A stretch of 39,361 bases of DNA from a virus. The stretch is from positions 5,001 through 44,361 of IMG/VR virus record IMGVR_UViG_3300049489_000302, one strand, 5' to 3'. Positions within the stretch are counted from its first letter, which is position 1. Each line of letters opens with the position of its first letter. Both the position numbers and the translations under genes were made by a program. Positions 1 through 39,361 of the stretch are shown here, piece after piece. The notes under the pieces are model-generated. The model was not told the origin of the DNA and did no database searches. It saw nothing but the letters and a program-made list of their open reading frames with translations.

Positions 1-171
1 GTCCATGCGATCAAGTATTTCAGATATTTTTTTAATGGTCCCGACTTCGCCAGATCCGTTTTTCTCGTCTTGGCGTTCAAAAAACCTTTCCATGGTTTTG
101 CTTGCCAATTGGGCCAAAATTATTCCAAGGGCAATGGCGCCACCAAGGACAGATAAAACCGTTGGTTCCAT
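1..171 (-). CDS. Small membrane protein, 3' end beyond window (holin-like position)
   Basis: Open frame read leftwards from an ATG at 171 that overlaps the stop codon of the tail fiber gene (TGATG, one shared base), so it is probably translationally coupled to it. The 57 visible residues begin MEPTVLSVLGGAIALGIILA, one hydrophobic N-terminal segment (about residues 4-20), followed by a charged helix-like stretch (KTMERFFERQDEK). The gene runs off the left edge, so its full length is unknown. A short protein with one membrane segment just downstream of a tail fiber gene would fit a holin or other lysis accessory protein, but this is inferred from position and topology only; no family motif is seen. 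Confidence 0.6.
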   Translation of the reverse strand, partial: MEPTVLSVLGGAIALGIILAQLASKTMERFFERQDEKNGSGEVGTIKKISEILDRMD

Positions 172-1787
172 CACGACACCTTGATTATATGGAACCCAAC
201 CAAGTCTGAATTCAGCAGTGTTCCAGCCGCATCGTTGTGTGCCCTGATCACATCGCCGGCAGCCAGCCAACAAGTTATCGCTGCGACGGCGTTGTTATTT
301 CCAGCGTTAGTCGCCAAAACCAACCTGTCGGCAGCAGTTATCGAATTTATGGCAATGGTTAATTGAGACGAATTTAAAGAAATCCCCATGTAGGAACCAG
401 TGTTCTCTTGGTCCCAATAACTCATGGCGTAAATGCCAGATTCGTTTATGGTGAAGCTGTCGCCATTGGTGGCTGAAGTGGCGTAAGTAATGGCAGATCC
501 AGTGTTTGTCACAGCGGTTGTGAAAATTCGAATCTTGGTATTAGTAGATCCGTTACCGTTGCCAGTATGAAGCCTCACTTCGCTTCGCTTAGCGTCGGAA
601 ACAATTGAAGCTAAACCAATAATGACCCAATCGGTTCCGTCATAAACCATGGAGACATAATCTCCGGCCTGTATGGTTCCTGTAGGCGGGTCAGCTTTAG
701 CACCAGAGATAACAACCTTGATTGATTTAGCGCCCAAAGCGTTAAGTTCTAGCGTGCAAGCCCCAGTATTGGCAACGTCAGTCTTGAATTGAACATTTAG
801 CCCAGCAAAATAAGCCGCGTATCTTGTTGGGAAAATCTTATAGGCATCTGTTCCTATGGCCGAAGCGGAGTATGTGGCGGTTCGGTTAATAGAAAAAAGA
901 TTTGATGAAATAATAAAATAATCGCCAGAAGCATAATAATAAACCGTGACAATCTGGTTCGTTAATATATCTCCAGCAACCAAAACCTCCATGCTTGAAA
1001 CGCCAACACGCCTGACAGCTTTTGCGCCCAAAGAGTTCACGTCAAGCGTAACCGCACCTGTGTTGTCTGACACGGCCCTAAACGTATATGCGTCACCGTC
1101 TGTGTATGCCGTTGGTGCCGGGGAAACAGTTATGGTAAGGCTGTTGATTCCTGTGGCGGCAGAATATCGTATGCCCTCTGCTCCGAGCGTCGCCCTGGCA
1201 GCTGCTGCGCTTGTGTCGTCAAGAACCGTCTGCATAAACGAAGACGCCGACACGCCAGATGTTGGAACGTTGGAAAGCATTTCAAGATCGCCATTGGCGT
1301 CAAAGCCAAGAACGTATCCAGCCCGCAATGCTTCCGAAGGCAAACGAAGATCGTAGTCTTCTGGATCTTCAGTTTCAGGCAACCTGATTGAACCGTTGGT
1401 TGCTTGTTCGTTTTGCTGCGCCAACATGACAACGCGGTCATAAGCTTCTTCGTGACGCTCTGGCAAAAATGTTGATTGACTGCTGAATTCGTATTCTTGA
1501 ACAAAGGTTAGAACACGCCTTATGGTCAATGCGTAACTGCTTGTTAAGGATCCGCTGGTAAGCCATGCTTGACCGCTGTTAACCAGCGTGATGCTTCCGC
1601 CTGCTTCAATCCCGACACCCGTAACAGTGTAATCGGTTGTTATTACAAGAGTGGTTTCAACGCCAGATGTGTTTCTTACTGTTACGGTAATGTCGTCTTC
1701 GTCAAGAATTTTAAATGTAAAAGAATAGGTGCTTGTGGCGCCATTTCCTGTGTAATCGTTTCTGTTATTTTCATTTGAAATTGACAT
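171..1787 (-). CDS. Tail fiber protein, T7-like N-terminus and C1q-like C-terminus
   Basis: 538 residues. Residues 1-170 resemble the T7 gp17 N-terminal domain that joins the fiber to the tail: a beta-rich start, then LTIRRVL (88-94), the E-rich helix around ERHEEAYDRVVMLAQQ (110-125) and a SIRLP segment. Residues 205-296 and 303-396 are two diverged copies of a module of about 90 residues; both contain a NTGA-[VC]-TL-[DE]-[VL]-N-[SA]-LGAK core and end in a DY/DW-hydrophobic strand. Residues 403-538 look like a C1q/TNF-like jelly roll (RLHTGNGNGSTNTKI, SFTINESGIYAMSYWDQ, AAGDVIRAHND, FHIIKVS end). This last domain is the likely receptor-binding tip, by analogy with other fibers. The gene is last in the tail operon, 19 bases after the giant virion gene. 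The fiber assignment is firm; the C1q-like call is by pattern only. Confidence 0.85.
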   Translation of the reverse strand: MSISNENNRNDYTGNGATSTYSFTFKILDEDDITVTVRNTSGVETTLVITTDYTVTGVGIEAGGSITLVNSGQAWLTSGSLTSSYALTIRRVLTFVQEYEFSSQSTFLPERHEEAYDRVVMLAQQNEQATNGSIRLPETEDPEDYDLRLPSEALRAGYVLGFDANGDLEMLSNVPTSGVSASSFMQTVLDDTSAAAARATLGAEGIRYSAATGINSLTITVSPAPTAYTDGDAYTFRAVSDNTGAVTLDVNSLGAKAVRRVGVSSMEVLVAGDILTNQIVTVYYYASGDYFIISSNLFSINRTATYSASAIGTDAYKIFPTRYAAYFAGLNVQFKTDVANTGACTLELNALGAKSIKVVISGAKADPPTGTIQAGDYVSMVYDGTDWVIIGLASIVSDAKRSEVRLHTGNGNGSTNTKIRIFTTAVTNTGSAITYATSATNGDSFTINESGIYAMSYWDQENTGSYMGISLNSSQLTIAINSITAADRLVLATNAGNNNAVAAITCWLAAGDVIRAHNDAAGTLLNSDLVGFHIIKVS

Positions 1788-1806
1788 AAAACATTATCCT
1801 CTCTGT

Positions 1807-4800
1807 TTAATCTTGGGTCAAGTAATTGATTGGCCCCGAAAGAGGCCTCAAGGGAACGCCGGACATTAGCCCTAAAAGCGTAAGCAAATCCTTGGTATCT
1901 CTGCCTTTCCAGTCCTTGTCTTCCATGATGGTTTCGTAGACGTTTTTCCCAGTCCTTGCCGAAGACTCGATCATGCTGATAGCAGGAGAGCTGCTTATTT
2001 TATCGTCGTAAGGCGTATCCGTGAAACCGCCTATTGCAACGTTTGCCATCTGACCAACGACAGGAACCATGGCTGTCGCAAGCCTGAATTGAGACCCAAA
2101 AAAAACAGACAGGGCAGCGTCAATCTCGTCTTCATCGTCATCGCCACCGCCTCTTATCCCTCTTGAAATCAATTCGGCCACTACAGCCGGCGCCATAAAC
2201 CCGAGCGTATAGACATAGAGAAGGCGGCCTGCGCCTTTTTTAAGGCCTATGTTCTGAATGGTCTTGGCGAATTCACCGCCAATCAAATTGGCGTTCATGT
2301 TGAAATAACTGTAAAACATGGTGAAGGCACGCATGACAGGCGTTCCCGTTTCAAATCTCGAAAGGTCTTCTGGCGCAAAAGAACCCTGCGTCAATCTTAC
2401 GGCTTCATTGGCAGACCTGACGGCATCGGTTTCGCTATATCCTGATTCAACGGCCTGGTCATAGGCGCCCTGCCATGTGATCGCGTCAACCATGCCTTGC
2501 ATCCCGGCCTGCAAAAAATAGCCATGGCGCTTGGCAAAATTCCTGACATCATCGTATTTCGATGGATTCAAGATCAAGTCTTCGATGGTGTTTTGAACCT
2601 CCATCACGCTTGCAGAAACCCTGTTACGCATGAATTCAGATTTCTCAGACACCTGCGCCGAAACGTCTTTGGGATGCTTCATGTAATTCCAAAGCGAACG
2701 TTTCAAATAAACAGGCTTGACTTTGACAGCGGCCAGCGATAAGCCAGCCACCTGCTGCAACGTGTTTACCACGTTTGCAGCCATAAGCTGAAGGCCGGTT
2801 CTGTTTCTAACTTCTTTAAAGAAGCTATCTATAGCCCTGCCGCCCCATCCCGATGTTGGCGTTGAAACAGTTTGCTGTGCCGCCCTCTGAAGCCATGGAG
2901 TCAGCATGTCGCCGCCTGCCGTGGGATCTACGTTCTGAAGCGCATCCCTGAATTGACGGTCAACAACAATGCGGCCAACGTCCTTAACCGCAGGCTCGAT
3001 GTGCGTGAACCTCAAAACCTTGTCGATGTGAGACGGCAGCAATCTAAGATCCAGCGAAAGCGGCTTGTTGTATCCAGTCACGCGTCCCTTGGTGAATCCT
3101 CGTCCTGTCGTGGGGAACATGTAAGAGTTGTTGGTTTTCTCAAGGCTTTCTTTTTCCTGCCTGATCGCTGCATCAGAAACAAGATATGGGTCAGCGATGG
3201 CAGGAACATAGCCGCCAGTGAACACTCCAAAAGGCGTGACTAATTCCGTGGTCTCGACTTCTTTAAAGTGGTAGCCATACATGTCCTTATGTGCCTTTTG
3301 CGCACCGGGCTTCAGGCTTTCATTTAGGTTCCAAATGGCCTGTGCAAATTCATAGTGGCGCTTCTGCAACACACCTTCGTCTTGCATGCGTTTGATAAAG
3401 CTATCCCACTTGGACGTGTTTAATTCACCCATTTCGTTGATATCGCCCCAGCCGTATCCAAGCAAAAGCTTCTGCAAGTTGCTTCTGTTTCCGTTGTGAA
3501 GCAATGCGTGAAGCAATTCGCCCATGCCTTTAAACTTCGCGCCAATCTCAGGCGCGGCAATTTCCTTGCTTTCTTTCAGGTCGGGCTCAACGGTTTTCAC
3601 GATCTCAAGAAACTTTTCAAGCTTTTCTTTTTTCGCCTCTCGATATTTGTCCACTGATTCCGACACCGGATTCCAGATGTAGCGTTTGAAATCAGGCCCC
3701 ATCTGGTCAGTCCACGATTCAACACGGCGCAAGGCAGCCTTGGCGCCAAGAAAACGCATGCGCCATTTGCCTTGCTCGGCAGCTATTAATTTAAGCCCGT
3801 CTTTTTGCGGCTTGGTCATTTCCGAAAGCACGTTGTTTAGCTCAGAAACAACCTCGTCTTTATCCCTCTTTTTGCCGTCAATGGTCACTTGCCTGCTGCG
3901 CAAAGACAAATCCCAAAGGGCTTCGACGGTCTCGGCCATGTCCTTGAACGTCCCAAACGTGGTGTCTCGGTAATCCTTGGCTTCTCTTGTGCTGGCCTGA
4001 ATCAAGGCCTCAATTTCCTCCGCCATTTCGGCATCGTAAACCCTAAGCTGCTTGATGCTTTCGAAAACAGCGTTTTCGTCTTCAACGGTTCCAAACTTAA
4101 AGCTGGCAAGCACGGCCCTGGCCGCGTTGACAAGATCAATGTCGCGGCGCTTGGCAAGCTTTTCATCGCTCTGAGCCGTCTTCTTGAATTTCTCGATAGC
4201 TTCATCGACGTATTCCTTGGCCTCGGTTGCCTGCCTGTATAGTTCGAAATTCAGTCGTTCCTGATACTTGGCTTCCATGGCTGCGTCGAAATCGCCCTTG
4301 GCAAAGGCAACGCCAGCACGTTTGGCCGCGTTGATTTCATATCGCTTGTAGATGTTGGGCTTCAAGTCACGCAAAGACCTGTGGCCTATGATTTCGGCAG
4401 CTTGAGCCTTAAGGGTTTTGTCGCCAGGCAACCTCCTTGTTACCTGCCGAATGCCTTCTTTGAGAGCGCCTTTCTTTTTGTCTGCCATGAATTCAAACTG
4501 TTTCCTGAGATAAAGCGCCTTCTTATCGTTGTGCAGCGCCTTAACCGCTTCTTCAGGAAGGTTCTCAGAATTCATCAGGTCTGGAAATTCCTGAGACATG
4601 GCGAAATCAAGCCGTGTCTTCACGAATTCCTTCATTGGCGTGGTGTTGGCAAGCTGACGCAACATGTCTTCGCCAGAATCGAATCCAAGCGCCTCGGCCA
4701 CAATGTCAGGGTGAAGGCCATCATCGCTAACAATGCCTCGGGGCAGGTTCTTGCCAACCGTTTCCGCCTTGCTTAGCTTGATAGCCTGCGCCTTTGATCC

Positions 4801-7800
4801 GTCAGGATTCAGTCCATCCTTAAGAATCCCGATGGCCCTGTAAACTGGCATCTGCTTTGCATCGTGTTCAATCTGAATCTGAATCTCAGCCTTCTTGTCC
4901 TTCCATTGCGAGGTAAGTTCACGGTTGTAATCGTTCATCAACCGTGTCCGCAGGTAATCGTCAGCAGCCTGGCGGGCTTCTTCCCTGGCGACAGTGAGTT
5001 CGTCAGGTTCGCCTTCAAGCGGCTCCGTCTGATCCTGCTCGTTTATGTTTTCCTCGGAAGCCAACAGCCTGTCAAACATGTCCGTTACTTCTGGCGTCAG
5101 GGTAACGTCCAGTTTCTTCAGGTCCTTGTAGACCTTGACCAGCCAAACCCTGAACCTGGCAAACACGCCTCGCATGTCCTCGCTAGGCGCGACACCTTCG
5201 GCAAGGTATTTTTCAAATCCTCTTGCAAATTGTTCGTGGTTTTCCCTTGTGAATTTGTCACCGGCGCCAGTCCAATTCTTGACGATCTCAAGTTCCTTGG
5301 CTACCTCGGGGCTTTCCTTTGCCAAGTCGCGCATCACCTCTAAAAAGAAATGCGCCGATTCGTGAATGAAGCTGGATGCGTCAGCATCAGGAAGCATCTG
5401 AATAAGATTTTCGCCGGCGATGAAACGGGCGCGGGCTTTTTGGTTGTTTTTTTGGAATAAGACATCTTTGTTTTCGTTGTAAGCTTTTAGCCTAAGCTTT
5501 CTAACAGCCTTAGCCCTGGCGTCTCCCTCAACGCCTTTGGGGCCAGAATTGGGTTTATATTTCAATACCTGTATTCCGTGCTTTTCCAAGATATCAAGGG
5601 TTTCTTTGTCTGTTTTTTCAGGGACAACAGCGCCAAAAAACTCACCAAGCCCAACGGAACGTTGAGGTTTTGATTCAAAATAAGAAACAGGCGAATTCAT
5701 TAAATCAGCAGCAGCCTCGATGGCAAAAGAAACTAGTTTATTTGAAACCGAAAAATATTCATCAGCAAGCGCCTTTCTCATGTTGGCTTCGTTTCTTGAT
5801 CCTTTTAGCCATTTTTGAATTGAACGCATAGAGGCATCCAATGCGTCAAAACCAGAATCACCTTTAAACATCTTCATGGCTTCTTCGTGATATGCGTCCA
5901 TCGAAGCCTTGGCCTTGATTCGATGCTGCTCTATCTCTTTTTCGTTGACAATATTTTCGGAAGCCAATTCCCTCATCTCATCTAAGCTTTCAAATTTCTC
6001 TGCTGCCGTAGCGGCGGTTTTTCCAACTCCCTCCACCATGCCTTTTTCTTGTCCTTTAACTTTACCTGACATGCTTTTTACAATATTTCCAAGCGCGTAA
6101 GGAACCTTTTTGCCGCCAAGCGTAATGAACGGGTCGCCATGAAGCGACATTATTTTGTCTTTAAGCCATTCCTTAAACTCAGCCTCAAGACCAGACATGG
6201 CTTTATTTATGGATTTCTTTGTGGCCTTCTCGTTGATCTCTAAAGTTCCTAGTCTTGCCGCCCCTCTTTTGAGGCCATAAATTTTTCCAAAATAAATAAG
6301 CCCGTCTTCATCAACCATACTTTCGATCATCGTTCTTTCCAGGTCTTCCGCAAGAACAGGATCTTTAGTTTCGGATTTAGACCAACGTTTAACAGCGGAA
6401 ACAAATTCTTCTGCAAGTTTTTTCCTTGAATCGGTGTCGTCGTAGTCCGCATCAGCGTATTTCTCTACAGCTTCAGCTAATTTTTTATCCATGGTTCCGT
6501 GAACCACAGCCTTCTTTTTTATAGGCTCAACCTTGATCCCTTTGGTCTCTAAAAAAGCAGCTTTCGAACTGTTTAAATCAATCAATCGCCTTATGGCATT
6601 TTCCGGATTGGCTTTGTTTACGGATTCATCAAAAGCATCAGAAAAATAAGTTGATTCTTCAAATTTTTTAGATACTTCTCTGAATTCAGAAAAAACCTTA
6701 TCTGCTTCTTTGTAATTTGCTTTTTTATATTCTGCCTTGGGGAATCTAGGCGAGTAAGCGTCTCTATCAAAAACAGGGTTTTTTTCAGGATCAGCAAGGT
6801 CCTTGCCACCAATTAAAGTAATTTCTCCAAACCCTGTTGGCGAATCAATGTTTTCAGGTATAACGGAAATGGAAGGAACAGCGAGACCGCCCATCTTATC
6901 TGCAAACTTAAGATTGTCGGCAGACAGGTTGTGTAATGCTGATAACTTGTGGCTTTCCTTTTTTTCTTCTGGTGCTGACTGAAAAAATATATCACCAATG
7001 GCCTTGATAGCCCTCCCCACAATCCCTAAACCTTCCCCTCCGCGATCAGTTGACGCATCACTTCCAGATGTTTCCTGTCGCTTTCTTCCTCCGTCATCTG
7101 AGGCGACCACACCTGTATTCCCGCTATCGATACCCCTGTCACTGTCAGGGATTCTGGCGGAACCCTTTTCACGAATTCGTCTAAGGATTCCCCTTTCGTT
7201 TCTTTCTTCGGCAAGATTTTCTTTGCCAGTTTTGAGATTGTTTTCAGCTGTTCCATCTGAGCCCCCTATGCCAGCGCCAAAGGTGATTCCTGATAATACA
7301 TAGTCTACATTAGATGTTGAGGAAAAGTCAACATCGGTCATTAGGCAAAATTTCTCAAGCTTTTCTGAAAATTCCTTTATTTTGTTGAAGTCTTCAGACT
7401 GCGCCAGGTATTCATCCCCAGACTTATGGGTAAACGAAAAATCCTGTCCATATATTTCAATCAAGGCTTTGACTTTTTTATCAAAGCCTTTCAAGAGCAT
7501 ATCCCCTGCACCCTTGCCAAACTTCTTATTCAAGATTCCAAGGCCATTCAAATCCAACGTCATTCTTGCTGCCTTGACCGGCAGAAGCTTGTAAGCCTCG
7601 TAGGTCAAAAACCCGCTTTGCGGATCCCTTGAAAAGCCTTCTTTGGCCTCGGCATCATTTAATTTAGAATAGGCGCTTTCAAGCTCTGCCGTGATTTCGG
7701 CAGGCGTGAAACTAATCTCAGATGCCTTATCTCCTTCTTTATACCCCTTGGGCCTGCGTGCCTCCTGATCGGCGTCTTCGGTGCCAGCCTTGTTTGCCCT

Positions 7801-10659
7801 TGGGTCAGCCCTGCGGCCTTCGGCAATGGCCTTGCTTTTAGCAGCCGTCTCTACCTTGGCCGCCTGCTCAAGACTTTCGCCAACAGAACCGGTGATCTCA
7901 AAAGAAGACGAATCCAGAACCTTGCCGCCAACGCTTATATATTCGGGCAGCGTTTTCTTGACATTGGCTAAAAGCTGGTCAATCTCAGCCTGATCTTTAA
8001 CATGGATGGCAAAATCGCCACCGACTTTGGCAATACCTGGGTCAATGGCCTTGATGGCCTGGCCCACAATGCGGTAAAGATCATCGCCAGCATCGTGAGA
8101 AATATTGTCGTTTACATATTTGATCCCTTCGACAGAGACCAACGCCACATTAGGCTTGCCTTCTGGCGCCGCCATGGCATCCCATGCCCTGCGGTTCATG
8201 GTTCCAGTTACGGGGTCAACAAAGTAATTCTGCTTCTTTTTGGTATCGCTAAACCCATTCCAGATTTCGTCAACCAATTCCTGCGTAGGCCTTGCCTTGA
8301 TTGGCCCTTGTTCCAAGGCACGCCGCATCTTGGCGTATTTATTCTTCCCGTATTTGCTTACAAAATTCGTGATGCTTTTGGCCTCAGATACAGCCCTGTC
8401 AAAAAGCTCGGTCTCGGAGGCTTCCTTAAGCACGCCAGATTCTTTAAGTTTTTCAATAGCTCTGGCAACAGTGTTGCTGCCATTTTTCTTAAATATCCCG
8501 TAATACTTCATGTCGTTAAATTCGCCAGCTTTGCCGGTTTCCTTAATGCTATCTAAAGAAAGGCCGCCAATGTCGCGCAACGCGTCAAGCACAGGCGTTA
8601 ATCCACCGGTTTCAGCCATAGCCGCAAGCTTGGCGTCTGTTTCCGCCTCGGCCCGAAGCTCGTTTACCTCTTCTTGCGTCAGGCCACTTTCGTCTTTCTC
8701 GATTAAATCGGCTGTTTCTTCTGGCGCCAAAACAAAGTCTTCGTCAATTTCTTTTTCAATCTTATTCAGTTCTTCCTGCGAAACCTTTTCGATCCTGGCC
8801 TTATATCTGTCGTAAAGTTCTGTTGCATCCACGCCAGATTTACGGGACATGGTTCTAAAAAAGTTTTCCCATATCTTAGCGTTGGTTGAGGCTTGCTTTG
8901 AATCTTGACCAATGTTTTCAAGTTGAGTTTGAATATCAAAGCCAACGTCCTTGGCCGTGTCGCGCTTGGATTCCTTGGTTTCTTTCAGTGCGCTTGCAGG
9001 CGTGACCAGGCTAAGCTCAGCGCCAATCTGCTTGACCTGATTCGTTGTGTAGTTCTCGGGATCAAACTTCACATCGTCGGCAAGGGCCTTGAAATGATCG
9101 CCTGACTTGGCAACCCATTCGCCCATAGGAATTTCTACGTTTTCAAGACCGTTTTCTTTGGCAAGATTATAGGCCTCTAAAACACCGGCTTCCTTCATGG
9201 CTGCTATGTTGATGCCTTCGGTCTGCATGGCAGGCGCGCCAGGCATGGCTTCAGCGCCTTCGGTTTCCTGTTCATTGGCGCTCTGGAAATAGCTCTCCAT
9301 GGCATCGACAGGTATGTAAACCTTTTCCATGCCGCTGTCTTTAAGCACTTCTTCATTGAGCAAAGCCTGCTTTTCAGGTGAACGTTCTTTTAGCTTGCCG
9401 CCATCGACAGAAGCGCCAAATTCAAGATAAGAATTCTTGGAGTTTTCTGCACTGCGTTCAATGACAGGCAGCATTCTTTTCTGGTTCGAAGCCTTGGCGT
9501 ATCCGCTTGCCGCAGAAATAGGGGCTGTCTGGACACCGCCAGCGAATGCGCCGGCCAACGAAGCCTTGGCAACGTTTTCCCAAAAACCTTCAAGGCTGTC
9601 TGTTACGCCAGTAACGTAGTCGCTCAACTGCTGCGTAATCTCAGTAAGGCCTTCTTCGATTCCCTCGACCACCACCGAATGCAGCATCGAATTGAAAAAT
9701 TCCTTAAAAACCTTCGTGGAAAACTCTTTGCCATACTGCTTGGCGATCTGTTTTTCCCAGTGCTTCAAAATGCCCATGCTTCCGACACGCTCAAACAAGG
9801 CCTCGGCGCTGCCTTGAACCAAGGCGTTCGTGGCAGCGCTACCAGGGTCAAGGCCAGTCTCGGTGCTTTTGGCCTCTACTTGTCCTGCGGTTCCAGATCC
9901 GACGCCAGCCATGGCAACGGTTCCAGCCCCGGTCGCGGCTCCAACAAGCAACGCCGCGCTTGTCGGCGCGTTCTGAAGAAAACCATGCCACAGGAATTGA
10001 CCATAGTTTCCTTCGTTCCATGCGTTGTCGATGTTGGGCGAAAATTCCTGACCAAGCTTTGCCTGTTCGTTGTAATAATCAGTGACAGGGTTCTTTAAAA
10101 CCTGACTTGCAGAAACACCCATCCATTCAAGGCCGTCAATCTTGGCAAGCTGATTCTGAGGCCATGCCGCAGCCGTATAGATGCCTGCTGGTATATTAGC
10201 CAGCAAGGCATTCATATTCGCAAACCCTGCAACAGTAGACCTGTAGAATCCGTTTACGGTTCCGTATTTCTTAACCGCCTTCTCGGCCTTGACCGTCGCA
10301 TCCAGGTCATCCCTGACAAGGGCCATGTTATTCTTGTCTTCAAGAAACGCCGCAGTCTTTGGCGTATCCCTGATCATGGAATCCCAATCGGTTCCTTCGG
10401 TCATGCTCTTGCGTTTGATCACGTCAAAATTACGGCGCGTCAAATCAACGCCAATGCCAAGCTCAGCGGCTATCTGCTGGACCTTGACATCCGCGTCAGG
10501 CTCAATGCCCATGGCGGCATACATCGACTGAGACAAAACAGATTTTTTAGAGTCGTTGGAGTCTAAGGTAGAGGCAAATTCTGAAAACTCATTCACTGTT
10601 TTCTGAGGCGGACCGTAATCCTTAACGCTATCAGCGAATTCAAGAAATTCGTTTGGCAT
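1807..10659 (-). CDS. Giant polyvalent internal virion protein with twin GGDEF-like domains and zincin motif
   Basis: 2,950 residues, in the position of T7 gp16, so probably packed in the virion and ejected into the host. No lytic transglycosylase motif was found. Seen in order: an N-terminal helical region with hydrophobic patches (about 150-165, 230-255); a segment at 446-552 (VYIPVDAMESYF... IPMGEWVAKSGDHFKALADDVKFDP) of a type common in giant phage polyvalent proteins; a first GGDEF-like domain at about 810-925 (DPVTGTMNRRAW 815-826, YVND, HDAGDD, GGDFA 880-884); a second at about 1008-1150 (DPQSG, LDLNG, GAGD, SGDEY 1080-1084); a linker; a zincin-like motif HESAH 1766-1770 followed by EQFARGFEKYLAEG 1809-1822; long charged helices; and a conserved-looking C-terminus (2600-2950) with TPVMRAFTMFYSYFN and a hydrophobic helix at 2811-2833, resembling the C-terminal domain (LPD38-type, from memory) of such proteins. 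ATG at 10659 follows AGGCGG. Confidence 0.88.
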   Translation of the reverse strand: MPNEFLEFADSVKDYGPPQKTVNEFSEFASTLDSNDSKKSVLSQSMYAAMGIEPDADVKVQQIAAELGIGVDLTRRNFDVIKRKSMTEGTDWDSMIRDTPKTAAFLEDKNNMALVRDDLDATVKAEKAVKKYGTVNGFYRSTVAGFANMNALLANIPAGIYTAAAWPQNQLAKIDGLEWMGVSASQVLKNPVTDYYNEQAKLGQEFSPNIDNAWNEGNYGQFLWHGFLQNAPTSAALLVGAATGAGTVAMAGVGSGTAGQVEAKSTETGLDPGSAATNALVQGSAEALFERVGSMGILKHWEKQIAKQYGKEFSTKVFKEFFNSMLHSVVVEGIEEGLTEITQQLSDYVTGVTDSLEGFWENVAKASLAGAFAGGVQTAPISAASGYAKASNQKRMLPVIERSAENSKNSYLEFGASVDGGKLKERSPEKQALLNEEVLKDSGMEKVYIPVDAMESYFQSANEQETEGAEAMPGAPAMQTEGINIAAMKEAGVLEAYNLAKENGLENVEIPMGEWVAKSGDHFKALADDVKFDPENYTTNQVKQIGAELSLVTPASALKETKESKRDTAKDVGFDIQTQLENIGQDSKQASTNAKIWENFFRTMSRKSGVDATELYDRYKARIEKVSQEELNKIEKEIDEDFVLAPEETADLIEKDESGLTQEEVNELRAEAETDAKLAAMAETGGLTPVLDALRDIGGLSLDSIKETGKAGEFNDMKYYGIFKKNGSNTVARAIEKLKESGVLKEASETELFDRAVSEAKSITNFVSKYGKNKYAKMRRALEQGPIKARPTQELVDEIWNGFSDTKKKQNYFVDPVTGTMNRRAWDAMAAPEGKPNVALVSVEGIKYVNDNISHDAGDDLYRIVGQAIKAIDPGIAKVGGDFAIHVKDQAEIDQLLANVKKTLPEYISVGGKVLDSSSFEITGSVGESLEQAAKVETAAKSKAIAEGRRADPRANKAGTEDADQEARRPKGYKEGDKASEISFTPAEITAELESAYSKLNDAEAKEGFSRDPQSGFLTYEAYKLLPVKAARMTLDLNGLGILNKKFGKGAGDMLLKGFDKKVKALIEIYGQDFSFTHKSGDEYLAQSEDFNKIKEFSEKLEKFCLMTDVDFSSTSNVDYVLSGITFGAGIGGSDGTAENNLKTGKENLAEERNERGILRRIREKGSARIPDSDRGIDSGNTGVVASDDGGRKRQETSGSDASTDRGGEGLGIVGRAIKAIGDIFFQSAPEEKKESHKLSALHNLSADNLKFADKMGGLAVPSISVIPENIDSPTGFGEITLIGGKDLADPEKNPVFDRDAYSPRFPKAEYKKANYKEADKVFSEFREVSKKFEESTYFSDAFDESVNKANPENAIRRLIDLNSSKAAFLETKGIKVEPIKKKAVVHGTMDKKLAEAVEKYADADYDDTDSRKKLAEEFVSAVKRWSKSETKDPVLAEDLERTMIESMVDEDGLIYFGKIYGLKRGAARLGTLEINEKATKKSINKAMSGLEAEFKEWLKDKIMSLHGDPFITLGGKKVPYALGNIVKSMSGKVKGQEKGMVEGVGKTAATAAEKFESLDEMRELASENIVNEKEIEQHRIKAKASMDAYHEEAMKMFKGDSGFDALDASMRSIQKWLKGSRNEANMRKALADEYFSVSNKLVSFAIEAAADLMNSPVSYFESKPQRSVGLGEFFGAVVPEKTDKETLDILEKHGIQVLKYKPNSGPKGVEGDARAKAVRKLRLKAYNENKDVLFQKNNQKARARFIAGENLIQMLPDADASSFIHESAHFFLEVMRDLAKESPEVAKELEIVKNWTGAGDKFTRENHEQFARGFEKYLAEGVAPSEDMRGVFARFRVWLVKVYKDLKKLDVTLTPEVTDMFDRLLASEENINEQDQTEPLEGEPDELTVAREEARQAADDYLRTRLMNDYNRELTSQWKDKKAEIQIQIEHDAKQMPVYRAIGILKDGLNPDGSKAQAIKLSKAETVGKNLPRGIVSDDGLHPDIVAEALGFDSGEDMLRQLANTTPMKEFVKTRLDFAMSQEFPDLMNSENLPEEAVKALHNDKKALYLRKQFEFMADKKKGALKEGIRQVTRRLPGDKTLKAQAAEIIGHRSLRDLKPNIYKRYEINAAKRAGVAFAKGDFDAAMEAKYQERLNFELYRQATEAKEYVDEAIEKFKKTAQSDEKLAKRRDIDLVNAARAVLASFKFGTVEDENAVFESIKQLRVYDAEMAEEIEALIQASTREAKDYRDTTFGTFKDMAETVEALWDLSLRSRQVTIDGKKRDKDEVVSELNNVLSEMTKPQKDGLKLIAAEQGKWRMRFLGAKAALRRVESWTDQMGPDFKRYIWNPVSESVDKYREAKKEKLEKFLEIVKTVEPDLKESKEIAAPEIGAKFKGMGELLHALLHNGNRSNLQKLLLGYGWGDINEMGELNTSKWDSFIKRMQDEGVLQKRHYEFAQAIWNLNESLKPGAQKAHKDMYGYHFKEVETTELVTPFGVFTGGYVPAIADPYLVSDAAIRQEKESLEKTNNSYMFPTTGRGFTKGRVTGYNKPLSLDLRLLPSHIDKVLRFTHIEPAVKDVGRIVVDRQFRDALQNVDPTAGGDMLTPWLQRAAQQTVSTPTSGWGGRAIDSFFKEVRNRTGLQLMAANVVNTLQQVAGLSLAAVKVKPVYLKRSLWNYMKHPKDVSAQVSEKSEFMRNRVSASVMEVQNTIEDLILNPSKYDDVRNFAKRHGYFLQAGMQGMVDAITWQGAYDQAVESGYSETDAVRSANEAVRLTQGSFAPEDLSRFETGTPVMRAFTMFYSYFNMNANLIGGEFAKTIQNIGLKKGAGRLLYVYTLGFMAPAVVAELISRGIRGGGDDDEDEIDAALSVFFGSQFRLATAMVPVVGQMANVAIGGFTDTPYDDKISSSPAISMIESSARTGKNVYETIMEDKDWKGRDTKDLLTLLGLMSGVPLRPLSGPINYLTQD

Positions 10660-10667
10660 CTTGCCGC

Positions 10668-12341
10668 CTAATAAATGGTTGACTTCGTTTTTGCTTTTTG
10701 AGCCCTCTGATACTCAGAGTAAAGCCTTATGATATTCTGCTCGGTTGGCTTCTTGCCAGAAGCCTCAAGGGCCTCTGCTATTTTCTTTCTTGTGGCCCTG
10801 TCAACGTCGAGTTCAAAAACCTGACCAGGCTTGACCTGAAAAAGCCTTCTGTCTCGACCAAAGCTTATTTCGCCTTGAATCAAAAGCTCGTCAGAAAACT
10901 TTCTAATATCTTCCTGAGAAGCTTTATTCCCAGTCTCGGCCTGATGGCGCCTTACCATTTCATCTATTTTCGAATGAAACAACGTGGCATCAGGTGAATT
11001 TGGCTTTATCTTAACTTCCTCCAAGGCACCGTTGACAATCTGCCTGTCTGTAAGGTAGCCATCAAGCTTCTCTTTCGTCCTGCGGTCTTGGTTTCTCAGG
11101 CCCTGTTGAATCTCGTCAAGCTCTTTGCGCTCGGCGTTGGCAAGCTTGTCCGAATATTTCCCAAGCTGCTGTTTCAGGAATTCGTTAGGTTTCTCGGCAG
11201 CAAGGGCCTTCAGTGAATAATAGGTGTCAACGTCGGTGTTGACCACGGCGCCGCTTTCTACCTGCTTTCGCCTGCGTTCAAGCGACTTGTTTTCTTCTGT
11301 CGTGAGCGTCGAGGACATACTCAAAGGCACAGGCTTACCTGATTCGACATATCGCTGCGCCTCGTTGAAAACAGACGCATGTTTCTGATAGTCGATTTCC
11401 TTGCGCTCTTTATAAATCCGATCCACATAACCAGCCGTTCTGCCGGTATCGTCTTTATCTTTGGCAAAGTCATAGGCCTCGCCTTGGCGTTCTTCGCCAA
11501 ATTTAAGCACTATTTCTTCGGCGTTCTGCTTCGCCCTAAAGTCCACCTCGGCGTGATTAAGGGTTTTAGAAAGCCTCGTTTCCCCATCTTCATTGCGCCT
11601 TTGAATTATCTCTTTAATATTTTTGTCATAGTAATACCTGGCTTCCTTTACGCGTCCAGAATCAATCAAAGCGTCCACAGCCGCGATGTGGTTATCTGAT
11701 ACAGCATTTTCAGTCGCAGACTTAACCCATTCAGGCCCTTTGCCAAGCGATTCACCTATTTTAACTATGGTCTGCTCTATGGATTTTCTGTTCTCAGCGG
11801 CCTTATATGGATTCTTCCTTGTGTCGTCAATTCGCGTGGCTGTTCCGTTTATGCCAACCTGCTCTGTGTACGCTGCCGCTTCCCTGGCATGGTGCTTCTC
11901 AAGCTTATCCTGAAGCTCAAGTCTGTCATTCGCCCAAACGCGCTTAAGCATATTGCGTTGATCGTTGTCAGCCAATGCTTTTGAACGAGCTTCATAAGAT
12001 TTGTCAAAAGACTTTAAAGACAAATTAACGAAATCGCTATCAACCGCGCTTTTGCCTTTGTAAAGCTCGGCCTCTGAGTATATTTTGTTTTTTTCGGTGG
12101 TTAAATAAGAAGCCTCGTCCATAACCCTTAATTCATCTGCATCACGTTTGGCCTTGATTTCGGCCTTTTTCACTTCGGATCCAAACGCACTCACGGCGTC
12201 ACCAATTGCCGCCCTCGATTGCGTCAAGCGCTCTAGCGAGGCCCCGCCTCCAAAAGCGGCCAATGGCGCATCAGTTGAAACCATTTGCCCATCTATGGGC
12301 CTGGTCTCAACTTGACTTTCGTATGTAGGGACTTTAGGCAT
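10668..12341 (-). CDS. Internal virion protein (T7 gp15-like position), coiled coil
   Basis: 557 residues, mostly charged alpha-helix with long predicted coiled coils (for example DRLELQDKLEKHHAREAAAY at 135-154). It begins MPKVPTYESQVETRP, a short N-terminal signature seen in internal or ejection proteins of many podoviruses. It lies between a small gp14-like protein and the giant virion protein, the same order as the core genes 14-15-16 of T7. It probably forms part of the inner core or the periplasmic ejection tube. The start overlaps the stop of the upstream gene (TAATG). No enzymatic motif is visible. The role is inferred from gene order and composition; sequence similarity to T7 gp15 itself is not evident by eye. 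Confidence 0.75.
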   Translation of the reverse strand: MPKVPTYESQVETRPIDGQMVSTDAPLAAFGGGASLERLTQSRAAIGDAVSAFGSEVKKAEIKAKRDADELRVMDEASYLTTEKNKIYSEAELYKGKSAVDSDFVNLSLKSFDKSYEARSKALADNDQRNMLKRVWANDRLELQDKLEKHHAREAAAYTEQVGINGTATRIDDTRKNPYKAAENRKSIEQTIVKIGESLGKGPEWVKSATENAVSDNHIAAVDALIDSGRVKEARYYYDKNIKEIIQRRNEDGETRLSKTLNHAEVDFRAKQNAEEIVLKFGEERQGEAYDFAKDKDDTGRTAGYVDRIYKERKEIDYQKHASVFNEAQRYVESGKPVPLSMSSTLTTEENKSLERRRKQVESGAVVNTDVDTYYSLKALAAEKPNEFLKQQLGKYSDKLANAERKELDEIQQGLRNQDRRTKEKLDGYLTDRQIVNGALEEVKIKPNSPDATLFHSKIDEMVRRHQAETGNKASQEDIRKFSDELLIQGEISFGRDRRLFQVKPGQVFELDVDRATRKKIAEALEASGKKPTEQNIIRLYSEYQRAQKAKTKSTIY

Positions 12342-12877
12342 TAGATTGCCACAAATTTAGCAACGGAACCAATAACCGAAGTGATAGCTTGGTTATTTGC
12401 AGCCTGCTCTGTGTTGTATGAATCTGAACGCGAACGCTTAAAGGCAAGATCCGCACGCTGCCTTAGATCATGGGCCTGCGTCTTAAAGCCCCAAGCCTGA
12501 CGCCACGCATTGCTGCGAATGGTAGACGCATCAGCGGCAACGGCCGCTGCTGTGTCTTCCTGAACCTTAAGGGCAGAACCTTTATTAAGGGCCGTCCCAC
12601 CCATGGCTATAGCTACACGTTGGCGCCCTTCAAGTTTTTTGGCCTTGCCTAAAAATTTAATCCTGTTTTCTTCGCCTATATTAAAAGCGTCTCGGGCCTG
12701 GGTATCTGCGACTTCAGCGTTAAACCAAAAACGACTGCGCTCGTAATCGCCCTGATCCCTAATGGCGTTTGCCTGCTTATAACCGCCTTCTAAATTAGAG
12801 ACAATACTAAGCAAGCTGCCAAAAGCCTCAAGCCCTTCGCCATATTTTTGTTTCCCGGTTTTTTCTTGATCTGCCAT
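12341..12877 (-). CDS. Internal virion protein (T7 gp14-like position)
   Basis: 178 residues from the ATG at 12877. The frame extends two codons further to a TTG at 12883, but an AGGGG lies six bases before the ATG and abuts the TTG, so the ATG is preferred; it lies just after the TGA of the tail tubular B gene. The protein is Ala-, Gln- and Arg-rich and helical. It has a Gly-rich central segment (RVAIAMGGTALNKGSALKVQ) and repeated heptad-like stretches (AWGFKTQAHDLRQRADLAFKR), a composition typical of gp14-like internal virion proteins that help form the ejection channel. The C-terminus ends in a hydrophobic TSVIGSVAKFVAI. Confidence 0.72.
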   Translation of the reverse strand: MADQEKTGKQKYGEGLEAFGSLLSIVSNLEGGYKQANAIRDQGDYERSRFWFNAEVADTQARDAFNIGEENRIKFLGKAKKLEGRQRVAIAMGGTALNKGSALKVQEDTAAAVAADASTIRSNAWRQAWGFKTQAHDLRQRADLAFKRSRSDSYNTEQAANNQAITSVIGSVAKFVAI

Positions 12878-12879
12878 CC

Positions 12880-15723
12880 TCAACCCCTGAAAGGCAAGAA
12901 GCCAACAGACGTGATCGACAATATCGAAGCTGGCACAGGATCTTTAATCCTGATAAAAACCCTGCCGTGCTGGTTCCATGTTGCTTCTATATTAACCTCT
13001 TGGACGCCAGTTTCCAAGTCTGTTGGTTCTCCGTAATCCTCGAAATCACGTTGTTTTACCTCGTTTAAAGTATCCGACGAGCTGACGCCGGCCCAAACGC
13101 CCCGCGTATTTTCGACTTGGACAAAAACCTTTCCAATGTTTTTGTGTTTATCCGATATAGTTTCAGTCTGCGAAGAATCAATATCAAGCGTCTCCAAATC
13201 AGACGTATACCCGAGCCCAGCGTGAATCTTTACGTATGGATCGGACATCGTAACTGATCCGCTTGAAACGGTTTCTGTTTCGTATGTCGAATTATTTGGA
13301 GTTGCCACAACATTGCCGTCAGCAAATATCGCTATATTTTCGCCCTCAAGATGCCAAAGTCCGCTTATGGTTTTAACAGCCTTGCTCCACGTAGAAACAG
13401 CAGTTGACCTAAGAGACGTTGGAACCGTATTATGCGCGGTTCCTGTCACTACGGTAGAGCTTGAATAAGTCCTGATTGTAAACCTGATCGTGTTTCCGCT
13501 TGAATCCGAAATGTGGATTTGGTTATCAATGTCTGTTGATACAAACGTTGTCTGAGTAAATCCAGCCCCATCGACAAATGTTCCGGCGCTTGCCGTCAAG
13601 GTCAGGGATTCGCCATTTGTCCAAGCGGTTCCACCAGAAAGCGTCATGGTCACGGCGCCAGCATTTTCTCCGTTATAGCTCAACGAAGAATCTACAAAAA
13701 CAACATCGGTCACATCGGTAAAGTCACGATTATGAAAACGCTCAATGTAGCGCCTGGTGGATCCGTCTATCGTTCTGTTAACAACCGCGTAAAGCTTGTC
13801 TTCGGTGGATTCAGGGACAACGCAAACATTTTCAAACAGACCTTCAGTTTCGTGACGATGCCAGGCAAAAACCTGTTGCTCCGGAACATACGTCAGGCCC
13901 AAAAGCGCTCCATCGCTTCTGACAACCCAAATAATACTGTCTGGGTTCTGTTGATACGCCATGTCAACAAGGGTGTAATCCCTAAAAAGATGCGAAGAAG
14001 GGATGGTGAGATCGGCGCCTCTGTAACCGTTTTCATCAATTTTAAACGCTATGTCCCTTAAAATCTGGCCTCTGGACTGGACAAAAACAACACGTCCTCC
14101 TATAACAACAGGTCTTACGCTGTCTGATCCATAGCTAGTTTGAGTTCTTGAATTAACCGCCGTTGGCGTCAGGGCTCCCGAGTCGTCGCCGTTTACGATC
14201 ACCTCGTTACCTGTGGTCATAAGCAGCAAACGCTCAAGCTCAACCACGTGGACGATTTCGTTCACCTTCCGACCAGCCAAAGTAAAATCAACAGAATCGT
14301 CGTCTTGGGTTTCCTTGCTAACTCCAAAATTAGTCAAAAACCCAGTCCGAGACGCGAACACCCTTTCTGGTTCGTTGTCGGTATTGGCGTAAATGGCTCG
14401 CTGCTGATAAAACCCGACAGCAGATGGATATTCGCCTTCTCCGGTAAATATGTCTACGGTCTCAGGTGGATTTTCAGATGTGTCAATCGAAGTTGCGTTA
14501 TCGTTGTGCGTAATTGTTTTGCTAACCCCAACCAGGCCAAATATTCCGCCTCCGTTGTCTTCCCTGTAAATATTGTATTCCTTGGCGTTGGTCGCTGCCG
14601 TCCAAGTCAACGTGTGAGGATCGGCAACCGTTGGCGCAGCAGCGGCAGACGCTATAACATAGGGCTTGGCAAGCGTTCCGCCAGCAGAAAAAACCCCGAA
14701 ATCTGTTGAATTAAGATTGAGCAATTCAAAAGTATTAGCGCCAGTGTTTACGTTGGCAACAGTAAACGTGCGACCGTTTACTTCTGTCATTCCAGTAACG
14801 CCTGTTATGTAAACTTCGGCGCCGTTGGCGTAACTGTCGGCGCCAGCGTAAGTAAGGACAGCTGGGTTTGCGTTGGTTATGCCGGTAATGGCCTGCGTAG
14901 CCTCAAGTCCGGCGAAGCTTTCTTCGCCTGTATCCTCGTCTATGGCCGTAACTTTATATCTGTATGTATTTGCCCCGCCCGTAACAGAAGACACGGCAAG
15001 GTTGGTTGGCCTGGAAATCGTTGGCGTAAAAGAAGTTGCAGCTAAAGTCCATGTCGTATGCCCAGTCCTCGAAAGCGTCCTTGGAGCATAAGACGGATGA
15101 ACTATATAAATAACATCGCCAGATTGAGAGTAATTTAGTTCTGAAAGATCAGCCTCAAGATAAGGGGTCGTGATTGTATAAACACGCTTTGCTGTCCCGC
15201 CAGAGGAATAGGCCGTGTAATTCGAAGAATCGATGTTTACGCTATCCATGTCTTGTAATTCAAACGTATTGGCGCCAGCGTTGACATTAGCTATTTTAAA
15301 ATTCCTACCATTAACCTGGGACATTCCAAAAACATCTGATATGTAAACTTCTTCTCCGTTAGATGGGTCTGTTCCCGTATAGGTCAACACGGCAGGGCTT
15401 GCCTGAGTTATTCCGGTTATCGTCAAGGTAAGGTCAAACTGTTGTTCGCCTTCCCTTATAACGCGCATGTAAAGATCGCCAAATTCCAAAATGTAAGTTT
15501 GCGTATTGTTAAAAACAAACTCAATAAGCCTGACGGCCTTGGTTGAATCTTTTACTTCGCAAACAAACTGAGACCCAGGCCTGTTTTGAACACCGCCTGG
15601 ACGCATGACTATGAAATTTTTACAGGTCCGCAGGGCCGTGGAATACAGGGCGGTATCAACCCTTCCGTAAAGAGAAGGGGCTATTTCGCCCTTTGAAAAA
15701 GACCTCTGAATAAATGACGTCAT
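12880..15723 (-). CDS. Tail tubular protein B (T7 gp12-like nozzle)
   Basis: 947 residues. The N-terminus (SFSKGEIAPSLYGRVDTALY, then LRTCKNFIVMRPGGVQNRPG at 31-50 and an FVF/YILEFGDLYMRV strand pair) is diagnostic of the podovirus nozzle protein that closes the tail tip and carries the fibers. It is longer than T7 gp12 (about 794 residues), and the excess can be explained by inserted beta modules. Residues about 102-178 and 279-355 are two copies of an FCCH-like module (motifs I-T-x-A-[SN]-PAVLTY, NG-x-EVYI, GM-[ST]-[QE]-VNGR, ANVN-x-GANTFEL). The second is flanked by fibronectin-like strands (NLAVSSVTGGANTYRYKVTA; LTWTAATNAKEYNIYRED). The start overlaps the stop of tail tubular A (TAATG). 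Confidence 0.92.
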   Translation of the reverse strand: MTSFIQRSFSKGEIAPSLYGRVDTALYSTALRTCKNFIVMRPGGVQNRPGSQFVCEVKDSTKAVRLIEFVFNNTQTYILEFGDLYMRVIREGEQQFDLTLTITGITQASPAVLTYTGTDPSNGEEVYISDVFGMSQVNGRNFKIANVNAGANTFELQDMDSVNIDSSNYTAYSSGGTAKRVYTITTPYLEADLSELNYSQSGDVIYIVHPSYAPRTLSRTGHTTWTLAATSFTPTISRPTNLAVSSVTGGANTYRYKVTAIDEDTGEESFAGLEATQAITGITNANPAVLTYAGADSYANGAEVYITGVTGMTEVNGRTFTVANVNTGANTFELLNLNSTDFGVFSAGGTLAKPYVIASAAAAPTVADPHTLTWTAATNAKEYNIYREDNGGGIFGLVGVSKTITHNDNATSIDTSENPPETVDIFTGEGEYPSAVGFYQQRAIYANTDNEPERVFASRTGFLTNFGVSKETQDDDSVDFTLAGRKVNEIVHVVELERLLLMTTGNEVIVNGDDSGALTPTAVNSRTQTSYGSDSVRPVVIGGRVVFVQSRGQILRDIAFKIDENGYRGADLTIPSSHLFRDYTLVDMAYQQNPDSIIWVVRSDGALLGLTYVPEQQVFAWHRHETEGLFENVCVVPESTEDKLYAVVNRTIDGSTRRYIERFHNRDFTDVTDVVFVDSSLSYNGENAGAVTMTLSGGTAWTNGESLTLTASAGTFVDGAGFTQTTFVSTDIDNQIHISDSSGNTIRFTIRTYSSSTVVTGTAHNTVPTSLRSTAVSTWSKAVKTISGLWHLEGENIAIFADGNVVATPNNSTYETETVSSGSVTMSDPYVKIHAGLGYTSDLETLDIDSSQTETISDKHKNIGKVFVQVENTRGVWAGVSSSDTLNEVKQRDFEDYGEPTDLETGVQEVNIEATWNQHGRVFIRIKDPVPASILSITSVGFLPFRG

Positions 15724-16334
15724 TAGTTTCTAGCCGTCAAAAATTCACCATCGGCCTGATTTGGCTTGTGCTGCTCATTGAATGAATTAGCCCTTGATTT
15801 CTGAATCTCAACGATATAATTGGTCTCGGCCTTTTTAGCCAATCCAAATGGATCGCCGGCTGTTACGCGTGGGGCGATCAAAAACGCAAGGTAATACGAC
15901 AACGCCAAAGTGAATGAAATCGGATACTTGGCAGTATCGTCTTCCCTTTTTGTGTATTCAAGCCTGGCGTCTTCGATATCGGTGTAGATAAGCCTTCCCT
16001 GCGAATCGCTGCCTATAATGTATTTGTATTCAGTGTCTTTGTCTTCCGCCTTGATCCCGCTGATCAGCCTTCGAGCCATCAGGCAATCCGAAGGATAGCG
16101 ATATGAAAAACTCCACTCATCGTCAATTCCTGTTGGGTCTTCTTCGACAAGTCCTAAAGTCACAAATTTACGGGCAAACGGCCAATTAAAGTCCTCAAGA
16201 ACCTTGTCCCTTGCGGTCTCGTAAAAGGCATTACACGACCTGGCCAGATCTGAATTTTCAGTAAGCGAAGCGATTAGCTTCGAATTTCCTAGATGCGCCA
16301 AAGCCATGTTGGCTATTTGTGTTGTCGAAGCCAT
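15723..16334 (-). CDS. Tail tubular protein A (T7 gp11-like adaptor)
   Basis: 203 residues. The start MASTTQIANMALAHLGNSKL and the following CNAFYETARDKVLEDFNWPFARKF are hallmark segments of the gp11/gp4-like adaptor that sits between the portal and the nozzle. The middle contains a WSFSYRYPSDCLMARRL stretch, also typical of the family. The length matches T7 gp11 (196 residues). It lies directly upstream of tail tubular B with a one-base TAATG overlap, the usual order. An AGAGGGG lies just before the ATG. Confidence 0.93.
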   Translation of the reverse strand: MASTTQIANMALAHLGNSKLIASLTENSDLARSCNAFYETARDKVLEDFNWPFARKFVTLGLVEEDPTGIDDEWSFSYRYPSDCLMARRLISGIKAEDKDTEYKYIIGSDSQGRLIYTDIEDARLEYTKREDDTAKYPISFTLALSYYLAFLIAPRVTAGDPFGLAKKAETNYIVEIQKSRANSFNEQHKPNQADGEFLTARN

Positions 16335-16346
16335 GTTCCCCTCTGG

Positions 16347-16517
16347 TTATTCGGCCAAAGTTAACTTTAGTTTTTTTACCTCTTTTAATTCGTAAATCCC
16401 TATTTCGATTTCGTCATTTGTTTTTTTAAACAAAAGATGCGCCTCAGTTTGCATGGTTATTTCCCCGGGCTTCTCTTGACCCATGTGGCCGTATAAATTT
16501 TTCGGATATTCCATCAT
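16347..16517 (-). CDS. Small protein of unknown function, 56 residues
   Basis: A short frame between the adaptor gene and the next small ORF. It starts at an ATG (17 bases in from position 16500) that overlaps the TGA of the upstream gene (ATGA), with AAGGGTGGG directly in front, and it ends TAA at 16347. A second ATG is immediately adjacent. The product is MMEYPKNLYGHMGQEKPG..., rich in Lys, Glu and Ile, ending KLKLTLAE. It fills an otherwise unexplained gap of about 180 bases in a tightly packed operon, which is the main reason for calling it. No family is recognised. The later part (AHLLFKKTNDEIEIGIYELK) reads like alternating beta strands. Confidence 0.55.
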   Translation of the reverse strand: MMEYPKNLYGHMGQEKPGEITMQTEAHLLFKKTNDEIEIGIYELKEVKKLKLTLAE

Positions 16518-16735
16518 CCCACCCTTAAAAGCAAAAGCCTGAATGTCCCGCCCGTTGGTGGCGGCGTGTAAGGCCTAACCCCCGTTGGGTCAGACATGAT
16601 GATATTCTTAGGGGTAGCGTCACCCTCGTATAAAAATATCGTTGTAGATGTTATCGCTAGGATTGGCAATGCCCTAAGTATGATGTTCTTGGGCGTTGCG
16701 TGGCCTTCGTATAGCGATATGTCTTTCTGGCCCAT
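16514..16735 (-). CDS. Small phage protein with duplicated YEG-[HD]-ATPKNII motif
   Basis: 73 residues. It contains two copies of the same short unit: SLYEGHATPKNIILR (residues 7-21) and FLYEGDATPKNIIMSDPT, separated by a hydrophobic stretch (ALPILAITSTTIFL). Similar E-G-D-A-T-P-x-N motifs followed by a Pro/Gly-rich tail occur in small proteins of other phages, so the frame is believed real, but no function is known to me. It is coupled on both sides by overlapping stop/start codons (TGATG upstream, ATGA downstream). The C-terminus is PTGVRPYTPPPTGGTFRLLL. Whether the hydrophobic spacer is a membrane segment or the core of a small beta domain cannot be told. Confidence 0.65.
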   Translation of the reverse strand: MGQKDISLYEGHATPKNIILRALPILAITSTTIFLYEGDATPKNIIMSDPTGVRPYTPPPTGGTFRLLLLRVG

Positions 16736-17277
16736 CAGCTACCGTCTACGTTTGTCGCCAACAGCGTATTAACTGTCGTTCCCGCTATGTCGGGCGAACC
16801 CGGCTTATATGCCACCAGATAAATAGGTGTGGCCTTTCCTTGTTCAACGCAAAGAATATAGGTGCCATCCTCTAGCGATTGAACCTCGCCACAATATGCG
16901 TCCGTTGCTGTTACAAAGCCTTGAACCAAAGCCCCGGCGACTGGCGCAGATACGTTGTCTAAGCATTGGCCCCTGATTGCGTTTCTAGATTGGGTTCCCG
17001 GCCCATCGCAGCTAAATGGCTCATACTGCCCACGATCAGCTCCGGCCTCTTGGCTCATTAGGCAGTAGTCAAGAGATCCAGCGTTCATAAAACACGAAGA
17101 CGGCCACCGAGAAAAAAAATTGTTGGTGTCTCTCCATGTCTTTGGCGATCGGCTTTGATACTGCCATTCTGGTTCCCACAATGCGCTGGATTCAACCAAG
17201 CCGGGCGCTATTGATCCAGCCCTTTGGAATCCAACGGTTCCGGTGGCGAGCGTGGCGTATCTCATCCCCGCACCCAT
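16735..17277 (-). CDS. Putative virion protein with carboxypeptidase-regulatory-like domain
   Basis: 180 residues. The N-terminal half is Trp- and Ser-rich and contains four Cys residues. The C-terminal half (about 108-175) reads like a small beta-sandwich of the carboxypeptidase-regulatory or transthyretin-like type: RGQCLDNVSAPVAGALVQGF, then a SLEDGTYIL turn and strand, then PIYLVAYKPG. Such domains are common in accessory virion and tail proteins. It belongs to the run of coupled small genes between the head and tail modules; its ATG overlaps the upstream TAA (TAATG). An in-frame ATG four codons in, preceded by GCGGGG, is an alternative start. A structural role is inferred from position. 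Confidence 0.6.
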   Translation of the reverse strand: MGAGMRYATLATGTVGFQRAGSIAPGLVESSALWEPEWQYQSRSPKTWRDTNNFFSRWPSSCFMNAGSLDYCLMSQEAGADRGQYEPFSCDGPGTQSRNAIRGQCLDNVSAPVAGALVQGFVTATDAYCGEVQSLEDGTYILCVEQGKATPIYLVAYKPGSPDIAGTTVNTLLATNVDGS

Positions 17278-17576
17278 TACGAACCCGCCATAGCGTTTGC
17301 CAGATCGTGTCTGGCATTTAGCAAGAGTTTTTCCTCTGGCGTCCCAACCAACGCTGTATCGTGTGCGGGAACAATTATTTGACTCCTGAGCCCTTTTTTC
17401 TGATTCAGGTGATAATTCGTCAACGTCTGACGGGCCGTGTCCAATAAATAACGGGCGTATTTCTCGTCAGTTATTGAACCGGATATTGCCATCATCCCGT
17501 TGCGATGAAGGTTGATCACGATTGACGACACCACAGTATTACCGTGCTTGTCGTCAAATGATTCAATCCCACTCAT
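17277..17576 (-). CDS. Hypothetical small protein of the virion operon
   Basis: 99 residues from the ATG at 17576, chosen because it overlaps the TGA of the preceding gene (ATGA); the frame itself continues upstream to a TTG at 17591. It starts MSGIESFDDKHGNTVVSSIV and looks like a mixed alpha/beta fold, with a strand pair (VVSSIVINLHRNGMMAISGS) followed by a long helix (DEKYARYLLDTARQTLTNYH). No motif is recognised. The tail LLNARHDLANAMAGS is helical. It may be a minor head or head-tail protein, but nothing in the sequence proves this. Confidence 0.6.
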   Translation of the reverse strand: MSGIESFDDKHGNTVVSSIVINLHRNGMMAISGSITDEKYARYLLDTARQTLTNYHLNQKKGLRSQIIVPAHDTALVGTPEEKLLLNARHDLANAMAGS

Positions 17577-18004
17577 TCGTCCACCACGCAATGCAGGTCA
17601 ACCACGGCCGAGTTGGCCGTGATATTCCAAGCGCAAATAGCTTGCCCACCAGCGGGAAGAACGATTCCCCGGGGGAAGGTGTAGACGATACCAGCGCCAA
17701 CAAGAGCCGCCATGCTGAACCTACGAAAAAACTGCGTAGGAACAGTCGGGGCTGTTCCGAATGCTACCGCCGACTGAGTTAAGCCGGTGGGGCGTCCCTC
17801 GTCTTCTGCCAGAAACGCCACGCCGCCAGTAAGTGTGGGCGTATTAGCTGTCCTTCCAAGCCCAACCACGCAAGCCGTGGCCGCACCGTTGATATAACCC
17901 CACTCCATCACCGCAGCTTCATTCGTGGCTGGCGAAAGAGCCGCCCACGAAGCAGCCGCAATCGTTGTAACTGTGGTTCTCTGTGCTAGTGAATAAATCG
18001 CCAT
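17573..18004 (-). CDS. Hypothetical beta-rich virion-operon protein
   Basis: 143 residues, low in charge, with alternating Ala/Thr/Val/Gly-rich strands (TTVTTIAAASWAALSPA, ACVVGLGRTANTPTLTGGVA, GIVYTFPRGIVLPAGGQAICAW). The composition suggests an all-beta structural or decoration protein exposed on the particle. The start lies two bases after the stop of the preceding gene, and the stop overlaps the ATG of the next (ATGA). No named family is recognised. The ending NSAVVDLHCVVDE resembles the last strand of jelly-roll-like proteins, which is a weak hint only. Confidence 0.6.
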   Translation of the reverse strand: MAIYSLAQRTTVTTIAAASWAALSPATNEAAVMEWGYINGAATACVVGLGRTANTPTLTGGVAFLAEDEGRPTGLTQSAVAFGTAPTVPTQFFRRFSMAALVGAGIVYTFPRGIVLPAGGQAICAWNITANSAVVDLHCVVDE

Positions 18005-18005
18005 C

Positions 18006-18857
18006 CTACGCCTCTAAGAAGTAAGAAATCTGACCCCTGACGCCAACCGCAGCCGAAAGCGTCAGAATCAACGCCTCGTTTACCGCCGTTTCCATGATCC
18101 ACCCACTTGCCGGCGTTCCCAAAGGTGGCGATACGCCCGTATTCGCCACCCAAGACATTGCGCCAGATAGTGAGGTTGAGTCGCTTTTCCATGTTGTCGT
18201 AACCGTCCCGTCCGCAACTATAGTATAACCCAAAACTTTTATTTTCCTAGTCGCATCAGCAGTTACAATGGTATTCGCACCGTTTGCCGAAGCGCTGATA
18301 GCCGCAAACAAAATGGTCTGACCCCGCCTCAGATCCATCAGCCACGCGGTCGTGTTCTGGGTGTTCCCCGGCTGGACGGTCCATGTGCCAGATTGTGTAG
18401 CCGCTACGGTTCCAGATACAGGAACTGGCGTGGCCCTTAACTCGGCGTCTGTAAGCGGCCCAGTAACCGCCACACTGCCAGACACAGCCACCGTTCCACT
18501 AATTGGCTGCGTAACAGCGCTTCCATCAACCTTCAGGGCGGTCATCCCAACAATACCCTGAACCGTTATAACATCAACGCTTGCGGTTCCTGCTGTCCCT
18601 AGACTTGGTTGTTTCGCAACCGTGGCCAAAGTCAGAGAATCAACATTGGACGTATTACACGCCGTTACTTTGCTATCAAGCGATATAATCTTAGCGTCAA
18701 TATCGCTTAAATAAGAGTTCCCTGTAACCTGATTGGCGGCAGTCGCGTCTCCTGCGCCAGTAACAGCCACAGTTCCAGTAACCGTGACCACGCCATCAAT
18801 GGCGACAAGCCCGTTAACCAGAACCCTATTTTTAACTATAACCCTGGCTACACTCAT
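18006..18857 (-). CDS. Repetitive beta-strand virion protein
   Basis: 283 residues. The first half contains short repeated strands of the V-x-G-T-V-A-V-[TS]-G type (about residues 26-34, 119-131 and 147-153), ending in SGTVAATQSGTWTVQPGN. This style is common in phage surface proteins that form beta-helical stalks. One segment, DATAANQVTGNSYLSDIDAK, and another, PLTDAELRATPVPVSG, are recurrent in unrelated phage and prophage proteins in my experience, but I cannot name the function. The second half (170-283) is a more compact beta domain ending RGQISYFLEA. The start at 18857 follows AAGGCGG. A strong hairpin (18891-18926) sits in the spacer just upstream. Confidence 0.65.
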   Translation of the reverse strand: MSVARVIVKNRVLVNGLVAIDGVVTVTGTVAVTGAGDATAANQVTGNSYLSDIDAKIISLDSKVTACNTSNVDSLTLATVAKQPSLGTAGTASVDVITVQGIVGMTALKVDGSAVTQPISGTVAVSGSVAVTGPLTDAELRATPVPVSGTVAATQSGTWTVQPGNTQNTTAWLMDLRRGQTILFAAISASANGANTIVTADATRKIKVLGYTIVADGTVTTTWKSDSTSLSGAMSWVANTGVSPPLGTPASGWIMETAVNEALILTLSAAVGVRGQISYFLEA

Positions 18858-18890
18858 TTACCGCCTTGATATGGTTTCCAAGTTAATATG

Positions 18891-18926
18891 GTTGCCAAGG
18901 CCCCTGGAAACAGGGGCTAGGGTAAC
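18891..18926 (-). other. Stem-loop in spacer between two virion genes
   Basis: GCCCCTG (18900-18906) pairs with CAGGGGC (18911-18917) across GAAA. After a three-base internal loop on each side, GTTGCC (18891-18896) pairs with GGTAAC (18921-18926), with one G-U. No T-run follows on the minus strand, so it is not a classical terminator; an RNA-processing or stabilising role is possible. Confidence 0.5.
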
Positions 18927-18930
18927 GATA

Positions 18931-19326
18931 TTAAATTACTTTCCTGTTGCCAGTGGGAGCGTCCGCTGCGCCACCAACAGGAGATTCGGCCTTTGTGCCC
19001 GAAGCTACCAAAACATCGACAGGAATAGCACCAGCCGGCGCCTGACCTGGAACCTGACCCGGGATAACCTGCGGCTTGGGCGCCGTAACCGTAGGCGCAG
19101 CATCGACAAGTTCCATCCAACCGCGTCGCCCGTTCGCCCCGGTTTTGCTCGAATCAGAAAACTCGCTCATGTCGTGGATTTCAAAAATATCGCCAACACG
19201 AATTCGAGTTCCGTGGCCACCGCGCAGATCTGGATTAGGATTCTTAGACGTGAAATCATAGAATCCAGCCACCTGCCCGTCTTGCATTCCCCTTACTGAC
19301 CCAACAGCCCTTACTCTGATGCCCAT
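18931..19326 (-). CDS. Hypothetical protein next to cement gene
   Basis: 131 residues. The N-terminal part (1-75) is a compact, charged, possibly SH3-like beta domain (MGIRVRAVGSVRGMQDGQ, GTRIRVGDIFEI, RRGWMELVD). The C-terminal part (77-131) is a Pro/Ala/Gly-rich, probably disordered tail (TAPKPQVIPGQVPGQAPAGA) ending in NRKVI. It lies just downstream of the cement gene, after the hairpin at 19344-19368; AGGGG six bases before the ATG is its ribosome site and directly follows the T-run of that hairpin. A small accessory head protein is possible. No family is recognised. Confidence 0.6.
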   Translation of the reverse strand: MGIRVRAVGSVRGMQDGQVAGFYDFTSKNPNPDLRGGHGTRIRVGDIFEIHDMSEFSDSSKTGANGRRGWMELVDAAPTVTAPKPQVIPGQVPGQAPAGAIPVDVLVASGTKAESPVGGAADAPTGNRKVI

Positions 19327-19337
19327 TTCACACCCCT

Positions 19338-19368
19338 AAAAATCCCCAGGGGCGATATGCCCCTGGGG
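19338..19368 (-). terminator. Intrinsic (perhaps partial) terminator after cement gene
   Basis: A perfect 10-bp stem: 19344-19353 (CCCCAGGGGC) pairs with 19359-19368 (GCCCCTGGGG) across a five-base loop. On the minus strand it is followed by ATTTTT (19343-19338). This fits a rho-independent terminator for the capsid/cement mRNA. The next gene starts only 12 bases beyond the T-run and has no separate promoter that I can see, so read-through is expected. Confidence 0.7.
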
Positions 19369-19383
19369 TTAAACACTCAACTA

Positions 19384-19815
19384 TTAGCTAATGGTGTAGC
19401 CATTAGCGTATGCACGCCACTTATCAACGTCGTCGGTGATCGTTACCGTGAAATTGCCGGTCGAAAGATCTCCGTTGGCAACGGTCCACTTGCCACGCAG
19501 ATAACGCTCAGGCGTTGTAATCGGTTGCAACCTTGCTACAAGCGTGGTTCCAACCGCAGAAAGGGCCGAAAAAACACCAATGGTCTGAATCGTGGTCGCC
19601 GATGAAAACGAGGTGTTGTCATCGCTTTCCAGAGTCAAAGTCATAGTCGAATTGCTGGCTCCGTCAGTCATCGCCGTAGTTACGGCAGCGAAAACGTAAA
19701 GATTGCGTCCAGCGCCAATATCTCGGGCAGCGCTAAGATCAATATAATTGGTCGTAGCCTCCGTGGTAAGATGGGCGCTTTCTTCGTCAAGCATCAGCTG
19801 TGCATCAGTCAACAT
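19384..19815 (-). CDS. Capsid cement protein, Bbp16-like
   Basis: 143 residues. The start MLTDAQLMLDEESAHLTTEATTNYIDLSAARDIGAGRNLYVF matches the pattern of Bbp16-family cement proteins of BPP-1-like phages: a short helix, then an N-x-IDL-x-x-x-RD-[IL]-G-x-G strand, followed by a TLESDD strand and an ERYLRGKW strand. The protein is predicted all-beta. It lies immediately downstream of the major capsid gene, the expected place. TTGGAG lies seven bases before the ATG. The family call is by motif pattern from memory, but the context makes it likely. It probably trimerises on the capsid surface to stabilise the expanded shell. Confidence 0.75.
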   Translation of the reverse strand: MLTDAQLMLDEESAHLTTEATTNYIDLSAARDIGAGRNLYVFAAVTTAMTDGASNSTMTLTLESDDNTSFSSATTIQTIGVFSALSAVGTTLVARLQPITTPERYLRGKWTVANGDLSTGNFTVTITDDVDKWRAYANGYTIS

Positions 19816-19840
19816 GGTTATTCTCCAAAGTTTTTTGTTT

Positions 19841-19865
19841 ATAGCCCCACGCCATGTGGGGCTAT
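19841..19865. other. Stem-loop between major capsid and cement genes
   Basis: A perfect 10-bp stem: ATAGCCCCAC (19841-19850) pairs with GTGGGGCTAT (19856-19865) across GCCAT. On the minus strand the bases after the stem are A-rich, not T-rich, so it is a poor terminator for the capsid mRNA. On the plus strand it is followed by TTATTCTT, so it could weakly stop antisense transcripts. A role in mRNA processing or stability is an alternative. Confidence 0.5.
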
Positions 19866-19871
19866 TTATTC

Positions 19872-20873
19872 TTAGGCAACAGCCGATTCAGTTTCCGTGA
19901 TCTGGTCGCTGATACGGATAGGGAAGCCGCGCCAGATGTTCATCGGCTTGCCATCCACGACCTGATACGAAAGCTGACCGCCCAGGCGCACGTCCTGGCG
20001 GCATTGGTAATCCAGCCGTTCAAACGCAGTCCGGTTCATGTAGATGCGGGGAGTCACGCCTTCAAGGCTGTTCAGACGATGGATGCCATTGTTGATCAGT
20101 GTGGGCAGGTCGGCAGCGTTGGAATCGGCCACAAGAGCGCTCACATCCAAGTTGCAGATGCGAACGATGTTACGCCAATCCTGAACCGCCAAACCGCACG
20201 ACCACGACCAATGCCCAACATAGGCCTGCATCTTTCCGCCGCCGACGCCAGTAGCGTTGGTGATGGTCTGGACGCCAAGGTCCTGATAATCCAATCCAGC
20301 CATCGTGCCCTTGGGGTAAAGTCCGTAAACCGAACTCTGCCCCCAACCGACGATCCAAATCGAAGTGTTGTCAGAACCAGAGCCACCGCCAGAAACAACG
20401 TTATCGCCAACCGCGCCAGTCAGAGAGTTATAGCGCGTAGCCAGTCCGTTGAATTCCTTCGGGGCTGTGGTCACATTGCCGTAAAGCAGCGTTCCAGCGA
20501 ATTCCTGCGTGATCGATTCAGCAAACATCTTCTCCTGTTGAAGACGATAGCCGTTAACATTTCCGCCCAAGCTGGCCAGTTTAACGTCAACTTCGCTGTA
20601 GCCTTCCAACATGCCCATGCCTTCGGTGATCTGAGCAACGGTTCCCTTGCTCGGGGTCACGAACCCGTTGTAAGAACGCCACGAAACGCTTGGCAAGCTG
20701 GTCTGCTGTGCCATCACATGACCAGTCAGGCCATTAGCCTCCTGCCAAGGAATGTCGTTGATCATTTCGTTTTTCTGCGACAAAAGCATCGCAACGTTAA
20801 GAGCCCGACCGGCAGGGTCAAGGCCACGCGTGATATCGACAAGATTGCCGACAGTTGATCCAATAGCTGCCAT
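19872..20873 (-). CDS. Major capsid protein (BPP-1 Bbp17-like, HK97-type fold)
   Basis: 333 residues. Recognised by a set of conserved segments: PWQEANGLTGHVMAQQTSLPSVSWRSYN region (42-69), TPSKGTVAQITEGMGMLEGYSEVD, NVNGYRLQQEKMFAESITQEFAGTLLYGN, FNGLATRYN, a SGGGSGSDNTSIWIVGWG turn, YPKGTMAGL, GLAVQDWRNIVRICNLD and YMNRTAFERLD. These are typical of the major capsid family of Bordetella phage BPP-1, whose HK97-like fold has a permuted topology. The length matches that family. The start has a strong site (AGGAG, seven bases before ATG). It lies between the scaffold and cement genes. No separate maturation protease is seen nearby. Confidence 0.92.
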   Translation of the reverse strand: MAAIGSTVGNLVDITRGLDPAGRALNVAMLLSQKNEMINDIPWQEANGLTGHVMAQQTSLPSVSWRSYNGFVTPSKGTVAQITEGMGMLEGYSEVDVKLASLGGNVNGYRLQQEKMFAESITQEFAGTLLYGNVTTAPKEFNGLATRYNSLTGAVGDNVVSGGGSGSDNTSIWIVGWGQSSVYGLYPKGTMAGLDYQDLGVQTITNATGVGGGKMQAYVGHWSWSCGLAVQDWRNIVRICNLDVSALVADSNAADLPTLINNGIHRLNSLEGVTPRIYMNRTAFERLDYQCRQDVRLGGQLSYQVVDGKPMNIWRGFPIRISDQITETESAVA

Positions 20874-20883
20874 GATTTAACTC

Positions 20884-21519
20884 CTATTTTGTGTTGAACA
20901 TGGTCTGAGCCATAGCGGCGTCTGTTCCCGCTGCGGGAGAGGTAGCGCCTGGCGTGCGACCATGAACCAAAGTGTCTTCCCCCATAGCGGATGCTATGCG
21001 GGCCATAATTCCAAACATGGCCTTGTGATTTCCAAGACCAGACGAACCGAGCAATTGAACAAAGCTACCATCGGTATCAAACCTTTTGATCAGCCTGTTC
21101 GAAAGCTCGACGTTCTTTTTCAGATTTTCACCGCCAAGGACCGGATCAGCCTGAATTTCAGCGACCCATTCCTTAGCCTGTTTTTCCTGAGCCAGCCTTT
21201 CTTTTGCTTCAGATTCAGCCAGCCACTTATTCTGAAAATCCACCAAAGCCTGAGCCTTCTCCTCGGGCAATCCATGAGCCTTCGCAAAGGTCTCAATCTC
21301 GCCCAATGAAGTCGCCTCTAAGATGGCGTTTTCCGGAAGCTTTAATTCGTATTTAATTTCAGCGCTGTTTCCGCCACCAAGCAGCGTTTTGCCATCCGCA
21401 GGGGATGGAGGCGGAGTGGCGGACGCCGCAGGAGGTGGCGTTCCGCCAGCAGGAGGCGCAGGAGGCGGAGGGGTAGCCCCGCCAGCAGGGGGAGACGTAG
21501 CAACGATTGGTTCTGTCAT
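20884..21519 (-). CDS. Capsid scaffold protein
   Basis: 211 residues. The first 42 are a low-complexity Pro/Ala/Gly segment (PPAGGATPPPPAPP...). Then comes KYELKLPENAILEA, a helical charged region (EIETFAKAHGLPEEKAQALVDFQNKWLAESEAKE) with high coiled-coil potential, EWVAEIQADPVLGGENLKKN, and LLGSSGLGNHKAMFGIMARIASAMGEDTLV at 157-186. This L-G-x-x-G-LGNH pattern is recurrent in scaffold proteins of phages with this capsid type. It lies directly upstream of the capsid gene. It should direct prohead assembly and leave during packaging. The ATG overlaps the stop of the preceding gene (ATGA). Confidence 0.82.
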   Translation of the reverse strand: MTEPIVATSPPAGGATPPPPAPPAGGTPPPAASATPPPSPADGKTLLGGGNSAEIKYELKLPENAILEATSLGEIETFAKAHGLPEEKAQALVDFQNKWLAESEAKERLAQEKQAKEWVAEIQADPVLGGENLKKNVELSNRLIKRFDTDGSFVQLLGSSGLGNHKAMFGIMARIASAMGEDTLVHGRTPGATSPAAGTDAAMAQTMFNTK

Positions 21520-21842
21520 TTGTTTCTCTCCTGTTGTGCTTCGAAATGTCTTTGTAACATAGCGTGCAGAGCTTCAGGCGAAGCCTCGCCAACGTCTGTC
21601 GCTATTCTCCCCGCCAGCGCCCGCTGGCCTTCCTGGAAGTTCAATGTTTCTATCGATCCAGGGCCGGGCATGAAATCAAAATATTTCCCTGCCGTGATAA
21701 ATGCCCATAATACTTCTTGGCCTTCCCTTGTGGCCAATACAGCCCTAAGTCTGTCAAGATGTTCCTGTCTCGCGTTCTTAATCTTTGCTTTGCCAAGATT
21801 AACTTGCTCCGCGTCTGAAGCATTGGCTACAAGCTTTTTCAC
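21516..21842 (-). CDS. Bbp19-like head-operon protein
   Basis: 108 residues from a GTG start that overlaps the TGA of the upstream gene (GTGA), with AGAGG nine bases in front. The pattern HLDRLRAVLATREGQEVLWAFITAGKYF (28-55), followed by ETLNFQEGQRALAGRIATDV and a final helix SPEALHAMLQRHFEAQQER, matches a small family named after Bbp19 of BPP-1. Such genes sit beside the scaffold gene in many podoviruses and siphoviruses. The function is not established; a minor head or assembly role is inferred. The protein is predicted all-helical. Confidence 0.7.
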   Translation of the reverse strand: MKKLVANASDAEQVNLGKAKIKNARQEHLDRLRAVLATREGQEVLWAFITAGKYFDFMPGPGSIETLNFQEGQRALAGRIATDVGEASPEALHAMLQRHFEAQQERNK

Positions 21843-22531
21843 CTAAACATACCTCTCTTTTTACGACGATCCATATTTTTTCTAGCCATCATCATAGTGA
21901 CAACGCTACCTGCCGTTTCTATTGGATCAACCGTTGGAAAAGATATTCTGGCTATGTTTGAAAATCTCACGTTATTAACATACCCAGTCCAAAATATTCC
22001 TAAAGCAGTTACATAAGTCCCGATTCTGTAATTATTTGATGTTAAAGTAGCTCCAGCCACAGCGTCCGTCGCAACAACAGCGCCATCCTTCCAAATTTTT
22101 CTGTTTACCCCATCCCACGTAACAGCGAAATTAAAATTAGTGGTTAATGGGGCTGTGCCGTTAGCGGACACCAAAAAACCAGCCCCAGTGTTATAGAGTA
22201 AAGCTCCTAAATTACCAACAACCAAGGACGATATTAATGCGCCATCGGTTGTTGAAATAACAACAGGCTGAGAAGCATATGAATTCAAATAAACGTCGCA
22301 CTCTATTGAATAATTGCTTAGGGACGAAAACGCCGTATTTAATCCAGCCGGACAATTAAAATATTGTGTGTCCGTAAAAGTTCCGGCGTAATACGGCGTT
22401 ATCGTCGCAGGCGCAGGGGTAGTAACGAACGGAACGGTCCCGACCTGGCTCAAATTGTATGAGTTAGGCCCAGAGTCGTTAAGGTTGTTCTGCAAGAGAT
22501 ACAGAGCAACAGTGTTTGCAGCAATAGACAT
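21839..22531 (-). CDS. LamG/concanavalin-like virion protein
   Basis: 230 residues. The main body (about 1-205) is a concanavalin A/LamG-type beta sandwich, shown by VALYLLQNNLNDSGPNSYNL, YFNCPAGLNTAF, YSIECDVYLNS, FNFAVTWDGVNRKIWKDGAVV and the final strand FWTGYVNNVRFSNIAR. This module binds carbohydrate or protein in many surface proteins, so a capsid decoration or adhesion role is plausible. The last 25 residues (VVTMMMARKNMDRRKKRGMFR) form a very basic Met-rich tail that is not part of the lectin fold. It lies between small virion genes and the Bbp19-like gene. The sugar specificity cannot be read from the sequence. Confidence 0.75.
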   Translation of the reverse strand: MSIAANTVALYLLQNNLNDSGPNSYNLSQVGTVPFVTTPAPATITPYYAGTFTDTQYFNCPAGLNTAFSSLSNYSIECDVYLNSYASQPVVISTTDGALISSLVVGNLGALLYNTGAGFLVSANGTAPLTTNFNFAVTWDGVNRKIWKDGAVVATDAVAGATLTSNNYRIGTYVTALGIFWTGYVNNVRFSNIARISFPTVDPIETAGSVVTMMMARKNMDRRKKRGMFR

Positions 22532-22533
22532 AT

Positions 22534-22761
22534 CTACACAGCCACCTTAGTTAAACTTCCAACGTTGGAAAACTTTGAATCAAAATTCAAATTCAAGCCA
22601 CCATCGTTTGAAATTAATTCGAGCGTGAACGTTCCGTTATCGTCATCAAAACGACCAGACATCTGCAAATACGATAAGCCCTTGAATAAGTCGTAGACTT
22701 CTTCGGCTGTTTTGCTCCTGCCGTTTTTACACTTGGCCTGTATCGTATATTTCCAAGGCAT
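22534..22761 (-). CDS. Hypothetical small protein in virion operon
   Basis: 75 residues from the ATG at 22761, which overlaps the TAA of the upstream gene by one base (TAATG) and has AGAAGG about ten bases in front; the frame is open for eight more codons upstream, but those overlap the previous gene. Product: MPWKYTIQAKCKNGRSKTAEEVYDLF..., one helix flanked by strands, ending FSNVGSLTKVAV. No family is recognised. The alternating hydrophobic strands (GTFTLELISNDGGLNLNFDS) suggest a small beta-rich structural protein. Confidence 0.6.
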   Translation of the reverse strand: MPWKYTIQAKCKNGRSKTAEEVYDLFKGLSYLQMSGRFDDDNGTFTLELISNDGGLNLNFDSKFSNVGSLTKVAV

Positions 22762-23186
22762 TAAACCGCCGCCTTCTTGACGCAAATGGTTATATCGTAG
22801 GTTCCACCCGACGCGGCCCCATTGGTCGTCAGCAGCAAATCGCCCGTCGCTCCAGCGCTACGAGGATCCTTCAACCCGCCGGTTTGCGAATAGTTCTGCA
22901 ATCCGCCAGGATCACGGAAATTTTTATATCCATTCCCGTTCAGGACCATGGCAACGTCGTCTGTGGTGTGGTCCCACAAAAGCCTTACCGAAGTAATGCC
23001 TTGGATATTCCAGTCAATCCATTCAATATCCAAAGCATCAGGCTCCGCGCCATCGCTTGCCGTCAATGACGATTTATCGATCTTAACAACGGCGGCCTCG
23101 CCAGTCCCGTCGCTGATATTGGTCAAGTGAATAATCCTCTGGTGAGGACTATCAAAAATAGTGTTGTTGGTTACTACATCAGCCAT
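22761..23186 (-). CDS. Putative virion structural protein
   Basis: 141 residues, beta-rich and acidic. It begins MADVVTNNTIFDSPHQRIIHLTNISDGTGE, then VVKIDKSSLTASDG and a strand-rich core with WIDWNIQGITSVRLLWDH. The C-terminal part, GATGDLLLTTNGAASGGTYDITICVKK, looks like a jelly-roll or immunoglobulin-like sheet. Proteins of this general pattern occur near portal and capsid genes of related phages; the exact role (decoration, head completion) is unknown. The upstream gene ends 12 bases before it, the usual close packing of this operon. Confidence 0.65.
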   Translation of the reverse strand: MADVVTNNTIFDSPHQRIIHLTNISDGTGEAAVVKIDKSSLTASDGAEPDALDIEWIDWNIQGITSVRLLWDHTTDDVAMVLNGNGYKNFRDPGGLQNYSQTGGLKDPRSAGATGDLLLTTNGAASGGTYDITICVKKAAV

Positions 23187-23198
23187 TTAGGCCCCCTT

Positions 23199-23687
23199 CT
23201 AGTTGTGCAACGTGCGTTTGATATGCACGCAGAGGCCCATCAATTGAATATCCGTGCTGGCGGCCGTGGTGCCAGTGACGAGGAAGTAGTAAGTCTTCCC
23301 GTCTTCGACAGTAGTGGTCAGCTCGCCCTTCTTCGTGTTGGTTTCCGTAAGGGCCGTGTCTGCCGTCACCGAAACCTGAGTCATGCTGGCAATGGCTGCG
23401 TCAGTGGGATTGGCAGCAGCGGCAGTCAATGACCGAAGCGCCACATCAAGCGTGGCCGCATTTCCGCCAGATTCGATCTGACCGAGAGCATGAAACGCCT
23501 CGATCTTGTCGCCAATCACAAGCCCAGGAATCGGAACGACAATCGTTCCGGCAGTCTGTGAGGCCGCCATAAGGGCCAAGGTATGGTTATCCGTGGTGTT
23601 GCCGTCAACTTCCCAACCAGCCGTAGCTCCAATCAAGGCGCCAGTGGTGATCAGGGTTTTTTCAGCTTTCCTGTAATTCGCGGGCAT
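23199..23687 (-). CDS. Putative virion structural protein
   Basis: 162 residues from the ATG at 23687, chosen because AAGGAG lies eight bases in front; the frame is open 13 codons further but without such a site. Predicted beta-sandwich: SQTAGTIVVPIPGLVIGDKIEAFHALGQIESGGNAATLDVALRSL, later GKTYYFLVTGTTAASTDIQLMGLCVHIKRTLHN. The composition (Thr/Ala/Gly-rich, few charges) suggests a surface or head protein. It lies between the portal gene and another structural candidate. No family name can be given from the sequence alone. Confidence 0.65.
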   Translation of the reverse strand: MPANYRKAEKTLITTGALIGATAGWEVDGNTTDNHTLALMAASQTAGTIVVPIPGLVIGDKIEAFHALGQIESGGNAATLDVALRSLTAAAANPTDAAIASMTQVSVTADTALTETNTKKGELTTTVEDGKTYYFLVTGTTAASTDIQLMGLCVHIKRTLHN

Positions 23688-23742
23688 AGCATTCTCCTTT
23701 TTAGCGCCGTAACATAGCCCCGGCACCGTGAGCCAGACGGGT

Positions 23743-25503
23743 TTATCCCGCCATAGCCGACAACGCCGAATCCTTCGACATGTCGGTTTCTGAAAGCATT
23801 TTCATGGCCTTGGCCTGGTCTGCGGCCTGTTGCGAAGCCACTTGAGCCTGCTGCGCCTTGGCGCGGCTTTCCCGCAAGGATGCAACCGATTCGTCAGATC
23901 TGACTATTCCAGGGGAAACGCTCAAAATATCCCCGTAAACATCAAGGGCTTGGTCAACATCAACCTTGTCCATATGCGAAGGATCCTGGGTTTGCGCAGA
24001 AATATTCATGGCAAACCCAATCATCCTCTCGACACCGGAAGCGCCAAGCAGCTTTTGCGCTTGGGCCATGATCGACACAAATTCAACCTTAAGATCCTTG
24101 CCCTGCAAATCATCTGGAGGCGGCGGAATAAGGCCCTGCCTGACCATGACATCAAAAGTTATGTCTATTAAATTCTTAAGCACACCGTGATTGACTTGCT
24201 CAAGAACTGGTCCAAGCTCGATAAGCTTTTCCTGATTCCTAGCCCTGATTTCCTCGGCAGTGGGAGGCTGAGAACGCTCATCCATAGCCATCATCAAAAA
24301 AACGTCCTCATAAAACGCCCTGCTGATCCGACTCTCGCATGCCTGTATATTTATCCTCAAGTCATTCAGATTCAGCCTGACCTCATGCGCAGGCCTGAAT
24401 CCTTGCTGGCCGTCTCGCACATCGATAAACGTGGTGCCGCCAGGCAAGATCGACACGGCCTTATTTTCAAGATCGGCAGGCCCAGTCATGGGAGGATTGA
24501 TCATCTTGTCAGTCGCGTTGGCAAGCCGCTTCTCCATGGCCTGCAAGCTCTTTATATCGCCCAACGCCGTCATGCCAGGGCAGTCTGTTCCGTAAGAATC
24601 TTCTGGCGACCTCTCCCAAAACGCGGCAAGCACAGGGAAAACATCGTATCCAGACTGCTTCAAAAACCTTTCGTAGTCTGATTCGGTGATGTATCCCTTC
24701 GCGCCACTATTGCCACCGCCAGTTTCGAAATAGTCAGACGAGAATCGCTTGTATTTCGACTCAAGCCTCTTGGGATTCCATATATCGTTAGGCTGTATGA
24801 TGTGGCAAACCGTGACCCTCGTTTCCCTCTGGTTGTTCTCCCACATCTGATGGACAGCGTTGGAAAAATTCTCCCAATTAGTCACGTTGCCTTTTTCGTC
24901 CATGACTCCAAACTTGGCAACGAGCTGCCTGACCGTCATGGAAAATTCACGCATGAACACCGAAGGGCGGCCCTTCTCGTCCATACTCAATGCGTAACTT
25001 CCAATAGGGAAAACTTCGGTGTGAATCAGATTTTCAAAATCTTCTTCGATATAGATAACGCTGGTCCCCATGTCGCCAAGGTCTTCGTAAAACGTTGGCA
25101 ACGAATTATAAAGATTTGAACCAAGAAACTTCTCGTTCATGCGCTTGGTCACAGTGTCTAGCCAATTTTTAACTTCCCAATCCTCTGCAAGCCCTGGGTC
25201 AGGAACCGAAAGCCTAAACCATTGACGAGACGGAGATGTGATTCCAGACATCATGCCAGACCGCAACGTCCTGCTGGCTGTCGTGGCCTTACTGTTGATG
25301 ATCTTCTGATTTTTCTTGTCTCCCCTATTGGTCTCTGACACCTGGAACCGAGCCCTTCGAGGCCTGATAAAATCAGCTATGTCGCGCCAATGGGAATCAA
25401 ACGACGAACGTTCGCCCAAAAGTTGTGTCCTGGTGATATCACAGCTGCGGCGCCTTGTTTCTTTGCCGCTGCTGCCGTTATATCCACCTTGGGCTGAAAT
25501 CAT
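23743..25503 (-). CDS. Portal protein (head-to-tail connecting protein)
   Basis: 586 residues. Recognised by the opening helix ERSSFDSHWRDIADFIRPRRARF, SGMMSGITSPSRQWFRLSVPD, YNSLPTFYEDLGDMGTSVIYIEED, YALSMDEKGRPSVFMREF, then SYGTDCPGMTALGDIKSLQAMEKRLANATDKMINPPMTGP and the clip/barrel helix region AFYEDVFLMMAMDERSQPPTAEEIRARNQEKLIELGPVLEQ. These are standard segments of the podovirus head-tail connecting (portal) family. The dodecamer forms the DNA entry vertex and docks the terminase. The length is typical (about 500-600). It follows a small gene with no spacing (TAA directly before ATG). The C-terminal 50 residues are Gln/Ala-rich coiled coil, common in this family. Confidence 0.93.
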   Translation of the reverse strand: MISAQGGYNGSSGKETRRRSCDITRTQLLGERSSFDSHWRDIADFIRPRRARFQVSETNRGDKKNQKIINSKATTASRTLRSGMMSGITSPSRQWFRLSVPDPGLAEDWEVKNWLDTVTKRMNEKFLGSNLYNSLPTFYEDLGDMGTSVIYIEEDFENLIHTEVFPIGSYALSMDEKGRPSVFMREFSMTVRQLVAKFGVMDEKGNVTNWENFSNAVHQMWENNQRETRVTVCHIIQPNDIWNPKRLESKYKRFSSDYFETGGGNSGAKGYITESDYERFLKQSGYDVFPVLAAFWERSPEDSYGTDCPGMTALGDIKSLQAMEKRLANATDKMINPPMTGPADLENKAVSILPGGTTFIDVRDGQQGFRPAHEVRLNLNDLRINIQACESRISRAFYEDVFLMMAMDERSQPPTAEEIRARNQEKLIELGPVLEQVNHGVLKNLIDITFDVMVRQGLIPPPPDDLQGKDLKVEFVSIMAQAQKLLGASGVERMIGFAMNISAQTQDPSHMDKVDVDQALDVYGDILSVSPGIVRSDESVASLRESRAKAQQAQVASQQAADQAKAMKMLSETDMSKDSALSAMAG

Positions 25504-26025
25504 TTATTGACCCAACAGTGTTTTGAGTCCACCGCCAACCGGCGGCGAGCCAAGGCCAAGAGAGCCAGTCAGCAACGTGCTGCGCAAGCCTGCGCCAGCT
25601 GACGCTCTCTGCACACTGCGATACCTGCGAAGGGATGAAAAACGGCGCTTCTCAAATTCTTCGTTCAAACGTGATTTTTCTTTTTCTGATTTAAAAAACT
25701 GATCGTGAAGGTCGGATTCGCCTTCGGCGTTAACGTTGCCGTAGCCGTCGAGTAAGTCGCCCTGGCCCTTAACTAATTTGTCACCAAGTATTTTTCCGGA
25801 AAGCGATGATCCAATATCCCTGTCTGTTTTATCTTGCTTTTGATTTGTTGCATTAGCGTTTGTTGAACCAGGCGATGTGCTTTTATCGAATAAAGATTTA
25901 ATTTCGGGAAAAATAACCGAAGCACCACCGGTAACGTTACCTGCGGTTAAGGCTGTAGCCAATTTATCTGTTGAGGTGTCACCGCGCGAATAAGTCTGCG
26001 GATCCCACCAATCACCCTTTGCCAT
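25504..26025 (-). CDS. Hypothetical protein between terminase and portal genes
   Basis: 173 residues. The N-terminus (MAKGDWWDPQTYSRGDTS) and middle are hydrophilic and probably disordered (SPGSTNANATNQKQDKTDRD). From about residue 105 there is a charged helix (DQFFKSEKEKSRLNEEFEKRRFSSLRRYRSVQ), followed by a Gly/Leu-rich tail, RSTLLTGSLGLGSPPVGGG, ending KTLLGQ. A terminal K-T-L-L-G-Q after a TLLTG-type segment recurs in small phage proteins encoded beside portal genes, so this is believed to be a conserved head-region protein of unknown function. Confidence 0.65.
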   Translation of the reverse strand: MAKGDWWDPQTYSRGDTSTDKLATALTAGNVTGGASVIFPEIKSLFDKSTSPGSTNANATNQKQDKTDRDIGSSLSGKILGDKLVKGQGDLLDGYGNVNAEGESDLHDQFFKSEKEKSRLNEEFEKRRFSSLRRYRSVQRASAGAGLRSTLLTGSLGLGSPPVGGGLKTLLGQ

Positions 26026-26060
26026 GAAATTATTATGCTAAATTTAATTTATTTACGTAA

Positions 26061-26077
26061 GCTGAGATTTTCTCAAC
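26061..26077. promoter_or_regulatory. Weak operator-like inverted repeat at terL 3' end
   Basis: CTGAG (26062-26066), five bases, then CTCAA (26072-26076): the same 5+5+5 layout as the sites near 33,740, with one departure (C for T at the first base). It overlaps the terL stop codon and precedes the spacer before the 173-residue gene. No convincing promoter was found beside it, so this may be chance. Confidence 0.3.
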
Positions 26078-27533
26078 GTAATTCTTCAGGAACAGCATCA
26101 AACTGCATCTTCCCTCTAGCCGGAACACCTAAAAGCTCCCACGGAAGCGTTGTTTTAGCAGGCCTGTCGGGCAAGGCAAACGTCAACGCCAAGGCATCGG
26201 CCCTGTCCGGACTGAACCCAAGCCTCTTTTTAATCTGATCCTTTTCTTCCAGCCTGATCTTGCCATTCTGAAACGTATACGTTGGCGCCGTAAGCTCCCT
26301 GACCAAGCCAGACACCATCGGCAAGGCTCCACCCTTCTTGACCCACTCAGCCATCAACCACCAGATTTCAGTCCGCTTGTTGAAGAATCTCGGATCCGTC
26401 GCCTTACTCGAAAAATTTATTTCGTGAGACCTGATGCCGCCTTGGGCCAGGCTATCAATCACGCCAGCGCCATAACCGCCAGTGCCATCGATAAACTCAG
26501 CCTCGCTTCCCCAATCCGATTTCGCCTTGGCAATCCTTGCAGCCACTTCGTTCGAAGCGGCGTTTCGCATTTCGACCGGCATAAACGAAGCCAGGCCCTG
26601 TCTCGGAAATATAACCGTCATGTCATCGCCGAACCTGGCCACATCAACGCCAAGACGCTTCTGCGACCAATCGTAATGATCGAGCTTCAAATGCCTCGCC
26701 ATTGACTTCTCTACATCAGCAACCGAAAGCAGCGCATTGAATCCCTGCGACGGAAACTCGCCAAGTATGGTCGCCATCACCCATGGATTATCACGACCAT
26801 AAGTTTTGATCTGCTCCCTGGCATGCTCGATATCAACGCGACTTGTTCTCTTGGGGTCATCAGGATCAGCCGTGATCGTGACCACACTCCACGTTCCGCG
26901 TTCAATGGTGCAAACGTTGTAAAGCAATCCAGCCGTGCTTGTCGGATTCCCTGCTCCGATGATCAGGCCGTCGATAACGCCACCAGTGAATACCTGACTT
27001 GCCTTCTGCCCAACAGTGATCGGCATGTCACCTATTTCGTCCAGCAACACAAAAGGGAATGCCGAGTGAAGACCTGACAGCGAACGACCAATCGAATCCG
27101 TGTCAGCGTCCTTGGCGTAGCTACGAGCTGAAAGAAACCACGTCGAAGGATGATCCACGTTTGAAATCTGCTCTTTGCTCCATGTGAATTGATTCATCAG
27201 GAATTGTGATTTCTGTTGCCACTTAGAAAGCTCCGCCCAAAGATTGTCACGCAAGTTGTCTCGGCCCTCGCCGGACAACGCAGCGCCCTTGGGATGCTCG
27301 CCATTCTTAGCAAAGCAAGCCAGGCGATGCCAGCCAGCCCAAGCCAACAAGGCAGACTTGCCCGGGCCTGTGCACGCCTTCATAGCAACACGCCGGCGCG
27401 GCACAGGTGTTGCGCCACTCAAAGAGCGAAGCGTATCAATCTGCCAATCATCTATTTTTTCAGGGGCGAAGTTATCGACTACGAATTGAACCGGATCATT
27501 TTTCCAAAGCTTCAAACGTTCCTTGGCTGTCAT
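26073..27533 (-). CDS. terL: Terminase large subunit
   Basis: 486 residues; the DNA-packaging motor ATPase and nuclease. The ATPase part shows a Walker A-like ACTGPGKS (53-60) and a Walker B strand FVLLDEIGD (161-169) with the catalytic Glu at 166. A GAGNPTS coupling-type segment follows (193-199). The nuclease domain has the three acidic clusters expected for an RNase H-like fold: GVDVARFGDD (295-304), FIDGTGGYG (347-355) and SPDRADALAL (441-450). The C-terminal 35 residues are variable. Its ATG overlaps the stop of the small subunit (ATGA), the usual paired order. It ends inside the operator-like repeat at 26061-26077. Confidence 0.95.
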   Translation of the reverse strand: MTAKERLKLWKNDPVQFVVDNFAPEKIDDWQIDTLRSLSGATPVPRRRVAMKACTGPGKSALLAWAGWHRLACFAKNGEHPKGAALSGEGRDNLRDNLWAELSKWQQKSQFLMNQFTWSKEQISNVDHPSTWFLSARSYAKDADTDSIGRSLSGLHSAFPFVLLDEIGDMPITVGQKASQVFTGGVIDGLIIGAGNPTSTAGLLYNVCTIERGTWSVVTITADPDDPKRTSRVDIEHAREQIKTYGRDNPWVMATILGEFPSQGFNALLSVADVEKSMARHLKLDHYDWSQKRLGVDVARFGDDMTVIFPRQGLASFMPVEMRNAASNEVAARIAKAKSDWGSEAEFIDGTGGYGAGVIDSLAQGGIRSHEINFSSKATDPRFFNKRTEIWWLMAEWVKKGGALPMVSGLVRELTAPTYTFQNGKIRLEEKDQIKKRLGFSPDRADALALTFALPDRPAKTTLPWELLGVPARGKMQFDAVPEELR

Positions 27534-28123
27534 GCGTCTGCCAGTAATTTTTCAAGCGTAAGTTTGCCTTCGAGAACCTTAATCTCTTTGAACATGCCAT
27601 AGTGTTTACCGATAAGCTCAAGAGACCCTTTGCGGTCATTGAATTTCACTTTAGTCACATCGCCAATGGGTTCTGAATCGCCCTTGGCGTAAAGCTGTTT
27701 GACCTCGATTGACGAAAGCGCAGCTGATGCGTCCTTGGGCCATTCACTGACAGGCTTGAGCGTTCCGTCAGTGTTGAAAACACTGGTTGGATCAAACGTG
27801 CCGGTCTTGCGCAATTCAGAAAGAACGGTCTCGGTTGCCCACTCGGAACGGGCCATCATGGCAGAAGTATACCTGGCCTGGCGTTCACCGCTTGAACTGA
27901 TAAATTTTGTCAGCCATTCATAGGGGATATCCCAGGCCTTAGAAAGCTCAGGGATCGTTCCGCCACAACAGACGTAATCCATGACTGTTTCAAAAAAAGC
28001 TGGATCGCCAGAAAGCTTTGACCATTTATCCCATCGATCAGCTTTTGGAACAATGCACAACTCAGCAAAGGCTTCCTCTAGAAGCTTGCTAACAGCCTGC
28101 TTGGATGGCTCTCTTGTGTCCAT
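27530..28123 (-). CDS. terS: Terminase small subunit
   Basis: 197 residues. A helix-turn-helix-like region, VCCGGTIPELSKAWDIPYEWLTKFISSSGERQARYTSAMMARSEW region (52-96), has the G-x-TIPEL-[CS]-K-x-WD-[IV]-PY pattern of DNA-recognising small terminases. It is followed by a helical oligomerisation part (WATETVLSELRKTG). The C-terminal region has DASAALSSIEVKQLY and VKFNDRKGSLELIGKHYGMFKEIKVLEGKLTLE, also typical. It binds the packaging site and regulates the large subunit. It is the first gene of the packaging/head operon; a long hairpin lies just upstream (28159-28189). Confidence 0.88.
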   Translation of the reverse strand: MDTREPSKQAVSKLLEEAFAELCIVPKADRWDKWSKLSGDPAFFETVMDYVCCGGTIPELSKAWDIPYEWLTKFISSSGERQARYTSAMMARSEWATETVLSELRKTGTFDPTSVFNTDGTLKPVSEWPKDASAALSSIEVKQLYAKGDSEPIGDVTKVKFNDRKGSLELIGKHYGMFKEIKVLEGKLTLEKLLADA

Positions 28124-28272
28124 AATTTAAAGCTACAGCAAGGCTCTTAAAATAGCAAGGCCGGCATGGAGGGAAGGGCCATGCCGGCCGTTGCGTGACG
28201 CTGTGGCGCGTCCTTGTGTCTCAGGCGATGTCACCCGCTACATGTAGTATTCTACAGGAAAAACCTTTAAGG
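28124..28272. other. Non-coding, structured spacer upstream of terS
   Basis: 149 bases with no convincing ORF. It holds the direct repeat AGCAAGGC (two copies, about 28136-28162), a perfect 11-bp stem-loop (28159-28189), a GTGAC/GTCAC pair further right and the 10-base palindrome CTACATGTAG (28238-28247). It separates the replication block from the packaging block on the same strand. It could hold a terminator, a promoter for terS, or the packaging recognition site; none can be proved here. Confidence 0.55.
28159..28189. other. Strong stem-loop upstream of terS
   Basis: GGCCGGCATGG (28159-28169) pairs perfectly with CCATGCCGGCC (28179-28189) across a nine-base purine loop (AGGGAAGGG). On the minus strand the stem is followed by TTGCTATTTT, so a weak intrinsic terminator is possible, but the T-run is neither immediate nor long. 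A role in packaging-site recognition by TerS is an alternative suggested by location only. Confidence 0.6.
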
Positions 28273-28575
28273 TCAAGATATTCTGTGAACGATTATGGTC
28301 GTTCCTTTGTTTTCGACATAGAATTTCCAACCCTTAGATGATGAATAACGCCTTATTTTTGCGTCTAAATTGATTCTTTTTTTAATTTCATCGGCGCTCA
28401 GATCAAAGCTCTGATGAACGAACGAATCGCCAGGCTTCATGTTCTTGAACAGGGCGTTTTCGTCTATTCCGCATTTCGAAACAATTAGGTCATGTATCGA
28501 GGCGAAACCTAGCTTATCAGCCATTATTGATAGACGTTCAATTTCCATAACGTTTAATTCTAAATCTAATTTCAT
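28273..28575 (-). CDS. Possible ribbon-helix-helix DNA-binding protein
   Basis: 100 residues from the ATG at 28575, chosen because TTGGAG stands nine bases in front (the longer frame would start at that TTG). The first 35 residues have the strand-helix-helix look of a ribbon-helix-helix protein: KLDLELN strand, VMEIERLSIMADKLGF helix, SIHDLIVSKC helix. The C-terminal half is basic (EIKKRINLDAKIRRYSSSKGWKFYVENKGTTIIVHRI). The gene lies between the primase-helicase and terS. A regulator of the packaging/head operon would fit, but this is inference from a weak fold impression. No close family is recognised. Confidence 0.5.
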   Translation of the reverse strand: MKLDLELNVMEIERLSIMADKLGFASIHDLIVSKCGIDENALFKNMKPGDSFVHQSFDLSADEIKKRINLDAKIRRYSSSKGWKFYVENKGTTIIVHRIS

Positions 28576-28590
28576 ATTTGTAAACTCCAA

Positions 28591-28737
28591 GTCGGTTACT
28601 AAGTTACCAAGAATACCATCTTTTCCTAGAGAGGTTATCTACTGGTGAGGTGTCCATTCCCATACATACGGTTTCCATACCTGTATATATATATAAAGAT
28701 AGATAGATAGATAGTAGTATAGTAGTAAACACAGGAA
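28591..28737. other. AT-rich non-coding spacer with simple repeats
   Basis: 147 bases without a supported gene. It contains an imperfect inverted repeat GGTTAC-TAA-GTTACC (28594-28608), just upstream of the possible RHH gene, and a simple-sequence block at 28684-28728. One minus-strand frame of 24 codons (28600s) exists but lacks a ribosome site. A promoter for the downstream genes may lie here; no consensus -35/-10 pair with good spacing was found. Confidence 0.5.
28684..28728. repeat. Simple-sequence tract: (TA)6, (GATA)4, GTA repeats
   Basis: Six TA units (28684-28695), then AA, then four GATA units (28698-28713), then GTA units to 28728. Such tracts are uncommon in compact phage genomes. 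It lies immediately 3' of the primase-helicase gene. Confidence 0.9.
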
Positions 28738-31083
28738 TCAATATGATTCATCGACGTTTTTCGAGTTACCGGATTCGACCACTTTATTATTTACCAACTC
28801 AAGTAATTTTTCGTGAGGCTTCCAGACTTTGACCGAAGCTCCGTCTTTTTTTCTAACGACGCTGATCCAGTTGTTTGCCCTTAGTAACCTTCCTACACGG
28901 TTCTGCTCAAGCTTGGTAATTTTGGAGAAAGGGAGCATGACGCATTTGGTCAGGATATCGGCTATTAAAACGCCTTCGGTTTTAAAATCTTCGACATAGG
29001 CCATGATATGTGGTTCCCATTCATCGTGGTCACGGCGTTGTTCTTGGGCCTTCCTGGCTTGATCTAGGGGCACTGTGTGCCAGTCTTCGCCGGCCTTGTA
29101 GCGATGGACGGCCTCTGCGAATAGCTGATCACGATCAGATTTAAGCTTGTTAATATTGATTTTATGGACACGAATAGGCCAAAAGCGCCTAGCTCCAGTT
29201 GAATCGTGAAGGTAATGGTCTTCGTTGGTTACGCCAACGAAAATGCAGCTTCTGTAATGGTCTTCGCTGTCACGGCCGTAGGATTTCCTGTAGGTGTCCA
29301 CGGAACGAGTGATCATGTTTTTGACGGTGTTTACTTCGGCGCGTGAAAAAGACTGTAATTCGTTGATAATTACAAGGAATTTGCCGCGCATGGTCTGGTA
29401 AAAATCCTTGGAAAGCACTGATTCATGGGCTTCCATGGCGAATTTACCGCCCAAAACAGACAGGGCGGTTGATTTAAAGGTGCCTTGTTCGCCTTCCAAA
29501 ATGACCATGTTATCGACCTTGCAGCCAGGGTCAAGGATCCTGGCGACCATGGATATGAGGAAGTTTTTTGAGACAAAGGTGTGGTATTCATCGTCGTCAT
29601 CAAGGGTTCTCGATCCGAAATATTCAACGAAAAGGCTGTCGATTCTTTCGGTGCCATCCCATTTTAGCGATTCGAGCCATTCCTTTGGCTCGTTTCGCTT
29701 GTTTCCGTGGGCAAAAACTGTTATCGCATTGCGGACTTCTTTGTCGCTGACGCCTAAAATACCAAGCTCACGCTGAAGCCTGAAGGCAAGGTTTAAGTCG
29801 TCGATTTCGCGCCATTGCTTATTTGTTTCTGTTGAGAATATCTTATCGTGGAATTCATCGTAATAAGTTGGATTTTTGTATGACGGAAAATACGTGAAAA
29901 TTTTGATCAAACTGTCAATATTTGGAATGACCTTGCCTGCGTTGTTCATGCTGACGCCGGCCGCTTGTAGATCCGCCATGACGTTGCCTGAAATCGAGCC
30001 GGATACCTCGGCAGATGATTCGACAGGCGTCGCTGGTTCTGTAGGCTCTGAATATGGTTCATCTAATACATTGGAAACTGTGGGCGCCTTGCATAACATG
30101 GCCCTGGGCTTGGCCCATGCGTAGAATTCTTGCCAGCCCCAGCCTTCGCGCAGGGCGTCTGCGGCATCCCATCCATCGAAAGACTCCCATGCAGGCCTCG
30201 CCGGCGTGGCGTTGGCCCCTGTGCCTGTGGCCTCGCAGGCGTCAAAGGTGATTATTTTGACTTCGTTGCTGCCTTGGAGGATCTTGGCGATCTCAAGGCC
30301 AGCGGCCATGCCTGGCTGATAGCGTGTTGGAAGGCGCGTGCCTGGCTCTATGCCGTATTTTGGCCCTGTTTTGGTGTCGGCGTTCTTAAGGTCACAGTCA
30401 GGCCAGATCAGCACCTTCCGGTTATTGATGGCTGACCAATCAGTTTTGCCTACCCCGTTGACGCCATTCGTCCAGGTCGTGACCACATAGGCATCGCCGA
30501 CGATCTTAGCCGCGGCGTCTGCGGCCTTCTCGCCCTCGACAATCAGCACTGGCAGGTCTTGACTCAGCAGATGCAGGTTGTAAAGCGGCCTCGGTGAAGG
30601 CCACCCCTTGTTTACCCACTTGCCTCCAGACCAACAGTAGGGCCTGATTATCTTGCCTTCGTTGCCATCGAATCTTGCGATATAAAACAGTTGTTCGCCA
30701 TACGGATTGTTGTATCGCCACATGGCACTGGCGTTGACAGCTGGCGGTGCCGCGTCAACGGGCGGCTTCTGGATTGGGTTCTCAACTTGGGTTTCTGTGA
30801 CCGCGGGAACATACGTCTGCGACAACTGCCTGTAGGCCTCTCCGTTGTCCACGTTGTTCACGGCGCCATACAGACTCACCAGATCGCCGCCACGCTCGGT
30901 GCCGGAAAACTCACCCCATGCACCAGTTTTAATATTCACCGAAAACGATTCGCCCTTACCGCCCTTGATGCTTGCGCAAACGTATTCTGATCCGTTGAAG
31001 CGACCACCTGGCAGCCAAAGAGGCAAAAGATCCCTCGAATGCCGGCATAGCTCGGCATTCAGCCCTGCGTAATCATATGACAT
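28738..31083 (-). CDS. Primase-helicase, VapE-type
   Basis: 781 residues. The N-terminus (1-95) resembles the DNA-entry part of phage primases (YVCASIKGGKGESFSVNIKTG, then GERGGDL-like GTERGGDLVSLY) but lacks the four-Cys zinc ribbon. A TOPRIM-type primase core follows: VLIVEGEKAADAA (179-191, Glu 184) and VLIWPDCD (224-231). After a Pro/Ser linker comes a virulence-associated-E (VapE) type helicase: KWDGTERIDSLF (474-485), Walker A GEQGTFKST (531-539), Walker B FLVIINELQS (569-578), GVTNEDHYL, and the arginine-finger segment TGARRFWPIRV (629-639). It should prime and unwind phage DNA at replication; the polymerase is presumably the host's or lies outside the window. Confidence 0.88.
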   Translation of the reverse strand: MSYDYAGLNAELCRHSRDLLPLWLPGGRFNGSEYVCASIKGGKGESFSVNIKTGAWGEFSGTERGGDLVSLYGAVNNVDNGEAYRQLSQTYVPAVTETQVENPIQKPPVDAAPPAVNASAMWRYNNPYGEQLFYIARFDGNEGKIIRPYCWSGGKWVNKGWPSPRPLYNLHLLSQDLPVLIVEGEKAADAAAKIVGDAYVVTTWTNGVNGVGKTDWSAINNRKVLIWPDCDLKNADTKTGPKYGIEPGTRLPTRYQPGMAAGLEIAKILQGSNEVKIITFDACEATGTGANATPARPAWESFDGWDAADALREGWGWQEFYAWAKPRAMLCKAPTVSNVLDEPYSEPTEPATPVESSAEVSGSISGNVMADLQAAGVSMNNAGKVIPNIDSLIKIFTYFPSYKNPTYYDEFHDKIFSTETNKQWREIDDLNLAFRLQRELGILGVSDKEVRNAITVFAHGNKRNEPKEWLESLKWDGTERIDSLFVEYFGSRTLDDDDEYHTFVSKNFLISMVARILDPGCKVDNMVILEGEQGTFKSTALSVLGGKFAMEAHESVLSKDFYQTMRGKFLVIINELQSFSRAEVNTVKNMITRSVDTYRKSYGRDSEDHYRSCIFVGVTNEDHYLHDSTGARRFWPIRVHKININKLKSDRDQLFAEAVHRYKAGEDWHTVPLDQARKAQEQRRDHDEWEPHIMAYVEDFKTEGVLIADILTKCVMLPFSKITKLEQNRVGRLLRANNWISVVRKKDGASVKVWKPHEKLLELVNNKVVESGNSKNVDESY

Positions 31084-31109
31084 GGGTTTCCCTTAATTTA
31101 CGTGTAGCG

Positions 31110-31349
31110 TTAATTCGCGCGTATCGCCTTAAATTCAGACACCAAGGCTTCCCGTTTCTGCCTGAGCAATACCTTACGTTTAGTCTTCTCCATCGTGATT
31201 TTCGCCCTGCAACGATAACATAGGTTTGTGTGTCTGCCCATCTTGATCCAGAGACGGAAAGGACAGGACTTGCCCTTTTGGCCAGTTTTCGCCCTCGGGC
31301 CTGAGCATGGCTTTTTCCCGATGAGCCCTGATAGCTTCCCGGCAGGCAT
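31110..31349 (-). CDS. Small Cys-motif protein, possible zinc knuckle
   Basis: 79 residues. It starts at an ATG with AGGAGG five bases in front and shares one base with the TAA of the 47-residue ORF upstream (TAATG). Four Cys residues (15, 28, 43, 46) in the pattern C-x12-C-x14-C-x2-C (CSGPR... SCPFRLW... LCYRC) suggest a small zinc-binding module. The last third is a basic helix, EKTKRKVLLRQKREALVSEFKAI. About 170 bases overlap the frame at 31180-31389. Because it has the coupled start, the Cys pattern and a unique 70-base 3' part, I prefer it as the main gene here. Function unknown; nucleic acid binding is plausible. Confidence 0.6.
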   Translation of the reverse strand: MPAGKLSGLIGKKPCSGPRAKTGQKGKSCPFRLWIKMGRHTNLCYRCRAKITMEKTKRKVLLRQKREALVSEFKAIRAN

Positions 31350-31389
31350 TAAGGCCTCCTGCGTATATGCTTATAGAGGTTGATCCCAT
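31180..31389 (-). CDS. Overlapping small ORF, 69 residues
   Basis: Read in a different frame from the two ORFs it overlaps. It starts at an ATG at 31389 with CAGGAG five bases in front, an excellent ribosome site, and ends TAA at 31180. The frame is also open upstream to 31419. Product: MGSTSISIYAGGLNACREAI..., hydrophilic, ending LQGENHDGED; it looks like an acidic, partly disordered protein. No family is recognised. The good ribosome site and sensible codon use argue for translation; the overlap with two other well-supported frames argues for caution. Confidence 0.45.
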   Translation of the reverse strand: MGSTSISIYAGGLNACREAIRAHREKAMLRPEGENWPKGQVLSFPSLDQDGQTHKPMLSLQGENHDGED

Positions 31390-31492
31390 GATATCTCCTG
31401 AAGTGTTTGTTGGCGTCACGTTTGGTGATTACTCTGAGTTTAACCAAGGCGCGTAACTCCTTGGCTAGTTTTAGGGCAGCGGTGATATTCAT
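31349..31492 (-). CDS. Very small basic protein, 47 residues
   Basis: The ATG at 31492 overlaps the TGA of the VRR-NUC gene (ATGA), and the TAA at 31349 overlaps the ATG of the next gene (TAATG), so it tiles the gap exactly. Product: MNITAALKLAKELRALVKLR... ending HIRRRP. It is strongly basic with an N-terminal amphipathic helix. No family is recognised. The tiling by overlapping stop/start codons is the reason for the call; the ORF is short, so chance cannot be excluded. Confidence 0.5.
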   Translation of the reverse strand: MNITAALKLAKELRALVKLRVITKRDANKHFRRYHGINLYKHIRRRP

Positions 31493-31845
31493 TTAGACCT
31501 AAAGAGCATGTCAGCCTCACCAAGCGAATAGACCTCGCTGGCAATGCCGCCTGATTTTTCAACGACAGCAAGAAATTGGCGCTGTTCGACTGTGACACGA
31601 CCGCCTGGGGCCTTAACCTCGACGGCAGTGAAGATAGCCATGGTCTTTCCTGCGTCTTCAGCCGTGATCAGCCTTGGCTTCCAGCCGATAAGGTCAGAGC
31701 CGCCAGGGTTGCACAGCCCGTATTTTATATAATGGCCTGCCTCTGACCTGTAGGCGCCGATGTTGTTTCGGAAAAGCCTGAATCCATGCTCAGGGGCGAG
31801 GATGAGTATCTTCCTAAGTAATTCGGTTTCGAGCCTGTTCTTCAT
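31489..31845 (-). CDS. VRR-NUC domain nuclease
   Basis: 118 residues from the ATG at 31845, which overlaps the TGA of the gene upstream (ATGA); the frame is open 21 codons further, but there it overlaps that gene. The PD-(D/E)XK signature of the VRR-NUC family is visible: an N-terminal helix with Glu (ETELLRKIL), GLCNPGGSDLIGW (Asp of the motif), FTAVEVKAPGGRVTVEQRQFL (E-V-K) and VVEKSGGIASEVYS. Phage proteins of this size are structure-specific nucleases, probably Holliday-junction or flap cleaving, acting in recombination or before packaging. It sits between the helicase and primase-helicase genes, which fits a DNA-metabolism role. Confidence 0.87.
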   Translation of the reverse strand: MKNRLETELLRKILILAPEHGFRLFRNNIGAYRSEAGHYIKYGLCNPGGSDLIGWKPRLITAEDAGKTMAIFTAVEVKAPGGRVTVEQRQFLAVVEKSGGIASEVYSLGEADMLFRSK

Positions 31846-32102
31846 AGCATAGCCATGATAATGCCGCAGCTGGCGAAGCCAAGGGCAAACCAGAACCACG
31901 CAGGCCATCCTGTGCTTACGGACTCCAACTCGAATTCGACGGAACCGTTTTCGTCTCGGTAACGATCACAGAGGCAGTCAAGATAGCCGCAAAGGCCGCC
32001 TGGGTTCTCATGCGCTGCCATGGTGTGACCACATCGGCAGCGTCCAAGGCTGATGCTTGAGGCGTAGATACGGGTTTCTGGCTTTGTCACACCAACCCCC
32101 AT
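31842..32102 (-). CDS. Small zinc-motif protein with C-terminal membrane helix
   Basis: 86 residues from the ATG at 32102; a GTG at 32090, overlapping the stop of the helicase gene (GTGA) and preceded by GGGGG, is an equally good start and would give 82 residues. Residues 21-50 hold the pattern CRCGHTMAAHENPGGLCGYLDCLC: a Cys/His cluster of the C-x-CGH-x4-H-x7-C-x4-C-x-C type found in small phage proteins and likely to bind zinc. The C-terminus (WPAWFWFALGFASCGIIMAML) is a single hydrophobic helix. So a membrane-tethered zinc protein is predicted; its job is unknown. Confidence 0.65.
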   Translation of the reverse strand: MGVGVTKPETRIYASSISLGRCRCGHTMAAHENPGGLCGYLDCLCDRYRDENGSVEFELESVSTGWPAWFWFALGFASCGIIMAML

Positions 32103-33454
32103 TGACGTTTAAGGTTAAATTGCACCACAGCCCATCCAGGCGAATAGCCTCGACGTTGGCCCATGGCATTGAAATCTTCCAAGGTCTTGCATGCCTTCCA
32201 TTCAGCCTTCCTGTCGGCACGTTTTTGTTGAACCTCGACCTCGGTAAGCTCACCCGATTTATGCTCGATCTCGCGTGGCTCCGGTATGAATAGGAAGCCG
32301 CAGAATTTACATGTCAAGCTGCCTATGCCTTGGGCCGCGAAACATATCGGGCATGTCCTGACACCGGCGACACGGCTTTGTGATTCTTTATCACGGCCAT
32401 CAAGGCTCCATTCGCGTTCAGCATCGGGCAGGCCATGACGTTCGCAGTTGCCGGCGTGGTCAAGTATGATGGCCTGGGTCTTGCCTTCAGATGGACGCAA
32501 AACCCTGCCGACCTGCTGCAAGTAGAGGCCCAAAGACATGGTGGGGCGAAGTAATATCACGCATTCAAGGGCAGGTATGTCCACGCCTTCGCCAAAGATT
32601 TCAACGCTGGTTATGACCTGTGTTTTCCCTGTCCTGAATCGCTCCATCGAAAGGTCGCGGCTGAATGGATCGGTGCCACCGTCAACGTGTTCCGCTGTGA
32701 TACCGGATTGCCTAAATTGCTCGGCAACGTGTTGGCTGTGTTCGATTGAAAAACAGAACACCAGGGCGCGTTTGCCATTGGCGAGTTTTTTATACTCCCT
32801 GACGGCATCGCCAGTGACGCTTGGCTTGTCAAATTTTCGGTTAAGCTCAGATTTTATATAGTCGCCCATGCGGACATGCAGGCCTGATGTGTCCATGGAT
32901 GGCGGGGCGTAGATTTTGTAGTCGCAAAGAAATCCGTTGTCGATCAGCCAAGATACCGAAGGGCCGTGAATGATCTCTTGGAACCATGGGCGCAGGCCGG
33001 TTCCGTCTGTCCTGTGCGGCGTGGCGGTTAGGCCTATGTGGTATGCGTTCGGGTAAAGCTTGAAAATTCGATCCCACGTTCCAGCGCTGATATGGTGGCA
33101 TTCATCCCAACAGATCATCTGAGGCGGTTTATAGCGTCGGTATCTGTGGGCCAGAGTCTGGATGCTGCATATATTGACTGGCTGTTTTGGCGTCTCTACG
33201 AATCCAGAGGCGCAGACACCGTAGCCAAAACCAGCCTTTGAGAATGCGGCGATGGATTGCTTGATAAGTTCTCTGCGGTGAACGATGAAAAACGAATTCA
33301 TGTTTTTTTTGGCAGCGCCGCCCAACATGTGGGCCGTCAGGGCTGTTTTTCCTGAGCCGGTTGGCGCGCAGATGAGAATGCGCTTCTTGCCAGCCACCAT
33401 CAGGTCGCGGGTTTCTTTTATGATCGCCTGTTGATAGGGGCGGAGTTGGATCAC
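32087..33454 (-). CDS. Superfamily 2 DEAD/DEAH-like helicase
   Basis: 455 residues. Motifs in order: Q-like LRPYQQAI (4-11), Walker A APTGSGKT (30-37), DECH (117-120), TATP (143-146), a helicase C-terminal domain with TSVEIFGEGVDIPALECVILLRPT and motif VI QVGRVLRP (314-321). A C-terminal zinc ribbon, CPIC-x10-CKFC (368-385), is followed by a charged tail with the short GYSPGWA segment. This architecture is typical of phage SF2 helicases that assist replication or recombination by branch migration or loop unwinding. It lies four bases into the repressor gene's 3' end and overlaps the small membrane protein gene. Confidence 0.92.
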   Translation of the reverse strand: MIQLRPYQQAIIKETRDLMVAGKKRILICAPTGSGKTALTAHMLGGAAKKNMNSFFIVHRRELIKQSIAAFSKAGFGYGVCASGFVETPKQPVNICSIQTLAHRYRRYKPPQMICWDECHHISAGTWDRIFKLYPNAYHIGLTATPHRTDGTGLRPWFQEIIHGPSVSWLIDNGFLCDYKIYAPPSMDTSGLHVRMGDYIKSELNRKFDKPSVTGDAVREYKKLANGKRALVFCFSIEHSQHVAEQFRQSGITAEHVDGGTDPFSRDLSMERFRTGKTQVITSVEIFGEGVDIPALECVILLRPTMSLGLYLQQVGRVLRPSEGKTQAIILDHAGNCERHGLPDAEREWSLDGRDKESQSRVAGVRTCPICFAAQGIGSLTCKFCGFLFIPEPREIEHKSGELTEVEVQQKRADRKAEWKACKTLEDFNAMGQRRGYSPGWAVVQFNLKRQWGLV

Positions 33455-33669
33455 TTTTTAACGGCCCTTCCATATATAAGGTCGTTCGGCGTGATGTCCA
33501 GGCCATCGCGTTTGGCTAATTCGAGGATCTTGCGTTGGATGCTTGAGGGAATGTTTCCGGTTTCGTGAATCCACTTGCTTACGGCAGATGGATCGCGTTC
33601 AACGGCCTTGGCGGTTTTGCGAACGCCGCCAAAGACTTTGACCACGTATTGAGGCGCAGAAAGTTGCAT
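33451..33669 (-). CDS. Cro-like helix-turn-helix regulator
   Basis: 72 residues from the ATG at 33669, with AGGAG seven bases before the ATG; the frame is open upstream to 33741, but that part covers its own promoter. The HTH is QYVVKVFGGVRKTAKAVERDPSAVSKWIHETGNIPSSIQRKIL (about 7-49), with KTAKAVERDPSAVSKWI as helices 2-3. The tail KRDGLDITPNDLIYG is typical of small phage Cro-type regulators. It is the first gene of the minus-strand arm and is divergent from the plus-strand arm. The spacer carries three inverted repeats that it probably binds, one of them over its own -35 box, so autoregulation is expected. No CI-type repressor is seen in the window. Confidence 0.85.
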   Translation of the reverse strand: MQLSAPQYVVKVFGGVRKTAKAVERDPSAVSKWIHETGNIPSSIQRKILELAKRDGLDITPNDLIYGRAVKK

Positions 33670-33697
33670 ATTTATCTCCTGTGATTTCCCTATCGAG

Positions 33698-33726
33698 AAT
33701 ATACCAAGACGTTGAAAATAGTTCAA
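33698..33726 (-). promoter_or_regulatory. Promoter for the Cro-like gene and minus arm
   Basis: Read on the minus strand: -35 TTGAAC (33726-33721, 4/6), a 17-bp spacer, -10 TATATT (33703-33698, 5/6). Transcription would begin near 33691, about 20 bases before the ATG at 33669. The -35 box lies inside the inverted repeat at 33711-33727, so a bound repressor would block it. Confidence 0.65.
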
Positions 33727-33727
33727 C
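33711..33727. promoter_or_regulatory. Operator copy 1
   Basis: GTTGAAaatagTTCAAC: a perfect inverted repeat with five-base spacer. It covers the -35 of the minus-strand promoter. Confidence 0.7.
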
Positions 33728-33733
33728 TTAAAT

Positions 33734-33750
33734 ATTGACATAATCTCAAC
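33734..33750. promoter_or_regulatory. Operator copy 2
   Basis: aTTGACataatCTCAAC: same 5+5+5 layout, four of five base pairs symmetric. Its left half contains the -35 (TTGACA) of the plus-strand promoter. It directly abuts copy 3. Confidence 0.65.
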
Positions 33751-33763
33751 GTTGAATTAAATT
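33735..33763 (+). promoter_or_regulatory. Promoter of the plus-strand (recombination) arm
   Basis: -35 TTGACA (33735-33740, consensus), a 17-bp spacer, -10 TAAATT (33758-33763, 4/6). Transcription would start near 33770, just before the first plus-strand gene. Both boxes lie inside operator copies 2 and 3. Confidence 0.65.
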
Positions 33764-33767
33764 CAAT
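33751..33767. promoter_or_regulatory. Operator copy 3
   Basis: GTTGAAttaaaTTCAAT: the same arms as copy 1 with five-base spacer. It covers the -10 of the plus-strand promoter. The TCAACGTTGA palindrome at 33747-33756 is formed where copies 2 and 3 join. Confidence 0.7.
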
Positions 33768-33788
33768 CCGTTGTTAACTAAGGACGGG

Positions 33789-34037
33789 ATGCTTATGAGA
33801 CCCAACCCATCAGTCATTGAACCAGAAGTTGTCAAGCAGCTCGAATTAAACGGGCCTGCCAATATCGTGATGCACGTCCAGATGCGCCAGCGCCAGGGGC
33901 TTCCGATTGACACTTCATATATAAGATACATGGCCGTGCTGTTTGACCGCTACGTCGCGGTCTTGGAAACAGGCCAAAAAATTTACTGGCACGAATTCCT
34001 TGCCGAGCAAGAGAAGAAGGCCAGCAAAAAGCGTTAA
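33789..34037 (+). CDS. First plus-arm protein, unknown function
   Basis: 82 residues from the ATG at 33789; another ATG two codons on (33795) is better spaced from AAGGA (33780-33784), and a TTG at 33771 opens the frame, so the start is uncertain. Product: MLMRPNPSVIEPEVVKQLELNGPANIVMHVQMRQRQGLPIDTSYIRYMAVLFDRYVAVL region, then a charged tail ending KKASKKR. Mostly helical. It is the first gene after the regulated promoter, in the place where delayed-early regulators or replication initiators often lie, but no motif supports a specific role. Its stop lies inside an inverted repeat at 34034-34054. Confidence 0.6.
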   Translation: MLMRPNPSVIEPEVVKQLELNGPANIVMHVQMRQRQGLPIDTSYIRYMAVLFDRYVAVLETGQKIYWHEFLAEQEKKASKKR

Positions 34038-34054
34038 CGTCACCTCGACGTTAA
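34034..34054. other. Inverted repeat between first and second plus-arm genes
   Basis: TTAACGTC (34034-34041) and GACGTTAA (34047-34054) pair perfectly across five bases. The left arm includes the stop codon of the preceding gene, and the right arm ends 9 bases before the AGGAGG of the next. No T-run follows. It may be a small RNA hairpin that tunes translation, or a protein-binding site. Confidence 0.5.
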
Positions 34055-34072
34055 TATTCGCAGGAGGGTAAG

Positions 34073-34972
34073 ATGTCGATTCTATCGACTGTAACAAGCG
34101 GGCGAATTACCAAGCCGCACAAGCTGGTGATTTACGGCCCTGACGGCGTGGGCAAAACCACGTTCGCAGCCGGGGCGCCTGCGCCGATATTTCTTGGCGC
34201 CGAAGACGGAACGAACAACATGGACGTTCACAGGTTCCCGAACCTGAAGACGCTTCAGTCGTTTAAAGAGGCCTTGAACGCCTTGGCAAACGAAAAGCAT
34301 GAATTCAAAACGGCAGTGATCGACAGCCTTGATTGGCTTGAGGTCATCGTGTGGGATCATGTCGTCAAGAAAGAAAACAAGCCCAACGTCACCAGCATCG
34401 ACGATTTCGGTTATGGCAAGGGATACTCCCATGCCCTTGACGAATGGCGAGACCTGTTGCCGTTGGTTGACGCCATTCGAGACAAGGGCATGAATTTCGT
34501 TGCCATAGCCCACACCAAGATGAAGACTTTTCAGGATCCGGCCACGCCCCAAGGTTATGACCGTTATCAGCTCAAGCTGCATGACGGCGCAGCTGCCTTG
34601 TGGCGCGAATGCGTTGACACGGTGCTTTTCGCCAATTACCTGACCCACACCAGCAGCGAAGACAAGAAGCGCGGCTTTGGTGAAGGCGAGAGGGCGATTT
34701 ACACCGAACGCAGGCCTGGCTTCGACGCCAAGAACCGCAACGGGCTTCCCTTCAAGCTTGAAATGTCGTGGGAAGCATACGCAGAGGCTATGGCAAAGGG
34801 CGATCCTGAAAAGTCAGACACCCTGATGCAGCAGATCGTGGCGCTTAAATCGCAGGTCAAGAACCAAGCGCTGATCCCTGGCATCAATAAGGCAATTGAA
34901 AAAGCTGGATCGTCACCAGTTGAGTTGACGAAAATCAAAAGCAGGCTCGAAGCGACTATCGGAGGCGCGTAA
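34073..34972 (+). CDS. Sak4-like recombination ATPase (AAA_24 type)
   Basis: 299 residues. A RecA-like P-loop ATPase core: Walker A YGPDGVGKTT (21-30), PIFLGAEDGTNNMD, Walker B KTAVIDSLDWLE (79-90), then a sensor-like FVAIAHTKMKTF. The C-terminus ends in a helical part (TLMQQIVALKSQVKNQ). This matches phage Sak4-like proteins, RecA-related ATPases that promote single-strand annealing with help of a phage SSB. An SSB-like gene and an exonuclease gene follow, the standard partners. The ATG at 34073 has AGGAGG six bases in front. Its stop overlaps the start of the next gene (TAATG). Confidence 0.87.
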   Translation: MSILSTVTSGRITKPHKLVIYGPDGVGKTTFAAGAPAPIFLGAEDGTNNMDVHRFPNLKTLQSFKEALNALANEKHEFKTAVIDSLDWLEVIVWDHVVKKENKPNVTSIDDFGYGKGYSHALDEWRDLLPLVDAIRDKGMNFVAIAHTKMKTFQDPATPQGYDRYQLKLHDGAAALWRECVDTVLFANYLTHTSSEDKKRGFGEGERAIYTERRPGFDAKNRNGLPFKLEMSWEAYAEAMAKGDPEKSDTLMQQIVALKSQVKNQALIPGINKAIEKAGSSPVELTKIKSRLEATIGGA

Positions 34973-35472
34973 TGCCCTATCAAGTTGGAACATTCAAAGC
35001 GAAAGTGAAGGACTACGGAATCGGAGAGACAGCCAAAAGCGACCCTCAGGTTTTCCTCGTCATGGACGTGGATTTTGCCGGCGACGTGAAGGGCATGACT
35101 TGGTATGGAAACTTCAACGGTGGCGCCAAGTTTCACACCTTCAAGGCCTTGGCTGCCGTTGGGTTTTACTCTGACGACCCTTCGGTTCTGATCGACGGCC
35201 CTGACAGTGGAGCCATCGAAATCGGCGCAGAGGCCAGCGTGGTTGTCGAAGAAGTCGATAAGGTGAAAGACGGCGTTGTCACAGGCAGGGTTCACAAGAT
35301 TTCATGGGTGAACAAGATCGGTGGCGTGGGCCAAGTCAAGAGGGCAGAGCCTTCTTCGATGAAGGCTAAGTTTGCCAAGATGAATCTGGCTGGCGATCTG
35401 GCTAAGTTCAAGGCTGAAAACCCTGGCCTGATGGTCAAGCGAGACGACAGCGATATTCCGTTCGAGGTTTAA
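34972..35472 (+). CDS. Single-stranded-DNA-binding-like protein with SSB-type tail
   Basis: 166 residues, starting one base inside the stop of the Sak4-like gene. The N-terminal two thirds look like a beta-barrel (FKAKVKDYGIGETAKSDPQVFLVMDVDF, MTWYGNFNGGAKFHTFKAL, GAEASVVVEEV). The linker is basic and ends in DDSDIPFEV (158-166), nearly the acidic DDDIPF tip of bacterial SSB proteins, which recruits partner enzymes. Together with its place between a Sak4-like ATPase and an exonuclease this strongly suggests an SSB role. No standard SSB family signature was seen in the body, so the domain name is left open. Confidence 0.7.
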   Translation: MPYQVGTFKAKVKDYGIGETAKSDPQVFLVMDVDFAGDVKGMTWYGNFNGGAKFHTFKALAAVGFYSDDPSVLIDGPDSGAIEIGAEASVVVEEVDKVKDGVVTGRVHKISWVNKIGGVGQVKRAEPSSMKAKFAKMNLAGDLAKFKAENPGLMVKRDDSDIPFEV

Positions 35473-35474
35473 TA

Positions 35475-35512
35475 TTTACCCTTGGGTCTCGGTGACGCGG
35501 CCCTTGGGTAAA
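35475..35512 (+). other. Stem-loop after the SSB-like gene, possible weak terminator
   Basis: TTTACCC (35475-35481) pairs with GGGTAAA (35506-35512); inside, GGGTC (35484-35488) pairs with GGCCC (35499-35503, one G-U). A T-rich stretch (ATTATTTTTAT) follows about nine bases on. It may reduce read-through into the exonuclease gene or protect the upstream mRNA. The exonuclease ribosome site is just beyond. Confidence 0.45.
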
Positions 35513-35540
35513 CATTAAAATTATTTTTATGGAGGAAACC

Positions 35541-36305
35541 ATGGATCAAGGCACCAAAGAATGGCTCGAATGGCGACGCAAGGGCATAGGCGCGTCTGAA
35601 TCAGCGGCGCTGTTGGGCTCTTGTCCCTATAAGACGGCGTTGATGCTGTGGAAAGAAAAGACCAAGGGCGAGGTTGAGTCAAACGAAGAAAGCAGCCATG
35701 TATTTGCCAAGGGCCATGCTGTTGAGTCTCAGATCAGGGCCTCTTACGAATTCGAGCATGGCATAGAATTCAAGCCTTGCCTGATGGAATACGGTGAATG
35801 GCCTGTGATTAGGGCTTCGTTGGACGGTTGGAACGAGGAAAGCCGCAAGGGCATTGAAATCAAGTATGTCGGGGCAGATAAGATGCAAGCGCCGATCCCT
35901 ACACATCATTATATACAGATGCAGCATCAGATGCTTGTGGCCGGCGTTGACAGTTGGACTTACGTAAAAAGCAACGATGGCGCCCACTACATAGCTGTTG
36001 ATATTCAGGCAGATAAGAAGATTCAGATGGATATCGTGTCTGCATGCATGACGTTTTGGGATCAGGTTGAAACGGCAAAAGAACCTGAATACACTGATCG
36101 AGACTGGTTTCCTGACGACAGGCAAGATCTAAAGGACGCCCTGGCTGACATGGAAAAGGCCACGACCACGAAGGTTCGCCATGCTTACAGGGCTGTAGTC
36201 ATGGGCCTGGTGCAGCGCAAAAGGACTATTTGCAACGGTGTCAAGATCAGCAAGGAACCGGACAGGATTGCTTTTCCGAAGGCGGTTGAAAATGGGTCGA
36301 TATGA
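35541..36305 (+). CDS. YqaJ/lambda-exonuclease-type recombination nuclease
   Basis: 254 residues from the ATG at 35541, with GGAGG five bases in front; an in-frame ATG at 35529 precedes that site and is less likely. The PD-(D/E)XK core is clear: WRRKGIGASESAALLG (11-26), SLDG with Asp 95, GIEIKY with Glu 106 and Lys 108, and the H-x-I-Q-M-Q-H-Q-M segment (123-131). These are the conserved motifs of the YqaJ-type 5'-3' exonucleases that resect dsDNA ends for annealing. With the Sak4-like and SSB-like genes it forms a complete annealing-type recombination cassette. The C-terminus is helical and basic. Confidence 0.88.
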   Translation: MDQGTKEWLEWRRKGIGASESAALLGSCPYKTALMLWKEKTKGEVESNEESSHVFAKGHAVESQIRASYEFEHGIEFKPCLMEYGEWPVIRASLDGWNEESRKGIEIKYVGADKMQAPIPTHHYIQMQHQMLVAGVDSWTYVKSNDGAHYIAVDIQADKKIQMDIVSACMTFWDQVETAKEPEYTDRDWFPDDRQDLKDALADMEKATTTKVRHAYRAVVMGLVQRKRTICNGVKISKEPDRIAFPKAVENGSI

Positions 36306-36441
36306 TGATGGGTGGCGTAATTTAAAGAATTCAGATAGGGACGATTGGATAGTGATTTTGTCCGTGTCTGGATGCACTGTCCTGGTGGCCGAGGGCTTAA
36401 AAAATATTTTTCTGTGGGGCTTGACAATTCTTGGGTATTGA
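36292..36441 (+). CDS. Small membrane protein candidate, 49 residues
   Basis: The ATG at 36292 overlaps the last 14 bases of the exonuclease gene. After a hydrophilic start (MGRYDDGWRNLKNSDRDDW) comes a hydrophobic stretch, IVILSVSGCTVLVAEGLKNIFLWGLTIL, long enough for one membrane helix or a re-entrant pair. Its last codons overlap the -35 box of the promoter at 36421. There is no strong ribosome site, so the gene is plausible but unproven. No family is recognised. Confidence 0.45.
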   Translation: MGRYDDGWRNLKNSDRDDWIVILSVSGCTVLVAEGLKNIFLWGLTILGY

Positions 36442-36449
36442 GATAAACT
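36421..36449 (+). promoter_or_regulatory. Promoter of the small-gene cluster
   Basis: -35 TTGACA (36421-36426, consensus), a 17-bp spacer, -10 TAAACT (36444-36449, 4/6). Operator copy 4 covers the -10. Transcription would begin near 36456 and read the cluster from 36492 on. The layout is very like that of the plus-strand promoter at 33735. Confidence 0.65.
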
Positions 36450-36453
36450 CAAC
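36437..36453. promoter_or_regulatory. Operator copy 4 (distant site)
   Basis: aTTGAGataaaCTCAAC: perfect inverted arms TTGAG/CTCAA with the same five-base spacer as the three sites near 33,740. It overlaps the -10 of the promoter in this spacer. Confidence 0.65.
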
Positions 36454-36491
36454 ACCATAAGATAAGTCACCCAAACAGAGGGAGAGCAGCC

Positions 36492-36809
36492 GTGACAAAC
36501 AGCGCCATGAACCAGAACACACAGCACACGCCGGGGCCTTGGATTGCCGAAGGTGACGACTTTATCGCCCATATCTACACGGCCACAGGGAAGATGGTTA
36601 ACCCTCACCACCCAGCCAACGCCCGCCTGATCGCCTCCGCCCCCGAGACCGCCGCAGAGCGTGACAGCCTCAAGGCCCTGAATGCGGAGCTGCTAGAAGC
36701 GGTCAGGGCCTACAAGCGAACCGCCGATGACAACGGAGTCAATTCTCTGTTTTTAAATATCCAGAAATACGTTGACTTCGTCCTCGCCAAAGCCGAAGGG
36801 AGGGCCTAA
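36492..36809 (+). CDS. HTPGPW-type small phage protein
   Basis: 105 residues from a GTG at 36492, with GGGAG about eight bases in front; an ATG five codons on is an alternative. Near the start is HTPGPW (17-22 or so), and later ANARLIASAPETAAERDSLKALN. Both are recurrent in small phage proteins encoded in accessory clusters: HTPGPW followed by an NARLIA-[AS]-AP helix. The rest is helical with LLEAVRAYKR. Function unknown. It is the first gene after the promoter/operator at 36421-36453. Confidence 0.7.
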   Translation: MTNSAMNQNTQHTPGPWIAEGDDFIAHIYTATGKMVNPHHPANARLIASAPETAAERDSLKALNAELLEAVRAYKRTADDNGVNSLFLNIQKYVDFVLAKAEGRA

Positions 36810-36812
36810 GCC

Positions 36813-37007
36813 ATGAACCGTCCCGAACTTACCTACGAGAACCAACACGGCGGCGAAATCAAAGCGCTGCACATCCGAGCCGAGCTTGAGCAGAAATACT
36901 ACGAGGCCACCGAAGTCTGGGCGGACTGGGCAGAAGCCGAGATCAAGCGGCTGAATCAATTACTGGTTATCGCAACCACCCCCAATAACGGAGCGCCCCA
37001 TGTGTGA
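36813..37007 (+). CDS. Small helical protein, unknown function
   Basis: 64 residues, starting three bases after the preceding stop, with GGGAGGG about nine bases before the ATG. Product: MNRPELTYENQHGGEIKALHI... with two amphipathic helices (IRAELEQKYYEATEVWADWAEAEIKRLNQLL). Acidic. Its stop overlaps the start of the repeat-protein gene (ATGTGTGA region). No family is recognised. Confidence 0.6.
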   Translation: MNRPELTYENQHGGEIKALHIRAELEQKYYEATEVWADWAEAEIKRLNQLLVIATTPNNGAPHV

Positions 37008-37773
37008 ATTCCCAAGCTGGATCGTAGAGCCTGACGGAACCTGCAGGTTCTTGGTAGACCGAGACATCGAAGCTGCAATCGAAGACGGCAAGCTGCCAAG
37101 CTGGGACGATGCGACAGGCCACAGCGCAATCGAGAAAGTTTTCGGATACAAAGGCGAGCACGTTGAAGGCCGTGAAGGATTGCCAGAAGCCTTCGCCAAA
37201 GCCATCAAGCGTGGAGAGTGCAACCGCATGGCGAAGGTGGAGCCAGCGCAGGCGGTAAAGCATGTCTATGACCTGTTGCCAGAAGAGTTGACATTGTGGG
37301 CCGATGAATACAATGGCTCCCTCGACCTGAGAGGCTGCACGTTGCCCGAAGGCTTGAAGCTGCCGAGCAAGATTGGCGGCTCACTCTACCTGAGAGGCTG
37401 CACCCTGCCCGAAGGCCTGAAGCTGCCGAGCAAGATTGGCGGCTCACTCTACCTGAGAGGCTGCACCCTGCCCGAAGGCCTGAAGCTGCCGAGCAAGATT
37501 GGCGGCTCCCTCGACCTGAGTGGCTGCACCCTGCCCGAAGGCCTGAAGCTGCCGAGCAAGATTGGCGGCTACCTCGACCTGAGTGGCTGCACCCTGTCCG
37601 AAGGCTTGAAGCTGCCGACAGAATGCGGCTACCTCGACCTGAGAGGCTGCACCCTGCCCGAAGGCCTGAAGCTGCCGACAGAATGCGGCTCCCTCGACCT
37701 GAGAGGCTGCACGTATCGAGGCCAATCAGTCCACGGCAAGACACTCAACGAACTCAGGGAGTTGATAGCATGA
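37000..37773 (+). CDS. Tandem-repeat protein (leucine-rich-like, 20-21 residue units)
   Basis: 257 residues. Residues 1-106 are a non-repetitive N-domain (PSWIVEPDGTCRFLVDRDIEAAIEDGKLPSW, then a helical part with EAFAKAIKRGE). Residues 107-236 hold six full units plus a partial seventh: four of 21 residues with the core LDLRGCTLPEGLKLPSKIGG and two of 20 residues ending PTECG. The final unit breaks into GCTYRGQSVHG and a short helix. The L-x-L-x-x-C-x-L-P-x-x-L-x-L-P spacing predicts a right-handed solenoid (leucine-rich or beta-helix type) useful for protein binding. Units are nearly identical at the DNA level (63 or 60 bp), so the array expanded recently. The ATG lies eight bases inside the previous gene. 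Partner unknown. Confidence 0.8.
   Translation: MCEFPSWIVEPDGTCRFLVDRDIEAAIEDGKLPSWDDATGHSAIEKVFGYKGEHVEGREGLPEAFAKAIKRGECNRMAKVEPAQAVKHVYDLLPEELTLWADEYNGSLDLRGCTLPEGLKLPSKIGGSLYLRGCTLPEGLKLPSKIGGSLYLRGCTLPEGLKLPSKIGGSLDLSGCTLPEGLKLPSKIGGYLDLSGCTLSEGLKLPTECGYLDLRGCTLPEGLKLPTECGSLDLRGCTYRGQSVHGKTLNELRELIA
37318..37713 (+). repeat. Coding tandem repeat, 63-bp then 60-bp units
   Basis: Units at 37318-37380, 37381-37443, 37444-37506 and 37507-37569 (63 bp each), 37570-37629 and 37630-37689 (60 bp each), and a partial copy from 37690. Adjacent units differ at few positions. All are in frame within the repeat protein gene. Confidence 0.95.
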
Positions 37774-37823
37774 GCAACGCCATCGCCTCAACCGTGGCCT
37801 TGGTCTCTTGGGAGGGGTTGTGA
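37770..37823 (+). CDS. 17-residue mini-ORF linking two genes
   Basis: The ATG overlaps the stop of the repeat protein gene (ATGA), and the TGA overlaps the GTG start of the next gene (GTGA). Product MSNAIASTVALVSWEGL. It may be a coupling peptide that keeps ribosomes moving into the next gene, or simply the spacer. Size alone gives no proof of translation. Confidence 0.35.
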   Translation: MSNAIASTVALVSWEGL

Positions 37824-38005
37824 AAATAAAAGCCATCACCATCTTGAAGGCCCTAGCAAAGCAGGGCACCGACAATGATGTAATGCTTGGGCTCGAAAAA
37901 TGCAAGCTCTGTGATATGGAATTCTTCACTATCAATGGAGACAATCACAGGAAGACTTGTCCAGTTGGGCAAGCCAGAAAATTTCTCAACAAGGTGCGCC
38001 CATGA
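37820..38005 (+). CDS. Small zinc-finger-like protein
   Basis: 61 residues from a GTG at 37820 with GGAGG four bases in front; a TTG at 37808 opens the frame but precedes that site. A basic helix (MKIKAITILKALAKQG) is followed by CKLCDMEFFTINGDNHRKTC: Cys-x2-Cys, 12 residues, then His-x3-Cys, a zinc-finger-like spacing. Likely nucleic-acid or protein binding. The TGA overlaps the next ATG (ATGA). Confidence 0.6.
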   Translation: MKIKAITILKALAKQGTDNDVMLGLEKCKLCDMEFFTINGDNHRKTCPVGQARKFLNKVRP

Positions 38006-38376
38006 CCACGCCCGAGCCTCTTGAGCCGTGCCCGTTTTGTGCCTGTTATGCCAGGGTGATGGTAAGGTGGGATGAAACCATGCACCACAAGCTTTATTCT
38101 GTTGTTTGTGTGTGCGGTGCTTCTGGGCCTGAAATTGATGATGAGCCATTTTCTATTAAGGAGTGGAACCAAAGGATAAAACCAACTTGCCACAGCCCCG
38201 CCCCCTCGCCCGATGCGGTGAGGGTGGCACTGCAAGATTTTGCAAACGAGACGCCCGAATTGTGGGGTGATTTAGTCGAGGACGGAGTGGTGAGGCATTA
38301 TTACCGAGAGGATACGATTCATGCGCTTCTTCAAGCCCTCGCATCCCTCAAGCCAAAGGAGTCGGGCCGTGGCTAA
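38002..38376 (+). CDS. Lar-like restriction-alleviation family protein
   Basis: 124 residues from the ATG at 38002 (ATGA overlap, AAGGTG in front). The N-domain fits the Lar family: LEPCPFCACYARVMVRW, then YSVVCVCGASGP and FSIKEWNQRI, i.e. a four-Cys zinc ribbon (C-P-F-C ... C-x-C) closed by a W-N-x-R helix. In Rac prophage the namesake protein eases type I restriction by EcoKI, but most family members are untested, so an anti-restriction role is only suggested. The C-terminal half (DAVRVALQDFANETPELWGD... HALLQALASL) is a helical extension not needed for the zinc ribbon. It overlaps the next gene by eight bases. Confidence 0.7.
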   Translation: MTTPEPLEPCPFCACYARVMVRWDETMHHKLYSVVCVCGASGPEIDDEPFSIKEWNQRIKPTCHSPAPSPDAVRVALQDFANETPELWGDLVEDGVVRHYYREDTIHALLQALASLKPKESGRG

Positions 38377-38617
38377 AGCTGAAATTGAAATGAAGGACTT
38401 AGTTATCGAGGCGCTCAAATCGAAAGGCTTGAACGGGTTACAGAATTTTGAGGGTGACGGCTGCGCTTGCCGTATAGACGACCTGATGCCGTGTGATGAG
38501 CCAAAGTCGGACTGTAAAGCTTGCGTTTTGGTAGTGAAGAAGGATTGCGGAGTGGACGAATGTGAATGGGATGGTGAGGAACATTTTCACGAAGCTGATG
38601 AGTCGGGCCGTGACTAA
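38369..38617 (+). CDS. Cys-rich small phage protein
   Basis: 82 residues from a GTG at 38369 with AAGGAG seven bases in front; an upstream ATG at 38321 in this frame lies inside the Lar-like gene without a good site. Pattern: a helix (MKDLVIEALKSKGLNGLQNF), then GDGCACRIDDLMPCDEPKSDCKACV and further Cys (CGVDEC). The G-x-C-x-C-x4-DL-x-PC-x7-C pattern recurs in small accessory proteins of many phages and suggests metal binding. Function unknown. Confidence 0.65.
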   Translation: MAKAEIEMKDLVIEALKSKGLNGLQNFEGDGCACRIDDLMPCDEPKSDCKACVLVVKKDCGVDECEWDGEEHFHEADESGRD

Positions 38618-38665
38618 ACTTACAGCCATCAAGTCAACCAAACCCAAGAGCAGGGAGACACGCCC

Positions 38666-39271
38666 ATGACCACCCCCAAGAACACCGGAGGACAGGCGTT
38701 TCCAAGGCCTGTTAGTGAGAACCGTAAAGATGGAGATTTGCCTGATGGAAACCGCGTGATTCCTGAACAAAACGGCATGACCCTACGCGACTACTTCGCG
38801 GCAAAGGCGATGCAGGGACTAGCGGCCTCTGACTTTGACGTTGATCCCAAAAAGCAAGATTGGTCAACAGCCGTGGCGGGGATGTCCTATGCCCTTGCAG
38901 ACGCCATGATCGCCGCCCTCGAATCAAAGCTGTGGGAGGCTGAGGCGGAAATGGGCGTTATTAAAAAAGATGTCGATAGGCTGGCCGGTGATCTTATTGA
39001 AACAAGGGCCCAGCTCCAAGCCGCCGAGGCATCCAAGGCCGCGCTGGTGAAGGCGCTGGAATACCACGCAGCTTGCTATCATCGAAAATACGAAGAACAG
39101 CCGGACGGAAGAGAAACAATGGTCGAATGGCACATCTGCAACGAATGCTTGGAGAAAATTTACGGGCCGTCTCCTGTGGGATTGAAGCATGACGAACATT
39201 GCACCACAGCCAAAGCCCTCGCCGCCACAAAGAACCACACCTCAACGCCTGAAACTAAGGGGGAGCAATGA
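38666..39271 (+). CDS. GGQAFP / GMTLRDYFAAKAM-type phage protein
   Basis: 201 residues. The N-terminus has two signatures common in phage accessory genes: NTGGQAFPRP and NGMTLRDYFAAKAMQGL. A coiled-coil stretch follows (about 85-130: LWEAEAEMGVIKKDVDRLAGDLIETRAQLQAAEASKAALVKALEY). The C-terminal part has a Cys/His cluster (HAACYH ... HICNECLEKIYG ... HDEHC), probably zinc binding. It looks like a fusion of several small modules. The ATG is preceded by CAGGGAG. The function is unknown. The stop overlaps the next ATG (ATGA). Confidence 0.65.
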   Translation: MTTPKNTGGQAFPRPVSENRKDGDLPDGNRVIPEQNGMTLRDYFAAKAMQGLAASDFDVDPKKQDWSTAVAGMSYALADAMIAALESKLWEAEAEMGVIKKDVDRLAGDLIETRAQLQAAEASKAALVKALEYHAACYHRKYEEQPDGRETMVEWHICNECLEKIYGPSPVGLKHDEHCTTAKALAATKNHTSTPETKGEQ

Positions 39272-39361
39272 AGAAATTGAGCCGAAGTGAAACCGAAAGA
39301 ATGTTAGCTCGTGGTATATTTTCGCAAAAGTGGAACGGAAAACAGTGGGTTGATGAAACAG
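39268..39361 (+). CDS. Small accessory gene, 3' end beyond window
   Basis: The ATG overlaps the preceding stop (ATGA), with GGGGGAG in front. The 31 visible residues (MKKLSRSETERMLARGIFSQ...) are basic and helical. The gene runs off the right edge, so it cannot be classified. Confidence 0.55.
   Translation, partial: MKKLSRSETERMLARGIFSQKWNGKQWVDET

Follow-up and report, generated by a model that had tools for sequence, protein, structure and literature searches.

The window analysed here, i.e. the whole stretch of 39,361 nucleotides (positions 5,001 to 44,361 of the IMG/VR virus record IMGVR_UViG_3300049489_000302), encodes a giant phage protein that carries two GGDEF domains in tandem. That both domains, termed D1 and D2 below, are GGDEF domains is practically certain. 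Judged by its active-site residues D1 is catalytically dead, and D2 appears largely intact. The pairing of a dead with a largely intact GGDEF domain in a gp16-type protein is new here. The best explanation as a whole is that of a polyvalent ejection protein which would deliver D2 as a cyclase cargo, with D1 as a non-catalytic partner; we hold it at slightly less than an even chance.

Architecture of the giant protein

The features of the giant gene are listed below (coordinates are those of the window, residues those of the protein).

1807-10659, minus strand: giant polyvalent protein ORF, 2950 aa, in the gp16 (ejection protein) position
10261-10527, minus strand: LPD22 (large polyvalent protein associated domain 22), residues 45-133; Pfam E 7e-13
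8551-9456, minus strand: N-terminal block shared with relatives, residues 402-703; blastp to Carin1 gp32, L005, ctQRb9 and L148
7732-8268, minus strand: GGDEF domain 1 (D1), residues 798-976, apparently catalytically degenerate; profile, TIGR00254, Foldseek
7153-7683, minus strand: GGDEF domain 2 (D2), residues 993-1169, catalytic residues largely kept; profile, phrog_14602, AlphaFold2
6361-6975, minus strand: PBECR5 nuclease-like domain, residues 1229-1433; Pfam E 7.9e-28
5350-5364, minus strand: HESAH, zincin-like metallopeptidase motif (HExxH), residues 1766-1770
1816-5442, minus strand: conserved C-terminal block, residues 1740-2948 (zincin and virion-protein body); phrog_9880, 1021.9 bits; nearest relatives 36-50% identical

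With LPD22, two GGDEF domains, PBECR5 and an HExxH motif in one phage polypeptide, this is a polyvalent protein. LPD22 is common to nearly all scanned relatives of the giant protein, and the His, Glu and His of the HESAH motif are invariant in the respective alignment (A2). No EAL or HD-GYP partner was found within the giant protein. The GC content varies along the gene: the conserved ends have about 0.51, the GGDEF pair has 0.47, and the stretch from PBECR5 through residue 1740 has 0.39-0.42. PBECR5, which directly follows the GGDEF pair, is markedly below the conserved ends (GC 0.39, GC3 0.32), and residues 1440-1740 are also low. The low GC between the conserved ends fits the expectation for exchanged cargo.

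Gene neighbourhood

The gene order is terminase, portal, protease, capsid, tail tube (phrog_394), gp12-like, gp14-like, gp15-like, giant gene and fibre, which is the order of a T7-like or BPP-1-like podophage. The neighbours of the giant gene are the following.

12880-15723, minus strand: gp12-like tail (nozzle) protein; phrog_376, 5e-207
12341-12883, minus strand: gp14-like internal virion protein; phrog_418, 1.5e-17; Pfam T7_gp14 0.0023, under the cut-off
10668-12341, minus strand: gene in the gp15 position; phrog endolysin families
171-1787, minus strand: tail fibre or spike with a shared N-terminus; phrog_1640, 3.5e-32

The initial annotation had described the product as a giant ejected virion protein. 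The virion-type part of this description agrees with the gp16 position after the gp11-, gp12-, gp14- and gp15-like genes. A giant gene occupies the corresponding position in BPP-1, Carin1 and Ab9, and the C-terminal body of the giant protein is 24-42% identical to phage homologues, including Bbp10 (BPP-1) and gp32 (Cobetia phage Carin1), and 35-50% identical to 81 IMG/VR loci. By its position after the gp12/gp14/gp15-like genes and by podophage homology the giant gene is assigned to the gp16 type. A profile of the C-terminus matched no ejection protein of solved structure. T7 and PhiM1 have a tetrameric gp16-type ejection protein, and ejection proteins form a tetramer and an octamer (PMC11440229). 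By analogy with this tetrameric counterpart, the giant protein is likely to be injected with the phage DNA.

Two side observations concern the neighbouring genes. In the gp12-like tail protein two stretches match Pfam E1_FCCH (1.2e-13), with the best match at residues 122-181. The protein exceeds the length of the phrog_376 profile by about 240 residues, which suggests an inserted domain. Moreover, a protease-type gene (20887-21519, phrog_458) adjoins the major capsid gene; it is related to phrog_30010 as well, a family that the gp12-like protein also matches.

Identity of the two domains

Two GGDEF-like domains had been proposed from their motifs, and the motif positions proved exact in both copies: DPVTG 815-819, YVND 848-851, HDAGDD 855-860 and GGDFA 880-884 in D1, and DPQSG 1012-1016, LDLNG 1035-1039, GAGD 1050-1053 and SGDEY 1080-1084 in D2. 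The interval originally given for the pair, 7209-8232, does correspond to residues of about 810-1150; the real domain envelopes are slightly wider (798-976 and 993-1169).

Curated models recognize D1 only weakly and D2 barely. For D1, Pfam GGDEF (PF00990) covers residues 814-872 with an E of 5.7e-4 and 20.1 bits, under the cut-off of 23.8, TIGR00254 gives 1.1e-5, and a phmmer search of PDB sequences returns diguanylate cyclases (2.8e-4). On D2 alone Pfam GGDEF reaches only an E of 0.13, i.e. from curated models alone D2 would be unproven as a GGDEF domain.

A profile of phage GGDEF domains was built from the 60 loci of an IMG/VR scan, which had been seeded with D1 aligned with three YuA/CN2-type phage proteins; the window domains were left out of the profile. 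It matches D1 at residues 804-968 (86.8 bits, i-E 2e-24) and D2 at residues 996-1150 (51.7 bits, i-E 1.2e-13). The maxima among composition-matched shuffles (2000 per region) were 8.8 bits for D1 and 10.7 bits for D2, and unrelated tiles of the giant protein gave at most 6.1 bits. Independence is not complete for the score of D1, because the profile members were collected by similarity to this domain; D2 played no part in that search. The independent PHROGs profile phrog_14602 matches D1 and also D2 alone (E 2.6e-5). In a joint alignment of 57 domains that includes D2 (A6), all 57 match phrog_14602 and 56 match PF00990 at an E of 0.01 or below, the best at 5e-19.

Structure prediction points in the same direction. 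The AlphaFold2 model of D2, computed with alignment A6 (pLDDT 92.7, pTM 0.86), has the GGDEF fold: it superimposes on DgcR (6zxb) with a Z of 16.8 and an rmsd of 1.6 A over 137 residues, and its other best structural neighbours are a Marinobacter diguanylate cyclase, SadC and PleD (Z 16.2). Without an alignment the whole tandem was modelled poorly (pLDDT 40); for the D1 part of this low-confidence single-sequence model (pLDDT about 60-72) the top 50 Foldseek matches were all GGDEF. Profile search and structure prediction, both among the checks proposed in the initial annotation, gave GGDEF matches for both regions and a predicted cyclase fold for D2, and we consider the tandem claim confirmed by the profile scores of both domains together with the predicted D2 fold.

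A recent internal duplication was considered and rejected: D1 and D2 are only 22% identical over 89 residues (28 bits). Each of them is closer to the domains of two other IMG/VR phages, L139 or L148 (40-47 bits), than to the other.

Active sites

The active-site elements of the two domains are located as follows.

8107-8118, minus strand: D1 YVND, guanine-contacting Asn850 kept
8008-8022, minus strand: D1 GGDFA, signature hairpin without the Glu codon
7543-7557, minus strand: D2 LDLNG, metal Asp1036
7408-7422, minus strand: D2 SGDEY, signature hairpin (Asp1082, Glu1083)

D1 retains Lys847, Asn850, Asp859 and Asp882. Ser842 stands where the metal Asp would be, eight residues upstream of YVND, and an in-frame deletion of one codon has removed the Glu of GGDEF (GGD-FA); the loss of the catalytic Glu and of the metal Asp in the first copy was therefore read correctly from the start. 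In other words, the acidic set of active diguanylate cyclases (the metal Asp and the GG(D/E)EF pair) is incomplete in D1, which is predicted to be catalytically dead.

D2 retains the metal, guanine and catalytic positions, namely Asp1036, Asn1044, Asp1053, Asp1082, Glu1083 and the C-terminal Lys1146. The earlier reading that D2 keeps the Asp1036 of LDLN and GDE stands; the accompanying statement that only the first Gly is changed (to Ser) does not, since the actual lesion is at the Lys equivalent to PleD K332, which is replaced by Gly1041. All 60 phage and all 28 bacterial relatives have this Lys. The PleD numbering serves for orientation; the positions themselves were counted on the alignments. 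The Ser of SGDEY is not decay because Ser is the usual first signature residue in the phage GGDEF family (45/60, i.e. SGDE is the norm). SGDEF enzymes can be active and make c-di-GMP, examples being ECA3270 (cited in PMC3974145) and MbaA (PMC8079147).

An RxxD inhibitory site is absent upstream of both hairpins (KAIDPGIAKV-GGDFA in D1, YGQDFSFTHK-SGDEY in D2), which argues against c-di-GMP sensing via the I-site. From these residues c-di-GMP synthesis by D2 is plausible, and we put the chance that D2 is catalytic at a shade below even.

The phage GGDEF family

About 50 of the 60 GGDEF-encoding loci of the IMG/VR scan have the domain in ORFs of more than 600 aa, and 10 are genes of only 158-298 aa that stand alone. 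GGDEF-bearing phage ORFs of more than 1000 aa number 49 and reach 5621 aa; one of them is a second tandem. All 60 domains have the metal Asp, the Lys, the Asn, the Glu and the C-terminal Lys, and 54/60 have the Asp of GD; judged by this conservation, the family seems to be catalytic overall. The I-site is almost never present (L098-L157). The distance from DPxTG to the metal Asp is 27 residues in D1 and 24 in D2, and the phage quartiles are 24-25; in bacteria it is 31-40 residues, corresponding to a longer first helix. Both window domains fit the phage profile about 40 bits better than the bacterial one (92.3 vs 52.2 bits for D1, 61.3 vs 20.7 for D2); the genome scan behind the bacterial set returned mostly ordinary Clostridia cyclases, and 28 bacterial sequences were compared.

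Of 50 records of GGDEF giants, 5 have a gp12-like tail gene, L148 among them. Other GGDEF giants pair the domain with LPD5, RadC, a strawberry-notch-type helicase or a sub-cut-off LPD22. Single-sequence searches of the viral collection with the D1-D2 pair and tblastn of D2 alone against phages gave no match, and a scan that started from D2 together with three YuA-type proteins gave no confirmed relative. A Tritonibacter plasmid match to D2 was discarded, as it sits in an ordinary 685-aa ORF of the GGDEF-enzyme type.

An exchangeable cargo slot

In the relatives of the giant protein, the region between the N-terminal block (402-703) and the conserved C-terminus is an exchangeable slot with the following cargo.

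L005 (C-terminus 50% identical; L005:6683-13786): ART-PolyVal and zeta-toxin-like kinase
ctQRb9 and DC33: ART
zth2-2: ART and DUF7178
Ab9: GNAT and PBECR5
Carin1: PBECR5
BPP-1: PBECR1
L016 and L018: weak GNAT matches

The GGDEF pair is not conserved in related giant proteins, a point that the initial annotation had suggested checking: PF00990 was found in 0/86 records of gp16-like relatives (7 first relatives and 79 further ones), and the orthologue L148 has a single copy. Because the Carin1 homologue is without the GGDEF block, these domains are dispensable for the giant-protein family in general. L148 (IMGVR_UViG_3300037424_000238) is 22% identical to the giant protein over residues 402-924 and scores 413 bits over 1727-2947. 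It shares the N-terminal block, a GGDEF domain in the slot and the C-terminal block, and its contig has a gp12-like tail gene; in contrast to the window, its single GGDEF domain has every catalytic residue intact and blastp finds no match in the PBECR5 region.

Comparison with known systems

GGDEF domains in polyvalent proteins were reported in 2017, so the kind as such is already known. The part of Iyer et al. 2017 (PMC5512222) considered here describes giant phage proteins in which GGDEF occurs together with zincin, ART or nuclease-like domains, includes LPD22 and PBECR among the listed domains, discusses zincin processing, and proposes injection and cyclic-nucleotide interference with host responses for the GGDEF proteins. 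That same part of the survey calls GGDEF in polyvalent proteins 'not very widespread', with one named example, the Acetonema longum prophage, whereas our scan suggests that GGDEF is common in giant phage ORFs; tandem pairs, pairs of a dead and an intact domain, and gp16-type ejection proteins do not come up in it. Also new here is the outline of the phage GGDEF family (SGDEF as the norm, a short first helix, an I-site almost never present) and the evidence of its commonness.

The best annotated phage matches to D1 are stand-alone proteins of the YuA gp44 type (Yuavirus, Vojvodinavirus; about 28-36% identity), annotated as a diguanylate-cyclase domain. They share the short first helix and the S/A/G-GDEF motif with the window domains but are single-domain genes of about 155-160 aa distant from virion genes. 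As a side observation, stand-alone GGDEF genes of about 155 aa in these genera (L003:5968-6435, L008:1986-2441, L097:1438-1905) lie near exonuclease, antirestriction or SprT genes. L139 (IMGVR_UViG_3300007896_000003) likewise has two GGDEF domains (L139:8062-9471) in one polyvalent protein of 3447 aa; unlike the window protein it has GGDE in both copies, an ART, LPD1, LPD5 and LPD38 architecture, and no gp12-like tail match. Bacterial diguanylate cyclases (PleD, DgcR, SadC) share with D2 the predicted fold (Z about 16) and most active-site positions, but have the longer first helix and define a profile that both window domains fit distinctly worse.

Proposed mechanism and alternatives

Most likely D2 works as a diguanylate cyclase co-delivered with the DNA, or did so until recently, and D1 is its non-catalytic partner. 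The conserved N-terminus and a C-terminal virion body of about 1200 residues with the zincin motif flank a cargo slot, which in the present phage holds two GGDEF domains and then the PBECR5 nuclease-like domain. As in T7 and PhiM1, the giant protein may be oligomeric when it enters the cell together with the DNA, so that D2 copies of adjacent subunits could pair and turn GTP into c-di-GMP early in infection. D1 would act as a nucleotide-binding or docking partner, which zincin processing, as suggested for other phages, might release. The expected outcome would be disturbed host second-messenger signalling or nucleotide-based defence. Given the lost Lys of D2 and the strong divergence of both domains, activity may be lost in the present phage. 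In the tree of GGDEF domains the window domains have very long end branches (3.3 and 5.7) without a supported placement, and these branches together with the lost Lys keep both non-catalytic and decay explanations alive.

The strongest alternative is that both domains are non-catalytic and form a nucleotide-binding or docking pair for GTP, c-di-GMP or a host GGDEF protein, i.e. a decoy, sponge or adaptor. We consider this a real possibility, if clearly short of probable. It agrees with the apparent death of D1, with the missing Lys of D2 and with the guanine-contacting Asn and Asp present in both domains, and degenerate GGDEF domains with non-catalytic roles have been described (PMC3974145). 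However, neither domain has the RxxD site, the wider phage family is catalytically intact, and D2, despite strong divergence, has kept all its metal and catalytic acids, for which pure binding would have no need. An unlikely explanation is decaying cargo, i.e. a formerly acquired GGDEF pair that now is structural filler between the conserved ends and has no nucleotide function. Here the long branches, the fast turnover of the slot in relatives and the sub-cut-off Pfam scores of both domains are set against an intact ORF with no frameshift or stop, the confidently predicted fold of D2 and its retained catalytic acids. Still less likely is a variant in which a dead, nucleotide-binding D1 and a competent D2 would pair within one molecule, yielding pppGpG only, or c-di-GMP upon ejectosome assembly, as an early-infection signal or as a decoy against nucleotide-based immunity. 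Finally, another palm-type polymerase domain (mCpol or Cas10-like) is very improbable, and the polymerase-like fold offered as an alternative by the initial annotation is unnecessary: the palm fold is common to both and 1/57 family members weakly matches Pfam mCpol (0.0077), but the other evidence, i.e. the near-universal GGDEF matches in the family, the DPxTG, N-D and GD motifs and the listed structural neighbours, which are GGDEF proteins, is against it.

Significance

Should phages indeed inject diguanylate cyclases, a central second messenger of bacteria would be hit before any phage gene expression, and this would be a new contact point between infection and biofilm formation, motility and nucleotide-based defence. 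Intact single-domain members such as L148 make the idea of an injected cyclase directly testable. The survey, with 49 giant ORFs carrying a largely intact GGDEF domain and 10 stand-alone genes, suggests that what in 2017 was an idea about a few cases concerns many phages.
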